From positions 1-55,423 of the IMG/VR virus record IMGVR_UViG_3300042892_000300: a stretch of DNA of 55,423 bases, one strand, 5' to 3'. Shown piece after piece: positions 1-55,423 of the stretch. The notes under the pieces were generated by a model, which saw only the letters and a list, made by a program, of their open reading frames with translations, made no database searches and was not told where the DNA came from. The position numbers and the translations under genes are program-made. Position 1 is the stretch's first letter. Each line of letters begins with the position of its first letter. This stretch comes from a virus.

Positions 1-259
1 CAAAGGCCACATTGGTGATGCTCACCAGCCCTGTACCGTTAGGGGTAAGGTTGATGTTGCCGTTGGTGTTGGTTGAAGCAATGGTGTTACCACTAAAGCG
101 AATATTCCCGACTGATGTCGAGACCGTACCAATCTTCACGGCTGTCGCCACACCGGTACCACTATAGAGGGTTTTTTCCGTGGCTTCAGGACCGCCGTTG
201 ACGTGCATCAACTGACCAAATGTGACATTGATCGCGGAGCCAGTGAGGTTAGTGGGCAT
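1..259 (-). CDS. Partial virion protein, fibre or decoration-like (3' end missing)
   Basis: The ORF starts at the ATG at 259 (protein begins MPTNLTGSAINVTFGQLMH) and is still open at the left edge, giving 86 residues without a C-terminus. The visible part is rich in Thr, Asn, Ser and Gly and ends in short beta-type runs such as NLTPNGTGLVSIT, a pattern common in phage tail fibre and head fibre domains. It follows the coat and decoration genes in the late direction after a strong hairpin at 292-322. Its continuation is probably beyond the left edge, close to the partial gene at the right edge. Function is inferred only from composition and position. Confidence 0.7.
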   Translation of the reverse strand, partial: MPTNLTGSAINVTFGQLMHVNGGPEATEKTLYSGTGVATAVKIGTVSTSVGNIRFSGNTIASTNTNGNINLTPNGTGLVSITNVAF

Positions 260-291
260 CGTTCAAGCCTTTAATTCTGCGTAGGGTGAAT

Positions 292-322
292 GGGGCTGTC
301 ACCCTATATAGATGACAGCCCC
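292..322 (-). other. Strong intergenic hairpin after the decoration gene
   Basis: A perfect 10-bp inverted repeat (292-301 GGGGCTGTCA with 313-322 TGACAGCCCC) has an 11-nt loop. It lies between the stop of the decoration-like gene and the start of the next late gene. No T-run follows on the minus strand, so it is not a standard intrinsic terminator. It could be an mRNA-stabilising or processing element, or a partial terminator that lowers expression downstream of the capsid genes. Confidence 0.65.
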
Positions 323-329
323 AAGCTCA

Positions 330-815
330 TCAGTTGCAGTCGGCGACGATAGCCCACACGCGAACGACAGCCAGATCAGCCGCGTTCACAGTCGTCACGT
401 CGATGGTGTCGGCGGCACTGTAGTACTTACCGAAACCGAAAGCTGGCGAGAGCGTGTTTGGTGCGCCTTCAACCAGCGTGACCGTCGTCGATGAGTAACC
501 TGCTGCCGTGTTACCGTTGACACCGTCGAGGAAGCCGTCGGGGTCAACACCATCGCCAACGTCGAGGGTCAGCGTACCGCCCTCAGCCTTGGTAACATCC
601 ACACCGACAGCAATGACCTGAGTCTTTGCCGGGATGCGGAGGACTTCGAGCACGTCGCCAGCGCCGAGAGCGGTGGCACCAGCGGCGGCGCGAGCAGCAG
701 TGATAGCTGCAAAGTCAAGATCGACTTCGATGCGGGTCAGGCGATGCAGACCGTTATCCGGGTACGCCGCAGCGGTGCCCTTATTGAAGCCGAGCGAGTC
801 AGTATAAGTAGCCAT
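330..815 (-). CDS. Capsid decoration or head-associated protein (putative)
   Basis: The 161-residue protein begins MATYTDSLGFNKGTAAAYPD. It is rich in Ala, Gly, Thr and Val with alternating hydrophobic beta-type segments and no membrane segment or enzyme motif. It lies directly downstream of the coat protein gene and has a nearly identical leader (AAAGGTTA a few bases before the ATG), which suggests strong co-expression. Many podoviruses and siphoviruses carry a small decoration, head-fibre or head-completion protein here. The function is inferred from position, size and composition; it could also be a minor tail protein. Confidence 0.7.
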   Translation of the reverse strand: MATYTDSLGFNKGTAAAYPDNGLHRLTRIEVDLDFAAITAARAAAGATALGAGDVLEVLRIPAKTQVIAVGVDVTKAEGGTLTLDVGDGVDPDGFLDGVNGNTAAGYSSTTVTLVEGAPNTLSPAFGFGKYYSAADTIDVTTVNAADLAVVRVWAIVADCN

Positions 816-837
816 TCTTCTAACCTTTCATTGTAGA

Positions 838-857
838 TGGGGGGCCGAGGCCCCCCA
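838..857 (-). other. GC-rich hairpin just after the coat gene
   Basis: A perfect 8-bp inverted repeat (838-845 TGGGGGGC with 850-857 GCCCCCCA) closes a 4-nt loop three bases after the coat protein stop codon. No T-tract follows on the minus strand. Together with the hairpin at 292-322 it brackets the decoration gene, so it may protect coat mRNA from 3' exonucleases or tune read-through. Confidence 0.65.
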
Positions 858-860
858 CCA

Positions 861-1784
861 TCAGAACTGGATGACAGCCGTCGAGAGAGCTTCCGGCTTC
901 ACAACCTTGTAGCCATATACCTGAAGACCACGGATGATGTTACCGAAGGTCGTTTCAGAGCGGATGGTCTCCATGTTGGTCATCTGCGATGCAAACGTGA
1001 AGCCCATCTTGTGGCCCGAGACAATGTTGTACTTACCCGAACTCACATACAGGTTGTGGCTCACATACAGCGTGAAGCGGTCGATCATACCGAGACGACC
1101 GTTGCGGAGCGGAGTGACGCTATCGCCGGTCAGCGAGGCGTCCTTCAGTTCCGACTTCTTGATGAGGCCAGCCATCTTGGCCGGGATCACCAGAAAGCGG
1201 TCGGCTTCCGGGCAGTTTGCTTCGTCGAGCACGGTACCCATATCAACGATCAGGTCGATAACCGACGTGGTCGCGGAAGCACCATCCTTGGTGACAGTCA
1301 ACGGCGAACCGGTGGTGCCGAGGTTGAACGAAGCCGACTGCTCGCCAGCGGTAGCACCCTTGTTAAAAGCACCGATACCCGGCAGGATGTCGGTCAACAC
1401 GCGCTGATCGATCTTGATCTTCATACGCTCAGAAGCGTCCTTCGACCAAGTGTCCATCATGTTGATGTCCGACTGGACCTTATCAACATCGTCTTCGACG
1501 CAAGCAAAATACTCGCCCTTGTCGATGACAAGCTGAATCTTCGGCTTATCGGGGTTGTCAACCGTCAGCGCCTGACCCTTGATGTAGTCACGGATGACAA
1601 TCTCAGGCGTGGTGCGGATGTTGACGGTGTCGCCGTACTGGCGGATTTCACCTTCATAGGTGGTGTTCGAGATCGCTGCGAGCACGGTGGCATCGTAGAA
1701 GTTCTCGATCAGTTTACCCGACCAGATTTCGGGGATGAAGTTGCCCGAGTAGTTCGGACGACCGGGGGAATTAGGAAACGCCAT
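861..1784 (-). CDS. Major capsid (coat) protein
   Basis: The 307-residue protein starts MAFPNSPGRPNYSGNFIPEI after an AAAGG ribosome-binding site. It forms the icosahedral shell. It sits directly after a scaffold-like gene and two genes after the portal, the normal position of the coat gene in P22-like podoviruses. The text (early IWSGKLIENFYDATVLAAI, then GDTVNIRTTPEI, then VIDKGEYFACVEDDVDKVQ, then SERMKIKIDQRVL) matches the pattern of HK97-fold P22-type phage coat proteins: a short N-arm, a spine helix region around residues 100-140, and a beta-rich C-terminal half. No cleavage site or protease gene is visible, so assembly probably relies on the separate scaffold. Confidence 0.88.
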   Translation of the reverse strand: MAFPNSPGRPNYSGNFIPEIWSGKLIENFYDATVLAAISNTTYEGEIRQYGDTVNIRTTPEIVIRDYIKGQALTVDNPDKPKIQLVIDKGEYFACVEDDVDKVQSDINMMDTWSKDASERMKIKIDQRVLTDILPGIGAFNKGATAGEQSASFNLGTTGSPLTVTKDGASATTSVIDLIVDMGTVLDEANCPEADRFLVIPAKMAGLIKKSELKDASLTGDSVTPLRNGRLGMIDRFTLYVSHNLYVSSGKYNIVSGHKMGFTFASQMTNMETIRSETTFGNIIRGLQVYGYKVVKPEALSTAVIQF

Positions 1785-1800
1785 GACTTAACCTTTCTAA

Positions 1801-2829
1801 TCAAGCATTTACAACAATGCGGCCTTCTCGTTGCGCCGCAAAAATGTCGTGTTCAGTACGATCCCGCTCCTGCTCGCGACCCTTGTACTTACCTGACCGC
1901 ACGTCATCGAAGAACTTCTTGATGTCGTCGGGCGAATAGGTCTTGGGCTGCTTGGACGATGATGCACTGGAACCGCGTGAGCGACCCGGGGCAACTTGCC
2001 GTTCAAGCTCGTTTGAAGCAGCGGAGGTGGATTGAGCAACAGAGGCTTGTCCAGTGGACTCAAGCCAAGTTTGGAAGAACGCACTTACCCGATGCGCATC
2101 GAGTGCTCGTTGGGCATCTTCAAGGTATGTCTGTCGTGCAACACCGGTCAGCGGATCGACATCGAGGAGCCAAGACTGAAAGCCTTGGTCATCGTTGACG
2201 TTGCGCCAAGACGGTACGTAGTTCGTCAGATCGGACCAGAACTGCTGCTCAGCCGATACCTGCTGACGCTGAGCGACAGCCTGCACCTGCGGGACAACAC
2301 TTGTCTGCATCTGCTGGAGGAGACCCTCAATCTGGGCAAGGCGCTGAGCTACGGGAACAAGTTCCTCGCGGCTAACTTTGCGCATCACGTCGAGTGATTC
2401 GCCGTACTCAGTTACGTCCTGATCCGTCACATACCGCTGGGGCTGTTCCGTATCCTTGGACTTCTGAGCGGCAGTTGAACCCTGTTGAGACAGAGTCGCC
2501 AGCAGTTGTTCCATCTGCGAGACACGCTGCTCCAGTTCAGACTTCTGCCGAACTGTAGCGTTGTACGACCCCTGAAGGGACCGCCATCTCTGAGCATAGG
2601 TATCAGAGTTCTCATCTTCCGAGTTTGGTGCGCCGGTAGTGTGCTCGTCTCCCGGTGCCTGAGCAGCATTCTCGTTAGCGTCAGCGTCAGCCTGTGGTGT
2701 GCTTTGGGCAGTGTCAACGGTTTCCTCTCTGGCCTCAGCGTTATCGCTTGTGCCAGCTTCCCCGTTAAGCTGCTTGTACAACTCCTGCACAGCTTCGGAC
2801 TGCTTACGAACTTGCTCTGGAAGTGCCAT
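1801..2829 (-). CDS. Scaffolding protein (head assembly)
   Basis: The 342-residue protein starts at the ATG at 2829 after TTGGAG. The N-terminal ~110 residues are acidic and low-complexity (Glu, Asp, Ala, Thr, Asn), followed by a long Gln-rich predicted coiled coil (about residues 85-190, with LEQRVSQMEQLLATLSQQG). The end is basic and polar (KKFFDDVRSGKYKGREQERD). Such acidic/helical proteins with charged tails, encoded between portal and coat genes, are typical podovirus scaffolds that chaperone coat assembly and leave the procapsid. The sequence itself is fast-evolving, so the call rests on composition and gene order. Confidence 0.8.
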   Translation of the reverse strand: MALPEQVRKQSEAVQELYKQLNGEAGTSDNAEAREETVDTAQSTPQADADANENAAQAPGDEHTTGAPNSEDENSDTYAQRWRSLQGSYNATVRQKSELEQRVSQMEQLLATLSQQGSTAAQKSKDTEQPQRYVTDQDVTEYGESLDVMRKVSREELVPVAQRLAQIEGLLQQMQTSVVPQVQAVAQRQQVSAEQQFWSDLTNYVPSWRNVNDDQGFQSWLLDVDPLTGVARQTYLEDAQRALDAHRVSAFFQTWLESTGQASVAQSTSAASNELERQVAPGRSRGSSASSSKQPKTYSPDDIKKFFDDVRSGKYKGREQERDRTEHDIFAAQREGRIVVNA

Positions 2830-2865
2830 GTTAATTGCTCCAATCTGTGAGCTTGATTAGTCGGC

Positions 2866-3081
2866 TCATAAGTCAGCCGCTAGATTAGGGGCATCGGAGG
2901 CAAACTTCGTCAGTTCACCCAACACTTGGCATCTGCCCTGATAAATGCCAGTGTGTTCTACCGCGCTTGGTAGGCGACGAAGCTCCATCATCTCCCATTC
3001 CCGCAGCCAACTCAGAAGAATTGGAAACTGCCGGACGGAAGCTGCGAGAGCTTTCGTTACCTGTGGGTCAGGTCGGATCAC
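2866..3081 (-). CDS. Small unknown protein between portal and scaffold
   Basis: The 71-residue protein begins with GTG in a GTGA overlap with the portal stop, so it is translationally coupled to the portal. The text runs from MIRPDPQVTKALAASVRQ through PILLSWLREWEMMELRRL to an acidic C-terminus. It looks mostly helical and soluble, with no membrane segment or recognised motif. Small helical genes here occur in many podoviruses and may help head assembly, but I do not recognise a family. Confidence 0.7.
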   Translation of the reverse strand: MIRPDPQVTKALAASVRQFPILLSWLREWEMMELRRLPSAVEHTGIYQGRCQVLGELTKFASDAPNLAADL

Positions 3082-5144
3082 GCCGCCGCCCCACTTACGC
3101 GGCTACTGACCGTGTTACCCGCCATTCCACCCTTGGGTTCTCCGCTTGGACCAGTGGCAACCGGCGCAGGCTGCTGTGTCTGCTGCATTGAGGCAGCAGC
3201 ACTCGCGGCGAGAGCCGTCTGTTGCTGGTTGTAGGCGAACTTCTCCCGGGATGGGACGACATCGTCCACGGGCATTTGCAACCCTTTGGCTATCTCGCGA
3301 AGGATCGCGGCACGGCCATCCACTCCAATGATGCCCATATCGAACTCATTGGCGGTTGCGTTGAGGAACTCGATGCGGCGGACGTTGACGGTCTCCTTGA
3401 CCGCGAGGTTGATGGCACCCTTCGCCATAACCTGAACGTCGCCCTTGATGCTTTCGTCGTCGTCGTAGCGCATGTTGTAGACGAACTGACGCTCGACAAT
3501 GGGCTTCACGACATCAGTATCGATGTGCATGACTACCTGCCGGATACCCTTACCTGCCGCGCCCATAAGCATGGACAGGCCCGATGATGTGCGGCCAGCG
3601 CCCTGTACGTTCAGGTCACCGTAGACATACGCTGGGATGCCCGAGTGGTCATCGGCAAGGCGTGAGAACTTCTCGTAGACTCCCATCAACTCAGTAGCCC
3701 GAGAGTCAGGCTGCGTGAACCGGATAGCCGGAGCCGACGACCCAACAGGATCGTTGATAGTCTGCCAGATTTTCCACGGTGAAAGCTGAGTGATATCCTC
3801 GTTTGCCGGGATGCGTTCAAGGTTGACCTCGACCTGCGGACCCGAGGCAATGCCCATGTTATTGACCAGTGCGCGAGCAGCAGCGTTGCACACACCTTGA
3901 AGGTCTTCGATGATCTCAGGGATACCCTTACCCCAGAACGCGCCGGGGCACTTGATGAAGCTCGTCTTGGCGTAGGGCTTCTCGCCCAGCGGGTCGTAGT
4001 TCAGCACTGCCTTGATGACGTAGTTGCCCACGATCCAGACATTGGCATCGTACTCCCGTGCTGAATCAGGCACGTCGTCTGTAGTCATGCCCCATTCGAT
4101 GAGCATCTTACCGCTGACTTTACCCCAAAACTCCAGCGCATCGTACTCAGTCGTCGGGCGCATGTAGCTGTAAAACTTGCGCTCTTCCTCGTCCTTCTGG
4201 AGTTCAACGTCTTCATTGATCCACGACTGGCCGTTGCCAATCTCAAGAACCTTGCGGATGGCGTCTTCGTCGTACCCGGGCACACCGATAAGATCAGACA
4301 GCGAAGTCCGCGAAAGCCGGTGATGCTCGAACAGATACCCTTCGTTGATGGTACTGATACCCGGCTCAGGGTACATGCGAAACGGATCGACGCGCTCGTA
4401 TTCAGGACCAAGCCGTTCAATCGGCTCTACTGTGGTGCGACCATCGGGCGAGGTCTTCCATCCTAGCGCCCGCTGCCGCCTCACAATCGGACCTTTGACG
4501 AACGCCGCCGGGAACGTAACGAGATCAGTGATGAAATCGTTGAACGCCGTTCCCCAGCCACCTTGCGCAAACTGGTCCTGAATCTTCGTCTTCATCTGGT
4601 CGGCGCGGTTCTGCGCCTGCCGGAGTATCTCAAAGCGGTAATCCTGCGAGATCATCTCCTTTAGCTCAGACATCTTTGCCTGAGATGGAGCCTGCCCCGT
4701 AGTCTGCACGATCTCCAGAACGCGCTCTGCAAAGTTGTTCTGCACCTCACGGGACTGTGTCGGCGAGAGATCAGGGATGGGTGTTGCGTTCAGGTCCCAC
4801 GGGGGCGACCCGTTGTCGAGCAGGATGTCACGCAGCCAGCTTTCCGCTGCCCTGCACTTCACCTCGGTGATCATCATGTAAAGCTCAGAGCCGCCCTGCC
4901 CTCTGATCTGCTGGAGCTTATCGGCCTCATACTCACCATTGCGCTGGCGCATGGCTGTGAGCATGATCTGCTCAATAGGACGCTTGGCCATCTCAGCCAC
5001 ATCCCAGCACTGTCGTAGGTAGCCGGTTAGCCCCAGTATAAGCGGCTGATTCTGGCGCTCTTGAAGCGCGCGATCAGTAGCTTCCTTCTCCTGACGAACA
5101 AGTTCGTCATTCCCGACTACGCGAAGGAAGGTAAGACCTGCCAC
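3078..5144 (-). CDS. Portal protein (head-tail connector)
   Basis: The 688-residue protein starts at GTG (5144) preceded by TAGGTGG. The portal dodecamer sits at the unique capsid vertex, is the docking site of the terminase motor and nucleates procapsid assembly. Length, position (after terminase, before scaffold and coat) and sequence (helical N-terminus, central GPIVRRQRALGWK and DPFRMYPEPGIS segments, then MRPTTEYDALEFWG) fit the P22 gp1-like podovirus portal group. The C-terminal ~70 residues are rich in Gln, Ala, Pro and Gly, like a portal barrel tail. It begins a transcription unit downstream of the terminator at 5213-5253. Confidence 0.9.
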   Translation of the reverse strand: MAGLTFLRVVGNDELVRQEKEATDRALQERQNQPLILGLTGYLRQCWDVAEMAKRPIEQIMLTAMRQRNGEYEADKLQQIRGQGGSELYMMITEVKCRAAESWLRDILLDNGSPPWDLNATPIPDLSPTQSREVQNNFAERVLEIVQTTGQAPSQAKMSELKEMISQDYRFEILRQAQNRADQMKTKIQDQFAQGGWGTAFNDFITDLVTFPAAFVKGPIVRRQRALGWKTSPDGRTTVEPIERLGPEYERVDPFRMYPEPGISTINEGYLFEHHRLSRTSLSDLIGVPGYDEDAIRKVLEIGNGQSWINEDVELQKDEEERKFYSYMRPTTEYDALEFWGKVSGKMLIEWGMTTDDVPDSAREYDANVWIVGNYVIKAVLNYDPLGEKPYAKTSFIKCPGAFWGKGIPEIIEDLQGVCNAAARALVNNMGIASGPQVEVNLERIPANEDITQLSPWKIWQTINDPVGSSAPAIRFTQPDSRATELMGVYEKFSRLADDHSGIPAYVYGDLNVQGAGRTSSGLSMLMGAAGKGIRQVVMHIDTDVVKPIVERQFVYNMRYDDDESIKGDVQVMAKGAINLAVKETVNVRRIEFLNATANEFDMGIIGVDGRAAILREIAKGLQMPVDDVVPSREKFAYNQQQTALAASAAASMQQTQQPAPVATGPSGEPKGGMAGNTVSSRVSGAAA

Positions 5145-5174
5145 TCAACCACCTAAACAAGACATGTTCTGGGT

Positions 5175-5203
5175 AATTTAGCACGGTGTGTCTGTGTGTG
5201 CAA
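5175..5203 (-). promoter_or_regulatory. Candidate sigma70-type promoter for the portal-capsid operon
   Basis: On the minus strand a TTGCAC -35 (5203-5198) and a TAAATT -10 (5180-5175) are separated by exactly 17 bases. Each box matches 4 of 6 consensus positions. The pair lies between the terminator at 5213-5253 and the portal start at 5144, so a new transcript could begin here after upstream termination. The call is a sequence match only. Confidence 0.45.
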
Positions 5204-5212
5204 CACACAAAC

Positions 5213-5253
5213 AAAAAAGCCCTCGGAGTCATAGCGAACTACACTCCGAGGGC
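5213..5253 (-). terminator. Rho-independent terminator between terminase and portal units
   Basis: On the minus strand a perfect 11-bp stem (5243-5253 with 5219-5229, arms GCCCTCGGAGT and its complement) with a 13-nt loop is followed at once by six T (A run at 5213-5218). It lies just after the small basic gene and before the portal, so it ends the terminase transcript. It has no T-tract on the plus strand. Confidence 0.9.
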
Positions 5254-5282
5254 CAGTCTGGGGGAGGAACATCGGGAAGAGA

Positions 5283-5471
5283 TTACTTCTTAAACGATCC
5301 GTAGCCGGTACCTGACGACGACAGCACCTTTGCCGGTGCCTTTGCCGGTGCCTTTGCCGGTGCCTTTGGCTTTGCTGGAAGACCCATGGCCTTCTCTTCA
5401 GCAAGGTTCAGTTTCTCCATTCGCTTGGCGCTCTCAACACTAGCGCCAATCGGCGGCATTTTACCCGGCAT
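5283..5471 (-). CDS. Small basic protein with KAPA repeats
   Basis: This is a 62-residue protein if started at the ATG at 5471, which has GGAG six bases upstream; a GTG at 5492 would add seven residues but has no clear ribosome-binding site. After a short helical part (KRMEKLNLAEEKAMGLP) comes a Lys-Ala-Pro repeat (KAPAKAPAKAPAK) encoded by 12-bp DNA repeats, then a Ser/Gly end. Such basic Lys/Pro/Ala tails resemble histone H1-like or nucleic-acid-binding tails. It directly follows the large terminase gene. No family is recognised; DNA binding during packaging is only a guess. Confidence 0.65.
   Translation of the reverse strand: MPGKMPPIGASVESAKRMEKLNLAEEKAMGLPAKPKAPAKAPAKAPAKVLSSSGTGYGSFKK
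5327..5362. repeat. Three tandem 12-bp repeats
   Basis: The unit cctttgccggtg occurs three times in perfect tandem and is followed by a degenerate fourth copy. It lies inside the small basic gene and encodes the KAPA repeat. The length can be expected to vary between related phages by slippage. Confidence 0.85.
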
Positions 5472-5504
5472 CACGATCTCCAGTGGTATCACCGTGCCGG
5501 TGTA

Positions 5505-6893
5505 TCACGTCCAACCACCTGCTGCAACCTGCTTGATTTCACGCCGCTCAGCGAGTTGCCCCGCCTCACCGCCGCTGTGCATGTGGAGCGCCAGATACTG
5601 CAACGCCTCAGCGATATGTGAGTGCTTGTTCTTATCGATGACCCCATCAGCTTTCGGCTTATATCTATACCCACCCATCATCGCTGCCTTGAGTGCAGTG
5701 CATCGCGGGTCGAGCAGGAACCCCGGGTCACCGTCCACCTGCCGCATCAGATACTCATCGACCGCGTTGATCCGCGCCGAGACGTTGTTGGTCTTGGCCG
5801 CAATGACCTTGAACCCCTCAGCCTTGATGATGTCCACGGCGCTGCGCTCGTCGGTCTGCGCCCGCTGCGTACCCGCAGGATCGGTTACGATCAGCACCGG
5901 GGCACCGCTGAACTTCTCATAGAGCAGCGGCTTGAGTATCGTCCGGACAAACCGCTGAACACCCATGTCGAAGCTCGCTGCCTCGGCGAGTACGAGCATC
6001 CGCCCCCTCGGGTCTTGCTGTCCGATGACTGCCGCAGGTGTCAGACCCAAGTCCATACCGACGATTATGGGCCGTAGCCCGTTGGTAATACCACGTATGG
6101 GCTGCTTGGCCATGTGGTAGTCAGGGCGGAAGTATTTGTACACCGGCTGTCCGGCGCTTGACAGGCCGTACTCACCGTCGATGAAGACCCTGACATACTC
6201 CTCCGACCGACCCTGCGTATCGTAGTACCCGTCCGGCAGGTTCTCGATATTCTCGGCATAGGGACTGCGCCCCGAGGGCTGCTTGAACACATCCCAGCCA
6301 TTGTCGTTGGCGCTGACTGCGTCCTTGGGGTCCAGCTTCTCCATCTGGTAATACCACCATGTGTCCATAGTCGGCGGGTTGGTATCGCCCCACATCCCAT
6401 GCCATGAGGGACCGCCGTCCTTGGCCGACGGGAATCGCCCGATACGTTTGGACATGGCGTCAACGATATCTGGGTGGATATCCCGGCACTCGTTGAACCA
6501 CGCAAAGGTAAGTTCCAGCGAGTTGAGGTTGGCCACGTCATCGGCGTCATCGAGCGCCCGGAACATGATCTCGCACTCCACATCCCCGACCTTGAAGAAG
6601 TAGGTCTTCTTCGTCCGCATCCAGACCCCGCACTGACCCGGTGGGAACCAGTCGAGGAACGTCTTGATCGTCGTATCCTCAAGCTGCCGCGCCGTTTCGC
6701 GGACGACAACTGCCCGAGTGCGCCGCACCCCCCGGTCATCGGGCTTCTGCATCGACGCCCGCCGGATGATCTCGAACGAACAGGTCACTGACTTGCCTGA
6801 CCCAACAGGACCCATCAGGGTCCGCATCTTGGCGTCACTTTCCATGAACAGTTTGCCCGTAGGCGGTGGCGTATAGTTGATCTGAAGTGCCAT
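5505..6893 (-). CDS. terL: Terminase large subunit (packaging ATPase-nuclease)
   Basis: The 462-residue motor translocates DNA into the procapsid and cuts concatemers. The N-terminal ATPase domain has a Walker A at residues 28-35 (GPVGSGKS) and a Walker B-like strand with catalytic acid near residue 134 (LTFAWFNECRD). The C-terminal RNase H-like nuclease has its first acidic motif near residue 282 (IVGMDLGLTPAA), a second near 338 (IVTDPAGT) and a last acidic region near 400. The length is normal for a podovirus TerL. The start overlaps the upstream stop as ATGA. The promoter is not visible; it is probably upstream of the small subunit. Confidence 0.93.
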   Translation of the reverse strand: MALQINYTPPPTGKLFMESDAKMRTLMGPVGSGKSVTCSFEIIRRASMQKPDDRGVRRTRAVVVRETARQLEDTTIKTFLDWFPPGQCGVWMRTKKTYFFKVGDVECEIMFRALDDADDVANLNSLELTFAWFNECRDIHPDIVDAMSKRIGRFPSAKDGGPSWHGMWGDTNPPTMDTWWYYQMEKLDPKDAVSANDNGWDVFKQPSGRSPYAENIENLPDGYYDTQGRSEEYVRVFIDGEYGLSSAGQPVYKYFRPDYHMAKQPIRGITNGLRPIIVGMDLGLTPAAVIGQQDPRGRMLVLAEAASFDMGVQRFVRTILKPLLYEKFSGAPVLIVTDPAGTQRAQTDERSAVDIIKAEGFKVIAAKTNNVSARINAVDEYLMRQVDGDPGFLLDPRCTALKAAMMGGYRYKPKADGVIDKNKHSHIAEALQYLALHMHSGGEAGQLAERREIKQVAAGGWT

Positions 6894-7105
6894 CAGGGCC
6901 TCATTCTTTCCATCTCACGCTGCTCGCGACCGTCTAGTGCGTTATGGATGTAGATATCGTGCTCATACGGGTCTGCAACGGGTTCGCACCAGCAGTCGGG
7001 GAACGGTTCGTGGTCCGTGACATCGTCCCTCGGCATAATATGGGCGTGATAGCGCCCCGGCTCGTTCACTACGAGGGTTACCCACCTATTACCGGGATAG
7101 CCCAT
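6893..7105 (-). CDS. Small unknown protein between terminase genes
   Basis: I choose the ATG at 7105 (70 residues, MGYPGNRWVTLVVNEPGRYH), which starts one base after the stop of the preceding small gene and has GGATAG upstream. A GTG at 7144 would add 13 residues but would overlap that gene deeply. The protein is acidic, has two Cys and several His (HAHIMPRDD, DCWCEP), and looks like a small beta protein; the sequence is not recognised. The ATGA overlap with the large terminase gene suggests coupling. Confidence 0.65.
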   Translation of the reverse strand: MGYPGNRWVTLVVNEPGRYHAHIMPRDDVTDHEPFPDCWCEPVADPYEHDIYIHNALDGREQREMERMRP

Positions 7106-7106
7106 G

Positions 7107-7286
7107 TCATCTATCCAGCAAAAGGACGAGGAACTCCCGTCCACGGCGCTTGGTTATGTTGATTTTGGTCTTGAACGACCGTCCAGTGGCAGTCAGCCCA
7201 GCCTCTAGTAGCTTTGCCGCCTCTGCTGTGGCCACGCGGTAGCATTTGTACCCCTCATATTCCTCAGTCGTAGTCAAAATCGTCAC
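7107..7286 (-). CDS. Small unknown protein after the small terminase
   Basis: This 59-residue ORF begins at GTG (7286) with a GAGAG ribosome-binding site and overlaps the end of the small terminase gene by 23 bases in another frame. The product starts MTILTTTEEYEGYKCYRV and continues TAEAAKLLEAGLTATG, then a basic segment (KTKINITKRRGREF) and a hydrophobic end. The composition, start-stop spacing with the next gene and lack of any gap make it credible coding sequence. No family is recognised. Confidence 0.6.
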   Translation of the reverse strand: MTILTTTEEYEGYKCYRVATAEAAKLLEAGLTATGRSFKTKINITKRRGREFLVLLLDR

Positions 7287-7749
7287 CGCTGCTCTCGATA
7301 ACCCGAGGCGAGGCGTCGATGACCCGCATATCGGCGGGCGATGTCCCCAGATTGATCATGATCTTGACGCCACCAGTGTTGGCCGTCTGGTCTTCTGTGC
7401 CCTTTGGCTCCAGTCCAGCCCACTTTACCGTTGATTTGATGAGATCAGCCTTGACCGCAGGGGATACCGCCGGGTCGTGAATCAACATGTAACTTGTTGT
7501 CAGGAGTTCTTCCGCTTGTGCACGCGCTTTGAGCCGGAACGACAGACCTTTTTCACGCACCTCGTCGCGGTATGTCTCGACACGTTTGAGGAAGATGCTG
7601 TCCTTGTTGAAGGCCAGCAGGGCATTGGCGTCGATCTTATGCCGCGTCTTGATTTCATCCAGCGTGTCACCACTACCCTCAAGGCATAGCGCGACATCGA
7701 ACGCGAGGCGGTCGGTCCACTTGGTCAGGTGTAGCGGGAGACTGTCCAT
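7264..7749 (-). CDS. terS: Terminase small subunit (putative)
   Basis: The 161-residue protein lies two small genes upstream of the large terminase, the usual place for the DNA-recognition subunit. An N-terminal helix-turn-helix-like part (about residues 10-45, with LEEI-type spacing in GDTLDEIKTRHKIDANAL) is followed by long helices (RLKARAQAEELLTTSYMLIH, then VKADLIKSTVKWAGLEPK) and an acidic C-terminal tail. This helical pattern is what I know from small terminase-like proteins of alphaproteobacterial and marine podoviruses. TerS would bind the pac site and recruit TerL. No strong ribosome-binding site is seen before the ATG at 7749. Confidence 0.72.
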   Translation of the reverse strand: MDSLPLHLTKWTDRLAFDVALCLEGSGDTLDEIKTRHKIDANALLAFNKDSIFLKRVETYRDEVREKGLSFRLKARAQAEELLTTSYMLIHDPAVSPAVKADLIKSTVKWAGLEPKGTEDQTANTGGVKIMINLGTSPADMRVIDASPRVIESSGDDFDYD

Positions 7750-7795
7750 TAGGGGAGGCTAGCTGTTTTGAAGTGTAGGCACAAGGGGGTTTGCT

Positions 7796-7817
7796 AGGTT
7801 AGCAAATCTGCTAACCT
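7796..7817. promoter_or_regulatory. Palindromic operator-like site
   Basis: A perfect inverted repeat, AGGTTAGCA (7796-7804) and TGCTAACCT (7809-7817), has a 4-base centre. Extra half-sites flank it (gctagg before, gctaac after), so the GCTAAC element occurs about four times within 30 bases. Size and symmetry fit a dimeric repressor or regulator site that controls the divergent transcription. The phage encodes HTH proteins (17669-18061, 22422-22700) that could bind here; this is inference. Confidence 0.5.
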
Positions 7818-7994
7818 GCTAACTTTACACGTTGGTTTTTAGGGGCTTTGGTTTGAGCGGTTTACTACACTATGGGGGGGCCTCCGTTTGGCCAGTCCAT
7901 GTGCCCCCCTCCCCCCTACCGCTCGCGCCCGCGCGCCCGCGCGCATTGGCCCCTAAACTTTACTTATCCGTCAGCTTATGGGATAAAGAAAAGG

Positions 7995-8020
7995 TCAGCG
8001 AAGCAACACCGCTTCGCTGA
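7995..8020. other. Perfect 10-bp hairpin in the early leader
   Basis: The arms TCAGCGAAGC (7995-8004) and GCTTCGCTGA (8011-8020) flank a 6-nt loop. No T-run follows on the plus strand; on the minus strand the hairpin is followed by CCTTTTCTTT, so it might stop leftward transcripts. It lies immediately before the pseudoknot-like element. Confidence 0.6.
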
Positions 8021-8026
8021 TGGGAA

Positions 8027-8072
8027 CGGGACTACAAGCCCCTGTCCCGCTCTTTGACATCGCTAGGGGCTT
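8027..8072 (+). promoter_or_regulatory. Possible H-type pseudoknot in the 5' leader of the first early gene
   Basis: Stem 1 pairs CGGGAC (8027-8032) with GTCCCG (8044-8049). Stem 2 pairs AAGCCCCT (8036-8043), which lies in the loop of stem 1, with AGGGGCTT (8065-8072). Both stems are perfect. The connectors are 3, 0 and 15 nt, a normal H-type geometry. The fold ends about 7-10 bases before the ribosome-binding site (TGGAG near 8079-8083) of the gene at 8092. If the RNA forms, it could control translation. No known riboswitch class is recognised. Confidence 0.45.
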
Positions 8073-8091
8073 TATAACGTGGAGCATTACC

Positions 8092-8385
8092 ATGGCTATG
8101 AAGCGCAATGAAGTTAAGGCCGAGTTCACCAAAATGCCTTTGGAGAACATGTCAGCCCCAGTCCGCCAAAAAGCGGATGCATGGTTGAAGGCTGATGCCG
8201 CCGCCAAGGAAGCCAAAAAGGCTTTTCAGGACACGGCATCAGCAGCGGCCCGCAAGGCGAAGGTGATTGGCGCAGGCCAGTATCTTGCCTTCGGGATGGG
8301 TTTCGGCGGTGTCCCCGCCTATACCGTCAAGGACGTGGAAGCTCCCAAGGCAACCACATCCGCCGCAACCGGCCCTAAGTTCTAG
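8092..8385 (+). CDS. Small early protein, helical Lys/Ala-rich
   Basis: I choose the ATG at 8092 (97 residues, MAMKRNEVKAEFTKMPLENM), which has TGGAG nine bases upstream; an in-frame start at 8020 would run through the hairpin and pseudoknot leader. The central part is a charged helix (KADAWLKADAAAKEAKKAFQDTASA region), followed by a Gly-rich hydrophobic stretch (YLAFGMGFGGVPAYTV) and a loose tail. It is the first gene of a short early transcript that ends at 8560. No known domain is recognised; a host-takeover or DNA-binding role is possible but unproven. Confidence 0.75.
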   Translation: MAMKRNEVKAEFTKMPLENMSAPVRQKADAWLKADAAAKEAKKAFQDTASAAARKAKVIGAGQYLAFGMGFGGVPAYTVKDVEAPKATTSAATGPKF

Positions 8386-8399
8386 GTCGAAGATCAACC

Positions 8400-8423
8400 G
8401 GGAGGGAGCGCAAGCTCCCTCCC
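8400..8423 (+). other. GNRA-capped hairpin after the first early gene
   Basis: GGGAGGGAGC (8400-8409) and GCTCCCTCCC (8414-8423) form a perfect 10-bp stem with a GCAA tetraloop. No T-tract follows, and the next ribosome-binding site (AAGGAAGG) begins a few bases later. It probably stabilises the upstream mRNA or partly uncouples the two genes rather than terminating. Confidence 0.7.
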
Positions 8424-8443
8424 AACTTGAAGGAAGGCGTATC

Positions 8444-8521
8444 ATGAAACACCTAGCAAACTTGACATCCATACTGGCTGTCCTGACTATCTTCGTTCTA
8501 CTCTGGGTCGCAACACCCTAA
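8444..8521 (+). CDS. 25-residue single-span membrane peptide
   Basis: An ATG eight bases after a strong AAGGAAGG site opens a 25-residue ORF starting MKHLANLTSILAVLTI and ending in WVATP. It has one basic residue near the start and about 17 consecutive hydrophobic residues, enough for one inner-membrane helix. It lies between a stabilising hairpin and a terminator, so it is clearly transcribed. Tiny early membrane peptides of phages often act on the host envelope or in superinfection exclusion; that role is a guess here. Confidence 0.6.
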   Translation: MKHLANLTSILAVLTIFVLLWVATP

Positions 8522-8531
8522 CTTGACACTA

Positions 8532-8560
8532 CCCCACTGGCTTCGGCTGGTGGGGTTTTT
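8532..8560 (+). terminator. Rho-independent terminator
   Basis: CCCCACTGGC (8532-8541) pairs with GCTGGTGGGG (8546-8555, two G-T pairs) around a TTCG tetraloop and is followed by TTTTT (8556-8560) and a T-rich tail. The UUCG-capped stem with a T-run is textbook. It closes the short transcript that carries the two genes at 8092 and 8444. Confidence 0.93.
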
Positions 8561-8726
8561 CTTTGTCTGGAGAAGATGTAAAGTTGTGTGTTGTCGCCTG
8601 CGGCTCCCATACGTCGGGGGTTTATAGCTATACATGGCGCTGCAACACGCGGGATTACTCTGAAATGGGGGGATGTAAGGTTGGTTTATACGTTGTAATA
8701 TCAATGACTTACGGCGAAAACAGGGC

Positions 8727-9080
8727 AGTTTTATCTAGTTTATCTGTGGATTTGTGCATACACTAACATTACATTTGAAGTGTATAGTTCGGTGGGATGT
8801 CGAGGGAAACCAAGGGCTTAGCTTGTATGGTAAGGTTTAGTTTTATCTACTTTATCTGTTTTATACCCATTTTTAGAGAATGATTTCATGGCTTCGTGTG
8901 GCCCTTTTTCAAATTAAAAATTGCCTGTAAGCTTATAATTTCCTCACCACATCACCCCCGCGCGCGCTATAACTTCCAAAACCACAGATAAAATGTATAA
9001 AATGAACCATATCAGTGGCTTACCGACAGATAAAATAGATAAAATATCTAGTTTATCTAGTGTCAAGTTAGATAAAACTA
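8727..9080. repeat. Array of GATAAA/TTTATC motifs with mirrored ACAGATAAA boxes
   Basis: TTTATC occurs at 8730, 8739, 8842, 8851 and 9052; GATAAA occurs at 8987, 9029, 9038 and 9071. A longer box ACAGATAAA occurs four times: as its complement at 8739-8747 and 8851-8859, and directly at 8984-8992 and 9026-9034. The left two face one way and the right two the other. An 8-bp inverted repeat TAGATAAA/TTTATCTA spans 9036-9059. This pattern suits iterons of an origin or a multi-site operator. Confidence 0.7.
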
Positions 9081-9142
9081 TAACCCCTTACAGTGGCATA
9101 CAGCAAAAAAACCCAGCAAAATCAACGGCTTGACCCCCAAAC

Positions 9143-9171
9143 TTGACAAGCCCGACCCGGCGTGGCAGGAT
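9143..9171 (+). promoter_or_regulatory. Weak candidate promoter for the main early operon
   Basis: A perfect TTGACA at 9143-9148 is followed after 17 bases by CAGGAT (3 of 6 matches to the -10 consensus). The site is 45 bases before the ATG at 9216. The string acttgaca recurs upstream of several early genes, so the phage or its host may use a -10 that differs from TATAAT. Confidence 0.35.
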
Positions 9172-9215
9172 TTGGCTCTCGACCAACCCCAACATGTAAA
9201 ACGGAGTGAAGTGCA

Positions 9216-9497
9216 ATGTCACGGACCAAAACATATACCTCTTTCGCTGATCTCAACGACCAATATACACCGACCTATCATAACTTGACAGTACGTCCTC
9301 GTCGTCGGACTTACTTGATATCATCCGACGCTGTGTATGATTACAGCGTTGGCCACGAACTCGTTGTAGCTGACAGCGACAGCCCGTTCGATGGTTGTAT
9401 AGTTTCAGTACTGGACAAGTCGACCCTCAAGCGGCACGGCTATACCGGTCTGACCCTGAGCTACAACCTCGACCGTAAAGTGGAGATCAAGCTGTGA
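9216..9497 (+). CDS. Unknown early protein, 93 residues
   Basis: It starts at the ATG at 9216 after CGGAGTG. The product (MSRTKTYTSFADLNDQYTPT at the start) is a soluble, beta-rich, moderately basic protein with a RPRRRTYLI segment and no recognised motif. It is the first gene of the long early operon and ends in a GTGA overlap with the next gene. Position suggests an early role such as host control or support of the following ATPase module. No family is recognised. Confidence 0.75.
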   Translation: MSRTKTYTSFADLNDQYTPTYHNLTVRPRRRTYLISSDAVYDYSVGHELVVADSDSPFDGCIVSVLDKSTLKRHGYTGLTLSYNLDRKVEIKL

Positions 9498-9757
9498 ACC
9501 GTACAATCGAACTGGCTATCGACCCCGACACCATGGTCTCTATCGCTGAGATCACTGGCAATCAGGAACTGTTCAACGCCATTGGCTATCTGAGCCAGTG
9601 GAACCTGCCGCTTGCCAAGGTTCGCCTCTTGGGTGGTGTCTATGACGGCAACCCCGAACTGACTGCTACCTACTGGCGGCACAGCACAGAGGGCGAACCC
9701 ATTGCCTATCAACTCGGTGCTATCTGGCACGGTGATCACTTCGGCTTCCACTCGTAG
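9494..9757 (+). CDS. Unknown early protein, 87 residues
   Basis: It starts at GTG (9494) in a GTGA overlap with the upstream stop. The product begins MNRTIELAIDPDTMVSIAE and is acidic, with several aromatic residues near the end (ATYWRHSTEGE, IWHGDHFGFHS). It is probably a small globular alpha/beta protein. Two short inverted repeats (ACCGGC/GCCGGT at 9763-9780 and TGTGGG/CCCACA at 9782-9803) follow its stop. No family is recognised. Confidence 0.7.
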   Translation: MNRTIELAIDPDTMVSIAEITGNQELFNAIGYLSQWNLPLAKVRLLGGVYDGNPELTATYWRHSTEGEPIAYQLGAIWHGDHFGFHS

Positions 9758-9844
9758 TCGAAACCGGCCCAACAGCCGGTCTGTGGGTACTGACCATCCC
9801 ACACTGATGAGACAGGTCAACTTAGCAACAGAGGAGGAAGCGTA

Positions 9845-10027
9845 ATGCGACTGTTCACCCTACGGCGTGGCCGTAAGGGACCACTTGTCGAAGATCAGTT
9901 CGGTGACCCCATCTACTTCGATAACAAGATGGACGCCAAAATCCTAAGGGATCGCTTCGGTGGCGACACCGTAGTGGCCCTTGGCCCTGACCACAAAAAC
10001 ACAAGGAGAGATACCAATGCGTGCTGA
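9845..10027 (+). CDS. Unknown early protein, 60 residues
   Basis: It starts at the ATG at 9845 after GAGGAGGAAG, a very strong ribosome-binding site. The product (MRLFTLRRGRKGPLVEDQFG) has a basic N-terminus and a compact pattern that looks like a small one-domain protein. The stop lies inside the start of the AAA+ gene (10017), so translation is probably coupled. No family is recognised; constant position before the ATPase suggests it may be a cofactor. Confidence 0.65.
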   Translation: MRLFTLRRGRKGPLVEDQFGDPIYFDNKMDAKILRDRFGGDTVVALGPDHKNTRRDTNAC

Positions 10028-11012
10028 ACTTCTCAAGGGAACGCTCAAGGCCCTCTATACCATCAACCGTACTGTCATCATTACTGGCCCTCCGGGCGGT
10101 GGTAAGACTACCATCGTCAAGGAAGTAGCTAAGGAACTCGATGTTCCTGTAGTCCTGCGTAACCCTGCACTCACTCCGGTCGAAGACTTCGGTGCCCCTG
10201 ATATGCTGGCTCCGGGTAAAGCGTTCGGCTACAAGATGCCTGATTGGTTCCCCTACAAGGGTAAGCCAGATACTGAGCGTGGTGGCATCCTGCTGTTCGA
10301 TGACCGTACTCAAGCCAGCCCTGATCACCAGAAGGCTATTGCCCATATCTGTCAGGCTCGTGATCTACATGGTGTACCTATGGCTGATGGCTGGCAGGTT
10401 GTCTCCACTGGTAACCGACAGTCTGACAGGGCCGGTGCTGGCCGCACTCTGAGCCACCTTGCCAACCGTGAGACCAACTTGGAGCTTGAGACTGACCTGA
10501 ATGACTCGACTAAGTGGATGCTTGACCATGGTGTCCGGCCAGAGGTTGTCAGTTTCCTACGGTTCCGTCCCGGTCTGTTGCATGACTTCGACCCACAGCG
10601 TGATGCCAATCCGTCACCGAGAGCATGGGTCGAAGGTGTGTCTGACATCCTCGGTGTGGTGCCACCAGAGGCAGAGTATGAGTGCTTCAAGGGTGCTGTC
10701 AGTGAAGGCCCAGCGGCAGAGTTCGTCGGGTTCATGCGGATTTACCGTAAGCTGCCCAACCCCGATGCTGTCCTGATGAACCCCGCTACGGCAGATGTAC
10801 CGACTGACCCGGCTACACTCTATGCCCTGTCTGGTGCCCTGTCCCACCGTGCTACTGACGGCAACTTCGAACGTGTCTGCATCTATGCTGAGCGTATGCC
10901 TCCAGAGTTCTCAGTGCTTACCATCTCGTCGGCAGTACGCAAAGACGCTGCACTGTGTGGCACTGCGGCGTTCACCAAGTGGTCGATCCAGCATCAAGAC
11001 ATCTTGTTCTAA
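10017..11012 (+). CDS. MoxR-type AAA+ ATPase
   Basis: The 331-residue protein starts at the ATG at 10017 after AAGGAGAG. A Walker A (GPPGGGKT, residues 24-31) is followed by a Walker B-like strand near residue 94 (ILLFDDRTQ), a sensor-1 Asn near residue 132 (STGNRQSD) and an arginine-rich segment (AGRTLSHLANR). The end is mostly helical. MoxR-family ATPases act as hexameric chaperones or remodellers with a VWA-domain partner; here a DUF3150-like protein and a VWA protein follow directly. The target is unknown. Two tandem Asp occur in place of the usual D-E at Walker B, worth checking. Confidence 0.85.
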   Translation: MRAELLKGTLKALYTINRTVIITGPPGGGKTTIVKEVAKELDVPVVLRNPALTPVEDFGAPDMLAPGKAFGYKMPDWFPYKGKPDTERGGILLFDDRTQASPDHQKAIAHICQARDLHGVPMADGWQVVSTGNRQSDRAGAGRTLSHLANRETNLELETDLNDSTKWMLDHGVRPEVVSFLRFRPGLLHDFDPQRDANPSPRAWVEGVSDILGVVPPEAEYECFKGAVSEGPAAEFVGFMRIYRKLPNPDAVLMNPATADVPTDPATLYALSGALSHRATDGNFERVCIYAERMPPEFSVLTISSAVRKDAALCGTAAFTKWSIQHQDILF

Positions 11013-11038
11013 ACCCATCAACCAAGCGGAGTACTACT

Positions 11039-11896
11039 ATGACTATGAAGCTCAACGACCGAGCATTGCTCGTATCCCTGTCTGTCTCTCAGTGGACAGC
11101 CCGTAAGCTCGACAAGAAGGCCACCAAAGATGTGGCCGATGCCAACAGGGCCAGCACCAGTGCAGGACGCTACAACAAGTCTCTGTTGCCTCTCAACGAT
11201 CTGTTGGCCCATGTCCACCAGAAGACCGGCATCATCAGGGACAAGTTCAGCAAGAACACCCTGCCATGGGGTGTCGACGGCACCCGTATCCTGCCCAGTG
11301 CAAACTACCTCCAGTTCATGACGGACTTCCGCAAGGAGAAGGGGGAGTGGCAATCACTGGTGAACACGTTCGTCAGTAACTACGACACACTGGTATCTGA
11401 GGCACAGCGTTGGCTTGGTGATCTCTACAACGAGGATGACTACCCATCCAAAGACCAGATCACCCAGAAGTTCAGTGTCGATATGGCGATCATGCCGGTA
11501 CCGACCGATGACTTCCGAGTGGCCCTGTCCAGTGAGGAACTGACACGTCTACAGGAGGAGCTTGGCCAGCGTATGGCGACGGTACAGCAGGAAGCTATGA
11601 CCGACTGTTGGAACCGACTGCACAAACATGTCCAGCATGTGGCAGAGAAGCTCGCTGACCCCAAGGCTATCTTCAGGGACAGCATGTTGGAAAATGCACA
11701 GGAGACCTGTGACCTGCTGACACGTCTCAATGTGACTGATGACCCCAACCTCGAAGCGATGCGGCAACAGGTGGAGGCCAAGCTGATCAGTCACCACCCT
11801 GATGCACTGCGCAACGACCCTGATCTGCGGCGCGACACTGCCGAGGAAGCGCGCAATATCATGGACGCTATGTCCATATTCATGGGAGCAAACTGA
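11039..11896 (+). CDS. DUF3150-like partner of the AAA+ ATPase
   Basis: The 285-residue protein starts at the ATG at 11039 after AAGCGGAG. It is almost entirely helical, with a conserved-looking N-terminus (RALLVSLSVSQWTARKLDKK) followed by long charged helices such as SSEELTRLQEELGQRMATVQ. This matches my memory of DUF3150, a phage and bacterial family encoded between a MoxR-like ATPase and a VWA protein. It may be an adaptor or substrate-binding arm. The stop overlaps the next start (TGATG). The function is unknown, and the family call is from memory. Confidence 0.65.
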   Translation: MTMKLNDRALLVSLSVSQWTARKLDKKATKDVADANRASTSAGRYNKSLLPLNDLLAHVHQKTGIIRDKFSKNTLPWGVDGTRILPSANYLQFMTDFRKEKGEWQSLVNTFVSNYDTLVSEAQRWLGDLYNEDDYPSKDQITQKFSVDMAIMPVPTDDFRVALSSEELTRLQEELGQRMATVQQEAMTDCWNRLHKHVQHVAEKLADPKAIFRDSMLENAQETCDLLTRLNVTDDPNLEAMRQQVEAKLISHHPDALRNDPDLRRDTAEEARNIMDAMSIFMGAN

Positions 11897-13047
11897 TGCA
11901 AGTTATGCCACAAAAGCCAGCGTCCACTGGCGATATCACTGCCCTTACCCGCCGCTTGGCCAAGGCCAAGACGAGTCTGATACTGGAGCATCCCTTTGTG
12001 GGTGCCGTAGCTATCAACATGCCGTTCATTCTGACCGACGATATCCCGGCTGCTGCTACCAATGGTAAGCGGGTACTGTTCAACCCCTCATACATCAGTG
12101 ACCTGACTGATGAGGAACTCAAGTTCCTCGTTGCACATGAGGTGTTTCACCCCATGATGAGCCACAATTTCCGGCGAGGCGGACGTGACCAACGTAAGTG
12201 GAACCGTGCTGCTGACTATGTCATCAACGAACTGCTGACACTGGAGGGTATCGGTAAGATGCCCAGCGGTGGCCTTCGGGACAGTCACATCTACAACGCA
12301 GGTAGTGGCACCAGTGACGGCATCTACAACATCCTCGAAGACGACCCCGGTGGTGGCGGTGGCAACAGTGGTGACGGTGATGCTTTCGATGAGTGCGAGG
12401 ATGCTGAAGGTGGCCCAGCAGAGCAGGCTCAAGCTGAGGCAGAGATGAAAATACAAGTAGCTCAGGCTGCACAAGCTGCCAAGATGATGGGCAAGATGTC
12501 GGCTAACATGCAGAGACTTGTTGACGAGGTGCTTCAGCCCAAGGTGGACTGGCGCGCTGTGCTGCAACGGTTCATTGAGAAGGCTCGTACTGACCAGCGT
12601 ACCTATGCTCGACCCAACCGTATTTTCGCGGCGCAGGGTTTATATCTGCCCAGTAAAACGGGTGAGGTGATGGGTGAACTACTGTTCGCAGTCGATTGCT
12701 CAGGCTCTATTGACCAACCTACACTCAACCAGTTTGCTGCCGAGATCAGGACCGTCAAGGATGACTGTCTACCGACACGTATACATGTAGTATACTTCGA
12801 CAGCGAGGTGTCACATCATGAGACCTATACCCCCGACGATGCGCTTGACATCAAGCCTCACGGTGGCGGTGGCACAGCGTTCAGCCCAGTGTTTCGGTAC
12901 GCTGAACAGCACGGCATTGACCCAGTAGCGTGTGTGTTTCTGACTGACTTATACTGTTCCGACTTCGGTGCCGCACCAGATTATCCGGTGTTGTGGGTAT
13001 CTAACGGGCGGGACAACGCCCCCTTCGGTGAAGTGGTAATGATGTGA
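11896..13047 (+). CDS. VWA-like protein with HExxH (DUF2201-type metallopeptidase-like)
   Basis: The 383-residue protein has two parts. The N-terminal ~130 residues hold an HExxH motif (H81-E82-x-x-H85, with a further H at 90), typical of zinc-dependent peptidases. A Gly/Asp-rich linker (about 150-175) and an Ala/Gln helix follow. The C-terminal part carries a MIDAS-type DCSGS (near residue 265) and a VWA-like fold ending near GTAFSPVF. This layout matches the VWA-like DUF2201 family. With the upstream AAA+ ATPase it should form a metal-dependent remodelling pair; whether the peptidase is active is not shown. Confidence 0.8.
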   Translation: MQVMPQKPASTGDITALTRRLAKAKTSLILEHPFVGAVAINMPFILTDDIPAAATNGKRVLFNPSYISDLTDEELKFLVAHEVFHPMMSHNFRRGGRDQRKWNRAADYVINELLTLEGIGKMPSGGLRDSHIYNAGSGTSDGIYNILEDDPGGGGGNSGDGDAFDECEDAEGGPAEQAQAEAEMKIQVAQAAQAAKMMGKMSANMQRLVDEVLQPKVDWRAVLQRFIEKARTDQRTYARPNRIFAAQGLYLPSKTGEVMGELLFAVDCSGSIDQPTLNQFAAEIRTVKDDCLPTRIHVVYFDSEVSHHETYTPDDALDIKPHGGGGTAFSPVFRYAEQHGIDPVACVFLTDLYCSDFGAAPDYPVLWVSNGRDNAPFGEVVMM

Positions 13048-13262
13048 GTGAAGACAAAGAGTTCGATGACCTACTAGAAGCAATCGGTGAGGCTTGCTCC
13101 GGGTACAAGTTATGTACAGTAATTGAAGCACTGGTATTAATACTTGCTGACTGTGGACGACAGACAGAGCTGTCACAGCAGGCTTTTACTGCGGACGTGT
13201 ACCAAAACATCAACGAAATCTACAATGAAATGGAGAATAACAATGGCAATAGTACGCATTAG
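13044..13262 (+). CDS. Unknown small acidic protein
   Basis: The 72-residue protein begins with GTG in a GTGA overlap with the VWA gene. It is acidic (MSEDKEFDDLLEAIGEACSG) and helical, with four Cys spread along the chain and an Asn-rich end. The start of the next gene lies inside its 3' end. No known family is recognised; coupling to the VWA gene may mean that it belongs to the same module. Confidence 0.7.
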   Translation: MSEDKEFDDLLEAIGEACSGYKLCTVIEALVLILADCGRQTELSQQAFTADVYQNINEIYNEMENNNGNSTH

Positions 13263-13875
13263 TCAAGAGCTTCGGAACGATATCATCCGGAACGCACGTA
13301 ACAAGTTTGATCCGGCTATTAAAGCCGCACAGGACAGCAAGCCAGAGGATAAGTACGGAGACTATATCTACGATAAAATCTGGGGGCCGTACCGCAAGCA
13401 GATGGAGGCACTACCCAAGGAGTTCTTTCAGTATAAAAACTCGATCCAAATCCGGAGTGTTGGTGAGGTTACGATGCCATTCATCACATCGTTTACGGAG
13501 TACCGCCCTATACCCCCCATTCCTGCGAACACACCCGTAAAGCATGACTACCCCGGTCAACCCTACTCACTGCTGGGCGACCCTGTATGGGATGTCATCA
13601 TGTTAGATGCCCGTGAGTGGAAGCATCGGTGCGATACAGTCGCTAATCAATGCAGAGACTTCATAGCTGGTGTTACTGCGGTACTGGATACCTTTACGAC
13701 ACTGGCTCCGGCACTCAAGGAGTGGCCACCGCTATGGGAACTGTTGCCAGAACATATCAAGGACCGGCATAAAGAAATCAAGGAACGAGTCAAGGCAGAC
13801 AGACCCGGCATTGATAAGGACAAACTTGGTGCCATGACAGGCGCACTTACTGCAATCAAACTTGGAGCAATGTAA
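13243..13875 (+). CDS. Unknown early protein, 210 residues
   Basis: I choose the ATG at 13243, which has GGAG upstream; an earlier in-frame start at 13144 lies inside the preceding gene. The product starts MAIVRISQELRNDIIRNARN, has a central proline-rich loop (RPIPPIPANTPVK) and a helical C-terminal half. Its N-terminal pattern weakly resembles phage proteins linked to nucleotide modification (Nmad5-type), but I cannot confirm that. It sits between the ATPase module and DNA metabolism genes. Confidence 0.75.
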   Translation: MAIVRISQELRNDIIRNARNKFDPAIKAAQDSKPEDKYGDYIYDKIWGPYRKQMEALPKEFFQYKNSIQIRSVGEVTMPFITSFTEYRPIPPIPANTPVKHDYPGQPYSLLGDPVWDVIMLDAREWKHRCDTVANQCRDFIAGVTAVLDTFTTLAPALKEWPPLWELLPEHIKDRHKEIKERVKADRPGIDKDKLGAMTGALTAIKLGAM

Positions 13876-13876
13876 C

Positions 13877-14338
13877 ATGAGGAAGAGAGAAAAGATTATC
13901 CGGCTGCTTAGCGCGGACCCACAGATTTCATACAAAGAAGTAGCCAAGCAGGCAGGGTGCCATCTTAGCTACGTCTATGGAGTGGAGAAATCATGGCTCG
14001 AAGATGGCCCCGTAGAGGGGCATCAGCCTGACATGTTTGAGAGTGTTGGGCCGATTGATCGGGAGACACTCAACCTACTGACCGGTGGTAGCACCGACTA
14101 CTACAAGGCGCGCGTCGACCATCCCACGTCTGGCGGCGAGCGGTACATAGCAGAGTGCAACGACATCATCGAGGCGCTGCGCATGGAGAGCGACGTAGCC
14201 AATGTCTTCAAGGCAGCATGGCGTGTGGCTGCACTGCGGCAGGGTCGAGGCAAGCCGGGACAGGACAGCACCATCTATGATGGCGAGAAGATTGTGTTCT
14301 TCGGACAGCGCATCATTGCACGGGAGCAAGGCAAGTGA
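13877..14338 (+). CDS. HTH plus DUF3310-like protein (putative)
   Basis: The 153-residue protein starts at the ATG at 13877, one base after the previous stop. The N-terminus is a helix-turn-helix (KIIRLLSADPQISYKEVAKQ, residues ~6-35). The C-terminal half begins YYKARVDHPTSGGERYIAEC and continues with IIEALRMESDVANVFKAAWR and a Lys/Asp segment, which resembles the DUF3310 (SaV-like) phage family whose members start with a Y-K pair and contain an A-x-K-Y/W-x-x-R core. That family is tentatively linked to nucleotide metabolism. The fusion of HTH and this domain is notable. Confidence 0.6.
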   Translation: MRKREKIIRLLSADPQISYKEVAKQAGCHLSYVYGVEKSWLEDGPVEGHQPDMFESVGPIDRETLNLLTGGSTDYYKARVDHPTSGGERYIAECNDIIEALRMESDVANVFKAAWRVAALRQGRGKPGQDSTIYDGEKIVFFGQRIIAREQGK

Positions 14339-14511
14339 GGGTAACGTATCAGGTCCGCACTGCGGCAACCAACCGACTCATGTTTGTATCGGATGATCTC
14401 GGCATCGCTGAACGGCAAAGACAGTACAAACAGGAGCGGGTAGGGGTAGACTTCAAGCTGTTTCGCGTGGTCGAAACCGAGGAAGAAGTGCTTTACAATA
14501 ACGTAAGGTAA
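14335..14511 (+). CDS. Small unknown protein before DNA polymerase
   Basis: A 58-residue ORF opens with GTG in a GTGA overlap with the previous gene. The product starts MRVTYQVRTAATNRLMFVSD, has a Gln/Arg-rich middle (AERQRQYKQERVG) and a Glu-rich end. It is short, charged and probably a small beta-alpha protein. The tight overlap and the coding-like composition support it as a real gene; no family is recognised. Confidence 0.6.
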   Translation: MRVTYQVRTAATNRLMFVSDDLGIAERQRQYKQERVGVDFKLFRVVETEEEVLYNNVR

Positions 14512-14548
14512 GGCTACAAACTACACCGAACAACAGGGGCACGGATGT

Positions 14549-16432
14549 ATGGACATCTATACGATTGATTTCGAAACGTACTATGGCCGGGAGTTCACGC
14601 TCTCCAAGCTCACAACTGAGTCATACATCCGTGACCCCCGCTTTGAGACCATTATGATGGGGGTCAAGAAGAACAACGGTCCGACCAAGTGGATACCCCG
14701 TCCGCTTGTTAAGGCGTTCCTCAAGGCCATCGACTTCAGGAAAGCAGCGATCCTCTGCCACAACACAGCGTTCGATGGGGCTATCCTATCGTGGCACTAT
14801 GGTGTGAGGCCCAAGCTGTGGCTGGATACCTTATCTATGGCGCGTCCGCTGCACAGTATGTCTGTAGGTGGTAGCCTCAAGGCACTGGCTCAGTACTACA
14901 AGCTGGGTGTCAAGGGTGACGAGGTCATCAACGCACTGGACAAACGCTATGAGGACTTCTCGAAGGAGGAACTGCATCGTTACGGGGAGTACTGTGTCAA
15001 CGATGTAGAGATCACATACAAACTCTGGCTCAAGCTAAAGAAGGTGTCCCCCTCAGGCGAGTTGCTAGTCATCGATCAGACATTACGTATGTTCACTGAA
15101 CCCAAGATCACACTCGACCGTAGTCTGTTGCTGCAACATCTCGGTGAGGTGCAGTCATCAAAGGCAAAGTTGTTAGAGCTTGTAGCCGAGTCCATGGGGA
15201 TGGGCGAGTCGTTCGACCCCGAAGCCCTCAAGCCTGTGTTGATGAGCAACAACAACTTTGCTGGTCTGTTAGAGACACTGGGTGTGGACCCACCTACTAA
15301 GGTCAGCGCCAAGACTGGCAAGGTAGCCTTCGCTTTTAGTAAGACAGACGCCGGGTTCACAGACTTGTTGGAGCATCCTGACGAGCGTGTCCGGGCAGCG
15401 GTTGAGGCACGGCTGGGTGTGAAGTCTACGTTGGAAGAGACACGGACCATGGCGTTCATTGGGATCGGTGAACGTGGGGCACTGCCTATCATGCTGAACT
15501 ACTACGGGGCACACACAGGCAGGTTCTCAGGGGGCGATAAGGTCAACCTTCAGAACTTACCAAGCCGGGGCAACACCACCATCAGGCGCGCACTCATGGC
15601 ACCTAAGGGTTCGATGCTCATTGCCTGCGACTCCTCGCAGATCGAGGCCCGCACCGTTGCGTGGCTGGCAGGGCAGGAGGATTTGCTGCAAGCGTTTCGC
15701 GAGGGGCGAGATGTCTACTCCGAGTTCGCCACCGATGTGTACGGCAGGGTCATAACTAAGGCAGACTACACTGAGAGATTTGTGGGTAAGACCTGCATCC
15801 TTGGGCTTGGCTACGGCATGGGTGCCGAGAAGTTCCAGCGGACACTGGCACTGGCTAAGATTGTGATCGATGAGAACGAGGCACAGCGTATCGTCAGGTT
15901 GTACCGGCAGAAGTACCACAAGATCGTGGCACTATGGCAGCTATGCGGGAACGCCTTGTCCGACATGGTGCAGGGGCGTGGCGGGACGATCAACGGTAAG
16001 TTGAACTACGACAACACCGGGATCAAGCTACCGAACACCATGAAGATTACCTACCCTGCGTTGCGGGCTACCAAGAGTGGGTTCGAGTACATCAACGACG
16101 CACGTACCTACCGCAAGTATGTCAAGGACCGGGTGCTTGGGAACCCAACTGACGACCTGCCATGGACCAATGTATATGGCGGGAAGACCGTTGAGAATCT
16201 GGTGCAAGCTCTGGCTGGCATCATTGTGAGAGGACAGATGGTAGAGATGAGTCTGTCTGGGTACTTTGTTGCGTTCCAAGTTCACGATGAGAATGTGGCC
16301 GTGGTCCCTACTGAAACGGTAGAGGCTGCTGAGGCTGACATCATCCGCATAATGTCCAAGCCTCCCGTGTGGGCACCAGATTTACCGGTGGCCTGTGAGG
16401 CTGGACATGCAATCAACTACGGGGACTGTTGA
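14549..16432 (+). CDS. DNA polymerase I family A (T7-like)
   Basis: The 627-residue enzyme replicates the phage genome. The N-terminal 3'-5' exonuclease shows DFET at residues 7-10, a second motif near 75 (HNTAFDG) and a third near 150 (YCVNDVEITY). The polymerase part has motif A near residue 361 (ACDSSQIEAR), motif B with the RFVGKTCILG and YGMGAE elements near 410-430, and motif C VHDEN near 579. The length is somewhat short for T7 gp5 (704). There is no visible thioredoxin-binding loop, so processivity may come from another factor. It lies within the early operon. Confidence 0.93.
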   Translation: MDIYTIDFETYYGREFTLSKLTTESYIRDPRFETIMMGVKKNNGPTKWIPRPLVKAFLKAIDFRKAAILCHNTAFDGAILSWHYGVRPKLWLDTLSMARPLHSMSVGGSLKALAQYYKLGVKGDEVINALDKRYEDFSKEELHRYGEYCVNDVEITYKLWLKLKKVSPSGELLVIDQTLRMFTEPKITLDRSLLLQHLGEVQSSKAKLLELVAESMGMGESFDPEALKPVLMSNNNFAGLLETLGVDPPTKVSAKTGKVAFAFSKTDAGFTDLLEHPDERVRAAVEARLGVKSTLEETRTMAFIGIGERGALPIMLNYYGAHTGRFSGGDKVNLQNLPSRGNTTIRRALMAPKGSMLIACDSSQIEARTVAWLAGQEDLLQAFREGRDVYSEFATDVYGRVITKADYTERFVGKTCILGLGYGMGAEKFQRTLALAKIVIDENEAQRIVRLYRQKYHKIVALWQLCGNALSDMVQGRGGTINGKLNYDNTGIKLPNTMKITYPALRATKSGFEYINDARTYRKYVKDRVLGNPTDDLPWTNVYGGKTVENLVQALAGIIVRGQMVEMSLSGYFVAFQVHDENVAVVPTETVEAAEADIIRIMSKPPVWAPDLPVACEAGHAINYGDC

Positions 16433-16433
16433 T

Positions 16434-16619
16434 ATGATAACGATACTTATTATGAACCTGCTTGATACCCTCTCCGGGGTAGACCCCCCGGTGGAGCCAA
16501 CACGTAGGGACAAACGCCGCTTTAACCTGCGGCAGTCCATCATGGTGACGGCGGCTATATTGCTAGTCCTCGCTTTGGCCTCCGCACCATGGGTGCCGGT
16601 CGTAATTCCATACAGATAA
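16434..16619 (+). CDS. Small single-span membrane protein
   Basis: The 61-residue protein starts at the ATG two bases after the polymerase stop. The N-terminal half is hydrophilic and basic (RRDKRRFNLRQS), and a hydrophobic helix follows (MVTAAILLVLALASAPW), ending at a Tyr-Arg tail. The basic segment before the helix suggests the N-terminus stays in the cytoplasm. No family is recognised. Confidence 0.6.
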   Translation: MITILIMNLLDTLSGVDPPVEPTRRDKRRFNLRQSIMVTAAILLVLALASAPWVPVVIPYR

Positions 16620-16630
16620 GGAGCAGACCG

Positions 16631-16885
16631 ATGACTTATCTGGAGAAATTGAAGGCCGCCTTCGACGCCGCATACGACGACCGAAACGCCGCCCTTGACG
16701 TTGCCTACGCCGTTTTCGACGCCGCCCGAGACGCTTTCGACGCCGCCGTAGACGCCGCCAATGCTGACCGGGACGCCGCCATTGCCGCCTATAACGCCGC
16801 CCTCAACGCCTTCGACGCCGCCCGCGCCGCCTCCGTTACCTACCTCTCCATTCTCGCAGCGCAAGAACAGGAGACCGACCAATGA
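16631..16885 (+). CDS. Ala/Asp-rich helical repeat protein 1
   Basis: I choose the ATG at 16631, which follows AAGGAGC; an upstream in-frame start at 16589 lies in the previous gene. The 84-residue product is nearly all Ala, Asp, Phe, Tyr and Arg in a repeated DAA-type pattern (FDAAYDD, FDAARDA, VDAANADRDAA, FDAARAA), giving an acidic amphipathic helix or coiled coil. It begins MTYLEKLKAAF. It is paired with a similar gene at 16882. No known family is recognised. Confidence 0.7.
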   Translation: MTYLEKLKAAFDAAYDDRNAALDVAYAVFDAARDAFDAAVDAANADRDAAIAAYNAALNAFDAARAASVTYLSILAAQEQETDQ

Positions 16886-17100
16886 CTGACCTAAGAAAAT
16901 TAAGAGCCGCCCACCACGCCGCACTCGCAGCCCACCACGCCGCCCGCGTCGCGCGCGACGCTGCTAACGACGCATACGATGCCGCAGCTATCGCCGCCGC
17001 CGACGCATACGACGATTACGCCGCCGCCCGCGACGCCGCCCGCGACGCCTACGCTGCCCGCCTTGCCGAAGTCGCCGCCCACATCGCGGCGCAGATTGAA
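16650..17100 (+). repeat. GACGCCGCC-rich low-complexity tract
   Basis: The two tandem genes share many copies of gacgccgcc and variants such as gccgccattgccgcc, which are not spaced as exact tandem units. The tract reaches much higher GC than the genes on either side. It is coding low complexity (Asp-Ala-Ala), not a CRISPR or an origin. Confidence 0.6.
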
Positions 17101-17130
17101 GGAGCAGACGATGACCAGAATGACGCTTAA
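16882..17130 (+). CDS. Ala/Asp-rich helical repeat protein 2
   Basis: The 82-residue product starts at the ATG at 16882, in an ATGA overlap with the previous gene. It contains HHAALAAHHAARVARDAAN and DAAAIAAADAYDDYAA, so His-rich at the N-terminus and Asp-Ala-rich after. The protein should be a long amphipathic helix, with its C-terminus ending in Asp and Gln. It is probably a diverged duplicate of the upstream gene. The DNA composition differs sharply from the neighbours, as also seen in the next gene. Confidence 0.7.
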   Translation: MTDLRKLRAAHHAALAAHHAARVARDAANDAYDAAAIAAADAYDDYAAARDAARDAYAARLAEVAAHIAAQIEGADDDQNDA

Positions 17131-17389
17131 TGAGTTTTGCCCTGAGCCGGTTATTCGCAACCCTGCACCAGATGCAGCAGCGCATGGCCCTGCACCGGGA
17201 ACGACGCGCGCCATGACCATTAGCAACACCCGCGCAGACCCCGCGCTCGCAGCCGCACAGGCTGAGGTGGCGCGGCTGACTGCGGAGGTTGAACGATTGC
17301 GCGGGCCAGTCGCGACTTACAAACGCGGATATGGTCCCGGAGACGGTGACAGCGCCGCTCTCGCAGCGCAAACTAAGGAGCAGGCATGA
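17111..17389 (+). CDS. Unknown Ala/Pro-rich protein with coiled coil
   Basis: The 92-residue product starts at the ATG at 17111 after GGAGCAG, overlapping the end of the previous gene by 20 bases. The N-terminus is Pro/Ala-rich and disordered (PEPVIRNPAPDAAAHGPAP), then a heptad-like helix follows (AAAQAEVARLTAEVERLRG). It is likely a small coiled-coil oligomer. The stop overlaps the next start (ATGA). No family is recognised. Confidence 0.65.
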   Translation: MTRMTLNEFCPEPVIRNPAPDAAAHGPAPGTTRAMTISNTRADPALAAAQAEVARLTAEVERLRGPVATYKRGYGPGDGDSAALAAQTKEQA

Positions 17390-17679
17390 AATGCGCCGTG
17401 GATAGCCGCGATACCATGCCGATGAAATCTCCGCGCGAACGGCACATGGAGTTTATCGCGGACATTTCGAGGCAATACAAAATCACGACAGCCACCCTGC
17501 TAGGCGAATCCCGTGCAAGGCACGTAGTCTCCGCCCGTCGTGAGGTGGCCGAGCATTTGCACGATCAGGGGATGTCGAGTGTGCAGATTGGACGGCTACT
17601 AAACCGCGATCACACATCGATTCTGCATTTACTCAAAACAAATAACCGCAAACCAACAGGAGCAACCAATGATAACTAA
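17386..17679 (+). CDS. DnaA domain IV-like DNA-binding protein
   Basis: The 97-residue protein starts at the ATG at 17386 in an ATGA overlap with the previous gene. The C-terminal two-thirds (residues ~38-85) match the helix-turn-helix of DnaA domain IV: LLGESRARHVVSARREVAEH, then VQIGRLLNRDHTSILH, in which RDHTS (residues 74-78) is the DnaA signature that contacts the DnaA box. It has no AAA+ domain, so it cannot open an origin alone. It could bind DnaA boxes in host or phage DNA and block or redirect host initiation, or act as a phage transcription regulator. Confidence 0.8.
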   Translation: MKCAVDSRDTMPMKSPRERHMEFIADISRQYKITTATLLGESRARHVVSARREVAEHLHDQGMSSVQIGRLLNRDHTSILHLLKTNNRKPTGATNDN

Positions 17680-18061
17680 AACGCCACGCCGCCAGTCTGG
17701 CCGCAGCGTCGAAGGCCAAGCCCGCCAGTCGCATCGGGTCAAAGTGGCGGACGCCTATCTGACCGGCGTTAGCACGGTGGTAGAGTTGGCAGACATTCAT
17801 CAGGTCTCAATCTATACGATCCGCGACTGGATTCGCGACCGCCGCGATACGTTTATGCTCGATCACAGGAAGAAACCTCTCGGTACGCGGCGCGACCGGA
17901 CACACGAACCTGCCCTCGTCGCTGGTGTGTACGGCACAGGTGGCAACATGACAGACGAATCTGTGCGCCAAGCGACCCGTGATCTGGAGAAAGCCATCGT
18001 CGCGCTCCAGAAAAAACTTATGTTGTCCACGTTCACCTACAGGAAAGAAGTTACAACGTGA
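17669..18061 (+). CDS. Putative HTH DNA-binding protein
   Basis: The 130-residue product starts at the ATG at 17669 inside the end of the previous gene. A basic N-terminus (TPRRQSGRSVEGQARQSHR) leads into a helix-turn-helix-like part (VADAYLTGVSTVVELADIHQ, then VSIYTIRDWIRDRRDTF), typical of small transposase- or regulator-type HTH domains. The C-terminus is helical. It may be an operator-binding regulator of the divergent region. There is no clear family match beyond HTH. Confidence 0.65.
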   Translation: MITKTPRRQSGRSVEGQARQSHRVKVADAYLTGVSTVVELADIHQVSIYTIRDWIRDRRDTFMLDHRKKPLGTRRDRTHEPALVAGVYGTGGNMTDESVRQATRDLEKAIVALQKKLMLSTFTYRKEVTT

Positions 18062-18309
18062 AGGTCACTCTCAACCCAAAGCATTTCCACCTCCGCACCA
18101 ATGCAGAGGACGGCACGATCTGGCTCACGCGAGAGAAGTACCTTCACCCCCTCATCCGGGTGAAGGATGTTACGCACGACGTGCTGCTCTGCCTCTGCGC
18201 CGACCTGTCCGCAGGTGGTGAGACGCAGGTGGTCGAACGATCTGTAAAGTTCAATGACGGGTTCGTCTGCAAGATCACAGTGGAGGTAGTTCAAGATGTC
18301 CCCGAGTAA
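18058..18309 (+). CDS. Unknown 83-residue protein
   Basis: It starts at GTG in a GTGA overlap with the upstream gene. The product starts MKVTLNPKHFHLRTNAEDGT, and has a TREKYLHPLIRVKDVTHDV segment and two close Cys (LLCLCADLS). The pattern suggests a small beta-rich protein. The stop lies inside the start of the nuclease gene at 18296, so the two may be coupled. No family is recognised. Confidence 0.65.
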   Translation: MKVTLNPKHFHLRTNAEDGTIWLTREKYLHPLIRVKDVTHDVLLCLCADLSAGGETQVVERSVKFNDGFVCKITVEVVQDVPE

Positions 18310-18970
18310 CGTCAGACTTGCGCACTCATACTCAGCACTCAAGCTGTTTGAGAACTGTCCGCAGCGGTACTATCGGCAGCGCATTATCAAGGACATCAAG
18401 GACTTGGGCGGCGAGGCCAGCAAGCATGGCGAACGCATCCACGAAATGCTGGAGCTTCGCCTCAAGGAAGACGCCACGATACCTACAGACTACGCGCGCT
18501 ACGAGCCGCTATGCCAAGGGGTCGAACGACTCGCAGCCGGTGGCGATCTGCATGTCGAGAAGGAACTGGTGCTCACTGCCAACCATGAGCCGACAGGGTG
18601 GTGGGATGGAGATGCGTGGCTACGGTCCAAGCTCGACGTGCTGGTGATCAAGGGAAACGATGCTGTCGTCATGGATTGGAAGACAGGTAAGAGAAAGCCA
18701 GACTTCTTTCAGATGGAAATCTTTGCTGGTCAGGTGTTCAAGCACTACCCCGAAGTGCAGCGGGTCAAGACCACACTGGTCTGGCTCAAGGACATGAAGC
18801 TCGACAGTGAAACGTACACACGTTTGGACATGCCAGCTATCTGGGGCAGCATCACACAGGCCACGACGCGCATCGAGCAGGCACTGCACTTCGACAACTG
18901 GCCCGCCAGACCGAGCGGCCTGTGTGGTTGGTGCCCCGCACAATCGACATGCAGATGGGCGCGTCGATAA
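18296..18970 (+). CDS. PD-(D/E)XK nuclease, Cas4/RecB type
   Basis: The 224-residue protein starts MSPSNVRLAHSYSALKLFEN, with the usual Cas4/RecB opening (S-Y-S-A, then C-P). A conserved His lies near residue 47 (RIHEML), Asp near 113 (SKLDVLVI) and the D-x-K pair near 125-127 (VMDWKTGKRK), then a Gln-rich helix, so the catalytic set is complete. The C-terminus has CGWCPAQSTC, which with the early Cys resembles the Fe-S cluster site of Cas4-type exonucleases. It likely processes phage or host DNA ends during replication or recombination. Confidence 0.85.
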   Translation: MSPSNVRLAHSYSALKLFENCPQRYYRQRIIKDIKDLGGEASKHGERIHEMLELRLKEDATIPTDYARYEPLCQGVERLAAGGDLHVEKELVLTANHEPTGWWDGDAWLRSKLDVLVIKGNDAVVMDWKTGKRKPDFFQMEIFAGQVFKHYPEVQRVKTTLVWLKDMKLDSETYTRLDMPAIWGSITQATTRIEQALHFDNWPARPSGLCGWCPAQSTCRWARR

Positions 18971-18979
18971 AATACATAC

Positions 18980-19008
18980 TTGACACCCCTGTATTGTTAC
19001 CCTAACTA
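18980..19008 (+). promoter_or_regulatory. Very weak candidate promoter upstream of the VRR-NUC gene
   Basis: A perfect TTGACA (18980-18985) lies in a 55-base gap between genes. After 17 bases there is only TAACTA (2 of 6 matches to the -10). A strong AAGGAG-type ribosome-binding site (19014-19020) follows for the gene at 19026. The -35 box alone is not sufficient evidence. Confidence 0.25.
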
Positions 19009-19025
19009 GAGGGCAAGGAGATTTC

Positions 19026-19328
19026 ATGGGGGCAGCGACACCTGAAGGCCGCGTGAAACGTAGGCTCACTGAGATGCTGAAGCGCCGCAAGGTCTGGTAT
19101 TTTTTCCCCGGTAACAACGGGTTCGGAAAATCTGGACTACCCGATATCGTCGCCATCATACGGGGGCGGTTCGTCGGGATCGAAGTGAAGGCCGACTCGA
19201 CTAAGAAACCCACTGCACTTCAGTGGAAGATAAGTCGGGAGATCAAGGAGGCCGGTGGCATGTGGTTCCTTGTTTATGATGACGCCACCATTGCCGAGGT
19301 AGAGGAATATATCTGTGCTTGTGATTGA
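19026..19328 (+). CDS. VRR-NUC domain nuclease
   Basis: The 100-residue protein is a complete single-domain VRR-NUC. Visible catalytic residues are E7 (ATPEGRVKRRL), D40 (GLPDIVAI), E53 and K55 (GIEVKAD), and Q66 (ALQWK). Such domains, relatives of FAN1, cut branched or flap DNA and are common next to phage SNF2 helicases, exactly as here. The stop overlaps the next gene's start. It probably cooperates with the helicase in replication or recombination. Confidence 0.9.
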   Translation: MGAATPEGRVKRRLTEMLKRRKVWYFFPGNNGFGKSGLPDIVAIIRGRFVGIEVKADSTKKPTALQWKISREIKEAGGMWFLVYDDATIAEVEEYICACD

Positions 19329-20880
19329 GAAGGCCAAGGCGCTCGCGCTGAAGCTGAGTAACCCCAACCGGGTACTCGATACGATACCGACTGCACGGCG
19401 CATGACTGTGCGGGGTATGGATATCGTCGTCACGCCACACCGGCTCGATGAGGTGCGCGTCCTCAACAACATGGGTATTAAGGCACCCTCTCCCATCATG
19501 CACTACTACGACTGGCCGGGTCGTTTCATTCCGTTCGACCACCAGAAGGAGACGGCAGCGTTCCTTACGCTACATACCAAGGGGCTGGTGCTCAACGACA
19601 TCGGGACAGGTAAGACGCAGAGCGCCCTGTGGGCAGCGGACTACCTCATCAGGACCAAGCAGGTGAAGAAGGTACTGATCCTCTCCCCGCTCTCTACACT
19701 GGAACGTGTCTGGGGTGATGCGATCTTCATGGGGTTCCCCGACCGTAAGTTTGTTGTGATGCATGGCACGGCTGAGCGCAGGCGCAGGTTGATGCAGGAG
19801 GACGTGGACTTCTACATCATTAACCACGACGGGTTTCCTATCATCGCTGACGACGCGCACGGCATGTTCGATCTGGTCATCGTCGATGAGGCAGCAACGC
19901 TACGCAATCCCAGTACTCAGAGGTTCAAGCAGTTCCGTAAGTGGACCGTAGCCAACCCAGAGGTACGTCTGTGGTTGATGACCGGCACCCCGACCCCCAA
20001 CGATCCGACTGATGCGTGGTCACTAGCCAAGCTAGTCGATAGTCCCAACTGCACCAAGACATTCACAGCGTTCCGTGAACAGGTGATGACCAAGATCGGG
20101 CAGTGGAAGTTCATCCCCCGGGCTGATGCCATGGAGACAGTGAGCCATATCTTGCAGCCGTCAGTGCGGTACACCCGGGACGAGTGCTTCGACCTACCTG
20201 AGACTATCATCCAGACACGTCAGGTGGACCTGACACCGGAGCAGAAGAAGTACTACGGGGCCATGCTCAAGGATTTGGTAGTCGAGGTGTCCAAGGTATC
20301 GGCTTCTGGTGGCACCATCAGTGCCGTCAACGAGGCGGTCAAGGTACAGAAGCTCGTACAGATAGCTTGTGGTGTGGCCTACGGTGACGATGGCCAGAAC
20401 ATCGAACTCGACGCTTCACCCCGGGTGAAGCTGGTAAAGGAACTGATCGAGGAGGTAGGCGAGAAGGTCATAGTCTTCGTGCCGCTGACAGGTACGCTAC
20501 ACATGTTGGAGCGCGAGTTGTCGAAGCACTGGTCTGTAGCTGTGGTCAACGGCGCGGTGTCGTCGTCCAAACGCAACGTGATCTTCAAGGACTTTCAAGA
20601 CAGCAAGGAGCCACATGTCCTGATTGCCCACCCCGGCACCATGGCACACGGGCTGACGTTGACTACGGCATCGACCATCATTTGGTACGGCCCGGTCAAC
20701 AGCAACGAGACTTATGTGCAGGCCAACGGGCGCATCGAACGTATTGGGAAGAACAAGACTTCGAACCTGATCCATATCGAGGCGACCGCACTTGAGCATA
20801 AGATGTACGACCGATTGAGGAACAAGCAGGGGCTACAAGGGCTGCTGCTGGACCTGATCCAAGAACAAACGAGGAGGTAG
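19315..20880 (+). CDS. SNF2/SF2-type DNA helicase
   Basis: The 521-residue protein starts at GTG (19315) after GAGG, overlapping the VRR-NUC gene by 14 bases. SF2 motifs appear in order: I near residue 95 (NDIGTGKTQSAL), II near 189 (VIVDEAATLRN), III near 222 (LMTGTPTPND), and V/VI near 450-475 (HGLTLTTAS, then QANGRIERIGK). It resembles the phage SNF2 helicases that pair with VRR-NUC. It should translocate on DNA and act in replication restart, recombination or branch processing. Confidence 0.9.
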   Translation: MLVIEKAKALALKLSNPNRVLDTIPTARRMTVRGMDIVVTPHRLDEVRVLNNMGIKAPSPIMHYYDWPGRFIPFDHQKETAAFLTLHTKGLVLNDIGTGKTQSALWAADYLIRTKQVKKVLILSPLSTLERVWGDAIFMGFPDRKFVVMHGTAERRRRLMQEDVDFYIINHDGFPIIADDAHGMFDLVIVDEAATLRNPSTQRFKQFRKWTVANPEVRLWLMTGTPTPNDPTDAWSLAKLVDSPNCTKTFTAFREQVMTKIGQWKFIPRADAMETVSHILQPSVRYTRDECFDLPETIIQTRQVDLTPEQKKYYGAMLKDLVVEVSKVSASGGTISAVNEAVKVQKLVQIACGVAYGDDGQNIELDASPRVKLVKELIEEVGEKVIVFVPLTGTLHMLERELSKHWSVAVVNGAVSSSKRNVIFKDFQDSKEPHVLIAHPGTMAHGLTLTTASTIIWYGPVNSNETYVQANGRIERIGKNKTSNLIHIEATALEHKMYDRLRNKQGLQGLLLDLIQEQTRR

Positions 20881-20881
20881 T

Positions 20882-21286
20882 ATGACTGTTACAGTAGACA
20901 GCGTCATCGGCGCGTATATGGTTCTGCGCCGAAACAAAGAGCAGATCGAGGCTCAGGCCAAGGATGATGTCGCCAAGGTCAAGGCCAACATGGAGAAGAT
21001 CGAGGCATGGGTAAAGCAGCAAGCTGACACCATGGGCGTCACCTCGTTCAAGACAAAGCATGGCACTGCATTCCTCACTACCACAGACTATGCAAACGTG
21101 GCAGACTGGGATGCTATGCTGAGTTACGTCAGGGAGAATGATGCATACGATATGCTGGAGAAGCGGGTCAGCAAGACCGCAGTCCGTGGGTATATCGAAC
21201 TCAATAAGGTAGTACCCCCCGGGGTGAACTACGGCACGAAGCTGGAGGTCAACATCCGTAAACCTACAGCCAGAGCGGAGGAGTAA
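20882..21286 (+). CDS. Conserved-type phage protein with coiled-coil N-terminus
   Basis: The 134-residue product starts at the ATG one base after the helicase stop. A helical, charged N-terminal half (RRNKEQIEAQAKDDVAKVKA) is followed by a compact C-terminal domain (FKTKHGTAFLTTTDYANVAD, then NKVVPPGVNYGTKLEVNIRK). I recognise this layout as one that recurs in phage replication cassettes, but no function is established that I know of. It may be a Gam-like nuclease inhibitor or a recombination accessory factor; both are guesses. Confidence 0.75.
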   Translation: MTVTVDSVIGAYMVLRRNKEQIEAQAKDDVAKVKANMEKIEAWVKQQADTMGVTSFKTKHGTAFLTTTDYANVADWDAMLSYVRENDAYDMLEKRVSKTAVRGYIELNKVVPPGVNYGTKLEVNIRKPTARAEE

Positions 21287-21290
21287 CACC

Positions 21291-21437
21291 ATGCATGAAT
21301 GGTTCAAGCGGTGGCTACGCACCATAACGAAGCCTGATCCTCCGGCAGAAGTACAACTGGAACTGCCTTTCGACCCGCCACTCCGACACGTTCCTCGAAA
21401 CCTAACAACCACACGCTCAACACAGGAGAATATATGA
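21291..21437 (+). CDS. 48-residue protein with clamp-binding-like motif
   Basis: A short ORF with a strong GGAGGAG ribosome-binding site begins at the ATG at 21291 and ends in an ATGA overlap with the SSB-like gene. The product begins MHEWFKRWLRTITKPDPPAE, and residues 22-27 are QLELPF, close to the bacterial sliding-clamp (beta clamp) binding consensus QLxLPL/F. The N-terminal part is a basic Trp-rich helix. It may recruit or block the host clamp, or recruit the phage polymerase to it. The motif match is the only evidence. Confidence 0.6.
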   Translation: MHEWFKRWLRTITKPDPPAEVQLELPFDPPLRHVPRNLTTTRSTQENI

Positions 21438-22429
21438 GCACTGCACTTACTCTCGCTAACGCCCAAGTCCCCGCGCATATCCTCGCGCGTATGAACCAGC
21501 AGTCGGCTCTGGCTGCATCCATCTCCAGCGGTCTATCGCAGGGCGAATCGTTCCCGCGCCTCAGCATCAAGGGTTCCCGCTTCCGCATCGTCGAAGGCAA
21601 GACCGAGACTGTGCTGGAGCAGACCAAGCTCAACGTGGTCATCGTCGGTGCAAATCCGCGCCTGTCCAAGACATACTACGCTAAGCAGTGGGACCCCAAC
21701 GACGAGGCGACCGGTCCGGATTGCTTCTCGCTCGATGGTATTGGCCCCGATAGCAGTGTACAGAACCCTGAGAACGATCTGTGTGCGTCGTGCCCCAAGA
21801 ATGCATGGGGTTCGAAGATCACCGCTGGTGGGCAGCAGGTCAAGGCTTGCTCTGATCAGAAGCGACTGGCTATTGTCGCGGCTGAAGACGCCGATGGTCC
21901 CATCTACTTGTTGCAGGTGACACCTGCTGCACTGAAGGGACTCAATCAGTACCAGAAAGAACTGTCTGTTCGTGGTATCCCTCCCGAGGTGGTGAAGACG
22001 ACACTGTCGTTTGACACCGACGCCTCGTTCCCGAAGCTGAAGTTCAGTTTCGGTGGGTACCTTGAAGCCCATGAACAGGACGTTGTTGACACGCTTTTCG
22101 GCAACGAGAGCGTCAAAGAGATCACGGGCGAGAAGCTGATCACTGCTCAACCGATTGATGCTGTGGCCTATAAAGCCCCAGCGGTTGCGCCGAAGCCCGT
22201 TTCGGTCGAAGTTGCTCCGAAGGTTGAAGCTGCCCCTGAGGCTGAGGAGTCGACGGAAGTACCGAAGCGTGGTTTCGGCGCAGCCAAACCTGCCCCTGTG
22301 GTAGAGGTTGCCAAGGTCGCCAAGCCTAAGGCTGCTCCGACTCCAGTCGTAGTCGCGGCTGATACTGAAGCCATGTCGCTGGCTGATGAGATCGCGGCAC
22401 TGGTGGGAGGTCTCGACTCCGATGACTAA
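21434..22429 (+). CDS. Putative single-stranded DNA-binding protein
   Basis: The 331-residue protein is in the replication cassette and overlaps its neighbours. The N-terminal ~220 residues are globular, with a Cys group that may bind zinc (DCFSLDGIG, then DLCASCPKN, and a later KACSDQ). The following ~80 residues are a Pro/Ala/Val linker, and the end is acidic (GGLDSDD). A folded core, a disordered linker and an acidic tip that recruits replication partners is the standard SSB architecture. It is not similar to T7 gp2.5 in any region I can see, so the call is structural inference. Confidence 0.65.
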   Translation: MSTALTLANAQVPAHILARMNQQSALAASISSGLSQGESFPRLSIKGSRFRIVEGKTETVLEQTKLNVVIVGANPRLSKTYYAKQWDPNDEATGPDCFSLDGIGPDSSVQNPENDLCASCPKNAWGSKITAGGQQVKACSDQKRLAIVAAEDADGPIYLLQVTPAALKGLNQYQKELSVRGIPPEVVKTTLSFDTDASFPKLKFSFGGYLEAHEQDVVDTLFGNESVKEITGEKLITAQPIDAVAYKAPAVAPKPVSVEVAPKVEAAPEAEESTEVPKRGFGAAKPAPVVEVAKVAKPKAAPTPVVVAADTEAMSLADEIAALVGGLDSDD

Positions 22430-22700
22430 ACCGCTAGACTTCACGAAAGTGGAGGCGCTGCGGAAGCACATGCTCCTGACAACTCGGGATATGTCCGAGG
22501 TGTTAGGGGTAAGCCGGATGACCTACTATGGTTGGGTAAACGGGAAACCGCTACGCAAGAACAACTTAGAGAATGTCAGGCTGATGCTGAAGAAGCTGCT
22601 GTCTGTGATGACGGACCATGGATGGCCTATGCCAGAAGTGATCGCCGCCGCGCAGAAGCAGCGGAAGGAGCGCCTCGTAGAACTATTGACTCAAGGCTGA
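22422..22700 (+). CDS. HTH protein of Cro/XRE type (putative)
   Basis: The 92-residue protein starts at the ATG at 22422 and overlaps the end of the SSB-like gene by 8 bases; an in-frame start at 22386 is not needed. A helix-turn-helix appears around residues 20-42 (TRDMSEVLGVSRMTYYGWVN), followed by a basic helical tail (RLMLKKLLSVMTD, then KQRKERLVELL). It is a likely transcription regulator, perhaps of the divergent region at 7750-8091, where a palindrome is present. Confidence 0.75.
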   Translation: MTKPLDFTKVEALRKHMLLTTRDMSEVLGVSRMTYYGWVNGKPLRKNNLENVRLMLKKLLSVMTDHGWPMPEVIAAAQKQRKERLVELLTQG

Positions 22701-22743
22701 TAAGGGTGGGGGGATATTTCTCCCCACCCAACGCAGGGGCACC

Positions 22744-25599
22744 ATGGATACAATTACATTTCTCACTCGGGTTCTCCCCGCACAAGGGTTCTACGCCAGC
22801 GCCAACCTCACTGATCAGGGGATGCGCCACGGGTATTACTCCACGGTGGAAGACCTCACTAAGTCGGTCGCTAGCATAAGCCAGCGTGGTGGCAACGCCT
22901 ATTACGCAGTCTCCGCGTTCACCCAGAAGGGCAAGCGCACACAGGACAACGTGCGTGTTGTCAAGACCCTCATGCTGGACATCGACTGCGGCCCAGATAA
23001 GCCCTACCCCACATGGCGCGATGGTCTGGCGGCGTTCAGTGCGTTCGTCACGACGCTCGGCCTACCCAAGCCTATGGTGGTGTTCTCCGGCAACGGCCTG
23101 CACATCTATTGGGTACTAACCGAAGAGCTTGCACCTGCACAGTGGAAGCCCCTTGGGCTGGCGCTCAAGGCTGCGGCTGCTGATCTCGGGCTGGCAATGG
23201 ATAACTCTGTTCCTGCCGACAGTGCCCGCATCTTGCGGCCAGTGGGTACCATCAATCTCAAGGGTGGCAAGGAAGTCAAGCTGCTGCTTGATGCGCCGCC
23301 GGTCTCACCGGACCTGATGCGCGCCAAGTTGGCCCAGTATATCGGTGTCGAGAGGGTTTCTACAGAAACAACGGCTCGACAAAGACCTACCAGTATGTTG
23401 GCACAAGCTCTCGCCGTAGTGCAGGAGTTCCCCGAGGCTGATGCTGATGTCCTCATTGCCAAGTGCCAGCAGTTGCGCTGGGGTGTAGAGAACCAGAAGG
23501 ATGTAGACGAGCCGTTCTGGTATGCGATGCTGGGTATCGCTGCGTACTGCACCGACCCGGAAGCGACAGCCGTTGCATGGTCAAGCCAGCACCCCAACTA
23601 CGACCAGACCAAGACGCTCCAGAAGATGGAGCATTGGAAGGTATCGGTCAGTGGGCCAGCGACATGCAAACGGTTTCACGAGGAGCGACCCAAGGGGTGC
23701 ACGGGGTGCCGGTTCCAGAACAAGATCACAGCCCCGACACAGATCGGTGCACAGCACAAGGAAGTTGATATCGCGGTCACTGCACCCGATAGTATCGGTG
23801 CTGCCGTGCCTCTGCCGAAGAGCTACAAGCGTACCGATACCGGCATCAAGCAGACTGTGGACGGAACCGATATCGACATTAGCCCGTTCGATATCTACCC
23901 CACCGGGTACGGCAGGGACGAGGCACTGGGCTACGAGACAGTGCGCTACCACTGGGATCGTAAACATTCGGGTTGGCAGGAGTTAGCTTTACGCCAAGCA
24001 TACCTCACAGACACACGTCTGCGGGAGTTCACCACGGCTATCGCGGATCAGGGCATCGTCTTGAAAACCGAGAACCAAACAAAGATGTTCCAGTTTATGC
24101 TCCGCTCATACATGGACAAGCTGCGCGAGATGCGCGCGATGACGAACCTCTACAACAGCATGGGTTGGAAGGATGACTACCGCCAGTTCGTGCACGGTAA
24201 CACGCTCTACCGCCGCCTAGACGATGGCTCCGTGGCGAAGGAGTCTATCGCACTGTCAAGCACAAGCCAGCGGTTGGGCGGTGAACTCTTCACTTCGATG
24301 GGTAACGCGCAAGCATGGTCTGATTTCACTGCGCTGCTTGAGACAGCCAATATGCCAGCGCATATGTTCTCTATAGGTCTGGGCCTCGCGGCTCCCCTGC
24401 TGGTGTTCACCGGTCTCAACGGTATGACAGTCTCGTTCTGCGGACCATCAGGGGCGGGGAAGACCTTGGCTCAGTTGTTGCAGCAGTCTCTTTGGGGCGA
24501 CCCACAGAAGTTACACTTCGCGTCCAAGTTCACACCGAACAGCCTGTATAATCGGCTCGGTCTGTACAGCAATCTACCTATGACTATCGATGAGACTACG
24601 CTCACCGACCCAAAAGAAGTAGGTGACTTCCTGTACATGGTCACGCAGGGGCGGGACAAAGCCCGACTGACACGCGGTGCTGAGGAGCGCGAGGTCAAGA
24701 CATGGGCGACCATAGTTTCAACCTCAACGAATATCGCGTGGGCCACAAAGCTGGCTGGTCTCAGCAGCGCCACAGACGCACAGCTTATGCGTTTGCTTGA
24801 GGTTTCCATGGACGTGCACCCGGTGTTTGCCAACAACACATCGGTGGGGCGTAAGATGTTTCAGTTCGTCACCACCAACTACGGATTGATTGGCCCGCTG
24901 TTCGCAGAGCATATGCTGAAGATGGGGCCAGTCGCGATCAAGGCACTGATCGATGACGCGATGGCGACATTCGGCGCACGGTACAAGGCTGAGTTCAGCG
25001 GCGAGGAGCGGTACTGGGAAGTCACCATCGTGCTGACAGACTTGGCTCTGCGCATTGCGTATGAACAAGGGTGGATCAAGTTCAACCCAGCCAAGGCTAT
25101 CGAGTGGGTGCTTGAGCAGACCGGCATCATCCGCCGCAACATCGAAGCCAACAAGATGGATACCTACGATATCTTGTCCGAGTACCTTAACGAGAACACA
25201 CGGACAGCTTTGACGGTGATGCACACTCTCGGCCAGCCGCCAGTGCCGCTGTTTAATCGTATGCCACACGGGGAACTACGTATTCGTTACGACGTGATGC
25301 GCAAGACATCGACTGGTCTCTTCGACCACGGCACCCTGACCATTGACCGCACCCACATCAAACAGTGGCTGGCCATGCACAACGCAGACTACCGCCAGAT
25401 GCTGAGAGACTTTGAGACCGAGGGTGTCCTTGTTCCGCTGAAGCATGACAAGGCGTACCTGAGCAAAGGCACGGACATCAAGATGGGCCAGTGCTACGCC
25501 ATCGCCCTGAACCTAAACCACCCGCGCCTCCGGGGTATCTTGGAGGAGGCTGACCAAGCCTTTGACACGCAAGTGCTTGGCCAGTTGAAAGTCGTCTGA
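22744..25599 (+). CDS. Primase-helicase (AEP-like primase plus DUF927-type helicase)
   Basis: The 951-residue protein is the last early gene. The N-terminal ~250 residues show AEP (prim-pol) features: a DxD pair near residues 79-81 (LMLDIDCGP), then SGNGLHIYW near 115-123, a normal primase histidine motif. A middle region has Cys pairs (CKRFHEERPKGCTGC). The C-terminal half holds a Walker A near 566 (CGPSGAGKTLAQ) with an ID(E) strand near 616 (MTIDETTL), typical of the DUF927 superfamily-3-like helicase. The protein should unwind and prime phage DNA. Its stop is two bases from the facing late gene. Confidence 0.88.
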   Translation: MDTITFLTRVLPAQGFYASANLTDQGMRHGYYSTVEDLTKSVASISQRGGNAYYAVSAFTQKGKRTQDNVRVVKTLMLDIDCGPDKPYPTWRDGLAAFSAFVTTLGLPKPMVVFSGNGLHIYWVLTEELAPAQWKPLGLALKAAAADLGLAMDNSVPADSARILRPVGTINLKGGKEVKLLLDAPPVSPDLMRAKLAQYIGVERVSTETTARQRPTSMLAQALAVVQEFPEADADVLIAKCQQLRWGVENQKDVDEPFWYAMLGIAAYCTDPEATAVAWSSQHPNYDQTKTLQKMEHWKVSVSGPATCKRFHEERPKGCTGCRFQNKITAPTQIGAQHKEVDIAVTAPDSIGAAVPLPKSYKRTDTGIKQTVDGTDIDISPFDIYPTGYGRDEALGYETVRYHWDRKHSGWQELALRQAYLTDTRLREFTTAIADQGIVLKTENQTKMFQFMLRSYMDKLREMRAMTNLYNSMGWKDDYRQFVHGNTLYRRLDDGSVAKESIALSSTSQRLGGELFTSMGNAQAWSDFTALLETANMPAHMFSIGLGLAAPLLVFTGLNGMTVSFCGPSGAGKTLAQLLQQSLWGDPQKLHFASKFTPNSLYNRLGLYSNLPMTIDETTLTDPKEVGDFLYMVTQGRDKARLTRGAEEREVKTWATIVSTSTNIAWATKLAGLSSATDAQLMRLLEVSMDVHPVFANNTSVGRKMFQFVTTNYGLIGPLFAEHMLKMGPVAIKALIDDAMATFGARYKAEFSGEERYWEVTIVLTDLALRIAYEQGWIKFNPAKAIEWVLEQTGIIRRNIEANKMDTYDILSEYLNENTRTALTVMHTLGQPPVPLFNRMPHGELRIRYDVMRKTSTGLFDHGTLTIDRTHIKQWLAMHNADYRQMLRDFETEGVLVPLKHDKAYLSKGTDIKMGQCYAIALNLNHPRLRGILEEADQAFDTQVLGQLKVV

Positions 25600-25601
25600 G
25601 G

Positions 25602-28600
25602 TCAGTACGAGAGGATGTCGAACGTGCGTTCGATGTCTTCCCGTCCAGCCTTAGGGACTGTACGCAGGGTGCGCTCCTTGGCGGGACGCTTTGCCTCCTT
25701 CAGTGCCCGGGCCGACCGGCCACGGAAGTCAGCGATCTGGAGACCAGTACCCTTGGCACCTTTGTTCCACTCGTCAACAGCAGACTCGATCTCTCGCGCT
25801 CCAGCATTGTCGCCTTCGATCTTGGCCTTGACCCACGCCGCACGGAACCCAGCCACAACATCTCTCTGGTAGTCTGTGACCCGGTTGCCGATCCGGATGA
25901 CGCTATACTGTTCAGCCGCCGCCGCTGGGTAGAACCCGAGCAGGCGCGCAGCGAGTACACCAGCCCCGATATCCTCGTCGACGATAGAACCCTTGCGGTT
26001 CACGATTGCGTCTGCCTTGGCGTATGCCACGGTGTCACCGACCGCTCGCATCATGGTGACAGGCGACTCACGCGCAAGGTCAACAAGACTGACCCGCTCA
26101 GAGAATGGAACACGCATCAGGTTGGCCAAGAAACCAGCGGACCCAATGAGCGCCGAGGGGGCTGGACCAGCGATGTCTGTTAGCTCTCGACCAACGTCGG
26201 CACCTGCGAGTAGGATACCTGAGCCGGGGATCACATTACCCAAGGACACGCGCCCGCCGATGTCTGCTGGCACAGCGCGGTTGACTAGACCCTGCATGAA
26301 GAAGGGTGACATACCCGGGAAGATGCCGTCGAGGAACTTGGCAATCTCCATGCGGATGCTGCCGGACTTGAACCCGAGAGCCTGAGCGAGCGTGTCGATC
26401 AGGTCTTCGAGGTCTTCAGCGAAGGGCAAACCCTGAAGGCCAGACAGCATCCACAAACTAGCCAGCATGGCGATCTTACCATTACGAGACAAGTTAGAGA
26501 ACAACTGGATCGAGGTCGTCGGGAAGACCTTGTACATATACAGGAACGACTGGATGCCAGAACGCCATGCAGGTGGGCGGTTAAGCACCGAGTACTCACC
26601 CATGGTGAGGTTCAAGGCTTCGACGGCGAACCGCCGCGCCGACTCGCTGGCCTTCTTGTCAGATACACCAGCCGATGTCTGTCGGTTGTACTCAAGGCGG
26701 TAGGCAGCGAGACCCAATGTGCGGCGTGACGCCTGCTCAGTGAGGTTGAACGGTAGCATCCACCCATCGATGAACTTGCGCAGGAACCCTGAAGATGTCT
26801 GGCCGCGCGCTGTGTTGAGCAGCGCGTTGGTCTGTGCGGGGATCATAGCGCCCTCGCGGATTTCCTGTGCGATGAACGCTGCCTCATGGGCCTTGAGTCC
26901 GTACCGGGCCTGAAGGTCGGTGCTCTTGGTGATCGCGTCGTAGAACTCAGCCGTGTTGGCCTTCAGGTTCGTCATACCAAGGGCACCAACCTGTCCCATT
27001 GCTACATGGAACGCAGCCACAGAGGGACCCATGCCGAAGCCGCCGCCGAACCCATTGCTGGGGTTGTAGCTGGCGAGGAACGGCAGTCCATTGGTGTACG
27101 CACTGATCAGGTTGAGTGCACCCGTAGCGATGGACCCGCCGAGTTGCATGATACTGGTGGTTGCCCGAACGCGCGCCGCGATCTTACCGGTTTCAAAGTT
27201 TGATTCAGTGACGCTGCGGTTGTCGTCGAGGAACGCCACGGTACGCGAAGCCTCATTGTAGAACTGGTTGGCCCGCTTCGGCTTACCCGCAGGATTGGTC
27301 TGCTCGTACATGAACCGGTACCGCTCATACTCACGGGTCGCCAAAGCACGTTCGTCAGGCGTCAGATTGGTATCCTCAGACATGGCTTTGAGGTCAGCCA
27401 GCAGCTTGGCATCACCGTTCCATAGGCGCTGAGTGGACTCCATCGACAGGTTCATCAGTTCGCCCAACTGCGGACGCATGATAACCTTGGAGATCGTGGA
27501 CGCGCGCGAGTCGATGTGCCGGGACACAGCACGGATGGCATCCGGGTCAGCACCCGGAGTGAACGCGCGAAGCAAACGATTGCGAGCCGTACTGTTCTGC
27601 CGGGTCAACGCCGTGACCACCTTCTCAACTTCTTTCGGTGTGAGCGTGATATCCAACTGGCGCAGGCCATAGGTAAACTCATTGAGGTTTAGTTCCGGCG
27701 GTCCAGCGATGGCGTCAAGGGATGTCTCTGGCACAGCGCGTAGCACCACGGTCTGCATGGTAAACTCATTGGCATCCGGGCTGTACGCCTCAACCTCATA
27801 GGTCTTGTCACCGAAGATATCGTTGATCCCCTTGGCAATGCCTTCAGCTTCGCTCTGCGCTTCGACCTGCGAATAGATCAGGCGCTCGCGGTACGCATCT
27901 GCAAGGCGCACAATCTTACCGGTCCGAGGGTTGGTAGCCTCGACGCGGACTTGGAACTGGCCTTCGCGCAGCAGCGGCGTATACCCAGTCGCGAGTGTGC
28001 GCCGGGTGTACAAGTCTGCGTCCGAGTTGGACACCTCCAACATCAGGATTTGTTTGATCCTATTCTGGATCGTGAACTTGTTACCCTCCCCGAGTTTCAG
28101 GCGAGCGCGGAACGCGCGAAGCTGGGCGACGATATCGTCAGCCGCCTTGCCTTCGAAGAAGGTAGCGACCGCCGCGAAGTCACTGTCCTTTCCACCAGCG
28201 GGGATAAGCGTCTTGTTGACCGCAATGATGAAGTCGTTGCCGGACCCCATGGCGTCGGCATTGAGCCGTGGGTATCCACGCTCATCGAAGGTGATGTCTG
28301 CTGTATAGATATCTTTGTAGGTCTTGATGATGCGGCGCAGCAGTTCACGCTCAGCACTGGTCAGTCGCTTGGTCTCGACAAGTTCATCGAACTGCTTGAA
28401 CGCGATCTTCTGGTCTTCGAACAAACTCTGATAACGCGCCCGCAGAAGCTGGAGTTCCACATCGTTGACGGTTGCGCGCAGGCTGGTGTAACCGCGCCAC
28501 TCGATGCTGTCCTCAGTAAGCCCGGGGATGCCAGCAAACTTCTCAGTGCGCATCGTACCATCGGGCAGCGGCACGGTATAGGAGAAACCATCTCTGGCCT

Positions 28601-31600
28601 GCGCAAGAGTGACCATACCCTGCTTAGTGAGCTTGTCGATCTCGGGCTGGTTCGGCGTCAATACGCCGTCCTTAAAGTCGTATAGCGGTGTGCCCTTGAG
28701 TGTGCGAAGGTCCGTGATCTTGGAGACAGCCAGTCGCTGAGCGTCATACATCAGCTTGCTGATCATCGCGGTCTGTTCGTCGGTCGTACCGAAGTACTTC
28801 CCGAACACTGCCGTGTTAAAGACCTCAGCGTTCCGCTCGTTGCTCGACACACGAATGCTGGAGGTGAGGTTCCTTGCGGCTTCCAACACTTCTTCCAACC
28901 GGTTCAACCCCGGGTTCAGGCGCGAACGAAAGTTGGCAAGACTCAGGAACTCAGCCTTGAGGCGGTCGAACCGGTCGATGTTGTCGCCGGTAAGCCCCTT
29001 GATGGCACCCCATGCAGCTTCGAAGTCGGTCGGTGTACCACCCACGGTATCACGCACCAGTTCGGCAGACTGGTTGTCAGAATAGAGATCACCCACCGTG
29101 GAGAAGCGCCCGGTTGATACATACCCGAGACCATGCTCAGTGTCGTAGAGATCGCCGAAGACCTTGGCCGCGTCGAAGATGCTGGGCTTGCCGGTCCGGA
29201 CGTAGGAGCGGGCGTGTTTCAGGGTGTAGCGCACCATCTCGTCGCCGAACTTAACACCCAACTTGTTGAGCGCACCCTTGATGGCGTTCCAGACCCGGGC
29301 CACGACGCTGGTGTCCAGCACAGCAGCAAAGTCCGACAGGTATTCTTCGACTGCCTCAGCGCGCGGCATCCCATTGGCCACGGCGACATCCACGTCGGCC
29401 TTGATGGCTGGGCTGGCGTTGTATATCGCATCCATGACAGCGTTGAACTGTGCCGCAGGGATGATCCCGCGCAGGCCGAAGTGCCCGATGGTCTCATGCG
29501 CGAGGACAAAGTTCAGGTGCTGCTCGTTGGCAATGCGGTCCGTGAAGATCACGACGTTGCCGTCGCCGAACGAGAAGCCCGCAGCTTCCGCCGTAGCGAA
29601 GTCACCCTCAGGGCGAGACGCGATAGCCTGCTGGTAGAGCTTCGGGTTCTTGGCCTTCATGTCCGCTTGGTTACGAAACACAGACATCTTTGGCTTGGTT
29701 ACCAACCGCGAAGTGAACCGCGTGATGGCCATACGCAGCTTGCCAACAGCAGGATCAGGACGATCTGGTGTGTTGAAGTCAGAGAGTTTGAACCTACCCT
29801 CCGGTGCTGGCGGCGTCAGTAAGCGTTCTACCCGACCGATTTGTTTCGGCTGCTGTGTCGCAGTCGCTGTCTTCCCTGTAGTCGTAGTCGTAGTCGTAGT
29901 CGTAGACGTTGCAAATGTCTTACCAGTTGCAGCCGTCTCATCAGGCAGTACAAACAGAGCGCCACCGTCCATCTGGTCAGCGTTGGCCTCCATGACATCG
30001 ACGATGACAGATTTCATCGTATTGATACAACCCGTACTGATCTTGTTATCAGTAGCATCAGCGTTTGTGATGCGGCCCAAGCGGTTCTGACCAGTGGCTT
30101 GCACGATCCCATGCATCGCTACAAATGCAGCACCACCAGTTGGAGCCTGACTCCACACTAAGCCACCTGTCTCCGGGTTGACCAGTGCGTAGAGGACACC
30201 ACCTTCGTATCCACCGCGCGCAATCCGCATAAGGCGGAACTTACCTGCTGGAGTCTTACTCCCTGCAACCGCTTCTTTGGTGTTAACGATTGTGTCGCCC
30301 GTGTCTTTACCAAATAGAGCCGACGTGCTCGACAGATGTTTGCCATTCTTGTCGAAGATATGGACCATACCCGCTGGCTTGTCGGCGATGATGAAGCCTT
30401 TACCAGTGCGGATCGCGCCCGGGGCCACAGTCTCATACACCCCAATCGCACGGTCAGACATGCTAGGACGTGCCGCTGTGGGTACACTCTTGCGTACCTG
30501 AGATGTTTCAGTCGCGCTGGCGACCTGATTGAGCGTAGCCGCGTTAGCCGCTGAGAACCGCGAAGTACCGATAGGGTTGACAACAACAGTGAATGCCACG
30601 ACGGCGACTACGAGTTTGCGTATGATAGGGCGCAGTGCGGCCTTGAGCGAGTCCAATCGAGACGGCTGTTTAATCGTGGCAATGGTATCGTTGACGAGGT
30701 TCTCGCGGACAGTGCCGTTGTATTCCGTCTCGTCGTAGGCTTCAGCAGCAGTCTGCTTCTCTTCAGTGGTGAGTGTTTTATCTACGAGTTTACCCACCTC
30801 AGCGGCTTCACGTTCGAGACGCGGGGCTTCTACCGGAGTGCTGCCGGGTTTCTCAGTAGAGACAACGCTATAGATCGGCTTGCCAAATACCTCAGCGACG
30901 GGCTGCATGTTGGCTTTGCCGTCAGCAGTGAAGTAGCTGCGCAGTGGGTAGCCATTGACGATAGCGTCCCGGTCAGCCTCGTTCACCGTGGTATAGAACT
31001 GCTCCAGTGCTGCCGGAAGATTGGCGTATGTCTCCCTGCCGCTGCCAGCTTGTGAGAAGGTGAACGGCTTGTCGAGGCTGGATGTCTTCAAGTTACCGTT
31101 GATCAGCGCCGTCACCTTGGACAGCGAGACGTTGGATGCCAGCAGCTTTGAGTCTGGTTTTGGTGCCTTGGTCTGGGCAGGTTCGACCTTAACCGCGAAG
31201 GCTTCAGTCGCGGCCTCACGGATCGCGTCGTCTTTGAGACGCGCGATGTCACTGACGTTACCTCGGCCAGTGGTGATCGAACTAACGAGGTCATTGTCCA
31301 CAGCAAACTGGAGCCATGGGCGTGGCGAACCATCTTTGCTAGACGCCGAGAGTTCTTCACTCTTCGCCAGACTGTTGGCCAGTTCAACGAACTGATCCTC
31401 GATAGTCTTACCCACACCATCTTCGGGAAACGTCACCTCGATGAATGCTCGGGCCTTGTCCGTGGCGTTCTTGGCAGCAGCACCAGTACCGGGTTCAGAG
31501 AAGTATGCGACCTCGACGAGATCATACACAGCCTCCTCGATGTCGGCCTTTGATTTGCCGGTCTCAACGTAGTCGATGGCGCTGTCCACCTGCTCACCGA

Positions 31601-34064
31601 ATGTAGGTAGCAGATCGCGTTCCTCCTTGGGGGAGCGACGAGTCTTCTTGGGTGCAGGTACAGCAGCCTTTACAGGCGGAACAACTTCTCGCGGTTTCGC
31701 CGGAACAGGTTCGACTTTGGTTTCTGCTTTTGCTTCGGACTTGGCGGTGCTTGCTCCGGCAGTTCCGCGTCCTCCGGCAGGTCGCTTGAGAGCTTCTCCG
31801 CTAGCTCCGGGTTGTTTTGCTGGAGGAACCTTAGCTGCTTCTGGCTTTTTAGCTGCACGGAGCTTTCCCCCCTTCGGTGGCGTCGGTGTCGGCGTGATGG
31901 CTCCAGTCACCACAGTGACCGGGGCAGTCTTAGTGAGACGGGCTGCGTTCTCTGCCTGTACCAGTTCCACACGGATGGTACGCAGATCGTCTTCGGTCAG
32001 TTCACCAACCGATGCCATGTTGAGGGCGTCGATCCACTGAGCTTGGATTTCGGGGAGAAACTTATCGAATGCCTTACGCCGACCGGGGCCAGTGGCGAGT
32101 GTGTTCCAAGCTGTCGTCGCCTGCTCAGGCGTCGTGCCAAGTTCGGGGCTAAGGATTGCTGTCTCAGCCGCCAACAACTCAGGCTGTATCTGCTGGAGTG
32201 TCTGACCTCTACGAAGTTCCACGGTCGGTACGCGCGCGGCTTCCTGCTGCGCAGCAACTGCCTGCTGTGCGGCGTCAAACGCTGCTTGACGTTCAGCAGT
32301 TACGGGTGCAGCCTCTGCGCGCTGTTGCATGGCGCGAAGAACTGGGTTGTCTGCGAGTGTACCTGTCGGAGCCGCAGGCTGGGCGAAGAAGCGCGGGGGT
32401 AGACCTGTCTCAAGCGGGAGCACGTCTTGGATTTGTGGACGTTCAGTCCCCTGTGCAAACGGCAACTCCATCTGCTGGTCGGTGCCAGCGACAGGTGCTT
32501 CGCCAAGACCAGCAACTGGAAACATCTCTCCTTGGGTTGGGGCAGCACCAACAGTGGGTAATGGTGCGACTCCTGTGCCTCCGGTGAGCGGTAGCTCCCC
32601 CTCAGGTGCGCTGTAGTCCGGTAGCCGCCCTTGTGGCGCGGGCAACGCCAATGTCGGAGGTGCCTCTGGAGCGGGCAGTGCGAGCGGAGGAGCGGGCAGA
32701 GCCAGCATCTGGTCCGGGTTACCACCCTGCAAGACATCCGCAGCCTTCTTGCCCTTCAGGTTTGCGAGGCCACCGAGAGGCCCGCCGACAGCGAAGCCAG
32801 CAGCGAACGAGTTGATGAGGCGCTGGACGTTCTCGGGCTTGGAGAAGTCCTGATCCGACAGACCCAGAAGCAGAGCCTCCTGACCTGCCTCTGTGGCACC
32901 TTCAGCAGCACCGCCAACGGCGGTACCCGTACCCACGCGACGAAGGAGTTCAGCACCACGACGGGGCAGGGACGTACCAGCAGCAATGGCTGCGCGACCA
33001 CCGGCACCGAAGAGGCGGCTGGCGAGAGCGAACTCAGGCAGCAAATCGAGAAAGGCATACGGCAGCGACCCGGCAACAGCCGTCAGTCGGGCACCCACAT
33101 CGTCAGCATCAGCACCCTGATCCCTGAGTTCTCCGTAGATGTCTGAAGCCCCAAGGGCCATACTGTTGGCGACATTCGCAGCCGTCGCACCCGTGATTGC
33201 CGCAGCATTCCGTAGTAGTTTAGCCTGAGCCGCGTCAAGAACCTCACCAGCGGCGCGCTTGCGGGCGGCTGCAAGCACAGAGTTCTTCCACGCGGTCTTA
33301 CCGACGAGACCAGCGACAGCACCACCAGCAGCAGCCAGCGGACCACCAGTGAAACCACCAGCTACGGCACCGGCAAGACCGGCACCCACGGACTCCAGCA
33401 GCATGGGACCCTGCTCGCCCAGCGTAGCGACGAACCAGTCGATGGCATCATCTCCGCTCTGGATGTCGGTGAACTGACGCGCGTAAGGCTCAGTCTTGCG
33501 GAGGTCTTCGACCTGCTGTGCGACGGTGCGACCACCGAACTCTTCGGCACCAAGAAGCTGAGCGCCGCGACCAGCGAGCATCTGGAGGGAGTCGATGCCT
33601 CGCCCGAACCCTTTACTGAACAACTCACCACGGCTGGGGTTCCGGATGATCTGAGTATATTGTGCGTAGGTGCCCGGGTCTAGCTGTCGGAACCCCGCAG
33701 GAAGCTGACCGACCGGAGCGCCACTCAGTGTGGCCTCAGCCTCAAGCGCAGCTTGGGCATCATCGGCAGTGAAGCGACGACCCTGCACATAGAGTTCATC
33801 TCCCGCTGCACTGACACCGATGACAGGCGTAGGCGCTCGCTGTGGTGGGGCCATGAGATCAGCGAGGGACGCTCGCGACCGGGAGAGAAATCCACCAGCA
33901 AGAGCAGCCTGATCAGCAGCCGAAGACCCGAGACTTCCTACACCAGTGGGACTACTGGCTGGCATGGATGGTGCTGTAGGTAGAAATGGATCAGCCGATA
34001 CTCCAGAGACCGCGCCAGTGAGGAAGGGGTCGTTATTGTAGCTCAGACCGGCTTTAGGTGCCAT
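25602..34064 (-). CDS. Giant multi-domain internal virion (ejection) protein
   Basis: I choose the ATG at 34064 (2820 residues, MAPKAGLSYNNDPFL); a TTG at 34085 is weaker. It is the last gene of the ejectosome cluster, like T7 gp16. Alanine/glycine-rich hydrophobic stretches lie near residues 210-300. Near 1150-1175 is a basic-hydrophobic signal-peptide-like segment (RKLVVAVVAFTVVV, then NPIGTS and ANAA). Residues ~1203-1375 form an L,D-transpeptidase (YkuD)-like domain, with AMHG near 1318 and STGCI near 1345. HETIGH (HExxH) lies near 1522. The long C-terminal part is helical, with hydrophobic patches. It probably forms a channel and cuts or remodels the cell wall during DNA entry. Confidence 0.85.
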   Translation of the reverse strand: MAPKAGLSYNNDPFLTGAVSGVSADPFLPTAPSMPASSPTGVGSLGSSAADQAALAGGFLSRSRASLADLMAPPQRAPTPVIGVSAAGDELYVQGRRFTADDAQAALEAEATLSGAPVGQLPAGFRQLDPGTYAQYTQIIRNPSRGELFSKGFGRGIDSLQMLAGRGAQLLGAEEFGGRTVAQQVEDLRKTEPYARQFTDIQSGDDAIDWFVATLGEQGPMLLESVGAGLAGAVAGGFTGGPLAAAGGAVAGLVGKTAWKNSVLAAARKRAAGEVLDAAQAKLLRNAAAITGATAANVANSMALGASDIYGELRDQGADADDVGARLTAVAGSLPYAFLDLLPEFALASRLFGAGGRAAIAAGTSLPRRGAELLRRVGTGTAVGGAAEGATEAGQEALLLGLSDQDFSKPENVQRLINSFAAGFAVGGPLGGLANLKGKKAADVLQGGNPDQMLALPAPPLALPAPEAPPTLALPAPQGRLPDYSAPEGELPLTGGTGVAPLPTVGAAPTQGEMFPVAGLGEAPVAGTDQQMELPFAQGTERPQIQDVLPLETGLPPRFFAQPAAPTGTLADNPVLRAMQQRAEAAPVTAERQAAFDAAQQAVAAQQEAARVPTVELRRGQTLQQIQPELLAAETAILSPELGTTPEQATTAWNTLATGPGRRKAFDKFLPEIQAQWIDALNMASVGELTEDDLRTIRVELVQAENAARLTKTAPVTVVTGAITPTPTPPKGGKLRAAKKPEAAKVPPAKQPGASGEALKRPAGGRGTAGASTAKSEAKAETKVEPVPAKPREVVPPVKAAVPAPKKTRRSPKEERDLLPTFGEQVDSAIDYVETGKSKADIEEAVYDLVEVAYFSEPGTGAAAKNATDKARAFIEVTFPEDGVGKTIEDQFVELANSLAKSEELSASSKDGSPRPWLQFAVDNDLVSSITTGRGNVSDIARLKDDAIREAATEAFAVKVEPAQTKAPKPDSKLLASNVSLSKVTALINGNLKTSSLDKPFTFSQAGSGRETYANLPAALEQFYTTVNEADRDAIVNGYPLRSYFTADGKANMQPVAEVFGKPIYSVVSTEKPGSTPVEAPRLEREAAEVGKLVDKTLTTEEKQTAAEAYDETEYNGTVRENLVNDTIATIKQPSRLDSLKAALRPIIRKLVVAVVAFTVVVNPIGTSRFSAANAATLNQVASATETSQVRKSVPTAARPSMSDRAIGVYETVAPGAIRTGKGFIIADKPAGMVHIFDKNGKHLSSTSALFGKDTGDTIVNTKEAVAGSKTPAGKFRLMRIARGGYEGGVLYALVNPETGGLVWSQAPTGGAAFVAMHGIVQATGQNRLGRITNADATDNKISTGCINTMKSVIVDVMEANADQMDGGALFVLPDETAATGKTFATSTTTTTTTTTGKTATATQQPKQIGRVERLLTPPAPEGRFKLSDFNTPDRPDPAVGKLRMAITRFTSRLVTKPKMSVFRNQADMKAKNPKLYQQAIASRPEGDFATAEAAGFSFGDGNVVIFTDRIANEQHLNFVLAHETIGHFGLRGIIPAAQFNAVMDAIYNASPAIKADVDVAVANGMPRAEAVEEYLSDFAAVLDTSVVARVWNAIKGALNKLGVKFGDEMVRYTLKHARSYVRTGKPSIFDAAKVFGDLYDTEHGLGYVSTGRFSTVGDLYSDNQSAELVRDTVGGTPTDFEAAWGAIKGLTGDNIDRFDRLKAEFLSLANFRSRLNPGLNRLEEVLEAARNLTSSIRVSSNERNAEVFNTAVFGKYFGTTDEQTAMISKLMYDAQRLAVSKITDLRTLKGTPLYDFKDGVLTPNQPEIDKLTKQGMVTLAQARDGFSYTVPLPDGTMRTEKFAGIPGLTEDSIEWRGYTSLRATVNDVELQLLRARYQSLFEDQKIAFKQFDELVETKRLTSAERELLRRIIKTYKDIYTADITFDERGYPRLNADAMGSGNDFIIAVNKTLIPAGGKDSDFAAVATFFEGKAADDIVAQLRAFRARLKLGEGNKFTIQNRIKQILMLEVSNSDADLYTRRTLATGYTPLLREGQFQVRVEATNPRTGKIVRLADAYRERLIYSQVEAQSEAEGIAKGINDIFGDKTYEVEAYSPDANEFTMQTVVLRAVPETSLDAIAGPPELNLNEFTYGLRQLDITLTPKEVEKVVTALTRQNSTARNRLLRAFTPGADPDAIRAVSRHIDSRASTISKVIMRPQLGELMNLSMESTQRLWNGDAKLLADLKAMSEDTNLTPDERALATREYERYRFMYEQTNPAGKPKRANQFYNEASRTVAFLDDNRSVTESNFETGKIAARVRATTSIMQLGGSIATGALNLISAYTNGLPFLASYNPSNGFGGGFGMGPSVAAFHVAMGQVGALGMTNLKANTAEFYDAITKSTDLQARYGLKAHEAAFIAQEIREGAMIPAQTNALLNTARGQTSSGFLRKFIDGWMLPFNLTEQASRRTLGLAAYRLEYNRQTSAGVSDKKASESARRFAVEALNLTMGEYSVLNRPPAWRSGIQSFLYMYKVFPTTSIQLFSNLSRNGKIAMLASLWMLSGLQGLPFAEDLEDLIDTLAQALGFKSGSIRMEIAKFLDGIFPGMSPFFMQGLVNRAVPADIGGRVSLGNVIPGSGILLAGADVGRELTDIAGPAPSALIGSAGFLANLMRVPFSERVSLVDLARESPVTMMRAVGDTVAYAKADAIVNRKGSIVDEDIGAGVLAARLLGFYPAAAAEQYSVIRIGNRVTDYQRDVVAGFRAAWVKAKIEGDNAGAREIESAVDEWNKGAKGTGLQIADFRGRSARALKEAKRPAKERTLRTVPKAGREDIERTFDILSY
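29878..29901. repeat. Four tandem GTAGTC hexamers
   Basis: The plus strand reads gtagtc four times in a row, extended by a partial copy. In the giant protein gene it encodes a run of Thr (about 9 residues) just after the L,D-transpeptidase-like domain. It is a slippage-prone linker rather than a functional site. Confidence 0.8.
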
Positions 34065-34071
34065 GAGTTCT

Positions 34072-34425
34072 CTACCCTCTACCAATCACGACGTGCCAAT
34101 GGGGACCAGTAGCATAGCTGACGGGGTCGTTGACTTCGTCCCGCCCTTCAATAACCCGGTACCCTGCTTGTTGTATAGACCCAACGTAGTCCGCGAACGT
34201 CATGCCCGGGATAGGCGCAATGTCCACGGCGGCAGCGGTCTTGACGTGGTACGAGTCTGGGTTCTTCTGACCCAGCGCACTACCTGCTGCACGAGTAGTC
34301 TGTGTAATGCGAGCGCCCGGGAACAACTGCTTGATGACAGCCCCGCCATTGGCGACAGGCGTACCCGGTTCCTTGAAGCGCGTGGCGCTAGGGTTGAAAG
34401 GTACCCGGGGTAGTAAGCCCCGCAC
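34072..34425 (-). CDS. Second M15-type peptidase, virion or ejection-associated
   Basis: I choose the GTG at 34425 (117 residues), preceded by AAGGA seven bases upstream; a GTG at 34476 or TTG at 34479 would overlap the upstream gene by about 90 bases. Zinc-ligand pattern: SYHVKTAAAVDIAPI (H60, D68) and GPHWHVV (H109, H111), as in D-Ala-D-Ala or L-Ala-D-Glu peptidases. It lies between two internal virion protein genes rather than in the lysis cassette, so it probably cuts peptidoglycan during entry. Its 5' end overlaps the end of the gene at 34388. Confidence 0.75.
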   Translation of the reverse strand: MRGLLPRVPFNPSATRFKEPGTPVANGGAVIKQLFPGARITQTTRAAGSALGQKNPDSYHVKTAAAVDIAPIPGMTFADYVGSIQQAGYRVIEGRDEVNDPVSYATGPHWHVVIGRG

Positions 34426-36106
34426 CTCCCATTCCTTCAACGGGGACTGCCCCGTACCGCGTGACTTCCTTGTCACCAATCGTAACGGTTTGCCCTGTGG
34501 GGTTATAGTAGAAAGCCTGACCTGTCGCCTTGTCAGTAATGATTGCGCCTTCGCCCATCACCCTGACATCGACTCCACGCTGCTTCATACTCTCCAAAGC
34601 TCGCTGTGTATTACCCTGCATCTCAGTCACAGCAAGTGTTCGGATAGATGTTGCCAGTTGATTTGCTGCGTCTTGCGATGACTTAATATTACCCTTGAAC
34701 TGTTCTTTGCTGATGTCGAGATTGTAATCAAATATCTTCGCTGACTGCGCAGCGATTGCCGCTTCGCGGCTGGTGCGCCACGCCGTGTCGAACATAGCGC
34801 GGGCGCGGCCAACCACATCATCTCGGGACAGGTCCCTAGCAATCGTCGTGGTCTTGTCGCCGGTATCAAGTCGGACGATGTTGAACTTACCATCATCCCG
34901 TGGCTGCACCGCCACAGGTACGCCCATGTAGTGGGTCATGATTGCATTCAACCGACGTGGGTCATTCAACGACCCGAACTCAAGGATACCTTGAGTGCCC
35001 TGCATCACGGCCATGTTGTTGTCGATCTGGTCGATGACGCCCTTCAACTCAAAGAACTTGGCGCTGTCGGCTGGCGACCGTGCCCGCGCATAGATCGTCG
35101 CGAGACGTGCAAGTTGCTCCCGCTTCGTCATGGCGTTCTGCATCTCAGGCGAGATCGCCTGCGGGTTTCCGAGATACCACTCGACGGGGTTCTGACTGGC
35201 CTGTGCCTGAGCTTCAGGAGTTGGGGCCGAGACCGAGGCCACGGGTGCTTCCTGATTGACCTGCGTCGTCACCTGTTCAGTTACAGCCTGCTGCTGGGCC
35301 TTCTTCGTTGCCGGTGTCTGCACACCAGCGAGTGGTACCTTCGCTGCTGCCTTCGCTGCTGCCTTTGCTGCCGGGGCCTTGGTAACTTCCTTATAGAACG
35401 CAACTGGGTTCGCCTCTGCCGAGGCCAGCATCTCAGGGTTGGCCCGGAAGTACTTGTTGGCGGCAGGGGACTTATACCACTGGGCGGCGGTATCACCCGC
35501 TTCCATCTGGCGCTTCTCGGTCTGGGATGCGAATGGTTTGCGGATGGTGCTAAAAGGTACATTAGCCGCTACCACCAGACCTGATAGTCTGTTGTTTAGT
35601 GTTGCTTCGTTCTGGGCCTGAATACGACCCTGCGTCACATCTGATGCATTAGGATCAATCCGGCGGAACCCAGCTACACCTTCGCCTAGCCGGTCGCCCG
35701 TCTTTGGGGCGGCAACCGCAGGGACTTTGGCCGCGACAGCGGGCTTAACCGCAGGGGCCACGGGGGGAGTTGCAGCAGCTTTAACCACGGCTGCGGGCTT
35801 AACCACAGGAGCCACGGCTGCGGGTGTGGTCCGCAAGACAGGCAGACCAGTAGCGGGAAGCTGCACACCAGCCGAAGTAGCAGCAGGGGCTGTGGGCATT
35901 ACACCACCGGGAGGTGTCAACCCGGGGACAATCTGCTGGCCGATAAGATTGGAAGCCTCAGCCTCCAGTTCCTTCATCTTCCGCGCTTCGCGGTTCTGGG
36001 CCTCGATAGCCAGTTGGTTCTGGCGATCCAGACGTGCGGCCTGCTTCGCTTCGTCGAACGACGTAACGCCTGCACCTGCGGTAGCGAGAAATGATCCCAG
36101 AGACAT
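34388..36106 (-). CDS. Internal virion protein, T7 gp15-like position
   Basis: The 572-residue protein starts at the ATG at 36106 after TAGGAG. The N-terminus is a coiled-coil helix (RLDRQNQLAIEAQNREARKM), then a ~100-residue Pro/Ala/Val linker (VKPAAVVKAAATPPVAPAVK), a helical middle part and a folded end. The size, place after the hydrophobic gene at 36125 and before the giant ejection gene match T7 gp15. No sequence motif is known to me. It is likely carried inside the head and ejected with DNA. Confidence 0.7.
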   Translation of the reverse strand: MSLGSFLATAGAGVTSFDEAKQAARLDRQNQLAIEAQNREARKMKELEAEASNLIGQQIVPGLTPPGGVMPTAPAATSAGVQLPATGLPVLRTTPAAVAPVVKPAAVVKAAATPPVAPAVKPAVAAKVPAVAAPKTGDRLGEGVAGFRRIDPNASDVTQGRIQAQNEATLNNRLSGLVVAANVPFSTIRKPFASQTEKRQMEAGDTAAQWYKSPAANKYFRANPEMLASAEANPVAFYKEVTKAPAAKAAAKAAAKVPLAGVQTPATKKAQQQAVTEQVTTQVNQEAPVASVSAPTPEAQAQASQNPVEWYLGNPQAISPEMQNAMTKREQLARLATIYARARSPADSAKFFELKGVIDQIDNNMAVMQGTQGILEFGSLNDPRRLNAIMTHYMGVPVAVQPRDDGKFNIVRLDTGDKTTTIARDLSRDDVVGRARAMFDTAWRTSREAAIAAQSAKIFDYNLDISKEQFKGNIKSSQDAANQLATSIRTLAVTEMQGNTQRALESMKQRGVDVRVMGEGAIITDKATGQAFYYNPTGQTVTIGDKEVTRYGAVPVEGMGGAGLTTPGTFQP

Positions 36107-36124
36107 GTAGGCTCCTACCTAATC

Positions 36125-37207
36125 TTAGCCGATGGCGCTGGGTGCAGACTGGAACCCACCGATGACGGACCCAAACAGCTTCGCGATATCGGCGGCTTGC
36201 TGGCGCTTGGCTTCCTCAGCCTGCTTACTCAGCCCAGAAATCCGACTCGCCTCCTCAGTCGATGAAGGGAACGCGGAGGGAAGTGACGCCAGACCGGCTT
36301 GCCGCACTTTCAACTGGCTTTCTAAACCGGTGCCGTAGCCCTGCTGGAAAGCGGAACCCGCTGAACGCGAAGTATCCAGACGCCCACGGCGGCGCTCAGC
36401 GGAAAGTCGTTCACCTGTTAGACCGCGTGTAGACTCCGCAGTTTGAATGCCACCCTTAGTAATAGCAGCCTGCGCGGCTTGTCGCCCGAAGTAGTTGGGG
36501 TCAAGTTGTTTAGCTTGATTAAGAAGACCCACCGATTCAGAGAGCCGAGTGTTGTACAAGTTCTCGTTCTGTGCCCGTGCTTTCTCAAGCTCTGCCATCT
36601 GGATACCAGTCAGCGTGTTGGCAACGCCACCAGAAGCAGCCAGACCACCTACTAGCTTTGGCGCGACACTCTGAAACACCGGGTTGGATACGATCTTGCC
36701 AGCGGTGGCACCAAGACTACTTAACGCACCACTCAAGCCCCCGCCGCCAGCGGAGGCCGCAGCAGGGAGGGCCGCACTGATCCCACCAATACCAGCACCG
36801 ATGCTCGCCGCACTCGGCACCGCGCTTGGTGCCGCAGTGGCAAGACTACTACCGATAGTCCCGAGATTGCCGAGATTAGTTGCGGCGTTCGCTCCTCCAG
36901 CAAACGTAGAGCCTGCTGCGCCCGCCGTACCTGCGGCTGTGCCCGCCGTACCTGCGGCTGTGCCCGCCGTACCTGCGGCTTTTGCAGCACCAAAGAGCGG
37001 ACCAGCACCAGCACCAATGCCACCCGTGATAGCCCCGACGAGAGGGTCACCACCAGTAGCCGCGCTGACACCAGCACCGAGACCCGCACCAATAGCGATG
37101 GTGGCGATAGTGCCCGACACACCGATAGCTCCAGCGATGAAAGGCGCAGCGTAGGGGATGGCGATCATTGCAGCAACCGAGACGATAATTTTAAGTGTCT
37201 TGCTCAT
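36125..37207 (-). CDS. Hydrophobic internal virion protein, T7 gp14-like position
   Basis: The 360-residue protein overlaps the acetyltransferase-like gene by an ATGA. The N-terminus has one strong membrane-like helix (LKIIVSVAAMIAIPYAAPFI) followed by long Gly/Ala-rich hydrophobic stretches, including three AAGTAGT repeats. The C-terminal half is helical and Gln-rich. T7 gp14 forms the outer-membrane channel for ejection; this protein has the position and membrane propensity for that role. The sequence similarity is not visible, so the assignment is positional. Confidence 0.7.
   Translation of the reverse strand: MSKTLKIIVSVAAMIAIPYAAPFIAGAIGVSGTIATIAIGAGLGAGVSAATGGDPLVGAITGGIGAGAGPLFGAAKAAGTAGTAAGTAGTAAGTAGAAGSTFAGGANAATNLGNLGTIGSSLATAAPSAVPSAASIGAGIGGISAALPAAASAGGGGLSGALSSLGATAGKIVSNPVFQSVAPKLVGGLAASGGVANTLTGIQMAELEKARAQNENLYNTRLSESVGLLNQAKQLDPNYFGRQAAQAAITKGGIQTAESTRGLTGERLSAERRRGRLDTSRSAGSAFQQGYGTGLESQLKVRQAGLASLPSAFPSSTEEASRISGLSKQAEEAKRQQAADIAKLFGSVIGGFQSAPSAIG
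36920..36982. repeat. Three tandem 21-bp repeats
   Basis: The unit gcccgccgtacctgcggctgt begins at 36920, 36941 and 36962, with the last copy ending in ttt rather than tgt. It encodes seven residues (AAGTAGT-type) repeated three times in the Gly/Ala-rich section of the ejection protein. Confidence 0.85.
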
Positions 37208-37647
37208 CGGTGCGCTCCCAGAGACATTCGCATATAGGCACAGGACTTATCAAACCCGAACTTGTTAGTGTATAGCATAGCCCGTTCGGCAGGGACATAG
37301 GCATCTAAGAACTCAATCTCGTTGGCCTTCAGCCACTCGATGATAGACTTCCAGTACCGACGCTTGAATGTGATGAGATGCTTGCCTGCTAACGCAATGA
37401 GGTCTGCCCCCTTGTGGCCGTTGGCCATATGGAACTGGATACCCACGGTGCAGACTGGTTTGCTGTCTATCATACCACAGAAGATGACGGCTTCGCCTGC
37501 TTCAGCAACGCGCCGTACATAGGCTGCGTCCATCTCGTCCTTGGCGATCTCGTTACCCACCGCAGCTTCTTCAAACAACGGTTCGAGGTAGGACCACAGT
37601 TCGGCAACACGCGCGGGGACAAGCATCTCGATAGTGATGTCGGTCAC
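37204..37647 (-). CDS. GNAT-like acetyltransferase-fold virion protein, T7 gp13-like
   Basis: The 147-residue protein starts at GTG in a GTGA overlap with the preceding gene. The N-terminal pattern (ELWSYLEPLFEEAAVGNEI) leads into beta strands and a GNAT-type pattern (AVIFCGMIDSKPVCTVGIQF, then IEWLKANEIEFLDAYVPAER, and MLYTNKFGFDKS). T7 gp13 (138 aa) has the same fold and lies directly before gp14, as here. The acyl-CoA-binding loop is not obviously intact, so it may be a structural relic rather than an enzyme. Confidence 0.75.
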   Translation of the reverse strand: MTDITIEMLVPARVAELWSYLEPLFEEAAVGNEIAKDEMDAAYVRRVAEAGEAVIFCGMIDSKPVCTVGIQFHMANGHKGADLIALAGKHLITFKRRYWKSIIEWLKANEIEFLDAYVPAERAMLYTNKFGFDKSCAYMRMSLGAHR

Positions 37648-38456
37648 GATACGTCCTTGTACTTTTCAACAAGGTTATCGAAGAACTCTTTGCCCTTCAT
37701 CTGGACGACGTTCTTGGGGATGACGTACTCACCTTCGTGCGCCATGATGGGGACGGCATCGTCCTCTTTACCCTCAACTTCGCCGCCTTCTTTCATCGAC
37801 TGCATGGCGGCGGGGCTACCGCCTTGCATCATGTTCTGCCCGCCCAAGCCCTGCTGCACAGACTTGGCGACGAGTTGCAGCACAGCTACCAGACCGGCAT
37901 CGTACTCCTGAGGGAGATCAGCTTCAGTGGCGAGACCGTTTTGAATCGCGAACTGCCTGATCTGAGGGTACATATCCGGGTTACCAGCGGCAACCGAAGT
38001 CAACTGCACCATCATGTTTAGTTCTTGCGGGGTCAGTTCCCCGATCTGCATGGCGCGTAGCACCATCTGCCGGATTTCCTCAACCTGCTGCGGGTTCTGG
38101 GACACGAACTGATCTGTCTGTGCGTCCATAACCTTGGGGTCGATTGGACCCTGCGGGGTTGACGGCGAGACACCAGCGGTTGGTGGCATCGGAGTGCCAC
38201 CAGTACCAATCATACCGCCGTCCTGATAGGCCGGGAGTGGTCGTGGGCCTGCTGCGGCACCCGGAGGTGTAGTACCCATACCGCTGGACAGACCAGCGAC
38301 CGAGGTCATCGGGGGTTGAGCCGCCGAGGTAGGAGCCGCGCCCGGGGCGGGCTGAGATAGGATACTCAGCAGCGCAGGTGGTAGGTCGAGCGACGTAGTG
38401 GACGCTGCGGTACTACCGCGCTGAGTGTCCAGAATCGCCATGATCGGATTGTCCAT
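37644..38456 (-). CDS. Virion structural protein (unknown subtype)
   Basis: The 270-residue protein starts at the ATG at 38456 after GAGGG. The first ~110 residues are Pro/Ala/Gly/Ser-rich and likely disordered. A helical part follows (FVSQNPQQVEEIRQMVLRAM), then a C-terminal motif EGEYVIPKNVVQMKGKEFFD that I associate with many phage tail or head accessory proteins. It lies between the nozzle-side gene and the ejectosome. No enzyme motif is visible. Confidence 0.7.
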   Translation of the reverse strand: MDNPIMAILDTQRGSTAASTTSLDLPPALLSILSQPAPGAAPTSAAQPPMTSVAGLSSGMGTTPPGAAAGPRPLPAYQDGGMIGTGGTPMPPTAGVSPSTPQGPIDPKVMDAQTDQFVSQNPQQVEEIRQMVLRAMQIGELTPQELNMMVQLTSVAAGNPDMYPQIRQFAIQNGLATEADLPQEYDAGLVAVLQLVAKSVQQGLGGQNMMQGGSPAAMQSMKEGGEVEGKEDDAVPIMAHEGEYVIPKNVVQMKGKEFFDNLVEKYKDVS

Positions 38457-38457
38457 A

Positions 38458-38805
38458 TTACCCTCGTAACTGCGTGATCAGCGCGTTCAGTGTAGCTCGC
38501 AGAGACGCTACATCATTCGCCAGTGATTGTACATTACTAACAAGGAGAGTGTAGTCTCCCAACGTAGGAACCGCTCCGCTACCAACACTAAAACCTGCGC
38601 CTTGTGCCGTTACCCGCTGCATGGTCTGGGCTGGGGCACCAGTTATAGTAACGCCCCCCTTGGTTATTGCCTGACTGGCACCATCAACTTCGCCGCGCGT
38701 ACCAGTGAGTAGCTCGACGTTCTCTTTCAGTGCCGACAAGGTGATGTACTGCCACGGCGAGACATCAGTCTGCGGGATTTGTGGGATTGCGGTGAACCTA
38801 GCCAC
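38458..38805 (-). CDS. Small structural protein, 115 residues
   Basis: It starts at GTG (38805), sharing a base with the preceding stop (TAGTG). The product starts MARFTAIPQIPQTDVSPWQY and ends in a leucine-heptad helix (LVSNVQSLANDVASLRATLN). The C-terminal coiled coil suggests a trimeric attachment or adaptor protein. It sits between the nozzle-like gene and the gene at 37644. No family is recognised. Confidence 0.65.
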   Translation of the reverse strand: MARFTAIPQIPQTDVSPWQYITLSALKENVELLTGTRGEVDGASQAITKGGVTITGAPAQTMQRVTAQGAGFSVGSGAVPTLGDYTLLVSNVQSLANDVASLRATLNALITQLRG

Positions 38806-41243
38806 TATGCTTCCCTCAACCCAGTGGGGGTCTCTGCGAGGTGGATAGCACGGATACGGACTGTACCTTCCACACTCACTTCGAAGGTATCCGAGCGATA
38901 CCCCGTAGGGAGGCGGAACACAGTGCCGCTGTTCAGCGAAGACTCGTAGATAAGCGCCTTGTCGACCCAGAGTTTGAACGTGACTTCATCCCCCGCAGAC
39001 CACAGCATCGTCTCGCTCTGCCACTGCTGTGTGGCAGCATTCCACAGCGTGGTGATAGATGTGTAGTCGGCGATTACCCGAGCGGCACCGAGGTTCAACA
39101 TGTCCTTGGTCTTGATGACCTTAGACTTCCAAGTCTGTACAGACGGCGGCTGTGTTAGATCATCCCACTGATAGATGTCTCCGTCGCTGCCGTCGACGTA
39201 GAACAGATGTCCAGCTACAGGGTCGTACCAAGAGGCAGAGAAGCTGTAGTCTAGGTTGACATACTGCCCTCCTACCGATGGAACTGGTTCGAAAGTGAAC
39301 CCTCCCGTAGAGTGCGAAGCTAGATAAGCATCACCGTAGAACGCGCCGACAACGGTAGAGGGGTCAAGCTCCTCGCTCCATGTATCATTGTTGAAGTTCG
39401 TCTTGGTTGCGAGCATCGGACCGCCACCGGTAGAATACACAGCCATGCCATCATGAGACGGCCAGATAACTCCATAGTTCATGGAGACGATACCCTTGCG
39501 GTTGAGGCAAGGGTACAGAACATCGACACGCTGGACAGTTATGACCGCTGGGTCGTTGCCTTGTAAGATGTATGGGTAGCCCTCAGTCAGAACGAGGATC
39601 GAGCCATTGGTCAGCGCAAGCCCTACGATGTTGTACTCAAACGTCTTGGCATAAAGCTGCGGCCATGCGTGGGGCCTCCCGGGTTCCGAGAGATACAGCT
39701 TGTTACCCACAAAGCCGACGAGGATATTATTCTGTGCAGCGATCACCCCCTGCAAGTCGTTCGGTGGTGCATCATACTCATCGGACGCGAGCACGTCGGC
39801 CAAGTTCAGTGGATCGAAGTCGTCGATGAAAGCATAGTTACCACCGTCGCCCCAGTAGCGCGCCGTGTCTGTAGTCTGGTCCTCGCTCACATCCATGAAC
39901 ATGGTGCCTGCGGCCACGGTTGTGCTGGCAACATTCGCCGCCGTCTGCGCATACTCAAACGTGTAGTCGTCGACGATGTCAGTCACGATACCACCGGAGA
40001 TATCGAACGACGCCTGTGAGCAGCCTGAAATCTTGAACCGATCTTCGATGCCGAGATTGTGCGGGAAGGCCAGCGTCACTCGCGATACGTTCGCTGTGCG
40101 CTGCACCAAGGTCAGCGCCGTAGGGAACCACAGGGTCTTGAGTCGGAAGTACTCCGCATCCCCCGCTGTAGCGAGAGTGCGATACAGTCGAACACCACGG
40201 ACGAAGTTGTTCCCCTCCGGCTTCGCAGTGGGTAGGTCAGGGATCGTGACGATCACCCCATCCTTGACGTAGATATCAGTAGAGGGGTCGGACGCAATTG
40301 ACTCCTCGTCCCATGGCGTCATCCATGTGAAAACATACGAGCGCGACTGCGGAGGGCTACCTAAGTCGACCCGACCTGAGTAGTTGGTCGTCGTCGTGAC
40401 TCTGGGTCCGGGGCTGAAGTAGGTGAACGACGTGTCGTTCACCACTGTGATCGCGGTGCTTGTCGCGTTGAAGGTACGGATGTCCATGCGGACGCCGCCG
40501 GTCAGACTCTCGATTGTTGGGACCGTGATGGTGAAGGTCCCCGAGGTTACACCCGAGATAACGTAGCTGCCGTTTGCCGGACGTGGGTTGTCTCCGGCGT
40601 TGCCGCCAGATGTGAACTCTAGGGTGACAGACGCGCCGTCTGATAGGCCATGGCCACTGATGCTGATTGTGACAGTCGAGGACGACTGAGAGTACGTCCC
40701 GCCCATGAACGTGAAGCCCGTGATCGTGACGCTCGCACCGTCACGCAGACCGTGAGGGGTAGTCGTTACAATCGTGGCCGTGTTGTTGACATCACGCGCG
40801 TAGCTCACCGTAGTCTCGGTGGCAAACTCAGTCACTTCTGTTGTCAGCTTCTCAGTCGGAAGCGGTAGGCCGAGGTCGTAGTACCCAATGGGGTAGGCAC
40901 CGACACCCGTGGTAGCCAGCAGATAGTTGCTCACCTTCGGGACGCCGTCCCCTGTGTAGTAGAACCGTTGGTCGTCCAGTTCAGACGCGGTCACGATAGC
41001 GATGTTCACATCGGTCAACCATGACAACCACTTGTAGGCCCCTCCGCTATCACGCAAGGCGTAGAGAGTCCGGATTACGCCAGTACGCCCGCAGTTGTCG
41101 GTGATCACGGGTTGCGGGTACGGGATCAGATCACCCGAGTAGAGCTTACAGTTGTTGGCAATCTGACTGGCAGTATCCGGCAGCAACTCCGGAGATACCT
41201 TCGGCGCAATGCCGAGGAAGGTTGTGATCTTGACGCCAGCCAT
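38805..41243 (-). CDS. Tail nozzle-like protein, T7 gp12-like position
   Basis: The 812-residue protein starts at the ATG at 41243 after AAGGTAATACC. It is beta-rich throughout, with segments typical of nozzle and tail-tubular proteins (KITTFLGIAPKVSPELLPDT early on, then many SVTIT-type strands). A propeller-like second half ends in RIRAIHLAETPTG. The gene precedes the gp13-14-15-16-like cluster in the same order as T7 gp12. It should form the distal tail tube. Assignment rests on size, composition and order. Confidence 0.75.
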   Translation of the reverse strand: MAGVKITTFLGIAPKVSPELLPDTASQIANNCKLYSGDLIPYPQPVITDNCGRTGVIRTLYALRDSGGAYKWLSWLTDVNIAIVTASELDDQRFYYTGDGVPKVSNYLLATTGVGAYPIGYYDLGLPLPTEKLTTEVTEFATETTVSYARDVNNTATIVTTTPHGLRDGASVTITGFTFMGGTYSQSSSTVTISISGHGLSDGASVTLEFTSGGNAGDNPRPANGSYVISGVTSGTFTITVPTIESLTGGVRMDIRTFNATSTAITVVNDTSFTYFSPGPRVTTTTNYSGRVDLGSPPQSRSYVFTWMTPWDEESIASDPSTDIYVKDGVIVTIPDLPTAKPEGNNFVRGVRLYRTLATAGDAEYFRLKTLWFPTALTLVQRTANVSRVTLAFPHNLGIEDRFKISGCSQASFDISGGIVTDIVDDYTFEYAQTAANVASTTVAAGTMFMDVSEDQTTDTARYWGDGGNYAFIDDFDPLNLADVLASDEYDAPPNDLQGVIAAQNNILVGFVGNKLYLSEPGRPHAWPQLYAKTFEYNIVGLALTNGSILVLTEGYPYILQGNDPAVITVQRVDVLYPCLNRKGIVSMNYGVIWPSHDGMAVYSTGGGPMLATKTNFNNDTWSEELDPSTVVGAFYGDAYLASHSTGGFTFEPVPSVGGQYVNLDYSFSASWYDPVAGHLFYVDGSDGDIYQWDDLTQPPSVQTWKSKVIKTKDMLNLGAARVIADYTSITTLWNAATQQWQSETMLWSAGDEVTFKLWVDKALIYESSLNSGTVFRLPTGYRSDTFEVSVEGTVRIRAIHLAETPTGLREA

Positions 41244-41257
41244 GGTATTACCTTAAC

Positions 41258-41500
41258 CTAAGTTCCCTTCTGGGGACAGTCTGAATCGCACAGACACACC
41301 CACTTAGAGTTGTGCGCCTCGATTACCGCTACCGTCTCCGGTGTGTCTCTGATGCCGTCGTACCCCAGTGGTTGGGCGATAGCACAATAGCTATCGAGTG
41401 GTACGAGTCCGGTCAAAGCGGTTGCGCAGCCGCTCATCACGGGCAGGATCAGACACAGCGACAGTCGCATCGGCCAGTTCAATCTTGCTTTCCACAACAT
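41258..41500 (-). CDS. Rz1: Outer-membrane spanin (Rz1-like lipoprotein)
   Basis: The 80-residue protein starts at the ATG at 41500 with a perfect AAGGAG eight bases upstream. The N-terminus is a short signal peptide ending in a lipobox (LPVMSGC, Cys25), then a Gln/Pro-poor but Cys-rich tail (SYCAIAQPL, WVCLCDSDCPQK). This is the typical form of alphaproteobacterial and marine phage Rz1-like lipoproteins. It overlaps the preceding ORF out of frame by about 110 bases, as many Rz1 genes do with Rz. It fuses the outer membrane in lysis. Confidence 0.8.
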   Translation of the reverse strand: MLWKARLNWPMRLSLCLILPVMSGCATALTGLVPLDSYCAIAQPLGYDGIRDTPETVAVIEAHNSKWVCLCDSDCPQKGT

Positions 41501-41612
41501 CAGCCGTCTCCTTTATGACTTCCTGCCGTCCCTGCTTTATCCAATGCTCACGGTCAAAATACGCGAATGCCCGTTCGATCAGAGCCAACAGGGACGACAG
41601 GAGCCGGATCAC
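41391..41612 (-). CDS. Inner-membrane spanin-like protein (Rz-like, short)
   Basis: The 73-residue protein starts at GTG in a GTGA overlap with the holin. It has a moderately hydrophobic, amphipathic N-terminus (IRLLSSLLALIERAFAYFDR) and a charged helical rest (VVESKIELADATVAVSDPAR). It overlaps the spanin lipoprotein gene, which is the Rz/Rz1 arrangement. It is half the length of typical Rz proteins (about 150), and its membrane segment is weak, so it might be a different partner. Confidence 0.6.
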   Translation of the reverse strand: MIRLLSSLLALIERAFAYFDREHWIKQGRQEVIKETADVVESKIELADATVAVSDPARDERLRNRFDRTRTTR

Positions 41613-41782
41613 TCGGCGTGGTCTGCCAAGACGATAGCAATCAAGCCAGCGACGGCAGCAATGGCTGAAGCCGCAGCAGCATAGAGATCACTGGAGACGC
41701 CGAGCGCCAGCGCCAGACCCGATAGGCCCGCGTAGGTCGATGGTTCTTTCAAGCGGTTCAGAACGAAGTTTACGATAGACAT
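41609..41782 (-). CDS. Holin
   Basis: I choose the ATG at 41782 (57 residues, MSIVNFVLNRLKEPSTYAGL) after AAGGAA; a start at 41863 would overlap the endolysin gene. Two hydrophobic helices (about residues 17-30, and 33-53 with AAAASAIAAVAGLIAIVL) make it a typical class II holin. It ends in DHAE. It lies directly after the endolysin and before the spanins, and should set lysis timing by opening the inner membrane. Confidence 0.85.
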   Translation of the reverse strand: MSIVNFVLNRLKEPSTYAGLSGLALALGVSSDLYAAAASAIAAVAGLIAIVLADHAE

Positions 41783-41784
41783 GT

Positions 41785-42177
41785 TTAAGTTCCTTTCGGG
41801 TATAACTTCCAAGGCAATTCCCAGTGCGGGCCGTCCTTGAAAGTTCGCCAGTCGCCGCCCCAAACGAGCGGGACACTCTCGGCCAAAGCAGCGGCCTTTA
41901 TGATCTTAGCCAGCCGGTGATACAGAGGCCAGTCCCAAGATACGCCATCGCCTACCATTGGCGCAAGATCGACAGCGTGGCCAGTCAGGTGACGCGAGTT
42001 CAGCGTCTTGGTGGCACCGTTCTTCATCAGCACCTGTTGCCGCGCCAGCGTCCGCCGTCCCTCTAGCACCGTGAAGTCCAGATCGGACATGACCGCCGCG
42101 CGCTTTACGACACGCACTAGATCGGGATGCACATCCTGAAGGCGTGATAGCGAGCGCGGGCCTAGAACGATGCTCAT
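41785..42177 (-). CDS. Endolysin, M15-type peptidase
   Basis: The 130-residue protein is a compact single-domain D-alanyl-D-alanine or L-alanyl-D-glutamate peptidase. The zinc and catalytic pattern SRHLTGHAVDL (H63, H67, D70) and DGPHWEL (H118) is intact. It starts at the ATG at 42177. It has no secretion signal, so the holin must release it. It is part of the lysis set holin, spanins and endolysin. A second M15-type gene lies at 34072-34425 in the virion genes. Confidence 0.9.
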   Translation of the reverse strand: MSIVLGPRSLSRLQDVHPDLVRVVKRAAVMSDLDFTVLEGRRTLARQQVLMKNGATKTLNSRHLTGHAVDLAPMVGDGVSWDWPLYHRLAKIIKAAALAESVPLVWGGDWRTFKDGPHWELPWKLYPKGT

Positions 42178-42180
42178 ATG

Positions 42181-43227
42181 CTATTCCTTCTGCCGCAGGA
42201 ACGTGAGGAAATCTGCCGCCATCTCGACGTTATCGAACGCCTGTACCAGCGGGCGCTGGCCGGGGCGTGGCGTCACGACTGTCACCACCGACTGCCCGTC
42301 GCGCTGCTCCGTGAACTGGCCTTTGAGGGCGTAATCATCCGCATCTTTGTAGCCACGCGCCCGCACCAGACAAGCCCTGCGCCCGCCGGGTAGCTCGACG
42401 TTGCCAGTCGCAAACGTGTGGATATGAAACGCCGCGTAGATGTCGGCGTGTTCGTCCATCATCGCCGCGCGTTTCAGGCCGTGCAGTTCGTTGTAGATCG
42501 AGCTACCCTTGAAGTTGTGCCGCGCCCAAACTGTAGCGTCTGAATTATCTGGCGACACCAGTTTCAGTTTGGCGTCCCAGTCGCGCATCAGGATGCGGTT
42601 GGTGTTGAGGCCCTCGAAGATGCGCTTGCCGGTATTCCACGTGTCGTGGTTCCCGAGCAGCCAAATCAGCCACCGGACACCTAAATCTTTCAACAGCCAT
42701 TCGACTAGTTCCCAGCCTTCGGACACCGTGGCCGACTGCTCGCCATAGAGCCGTTCCAGCCGACCGACCCAGTTGTTGATGCTATCGCCGCCATTCGCGC
42801 CGTACATGCCCTCGGTCTCGGCGCAGATGCGGGCATGACGCTCCACACTGTCGAGGTCGCAGAACGGATCGTCAAGGTGCGGATCGCCAAACCAACAGAT
42901 TCCGTATGGCCCGGAGATCGGAACCCGCACAGTCTGCCATGATGCAGCGCGGGCGTGATTGATGCGGAGATTGTTCCGCGCCTTCATGGTTGCCAGCCGC
43001 TCGCCAAACGGTAGGTCCGACGGCGGCAGAGGCTCAGCAACTGTTGCCTGATGCGCTAAACTGGCAGTCACAAAGTCAGCACCAAAAGTGCGCTTGAGGG
43101 CCTTTTGGATTGCACTGCGAGTACAGTTTAGTTTGTCGGCAGTGGCCTGCTGATTGCGCCCACACGCTTCCCACACGGCGATCCGCTCGGCGTCGATAGC
43201 CGCGAGATCAGTGTGTTGATTGGGCAT
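42181..43227 (-). CDS. Calcineurin-like metallophosphoesterase with N-terminal HTH
   Basis: I choose the ATG at 43227 (348 residues, MPNQHTDLAAIDAERIAVWE), which overlaps the upstream stop as TAATG; a 25-residue-longer start would cover the small Cys gene. A helix-turn-helix-like part (NQQATADKLNCTRSAIQKAL, residues 26-45) is followed by complete phosphoesterase motifs: GDPH (114-117), GGDSINN (147-152), GNHD (192-195) and FHIHTF near 275. Substrate is unknown; phage versions act on DNA ends or nucleotides. It lies between lysis and tail genes. Confidence 0.85.
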   Translation of the reverse strand: MPNQHTDLAAIDAERIAVWEACGRNQQATADKLNCTRSAIQKALKRTFGADFVTASLAHQATVAEPLPPSDLPFGERLATMKARNNLRINHARAASWQTVRVPISGPYGICWFGDPHLDDPFCDLDSVERHARICAETEGMYGANGGDSINNWVGRLERLYGEQSATVSEGWELVEWLLKDLGVRWLIWLLGNHDTWNTGKRIFEGLNTNRILMRDWDAKLKLVSPDNSDATVWARHNFKGSSIYNELHGLKRAAMMDEHADIYAAFHIHTFATGNVELPGGRRACLVRARGYKDADDYALKGQFTEQRDGQSVVTVVTPRPGQRPLVQAFDNVEMAADFLTFLRQKE

Positions 43228-43379
43228 TACTTCTTGCTCTTGGCTTTCAGCAGGCACTTGCCAGCAGCTTTGCACTTGGCTGGCGATGGGCACTTCGCGC
43301 ATGGCTTGAACACCATGCCGCCTTTTTTGAACGTCATTGTAGGCTCAGTGGTCCGGGGGCCGACATATTTAGCGGGCAT
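43227..43379 (-). CDS. 50-residue Cys/Lys-rich small protein
   Basis: This short ORF starts at the ATG at 43379 after AAGGAAGA and ends in a TAATG overlap with the phosphoesterase gene. The product has PCAKCPSPAKCKAAGKC, giving four Cys in a CxxC-x5-C-x5-C pattern, followed by a basic tail (KAKSKK). It could bind a metal or nucleic acid. Good ribosome-binding sites on both sides of the overlap support it as a gene. No family is recognised. Confidence 0.7.
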   Translation of the reverse strand: MPAKYVGPRTTEPTMTFKKGGMVFKPCAKCPSPAKCKAAGKCLLKAKSKK

Positions 43380-43662
43380 TACGGTCTTCCTTCTTGTTGA
43401 GCTTTTCGAACAGTACGTTCAGTGTGTCATCGACGTGCTTGAAACCGGCTTTCATATCGTGGCGTATGTCGCGCAAGTCAGTCTTAATGTCCGAGATCGC
43501 ATCCTTGAAGTCGTCCTTACGCACGTAGACCTCCGGCAAATCCTTCTCGATGGAACGCAGATCGTCCTTCAAGTCGCGGATTGCATCCCAGATAACTTTG
43601 AGAATCCAACCGATGGACGCCCCAAACCCTGCGAATAGCCAGTTGATAATCGTCTGATCCAC
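43369..43662 (-). CDS. Membrane-anchored coiled-coil protein
   Basis: The 97-residue protein starts MDQTIINWLFAGFGASIG, with one hydrophobic helix (about residues 4-25), then a heptad-rich charged helix (DAIRDLKDDLRSIEKDLPEV, DIKTDLRDIRHDMKAGFK). It ends in KEDRNAR. Its location in the lysis and tail area and its layout (N-terminal anchor, long coiled coil) suggest a holin partner, spanin-like protein or signal-arrest factor; I recall similar unnamed proteins in phages. No function is assigned. Confidence 0.7.
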   Translation of the reverse strand: MDQTIINWLFAGFGASIGWILKVIWDAIRDLKDDLRSIEKDLPEVYVRKDDFKDAISDIKTDLRDIRHDMKAGFKHVDDTLNVLFEKLNKKEDRNAR

Positions 43663-43665
43663 AGT

Positions 43666-44193
43666 CTACTTTCCCTGTCGACGAGTATCAATTTCTTCCA
43701 TGGCGTCGAGAAGACACTGGAAGGTTCCTCTGGCCGCATCGGTCAGTGCACCTTTAAGCCGAAGTGCTTGCACAAATGCTTCGGCCTCTGCCGGGTTGTG
43801 AAAGCGGACGTGCCGCTTCGGGAGTTCTCGGCCTGCCTCGGCAAACCGCTTCTCCATCACACGCCCACCGCGACGATGCGCGCCGACCAGCACATAGGCT
43901 GCGCCACCGATACGCTCGGGGGTTGTGAGTGTAGCTACAAACTGTCTCGCTGCCTGCACAGGTGTAGGTACAAGCGGCAGCATGTCGATAAGGTCGAGCG
44001 TTAGTTCCCCGGCTACCTGCACATAGGGCGGGACCCACGGGTCAATGGCTACATGGAGTGTATGCAGCACACCCAGCCAGTCGCACCAGTCTTGATCTGA
44101 GACTGTGGCATTGGACATGGTTTGACCCAGTGGGTGCGCCTCACACGCATGGTGTAAGTCGCGGGTAGATTCGTAGAGAGGTTTGGACTGCAT
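43666..44193 (-). CDS. Heme-oxygenase-like protein
   Basis: The 175-residue protein starts at the ATG at 44193 (ATGA overlap with the fibre gene), not the longer ORF start. It matches the bacterial heme oxygenase layout: an early STRDLHHACEAHPLG segment (His14/15, where the proximal heme ligand of the family lies), then GGAAYVLVGAHRRGGRV (residues 96-112), which corresponds to the family's ALYVLEGSxxGG distal-helix signature. The end is helical. Length is slightly short (usual 190-220). Heme cleavage, heme-free relatives or a purely structural role are all possible. It sits among tail fibre and lysis genes. Confidence 0.65.
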   Translation of the reverse strand: MQSKPLYESTRDLHHACEAHPLGQTMSNATVSDQDWCDWLGVLHTLHVAIDPWVPPYVQVAGELTLDLIDMLPLVPTPVQAARQFVATLTTPERIGGAAYVLVGAHRRGGRVMEKRFAEAGRELPKRHVRFHNPAEAEAFVQALRLKGALTDAARGTFQCLLDAMEEIDTRRQGK

Positions 44194-45479
44194 CAGGCGA
44201 ACACCGACAGCAGCCCAGCAGACGGACCACCCACACCCGCGCCCTCGCGCGACCATCGCACTGACCATCCGGCAGGGACCACTCCGCTAAGAGTAATTGG
44301 ATAGCTGAACGAGGACCCAGATGAGTTCTGATGAAACCTCGCGTCCATTGCGTAAGATGTCCCGCCGTTGGGGGTTGTGACCTGTATGTAGGTATTACCA
44401 AAATTACCGGCAGGTACCGTCGTTTCCACTACTATTACAACATAAGCAGTTCGCCCTGACACATTAACGTATGCCGTGTCTCCCGAAAACGCAGTTGGAT
44501 TCTGGTATACATTCGCGAAAACGCTAGTTGCGCCGGACGTGCCGGTCGGACCAGTGACACCCTGCGCGCCTGTTGGACCTGTCGGACCAGTGACCGTGCT
44601 AGCTGCACCAGTAGGACCAGTGGGGCCTGCACCCGTGGGACCGGTAGGACCACCAGCGGGACCTTGAGGGCCAGTAGGACCTGTAGGACCTACACCTGTA
44701 GGACCGGTAGGACCTGCACCGCCGGAACCAGTAGGACCAGTAGGACCACCGGCAGCGCCAGCGGGACCAGTAGGACCCACACCTGTAGGACCAGTAGCGC
44801 CAGCGGGACCAGTGGGACCTGCCGGACCAGCGACCGTACTTGCTGCACCCTGTGCGCCTGTCGGCCCCGTTGGACCGCCGCCAGATATACCTTGTGGACC
44901 CGAGGGTCCAGTGGGACCTGCGGCACCAGTGGGACCTCCACCTTGGGGACCGGTTGCACCGGTTGGCCCCGCAGCAGTAGAAGCCGTACCCTGCGGGCCG
45001 GTAGGACCTGTTGGGCCAATACCCCCAGTGGAACCTGATCCGGCAGGACCAGTCGGGCCGGGAGGACCGATGATCTGTCCGACGTTATTCCATGCCGAAC
45101 CGCTCCACACATAGAGGTCACCATCGGCAGTGACGATGTAGGCGTCGTTGACAGTATTACCTGTCGGAGGGAGGTTGCCGACGGTAGCGACAGTTCCTTT
45201 GAGGTTGATCGACGTGCCCTGAGCACCTTGTGCACCGGTAGGACCAGTTGCACCCGTAGGTCCCGTGGGACCGTTCGTACCCACGGGGCCGGTAGGACCG
45301 ACGACTCCGCCGTATGGAAGGGCGAGGTAGGCGCTAGTCCCGTTACCAACCTTGAACTTATTAGTATCTGTCTCCAACACAAGTTCGCGGTCGGCAAGAA
45401 CCGGGTTGAACGTCGTCCACCGCGCGAGCGTATCGCCACGCAATGCAAACCCAATGGTGGATGACGGAGTTATCGGCAT
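44193..45479 (-). CDS. Collagen-like tail fibre protein 1
   Basis: The 428-residue protein begins [20 protein letters not shown], and the first ~60 residues match the Mtd-type or fibre N-terminal head ([20 protein letters not shown], then KFKVGNG). Collagen-like GPTGPTG repeats run from about residue 60 to 320, interrupted by a short folded module ([20 protein letters not shown]). The C-terminal ~100 residues are a beta domain ([20 protein letters not shown]), likely the receptor-binding tip. It is a trimeric fibre. A paralogue is at 49217-50788. Confidence 0.85.
44538..45075. repeat. Collagen-like Gly-Pro-Thr codon repeats
   Basis: The plus strand is a run of variants of ggtaggaccagtagg and ggaccagtggg, the complement of codons for GPTG triplets. 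It resembles a 9-bp imperfect repeat and covers most of the fibre gene's centre. A second similar tract lies at about 50050-50440 in the paralogue. Copy number should vary between strains by recombination. Confidence 0.75.
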
Positions 45480-45484
45480 CGGCT

Positions 45485-46546
45485 TTATGCCTCCAGCTTG
45501 GCCCGATAGAAGGCAAGGTTATTCTTCAGTCGTTCGTTAGTAGGTTCAAGTTGACAAGCCAACTCGCCCTGCTCCACGGCACCACTATACTCGTTAATGT
45601 GGAATGCAGCAATGGCCATAAGATCATGGGGCTTTGCCCCCCACACGGTCGGGTCCATGGTGTAGACCAAGGCTTTGTCCTTGATCTCCAGTGCCTGTGC
45701 AGCAGCATCATAACATGCCTGCCAGTCCTGATCTTGGTATGCCAGATCGGCGAGTTCAACCCAAGGTTCGCGTGTGTTCGGTGCTTCGACGGTGGCCTTC
45801 CGGTACCACTTGCGCGCTGTGTCCTGCTGCCCCAGTTTGGCATATGATTGCCCCAGTAACCGCATCGCATAGCACCGCTCATTCGCCCAGTTCGCCTGCG
45901 GATTATCGAGGTACTTCAGCAGCGCAACGATAGCGTCCACCCACTGGTTGTAAAAAGTTAGTTCGCGGGCGTAGTAGAAGGCGTTGCGCGGGCAGGCCGG
46001 GTCCTCTTTTACCGACAACTCTAGCAGATCGAGATACTGCCCTCGGCTTTTGCTAGGGTCGGGATGATGGCTGACCAGCAACACATCGGTGTGTGCATAG
46101 ACTTCTTTGATGCGACCATCGGGACGCGGGTACTCATGACATGGATGGTGCCAGTGATAGCCATGGCGCGCATGGATTTTTTCATAGTAGAAACTGATGC
46201 CGCTACCCCAGTCGAACTTGTACCGCAGCCGCGTCGTGTTTTCTTTCCAGACACGTTCGATCTCCTCACGCCATCCCGGCTCCATCACCTCATCGAGGTC
46301 GAGGCTGATGCACACATCAATATCACGGGGCACCAGCGCCAACGCAGCATCACGCGCTTTATCAAACCGCCAAGGGGTGATGCAGATGTCGTGCACCACA
46401 GCGCCATGTTCACGGGCTTTAGCAACGGTATCATCTGTGCTGCCGGTGTCGGCAATCATGACGAGGTCGGCGTCCTGCGCGGACGCGCAGAAACGCTCGA
46501 TAAACTCTTCTTCGTTCTTACTGATAGCGTAGATTGCGATCTTCAT
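45485..46546 (-). CDS. Glycosyltransferase family 2 with TPR-like tail
   Basis: The 353-residue protein starts at the ATG at 46546 after GGAGG. The first ~200 residues are GT2: [13 protein letters not shown] at residue ~8, [10 protein letters not shown] near 31, and a DxD-type motif in [10 protein letters not shown]. The C-terminal half is a helical repeat region ([40 protein letters not shown]) of TPR type. A glycosyltransferase among fibre genes may modify fibres, or host surface polysaccharide. Donor sugar and acceptor are unknown. Confidence 0.85.
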
Positions 46547-46581
46547 GGGGTGCCTCCGCCCGAGTTGCCACCCACGTTAGA

Positions 46582-47052
46582 TCACAACGGCGAGGTTGGC
46601 CAAGTGATATTAAATGGGTCGGTCTGCGTGTTTGGCACGTCGCGCAGGTCTTGGCGATAGGCGGACCATGCAACTCGCTGCTCGTCAGTCAGTGGGGCGT
46701 CGGCAATCTGCGTCCAATCCGTGCTGGCCAGCTTCCAACCGCGCAGATTGCGTACAGCGGTCCATTCCTGCTCAGTGCGGGCGACAACTTCGCCTAAGGC
46801 CATAGGTTGGACCGCCCACGTCTGCCGCCAGCGGCCATACTCGTCCTTGACCGGCGTGACTTCGACGGCCTTTTCAAACGTGGCGAGATCAGGTTGGTTG
46901 CTGAAGTCATACAGGCCGAAGCCCAGCGGCTCGATGTCTTCTGGGACGAACGGCCAAGAGAAGCTGGTGTTCGAGAACAACGCGCGGAAGTTGTCTTCCA
47001 CGATAGCATGGCCAACAGGCTGGCCATCAACGAGTTGAATGAACATGGTCAT
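46582..47052 (-). CDS. Fibre assembly or tail-assembly-chaperone-like protein
   Basis: The 156-residue protein begins at the ATG at 47052 in a TGATG overlap with the glycine-rich gene, not one codon earlier. It is acidic with a C-terminal pattern RNLRGWKLASTDWTQIADAP and an RQDLRDVP element, which I know from phage tail fibre assembly proteins (W-A-x-YRQxLRD type, PF16778-like). It lies directly after a fibre tip gene. It probably folds or positions fibres. Confidence 0.75.
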   Translation of the reverse strand: MTMFIQLVDGQPVGHAIVEDNFRALFSNTSFSWPFVPEDIEPLGFGLYDFSNQPDLATFEKAVEVTPVKDEYGRWRQTWAVQPMALGEVVARTEQEWTAVRNLRGWKLASTDWTQIADAPLTDEQRVAWSAYRQDLRDVPNTQTDPFNITWPTSPL

Positions 47053-47918
47053 CAAAGGTTACCTGTATTGGTGGATGGGAAAACTCGTGTTGTACCGGGC
47101 CAGATGATACGGACCCCGCCGGCTGCTCCGAGACCACCTGTGCGATTGTAGGCTGCGCCGGAACCTCCGCCGCCAACAGCGCCGCCAGTAGCGCCGTTCG
47201 AGTTGGCGAAGCCGGGTGCGCCCGCAGCGCCTGCGCCCGGACCGCCTTGGCCCGTGTTAGCAGTAGGAGCAGCCGGTGTTATAGTGGCACCAAGAAGTGA
47301 CGCACCACCGCCCCCACCGCCGGCGCTCATTCCCGAAACACCACGAGCGCCGCCTGAACCGCCGCCGCTTGCTCCCGGATCGGCGTTATAAAAGTAGCCG
47401 CCGCCGCGCCCGCCGTTACCAGTGTAACCGGCAGCGCCACCGCCTCCACAAGCCTCTTGGTAGCTAGCAGCACCGCCTTCACCACCACTGTTTCTTACCA
47501 CCCCAGTGCCGGAAGAAGCTGCGCCGCCAGAGCCTTGCGAGCCGTAGTCACGACCGCCCCCACCACCTACAGCAGAAACTACAGAGCTAAAAAGACTAGA
47601 CCCGCCAGTACCTCCCGTTACGATAAATGAGGAACCGCCCGATCCTCCGGCACCCACAGTTACAGAGTAGCTCGTACCCGCAGTGACTGAAATGTTATTG
47701 CTGTACGAGAGCGCGCCACCGCCGCCTCCACCGCCGGAGTACCCGACGTCTGTCCCGCCGAAACCGCCACCGCCTCCACCGCCTACTACAACGACAGACA
47801 CAGAAGTTACCCCCTCAGGAGCCACCCACGAAAAGGTCCCTGCCGTGGTATACGCCGCTTGCCCCGCCGAAGGACCGCCCCCACCCACCATCAGCAATGC
47901 GCGAGATACGCTATCCAT
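47052..47918 (-). CDS. Glycine-rich tail fibre tip protein A
   Basis: The 288-residue protein starts MDSVSRALLMVGGGGPSAGQ and has a FSWVAPEGVTSVSVVVVGGG motif followed by long Gly runs (GGGGGGG, GGGGGRD, GGAASSG) to near the end, and a common tail ending RVFPSTNTGNL. It resembles Gly-rich fibre tips of many phages, which form poly-Gly-helix or loop-based receptor contact tips. It is a paralogue of the protein at 48441-49217. Confidence 0.8.
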   Translation of the reverse strand: MDSVSRALLMVGGGGPSAGQAAYTTAGTFSWVAPEGVTSVSVVVVGGGGGGGFGGTDVGYSGGGGGGGALSYSNNISVTAGTSYSVTVGAGGSGGSSFIVTGGTGGSSLFSSVVSAVGGGGGRDYGSQGSGGAASSGTGVVRNSGGEGGAASYQEACGGGGAAGYTGNGGRGGGYFYNADPGASGGGSGGARGVSGMSAGGGGGGASLLGATITPAAPTANTGQGGPGAGAAGAPGFANSNGATGGAVGGGGSGAAYNRTGGLGAAGGVRIIWPGTTRVFPSTNTGNL

Positions 47919-47922
47919 CGAC

Positions 47923-48441
47923 TTACACCAAGTAGTTGGTTTGCGGAACGCCGTACCAAGTCGTGCCAGCGTTATCGGTTACGAACGTAATCAGGTGCGT
48001 TCTGCTGGTCGTCAGCGTCGGAGCGGTATTACCGGGCCATTTTACAGCGGCAGGCCATGTGATCGTGCCGCTAGTGTGAACGACCTCAAGCGTGAAGGCG
48101 TAAGCCGTGCCGCTGGTCGGAGGATTGCTGAACGTGAAGGTGCTGGTTGCTGCAATCGTCTTGGTGAAGTAGTTGCTAGCAGAACAATCAACATCAAGCG
48201 CGGCTACCGCCGTCGCCGTCTGACGCACCGACCCAGTAGTAGAGACTGCCCCGTCGAGAACAGGGGCTGTTAGTGAAGTACCGGAAGGCAGCGCGACCGT
48301 GCCGGTAAACGTCGGAGACACAAGAGGGGCCACCCCCGTCAGCGTGTTGCTAGAGAATGAGATCGTTTTGTTTGCAATCGTCTGCGTGTTCGTCGCTGTA
48401 AGGACGTTCGACGGAGTGATGATGTTAGAGAGATTAGCCAT
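47923..48441 (-). CDS. Fibre or baseplate-side structural protein
   Basis: The 172-residue protein starts at the ATG at 48441 in a TAATG overlap with the gene above. It is Thr/Ser/Val-rich, has TFTGTVALPSGTSLTAPVLD and a folded end (THLITFVTDNAGTTWYGVPQ), which are typical beta segments of phage fibres. It sits between two Gly-rich paralogues, so it may be a spacer domain gene or a former fibre piece. No enzymatic motif. Confidence 0.7.
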   Translation of the reverse strand: MANLSNIITPSNVLTATNTQTIANKTISFSSNTLTGVAPLVSPTFTGTVALPSGTSLTAPVLDGAVSTTGSVRQTATAVAALDVDCSASNYFTKTIAATSTFTFSNPPTSGTAYAFTLEVVHTSGTITWPAAVKWPGNTAPTLTTSRTHLITFVTDNAGTTWYGVPQTNYLV

Positions 48442-49217
48442 TAGAGGTTCCCCGTATTAGTTGAAGGGAAGGCGCGTCCTTCGCCCCAGATGATGCGGAC
48501 AGCACCAACACCAGCAACACCAGCCCAAGCATCTGCGCCGCCGCCATAGAGGCTACCAGAACCTCCTGAACCGGCAACGCCGGGGTTATCAGTGGCCGCA
48601 CCCCCACTGGTACCCTGACCCAACAGACCCACGCCTCCGCCCGGATAACCACGTCCGCCGCCGCCTCCTGCACCTCCAGTCCCTCCCGTCCCCGTAGTAG
48701 TGCCAGAAACAACGTCGGCCCCGACGCCCCCAGTTCCAGCATAACCGCCCGCACCGCCGCCGCCGCCAATAGTAGTTCGGCTACTTCCGTTAAAGTTACT
48801 GCGGCCTCCGGTGCCTCCGGTGCCTCCGCCATCATAAATGTCAGAAAAAGACCCCCCCGCACGGCCCTGAAGGCCACCTTGTCCGCCGGTCGCAGTAACA
48901 GTTATCACCCCGTTATTAAAACTGCTATTACCCCCACTTCCTTGTGACAAACCAGCAATACCGACCACTACAGTATAAGATACGCCGGGTGTTACAGCGA
49001 TGTTGTTTTTGTACGCAAGACCGGCACCTCCGCCGCACGGATAACTTGGATTACCGCCGCCCCAACCACCTCCGCCCCCGACACAAACCACGCATACGCT
49101 AGTCACACCAGCGGGGGCGACCCACGAAAACGTGCCATTAGTTGTGAAAGCCTGCTGTCCCGGCAATGCGGGTGGCGCACTGGCCCCACCGAGCAAGGCT
49201 AACATAATGCCCGACAT
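48441..49217 (-). CDS. Glycine-rich tail fibre tip protein B
   Basis: The 258-residue protein starts at the ATG at 49217 in a TAATG overlap. It begins [20 protein letters not shown] and holds FSWVAPAGVTSVCVVCVGGG, then Gly-rich loops (GGGGAGGYAG, TGGTGGAGGGGGRGY) and ends with RAFPSTNTGNL. It is paralogous to the protein at 47052-47918 with the same start-to-end plan; this copy has a Cys pair (VCVVCV) that the other lacks. It may recognise a different receptor. Confidence 0.8.
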   Translation of the reverse strand: MSGIMLALLGGASAPPALPGQQAFTTNGTFSWVAPAGVTSVCVVCVGGGGGWGGGNPSYPCGGGAGLAYKNNIAVTPGVSYTVVVGIAGLSQGSGGNSSFNNGVITVTATGGQGGLQGRAGGSFSDIYDGGGTGGTGGRSNFNGSSRTTIGGGGGAGGYAGTGGVGADVVSGTTTGTGGTGGAGGGGGRGYPGGGVGLLGQGTSGGAATDNPGVAGSGGSGSLYGGGADAWAGVAGVGAVRIIWGEGRAFPSTNTGNL

Positions 49218-50788
49218 TAGGTGACATTTCCAGAGACGACGCAGACCGTTCCGCTGATAAACAGGATCGTGGCTACGCCACGGGTAGCCAACGTCATTGT
49301 AGCTTTATCTGTATTAGTTCCACCGATGTAAGCAGTCGTGATCGAGCAGGTGATAGTGATGTTGCCTGTTGTATCATTATAGATCGAAATAGCATCACCA
49401 GCAGCAAACGTAGCATCCGGGATCGTCACGCTACCGCCGGTACCGACGTTGACGAACGTACCCACATCACCTGTGGTCAACGTATAGCTGCCAGTCTTGG
49501 CAGCGCCTGTTTGCGGGATAGCACGGAGCTTGCCCAGGCCATCCGAGACGGTGCCGCTGAATGTCGGAGAGGCAAGCGGGGCAAAGGTTGTGGTGTTCAA
49601 CGTCCACGTATTGGCGGCGGTCTTTTGAAGTAGACCGGATGTTCCTGTCAGTGCGCCAACGGCTTGGAGATCGGCATCATAACCCTGTACGGTTACGCCA
49701 ATCGCAGCCGCCGTTAGGACATTGGTGTCGTCTGCACCAACCTGAGCGTACACCTGCCACGTTGTTCCAGTGTATATCAACTGGACGCTTAACCCGGAGA
49801 TGTCGCAGGTGAGGTCTTCTGCCAATCCCTCAATGGTTGAACCATTGCGGATGACAGTGAGGTTGTTGGTCGCCCATGAATCGTTGGCGTCGGTAACGAT
49901 TACTTGATCGCCAGCCGCAGGCGTGGCGGGAAGCGTAACAGCAAACGCCCCACCAGATGTGTTTGTTTGCACACCTTGACCAGACGACGCGGTGAACGCG
50001 CTTGTTTTTACATCGGTGTAGATAATGCTGTTTGTACCAGTGGGGCCAGCGGTACCCGTTGGACCAGTGGGACCACCAGCACCCTGCGGCCCGGTCGGGC
50101 CAGCGGTAGTGCTAGCCGCGCCTGTAGGACCAGTGGGACCAAGATTACCCACGTCGCCGGGGATACCCTGCGGACCAGTGGGACCTGTTGGACCAGCTAC
50201 AGTAGAGGCACTACCTTGGGGGCCAGTGGGTCCCCCGGGACCCGGAACAGTTGAAGCATCACCCTGCGGGCCGGTAGGACCTGTTGGACCAGTACTTCCA
50301 AGGCTACCGGTCGGACCGGTCGGGCCGAAGTTTCCTACGTCGCCAGCAGGGCCAGTCGCGCCCGTGGGTCCGGTTAGGCCAGTGCTACCCGTTGGGCCGA
50401 CAGCGCCAGTCGGGCCGACAGCGCCAGTGGGACCTATAGGCCCAACGATTTGACCGACGTTAGACCACGCGGAACCGGTCCACACATATAGGTCGCCGTC
50501 TGCCGTGACGATGTAGGCGTCGTTGACGACGTTACCCGTGGGTGGGAGATTACCAACAGTGGCAACGGTGCCTTTGAGATTGATTGACGTACCCTGCGGG
50601 CCAGTGGGGCCGACGATGCCGCCATAGGGCAGGCTCAGATATGCCGTGACGCCATTGCCGATCTTGAACTTATTAGTATCCGTCTCCAGCACCATCTCGC
50701 GGTTGGCGAGGACCGGGTTAAACGAGGTCCATCGCGCAAGTGTATCACCGCGCAAAGAAAGCTGAAAGATCGACGCGCTAATGGTCAC
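49217..50788 (-). CDS. Collagen-like tail fibre protein 2
   Basis: The 523-residue protein starts at GTG in a GTGA overlap with the upstream gene. It shares the N-terminal head ([20 protein letters not shown]) and the [18 protein letters not shown] module with the fibre at 44193-45479, then has collagen-like GPTG repeats (about residues 110-270) and a ~250-residue C-terminal beta region ([20 protein letters not shown]). The two fibres therefore share the attachment end but differ in the tip. Confidence 0.85.
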
Positions 50789-51039
50789 GGCTGCGCACTC
50801 CCAAGATCGATACGAGCACCGCCAGTGTAATTCGTCTCCGCATTACCGGCGTCGATGAGGGTGGACAGCACCGGGGCCAGTGCCACCCATGCTGCGCCTG
50901 TGCTGTAGTGCATCAGGTTGTCTTCGCCAGCCACGACCGCGCCCTCATACCCAATCGTAGACAAGGCGATAGGTGTCGCGTACCGCAACGACTGTCCGGC
51001 TGAACGCTCACGCCCGGAGGCGAACTTCACGCTGCTCAT
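50785..51039 (-). CDS. Small structural protein, 84 residues
   Basis: It starts [20 protein letters not shown] in an ATGA overlap with the upstream gene and ends in a GTGA overlap with the fibre gene. It is a short beta-type protein with an amphipathic end. It lies between the tailspike area and the fibres, so it may anchor the fibre head. The function is unknown. Confidence 0.7.
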
Positions 51040-51446
51040 AGTGTGACGAACTCCTCGCGCTGGTTTAGCACATAGGACAGACTAGCAACAGCACCTTGGA
51101 AGTTTTCGCACTTGAGTTGTAATCGGTCGCCGCTGGGTAGGTTCTGCTTACCTAGTTCAATCAGTGCAAAATCGTTCGGCGGAATATCCATCTGATTTAG
51201 AATCCGCCACGTGACGCTGCTGCCATCCAACACCTGCATCGAGAATTGTATCGTTGCGCTTGAGTTGTTCGCCACGATCAGCGACGTAAGCAAAGCCACC
51301 GCCTGTACCGTGCGCTGCGGGTTGGGGCCGTTCACCGGGATCAGGTAGTTCGGCACATCCAAGATCGTCGTGTAGAACGACGGCACCTGAATGCGGTTGA
51401 CATTGAACAAGTTCAGTGGCGGACGGGGAGTAGTAATCGTGATCAT
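51036..51446 (-). CDS. Small tail-associated protein, 136 residues
   Basis: It starts MITITTPRPPLNLFNVNRIQ and is beta-rich, with FYTTILDVPNYLIPVNG and QMDIPPNDFALIELG segments and a jelly-roll-like pattern. It directly follows the tailspike gene and is coupled to the next. It could be a minor fibre or tailspike-attachment protein. No family is recognised. Confidence 0.7.
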   Translation of the reverse strand: MITITTPRPPLNLFNVNRIQVPSFYTTILDVPNYLIPVNGPNPQRTVQAVALLTSLIVANNSSATIQFSMQVLDGSSVTWRILNQMDIPPNDFALIELGKQNLPSGDRLQLKCENFQGAVASLSYVLNQREEFVTL

Positions 51447-51449
51447 GTG

Positions 51450-53912
51450 TCAGCCTCCGAGAGCCTGAATAAGTGGAAGTGTGATGTTCTGGACACCGCG
51501 CGAGAACGCCTGACCTTCAACAGTCCCGCGTTCAAAATCCACGCGGAGGTCGTCGCCGAGATAGGTATCACCCCGTTCGGTCGAGAAGGTCGCGTAGATA
51601 CGTCCACCGTTGATCTTCAGGTTAACCAGCGCAGGATCACCTGCCAGACCGGTACCTCGCTGAGAGTACGGTAGTGAATTAAAGTTCACGCCGGAGCCGA
51701 CGTAACTGAACTGCTGCCCAGTAGCCTCGACGACAGACGGGAACCCAACTTGTGGCGGGGTCGCGACGTTAGTCTTGATGAGTGCAATCAGCGAAGTCAG
51801 CATGGCCTCCGCAGGGCTAGTCAGAGAGCAGCGGGCCATGATGCGGTCGAAGGTGTAGTCGTAGCTAGCAAGAAAGATCGGCAGCAGACTCGATGCAAAA
51901 AAGTACTGCGCGTTCCAATCGAAAAGACCTTTGACAAAGAACTGCGACCCGCGATCTTGACCAGAGCGAAGATCGTCCGAAAGTTCACGCAGCAGTGTGT
52001 TAAGGTCTTGCCGTGTGAACGCTTCCTGCTCTTCGGTGAAGTTCTGCACCTCGACGAACTCATCCGCGAGGAGTGCGTAAACTTCCTCTACAATGATAGA
52101 CCGCTGCTCAGCGACAGCGTCAGCCGCTGCTACATAGACGCCGCGCGGTTGGCCGACGGGATCGGCGATCTGAATCGTATAACGGAACCCAGTCGAGACC
52201 AGTGCGTAGTCGCCGAAGGTGGAGTTGGAGTTAGCGACAGTGACCTGCCCGCCGTCATGGCACCACAGGCCGTACCGGCTCCAGTTCGAGAACACCGACA
52301 CCAACTGCACGAAGGCATTGCGCACCATTAGGTAGGCATAACCGTTGGGGTTGATCGCGGTGAACGAGTCGACGACGACGGACCGTAGAACAGACGAGGG
52401 GGCCAGCACAGACCCATCAGCGCGCAGATTGCCCCCGCCGCGCGGCATGAGCGGGTTACCTGTTGTGCGGTCAATCGGCAGCGTCATCTGGTCGTAAGTG
52501 AAGTCATGCAGCATCGAGCAGTCAGAGATGTACGGCGACCGGGTAATGAACGCACCCGGGTTGAACACGAACGCAAACCCCTTCTCCGGAGGGTAGTCGT
52601 GCCCTGCTACAGTGAGTGCTCCATTGACCTTGCGGTAGAGCACTGTCGCAACCGTGAAGTACCCATACGCGGCGACAGCCGCCATACCCAGCGTCGTCGT
52701 GGCATAATCCGGTGGGCTTTCATGCTGAAGGCCAGTGAACGTGAAACCGCGCACCTTGCACCCGCTGGTCAGGCGGAACATATTGTTCTGGCTCAGACCA
52801 TTCGGTAGTCGCAACTTGGTCACGCGCAGATCAAACCCATACAGGGCACAGTTCGTTGGAATGACCGTATCGGGCTGCACGATATACTCGCCCGGGTGCA
52901 CGATCACTGCGCACGACTGACCTGTAGCAGCAGCCGCTGCGAGACCCGCGCCAACAGTGGCAAATGGTACAGCGAGGCTTGTCCCAGCGTTGGCGTTATT
53001 GCCGCTCATGGTGACGTAGAAGGTGCGCGCAACAGTGTATGAGTCCGCGAGACCCGCGCCCGTAGGGATGCTGCCCGCTGGCCACTGGAAGTTGTTTGGG
53101 ACAACAAGGTCCGCAGCCGACACGACCAGTGCTGTCGGCGTCGGTGTTTCCCGCAGCCCGACTACTACCAGATCAGTCTCACAACCTGCACCAAAAGTGC
53201 GGTACCATGAGATACCGTAGCGCGCAGACGTTGGGATATAGACATCGAACACGTTCCCGCCGGGGAACCCAAGCGAGTACTCAAACTGGCGCAGAAGCGA
53301 ACTGACCAGCAGCGTGTTGTCCGAGTGAACAACCGTCTGGCCAATCTTGTTGCCGAAGCCGTTGTACCAGTCGATACCAGCGGTAATACCATCATTGGCA
53401 GGATCGCCGCTATCTTTGAACCGCTGGTACGCAACCCGGAATGTGTAGGTCTGGCTCGGCTCCAGCGGGACGCTGTCGATCATGTAGGCCGTACCGGCCC
53501 CCTGAAAGCGATAGACGTTACCGTTAAGGCTGGTTGTTACCGCGCCACCCGTAAGGGTGAAGTTGTTAGGGGCGTCACCGGGACGGTAATCCCGGAACAG
53601 CTTCTCGTCGACGATATTCGCGGCAATGTTGCCGACGGTGACCCGGAGTTCTACAAGACTGCCTACGTCGAACGATTTAGCTACCGTACTCTCAGCGCCA
53701 CGCGCGACAGTGAGGATATCTCCAGAACGCGCTGTGACGTTTACGATCTCAAAAAGACCATCCGCAGACACTACGGTAGCGGAGAAGTTATCACCAGCGG
53801 AGAGCACCGGAAACGATGCGCCCGTGCCGGTAGTCAGAACAATCTGGGTGGTGTTCGCAGCGATAGCGACACTGAGGAACCCCCTAGCATTGTTCTTGAG
53901 TTTAACCGCCAT
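51450..53912 (-). CDS. Tailspike-like protein with beta-helix
   Basis: The 820-residue protein starts MAVKLKNNARGFLSVAIAAN, with a ~280-residue beta-rich attachment part. Near residue 300 begins FYVTMSGNNANAGTSL, the typical start of a right-handed beta-helix (DUF1565/pectate-lyase-like) fold, which continues to about 560 (VRGFTFTGLQ, then CSMLHDFTYDQ). The last part is helical then beta (RGSQFFVKGLFDWNAQYFFA). Tailspikes of this layout bind or cut surface polysaccharide. No catalytic residues can be assigned from sequence alone. Confidence 0.75.
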   Translation of the reverse strand: MAVKLKNNARGFLSVAIAANTTQIVLTTGTGASFPVLSAGDNFSATVVSADGLFEIVNVTARSGDILTVARGAESTVAKSFDVGSLVELRVTVGNIAANIVDEKLFRDYRPGDAPNNFTLTGGAVTTSLNGNVYRFQGAGTAYMIDSVPLEPSQTYTFRVAYQRFKDSGDPANDGITAGIDWYNGFGNKIGQTVVHSDNTLLVSSLLRQFEYSLGFPGGNVFDVYIPTSARYGISWYRTFGAGCETDLVVVGLRETPTPTALVVSAADLVVPNNFQWPAGSIPTGAGLADSYTVARTFYVTMSGNNANAGTSLAVPFATVGAGLAAAAATGQSCAVIVHPGEYIVQPDTVIPTNCALYGFDLRVTKLRLPNGLSQNNMFRLTSGCKVRGFTFTGLQHESPPDYATTTLGMAAVAAYGYFTVATVLYRKVNGALTVAGHDYPPEKGFAFVFNPGAFITRSPYISDCSMLHDFTYDQMTLPIDRTTGNPLMPRGGGNLRADGSVLAPSSVLRSVVVDSFTAINPNGYAYLMVRNAFVQLVSVFSNWSRYGLWCHDGGQVTVANSNSTFGDYALVSTGFRYTIQIADPVGQPRGVYVAAADAVAEQRSIIVEEVYALLADEFVEVQNFTEEQEAFTRQDLNTLLRELSDDLRSGQDRGSQFFVKGLFDWNAQYFFASSLLPIFLASYDYTFDRIMARCSLTSPAEAMLTSLIALIKTNVATPPQVGFPSVVEATGQQFSYVGSGVNFNSLPYSQRGTGLAGDPALVNLKINGGRIYATFSTERGDTYLGDDLRVDFERGTVEGQAFSRGVQNITLPLIQALGG

Positions 53913-53924
53913 CTGCTAACTCCG

Positions 53925-54689
53925 TCAACCAAAGGGTACCATTTGGACGCGCATAGTCCCTCGCATGTTTCCGATGTTAGCACGAGCGCGTCTTTCAGTC
54001 ACGCAGTATGTATACTGCTTGGCGTGGTATGCCGCCAACTCGTAATCCTTCCACGCTTGACTAGGTACGACTAGCAGTTCCTGTAGCGCGCTGTGATAGA
54101 TCGCGTCCTCCAGTTCGTTGAACTGATACTCCGCCATACCGGTGGCATCACGCATGGGTTTTAGGGCATAGATAAGCCGAAGGGTGAACGGCTTCTCATC
54201 ACTGGGGGCGGGCAACACGACGAACCTATCCGGCGATAGCTGCGTAAATACCCGGGGATCACTGGTTTTAGCCAGCGCCTCTTCGGTGACAGTAAACGTC
54301 GAGCCACCGTTGAAGGTGTTGGTGTTGAACTCGTCGCCGTTGAACCCCCCTGTCGCGGTCCACAGTTCCTCGTAGGGTACACCGCTGTAGAGGTCTGCCC
54401 ATGCGGGGTACCGGAGAAGCGCATCCTCCAGAGTAACACGGTCCAGCGGGGAGCCATTGACAGCCGCGTCGAACACAGCATGAACATCAGCATTCACCGG
54501 TTTCCGGTAGAAGTACTGGTGCACCGCTGGGGTCAGATCATACGGAGGCTCTGCGTGTCGCCAATATAACGTGCGCTCACATGTGCGGATCGCCGCATTG
54601 CGAATAGCACTCTCGATCAGTGGGTTCGGGCAACCCGGTACGCTTACACTCACGCGAGGAATGAGTGAGGAGAACTCACGGTCGGCCAT
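53925..54689 (-). CDS. Tail adaptor or tail tube-side structural protein
   Basis: The 254-residue protein starts at the ATG at 54689 in a TGATG overlap with the adaptor gene. It opens MADREFSSLIPRVSVSVPGC and has helical segments (ESAIRNAAIRTCERTLYWRH) plus a beta domain. It is encoded directly after the head-tail adaptor, like the second adaptor or gp10-type proteins of podoviruses. Likely it connects the adaptor ring with fibres or the tail tube. Not identified by motif. Confidence 0.7.
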   Translation of the reverse strand: MADREFSSLIPRVSVSVPGCPNPLIESAIRNAAIRTCERTLYWRHAEPPYDLTPAVHQYFYRKPVNADVHAVFDAAVNGSPLDRVTLEDALLRYPAWADLYSGVPYEELWTATGGFNGDEFNTNTFNGGSTFTVTEEALAKTSDPRVFTQLSPDRFVVLPAPSDEKPFTLRLIYALKPMRDATGMAEYQFNELEDAIYHSALQELLVVPSQAWKDYELAAYHAKQYTYCVTERRARANIGNMRGTMRVQMVPFG

Positions 54690-55333
54690 CAGATCACCTG
54701 CTTCGGATTAAGCCCGCCTTCTTCAGTGTCAGTGACGGTGCGCGTCTGTAGCCCGGTGGCCAGAACCTGATTGAACGAGTCTTGGAACAGCTTGGCGCGA
54801 CCTGAGTTGACGTGCTCATCGTCCACGGACTCCGCAAAAAACACCACACCGTCGACGACAACCGGGAGATACACGTCGGTGAGTGTCTCGATGGTCTGAT
54901 TGATCGTGTAGGCAACAGGACTCTGCACATACTCCGCGACGAGGATCGTGCCCTCTATGGGACGCGGGTATACAAAGAACCGGTTCGGGCTGCGTACATG
55001 GCGCATGAAGTTGACCGGCATACCTGCTGGATCATTCGCCCAGCTAGGGTGAATGCGGTCCAGCGACTCCCGATTGGTTTCCGTGAGGGCGTTACCGCCC
55101 CGCACTTGGAAGACTTCTATCAACCGCATGGAGTCTGCTGGACAGCTTTGCAGCACCTCGCCCGGTACCGTGGGGATATCTTCAATCACAGAGAATAGGT
55201 CTGGACGTAGCACGACCATCCGCTTCAGCGTTTGGTTCACCCATCCGAGCATGAGGGTGTCGCTGTAGCGGTATGGCGCACGGGTGTCCTGAACCAGTAT
55301 CCGTGCCTGTGTGATGATATCCGCAGGGGTCAT
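54689..55333 (-). CDS. Head-tail adaptor protein, P22 gp4/T7 gp11 position
   Basis: The 214-residue protein starts at the ATG at 55333, overlapping the upstream stop. It opens MTPADIITQARILVQDTRAP, with helices (TLMLGWVNQTLKRMVVLRPD) like those of phage adaptor proteins that bind under the portal, a central ADSMRLIEVFQVRGG segment, and an end EGGLNPKQVI. Its size and location right before the tail genes fit a head-tail connector ring. Confidence 0.78.
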   Translation of the reverse strand: MTPADIITQARILVQDTRAPYRYSDTLMLGWVNQTLKRMVVLRPDLFSVIEDIPTVPGEVLQSCPADSMRLIEVFQVRGGNALTETNRESLDRIHPSWANDPAGMPVNFMRHVRSPNRFFVYPRPIEGTILVAEYVQSPVAYTINQTIETLTDVYLPVVVDGVVFFAESVDDEHVNSGRAKLFQDSFNQVLATGLQTRTVTDTEEGGLNPKQVI

Positions 55334-55423
55334 TCAGGCCAGCCTCTTTTGGCTTCGACAGCCAACTCAGGATCGGTATACACTGGTTCTACAGGTATGT
55401 CAGTAGATAGATCAAGCCCGTTG
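55330..55423 (-). CDS. Partial late gene at the right edge (5' end missing)
   Basis: Only the last 30 codons are inside the window, ending in TGA that overlaps the adaptor start (55333). The visible text reads NGLDLSTDIPVEPVYTDPE, then LAVEAKRGWPE. It is acidic, with no family visible. It belongs to the same late transcript as the gene cut at the left edge; a direct join of window ends does not keep this frame. Confidence 0.6.
   Translation of the reverse strand, partial: NGLDLSTDIPVEPVYTDPELAVEAKRGWPE

What the first reader, a model, noticed from the sequence alone, without database searches (positions are those of the whole stretch)
25602..34064. 2820-residue ejection protein with an embedded L,D-transpeptidase-like domain behind a signal-like segment
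Seen: at about residues 1150-1175 a basic-hydrophobic segment followed by ANAA looks like a cleavable signal peptide; ~30 residues later a YkuD-like domain carries AMHG and STGCI motifs, then a Thr-rich linker and a HETIGH motif near 1522. Known: YkuD enzymes act in the periplasm on peptidoglycan; T7 gp16 is ejected into the cell wall and has a transglycosylase domain. Inference: this phage swapped in another wall-active enzyme, perhaps from a host gene with its signal retained.
Basis: partly seen in the sequence, partly recalled or inferred. Interest (0 to 1): 0.85.

Follow-up and report, generated by a model that had tools for sequence, protein, structure and literature searches.

The report
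Wall-remodelling enzyme inside phage ejection protein
A giant protein that this phage probably packs in its particle and injects into bacteria carries, in a slot where its closest relatives have nothing or a different enzyme, an L,D-transpeptidase-type cell-wall enzyme behind a membrane-seeking segment, and the same two-part unit recurs in dozens of otherwise different giant phage proteins that I could not find described in the literature.

Summary
The ORF lies on the minus strand (34064→25602, 2820 aa). Residues 1222-1376 are a YkuD/L,D-transpeptidase (LDT) domain. Evidence: weak direct Pfam hit (E=0.0018), transitive homology to annotated LDTs, AlphaFold model with Foldseek hits to Pgp2, Csd6 and YkuD (probability 1.00), and catalytic His1318/Cys1346 invariant in 19 aligned phage copies. 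The protein is a PLxRFG-type giant phage protein (NCBIfam E=2.6e-36); its homologue in phage H66 is recorded as a virion protein by mass spectrometry. The LDT sits in an exchangeable slot: none of about 80 relatives of the scaffold has it, syntenic siblings are empty, one carries ART-PolyVal. The LDT, mostly with a similar basic-hydrophobic segment about 185 residues before its Cys, is embedded in 29 of 42 IMG/VR contigs found by its motif, in a phage-plasmid and in a Geobacteraceae MAG; 15 of 19 have a metallopeptidase HExxH motif just downstream. The window's copy falls in an all-phage clade, so shuffling between giant phage proteins is likelier than recent host capture. The hydrophobic segment is conserved, but the ANAA cleavage site is not. 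Best mechanism: a membrane-anchored, periplasm-facing wall-remodelling cargo delivered at entry. Activity and delivery are inferred.

The parts
25602..34064 (-). Giant PLxRFG-type polyvalent/ejection protein, 2820 aa, last gene of the late minus-strand block
30885..34064 (-). Residues 1-1060: N-terminal scaffold, about 50% identical in syntenic siblings
29802..30884 (-). Residues 1061-1421: cargo slot; LDT cassette here, ART-PolyVal in L002, no LDT in the other relatives
30570..30809 (-). Residues 1086-1165: helical module ending in the basic-hydrophobic segment 1147-1165 (only KD>1.5 19-mer in the protein); conserved ahead of embedded LDTs
30537..30548 (-). ANAA (1173-1176), possible signal-peptidase site, not conserved in the family
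29937..30401 (-). Residues 1222-1376: YkuD/L,D-transpeptidase domain
30108..30119 (-). AMHG, catalytic His1318
30021..30038 (-). STGCIN, catalytic Cys1346
29145..29759 (-). Residues 1436-1640: zincin-like metallopeptidase candidate, HETIGH 1523-1528 (HEXXXH type) and invariant downstream glutamates
   Evidence: fold search inconclusive
25737..27599 (-). Residues 2156-2776: PLxRFG (tail-700) domain
38808..41243 (-). Internal virion protein (phrog_511) upstream in the same late block
41788..42177 (-). M15 D-Ala-D-Ala carboxypeptidase family protein (separate wall enzyme, also present in LDT-less siblings)

Best explanation
The gene encodes a giant polyvalent protein that is packaged in the virion of a podovirus and ejected with the DNA (inferred from family, gene order and a homologue found in virions). 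Between its N-terminal scaffold and a metallopeptidase-like domain is an exchangeable cargo slot (shown). In this phage the slot holds a module of about 300 residues, shared with other giant phage proteins, made of a helical basic-hydrophobic segment followed by an L,D-transpeptidase with intact active-site residues (shown). Most likely the hydrophobic helix, packed away in the virion, inserts in the inner membrane after ejection with its basic flank on the cytoplasmic side and the LDT in the periplasm (inferred from the positive-inside rule). There the enzyme acts on tetrapeptide stems of peptidoglycan, forming 3-3 cross-links or trimming them, so as to remodel the wall around the entry site or to mark or protect the infected cell (inferred). 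The downstream metallopeptidase may cut the module free (inferred from order). It is an accessory function, because close relatives lack it.
For: LDT identity. Invariant His/Cys with DNxIxxGCIN in 19 embedded copies. Virion/ejection setting: NCBIfam tail-700/PLxRFG E=2.6e-36; phage H66 homologue annotated 'verified by mass spectrometry'; internal virion protein in the same block, with homologues near embedded-LDT giants in L061, L065, L070 and the phage-plasmid. Cargo slot. Hydrophobic segment conserved at a near-fixed distance (about 163-197 residues before the Cys in most copies; net positive n-side in nearly all). HExxH downstream in 15 of 19 against 0.05 expected from composition. Shared phage clade.
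Against: No direct test of packaging, ejection, membrane insertion or enzymatic activity. The hydrophobic core is short (about 12-15 residues) and AlphaFold places it in a helical region, so it may be a structural helix only. The group L034/L047/L051/L058 lacks the segment. The metallopeptidase fold was not confirmed by fold search, and four of the 19 LDT giants counted (plus L070) have no HExxH motif near the LDT. Polyvalent proteins are usually thought to act in the cytoplasm, where an LDT has no known substrate (own knowledge).
Confidence: 0.6

Rival explanations
1. The hydrophobic segment is a working internal signal peptide: after the giant protein reaches the cytoplasm (or is newly made there), a peptidase cuts ahead of it and the Sec system exports the freed LDT.
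For: Positively charged n-region, 12-residue h-region and ANAA site in the window; VHA|A in the phage-plasmid copy; secreted host LDTs have a similar layout and spacing.
Against: No AxA site in most of the window's clade; the metallopeptidase lies after, not before, the LDT; helical residues ahead of the segment are conserved and predicted to be ordered.
Confidence: 0.15
2. The LDT serves only to loosen the wall during DNA entry, in the place of the lytic domain of T7 gp16, as an L,D-carboxypeptidase or endopeptidase.
For: Best fold hits include Pgp2 and Csd6, which are L,D-carboxypeptidases by general knowledge; T7 gp16 precedent (PMC8954989).
Against: Syntenic siblings have no such domain and keep the same late genes, including an M15 peptidase; trimming stem peptides does not by itself open the glycan mesh.
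Confidence: 0.2
3. Recent capture of a host secreted LDT gene with its signal.
For: Host LDTs with signal peptides are the nearest stand-alone homologues.
Against: The tree puts the window's copy in an all-embedded clade of 15 (99/95) and host stand-alone LDTs in their own clade (100/98); GC3 of the insert is not unusual.
Confidence: 0.04

Closest known systems
Polyvalent proteins of phages (Iyer et al. 2017, PMC5512222)
   Same: Giant multidomain late-gene proteins with zincin-like peptidases, ART-PolyVal and LPD domains; LDT-bearing relatives carry LPD38, LPD23, LPD5, LPD1, ART-PolyVal and ddrB-ParB.
   Different: The main text of that survey lists lysozyme, SpoIID and DD-peptidase as wall domains and does not mention YkuD or transpeptidase (its supplements were not readable); the hydrophobic module ahead of the LDT was not found described. 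No LPD domain was found by Pfam in the window's own protein.
PLxRFG (tail-700) giant proteins, e.g. Pseudomonas phages F116 and H66
   Same: Homologous C-terminal domain, late-gene position; H66 protein recorded as found in virions.
   Different: A search of the annotated phage collection with the window's LDT domain gave no match.
T7 gp16 ejection protein
   Same: Large ejection protein with a wall-active domain and membrane segments (PMC8954989).
   Different: T7's enzyme is an N-terminal lytic transglycosylase; here a mid-protein L,D-transpeptidase after the hydrophobic segment. No sequence homology was shown.
YkuD/L,D-transpeptidases (Pgp2, Csd6, B. subtilis YkuD, LdtMt)
   Same: Fold and His/Cys site.
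   Different: His-Cys spacing of 28 residues with an inserted R..RL..DN segment, against about 16 in B. subtilis YkuD (from memory); embedded in a phage giant.

Membership tests
YkuD / L,D-transpeptidase | Profile match to PF03734 | tested here: inconclusive
   E=0.0018, 19.3 bits, below the 23.4 cut-off; phage-plasmid homologue passes at 27.2 bits
YkuD / L,D-transpeptidase | Catalytic His and Cys (Ser/Thr-x-Gly-Cys-hydrophobic-Asn) | tested here: met
   His1318, Cys1346; invariant in A4 and against host LDTs in A2
YkuD / L,D-transpeptidase | YkuD fold | tested here: met
   LDT part of the AlphaFold model mostly confident; Foldseek top hits almost all LDTs, probability 1.00
YkuD / L,D-transpeptidase | L,D-transpeptidase activity | not testable with these tools
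   needs biochemistry
PLxRFG (tail-700) giant phage protein | NCBIfam NF032893 above cut-off | tested here: met
   125.3 bits against 100
Polyvalent protein | Several unrelated enzymatic domains in one late phage polypeptide | tested here: met
   LDT plus zincin-like motif domain plus PLxRFG, in a late block with virion genes
Polyvalent protein | LPD domain in the protein (frequent in, not required for, the class) | tested here: not met
   no LPD hit in the window protein, although present in other LDT-bearing giants
Polyvalent protein | Packaged and injected | not testable with these tools
   indirect only: H66 homologue in virions
Zincin-like metallopeptidase | HEXXH/HEXXXH plus downstream Glu | tested here: met
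   HExxGHFG and EE invariant in 24 aligned relatives
Zincin-like metallopeptidase | Zincin fold | tested here: inconclusive
   no significant PDB match, best E=0.11; M48 E=0.04 only
Sec signal peptide | n-region, h-region and AxA site | tested here: inconclusive
   all present in the window, AxA absent in most of its clade; no SignalP available

The most novel reading that the evidence does not exclude
The order membrane segment, LDT, metallopeptidase is a mobile delivery cassette that phages insert in ejection proteins: after injection the LDT is anchored on or released to the periplasmic face and re-cross-links (3-3) the wall at the puncture, a phage-delivered wall-sealing or superinfection-blocking enzyme rather than a wall-degrading one.
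Probability: 0.2. Interest if true: 0.82.

Novelty: new variant of a known kind. Interest (0 to 1): 0.62.

Why it matters
Phage ejection proteins are known to carry wall-degrading enzymes. A recurrent module that carries a wall cross-linking/trimming enzyme with its own membrane segment would mean that phages also deliver wall remodelling at entry. The exchangeable slot (LDT, ADP-ribosyltransferase or nothing) gives a natural way to test what ejected cargo does, since syntenic siblings with and without it exist.

Tried and rejected
Single-sequence searches in IMG/VR with the window LDT and with the phage-plasmid LDT found no relative; a degenerate DNA pattern for DN[KR]ISxGCIN did. PDB sequence searches missed the LDT family. 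Alignment A2 was too divergent for a scan. The E. coli genome search for the phage-plasmid giant found nothing. LPD38 in the window's C-terminus was tested with a home-made profile and not found. Anomalous composition of the insert was tested and not found: GC3 0.560 against a sliding mean of 0.646, sd 0.074. Host capture disfavoured by the tree. Paper searches for transpeptidase with polyvalent, virion, internal virion protein or large polyvalent protein found no description of phage LDT giants; two papers opened for the term concern an Ig-like domain of phi29-like tails and an LD-peptidase in polymorphic toxins.

Full report
OBSERVATION. The reading frame 25602-34064 is on the minus strand and encodes 2820 residues from ATG at 34064. 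The listed motifs are present: hydrophobic segment 1147-1165, ANAA 1173, AMHG 1316, STGCIN 1343, HETIGH 1523. The hydrophobic segment is the only 19-mer with mean hydropathy above 1.5 in the protein.

DOMAIN IDENTITY. A scan of the whole protein finds no YkuD, but the domain alone hits PF03734 at E=0.0018, below the curated cut-off. The domain matches plasmid-borne proteins, two of them annotated as L,D-transpeptidases, and a 2318-aa protein of a 60.5-kb phage-like plasmid (E=2e-10; E=9e-15 in a pairwise comparison that includes the hydrophobic segment). That protein passes the YkuD cut-off (27.2 bits). Catalytic His and Cys are invariant against host LDTs and in 19 embedded phage copies. An AlphaFold model of residues 1086-1640 is confident over most of the LDT, and Foldseek returns Pgp2, Csd6, YkuD and mycobacterial LDTs at probability 1.00.

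CARGO SLOT. Syntenic relatives in IMG/VR (L001, L002, L004, L006 and others) are about 79% identical over residues 1408-2820 and about 50% over 4-1060, but the region between is missing. L002 has an ART-PolyVal domain there (E=1.7e-11). A wider search for the scaffold gave 80 loci: none has an LDT, and ART occurs only in L002 (= L155); other kinds of insert in the slot were not looked for. The LDT therefore looks like an accessory cargo gained in this lineage.

THE MODULE IS WIDESPREAD. A DNA pattern for DN[KR]ISxGCIN found 42 IMG/VR stretches; in 29 the LDT is embedded in a long or open frame (up to 3220 aa), in 13 it is a small stand-alone protein (some of these are near-copies of each other). 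The collection of bacterial and archaeal genomes gave one embedded case among the 80 best loci (L070, Geobacteraceae MAG, 2826 aa); the other loci measured are stand-alone frames of 202-545 aa. The embedded copies, except L034/L047/L051/L058, share a basic flank and a hydrophobic core before the LDT, in most with a helical stretch ahead and FNP at its end. In 15 of 19 a HExxH-type motif follows within 320 residues, against 0.05 expected from composition; the motifs differ in sequence, so the order is conserved more than the partner. Pfam shows LPD38, LPD23, LPD5, LPD1, ART-PolyVal and ddrB-ParB in these giants. The viral structure library already holds one UniProt entry named 'L,D-TPase catalytic domain-containing protein' among the matches, so automatic annotation has seen the domain.

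ORIGIN. In a maximum-likelihood tree the window's LDT lies in a clade of 15 copies, all embedded (99/95); bacterial stand-alone LDTs form a separate clade (100/98). Labels need 2 changes against 19.3 when shuffled. The tree is unrooted, and the order of events is inference. The insert's GC3 is not an outlier.

VIRION SETTING. The C-terminus is a PLxRFG (tail-700) domain above the curated cut-off; its homologue in phage H66 is annotated as verified by mass spectrometry as part of the virion. The gene lies in the late block downstream of an internal virion protein gene (phrog_511, E=6e-110), with tail-fibre and adaptor genes further upstream; the same kind of neighbour occurs at L061, L065, L070 and in the phage-plasmid.

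MECHANISM. Shown: domain identity, intact catalytic residues, slot exchange, conserved segment, conserved order. Inferred: packaging and ejection, insertion of the helix in the inner membrane with the LDT in the periplasm (positive-inside rule), peptidoglycan remodelling there, and release by the metallopeptidase. T7 gp16 offers a precedent for membrane segments that are folded in the virion and refold after ejection (PMC8954989), and the polyvalent-protein survey for processing by metallopeptidases (PMC5512222). A cleavable signal peptide is possible in this copy but not conserved. The metallopeptidase assignment rests on invariant HEXXXH and glutamates; its fold was not confirmed.

NOVELTY. 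That polyvalent or PLxRFG proteins carry exchangeable enzymes is known. An L,D-transpeptidase with its own membrane segment as a recurrent cargo was not found in the papers searched (open-licence papers only), so I rate it a new variant of a known kind.

Noticed in passing
L014:20328-27284 (CP061838.1 40327-47283): A 60.5-kb element filed as E. coli plasmid pSTEC648_2 is phage-like (holin, lysozyme, ParB, internal virion protein homologue) and has no megablast match of its giant gene in the E. coli complete-genome collection.
   Followed up: partly
47055-47918 and 48444-49217: Two nearby related genes of the phrog_4474 type in the tail-fibre region, 50% identical over 121 residues.
   Followed up: partly
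45488-46546: A beta-1,4-glycosyltransferase family gene (phrog_13126, E=4e-103) between tail-fibre genes.
   Followed up: no
34391-36106 and 36128-37207, against L001, L002, L004, L006: The 572-aa and 360-aa genes before the giant gene align with their sibling copies only in blocks (32-52% identity), while the 115-aa and 812-aa genes are 62-65% identical; these two may be further mosaic ejection proteins.
   Followed up: partly
L034, L047, L051, L058: A group with the LDT at the extreme C-terminus of the frame and no hydrophobic segment of the usual type; three of them show a HEALH motif upstream.
   Followed up: no
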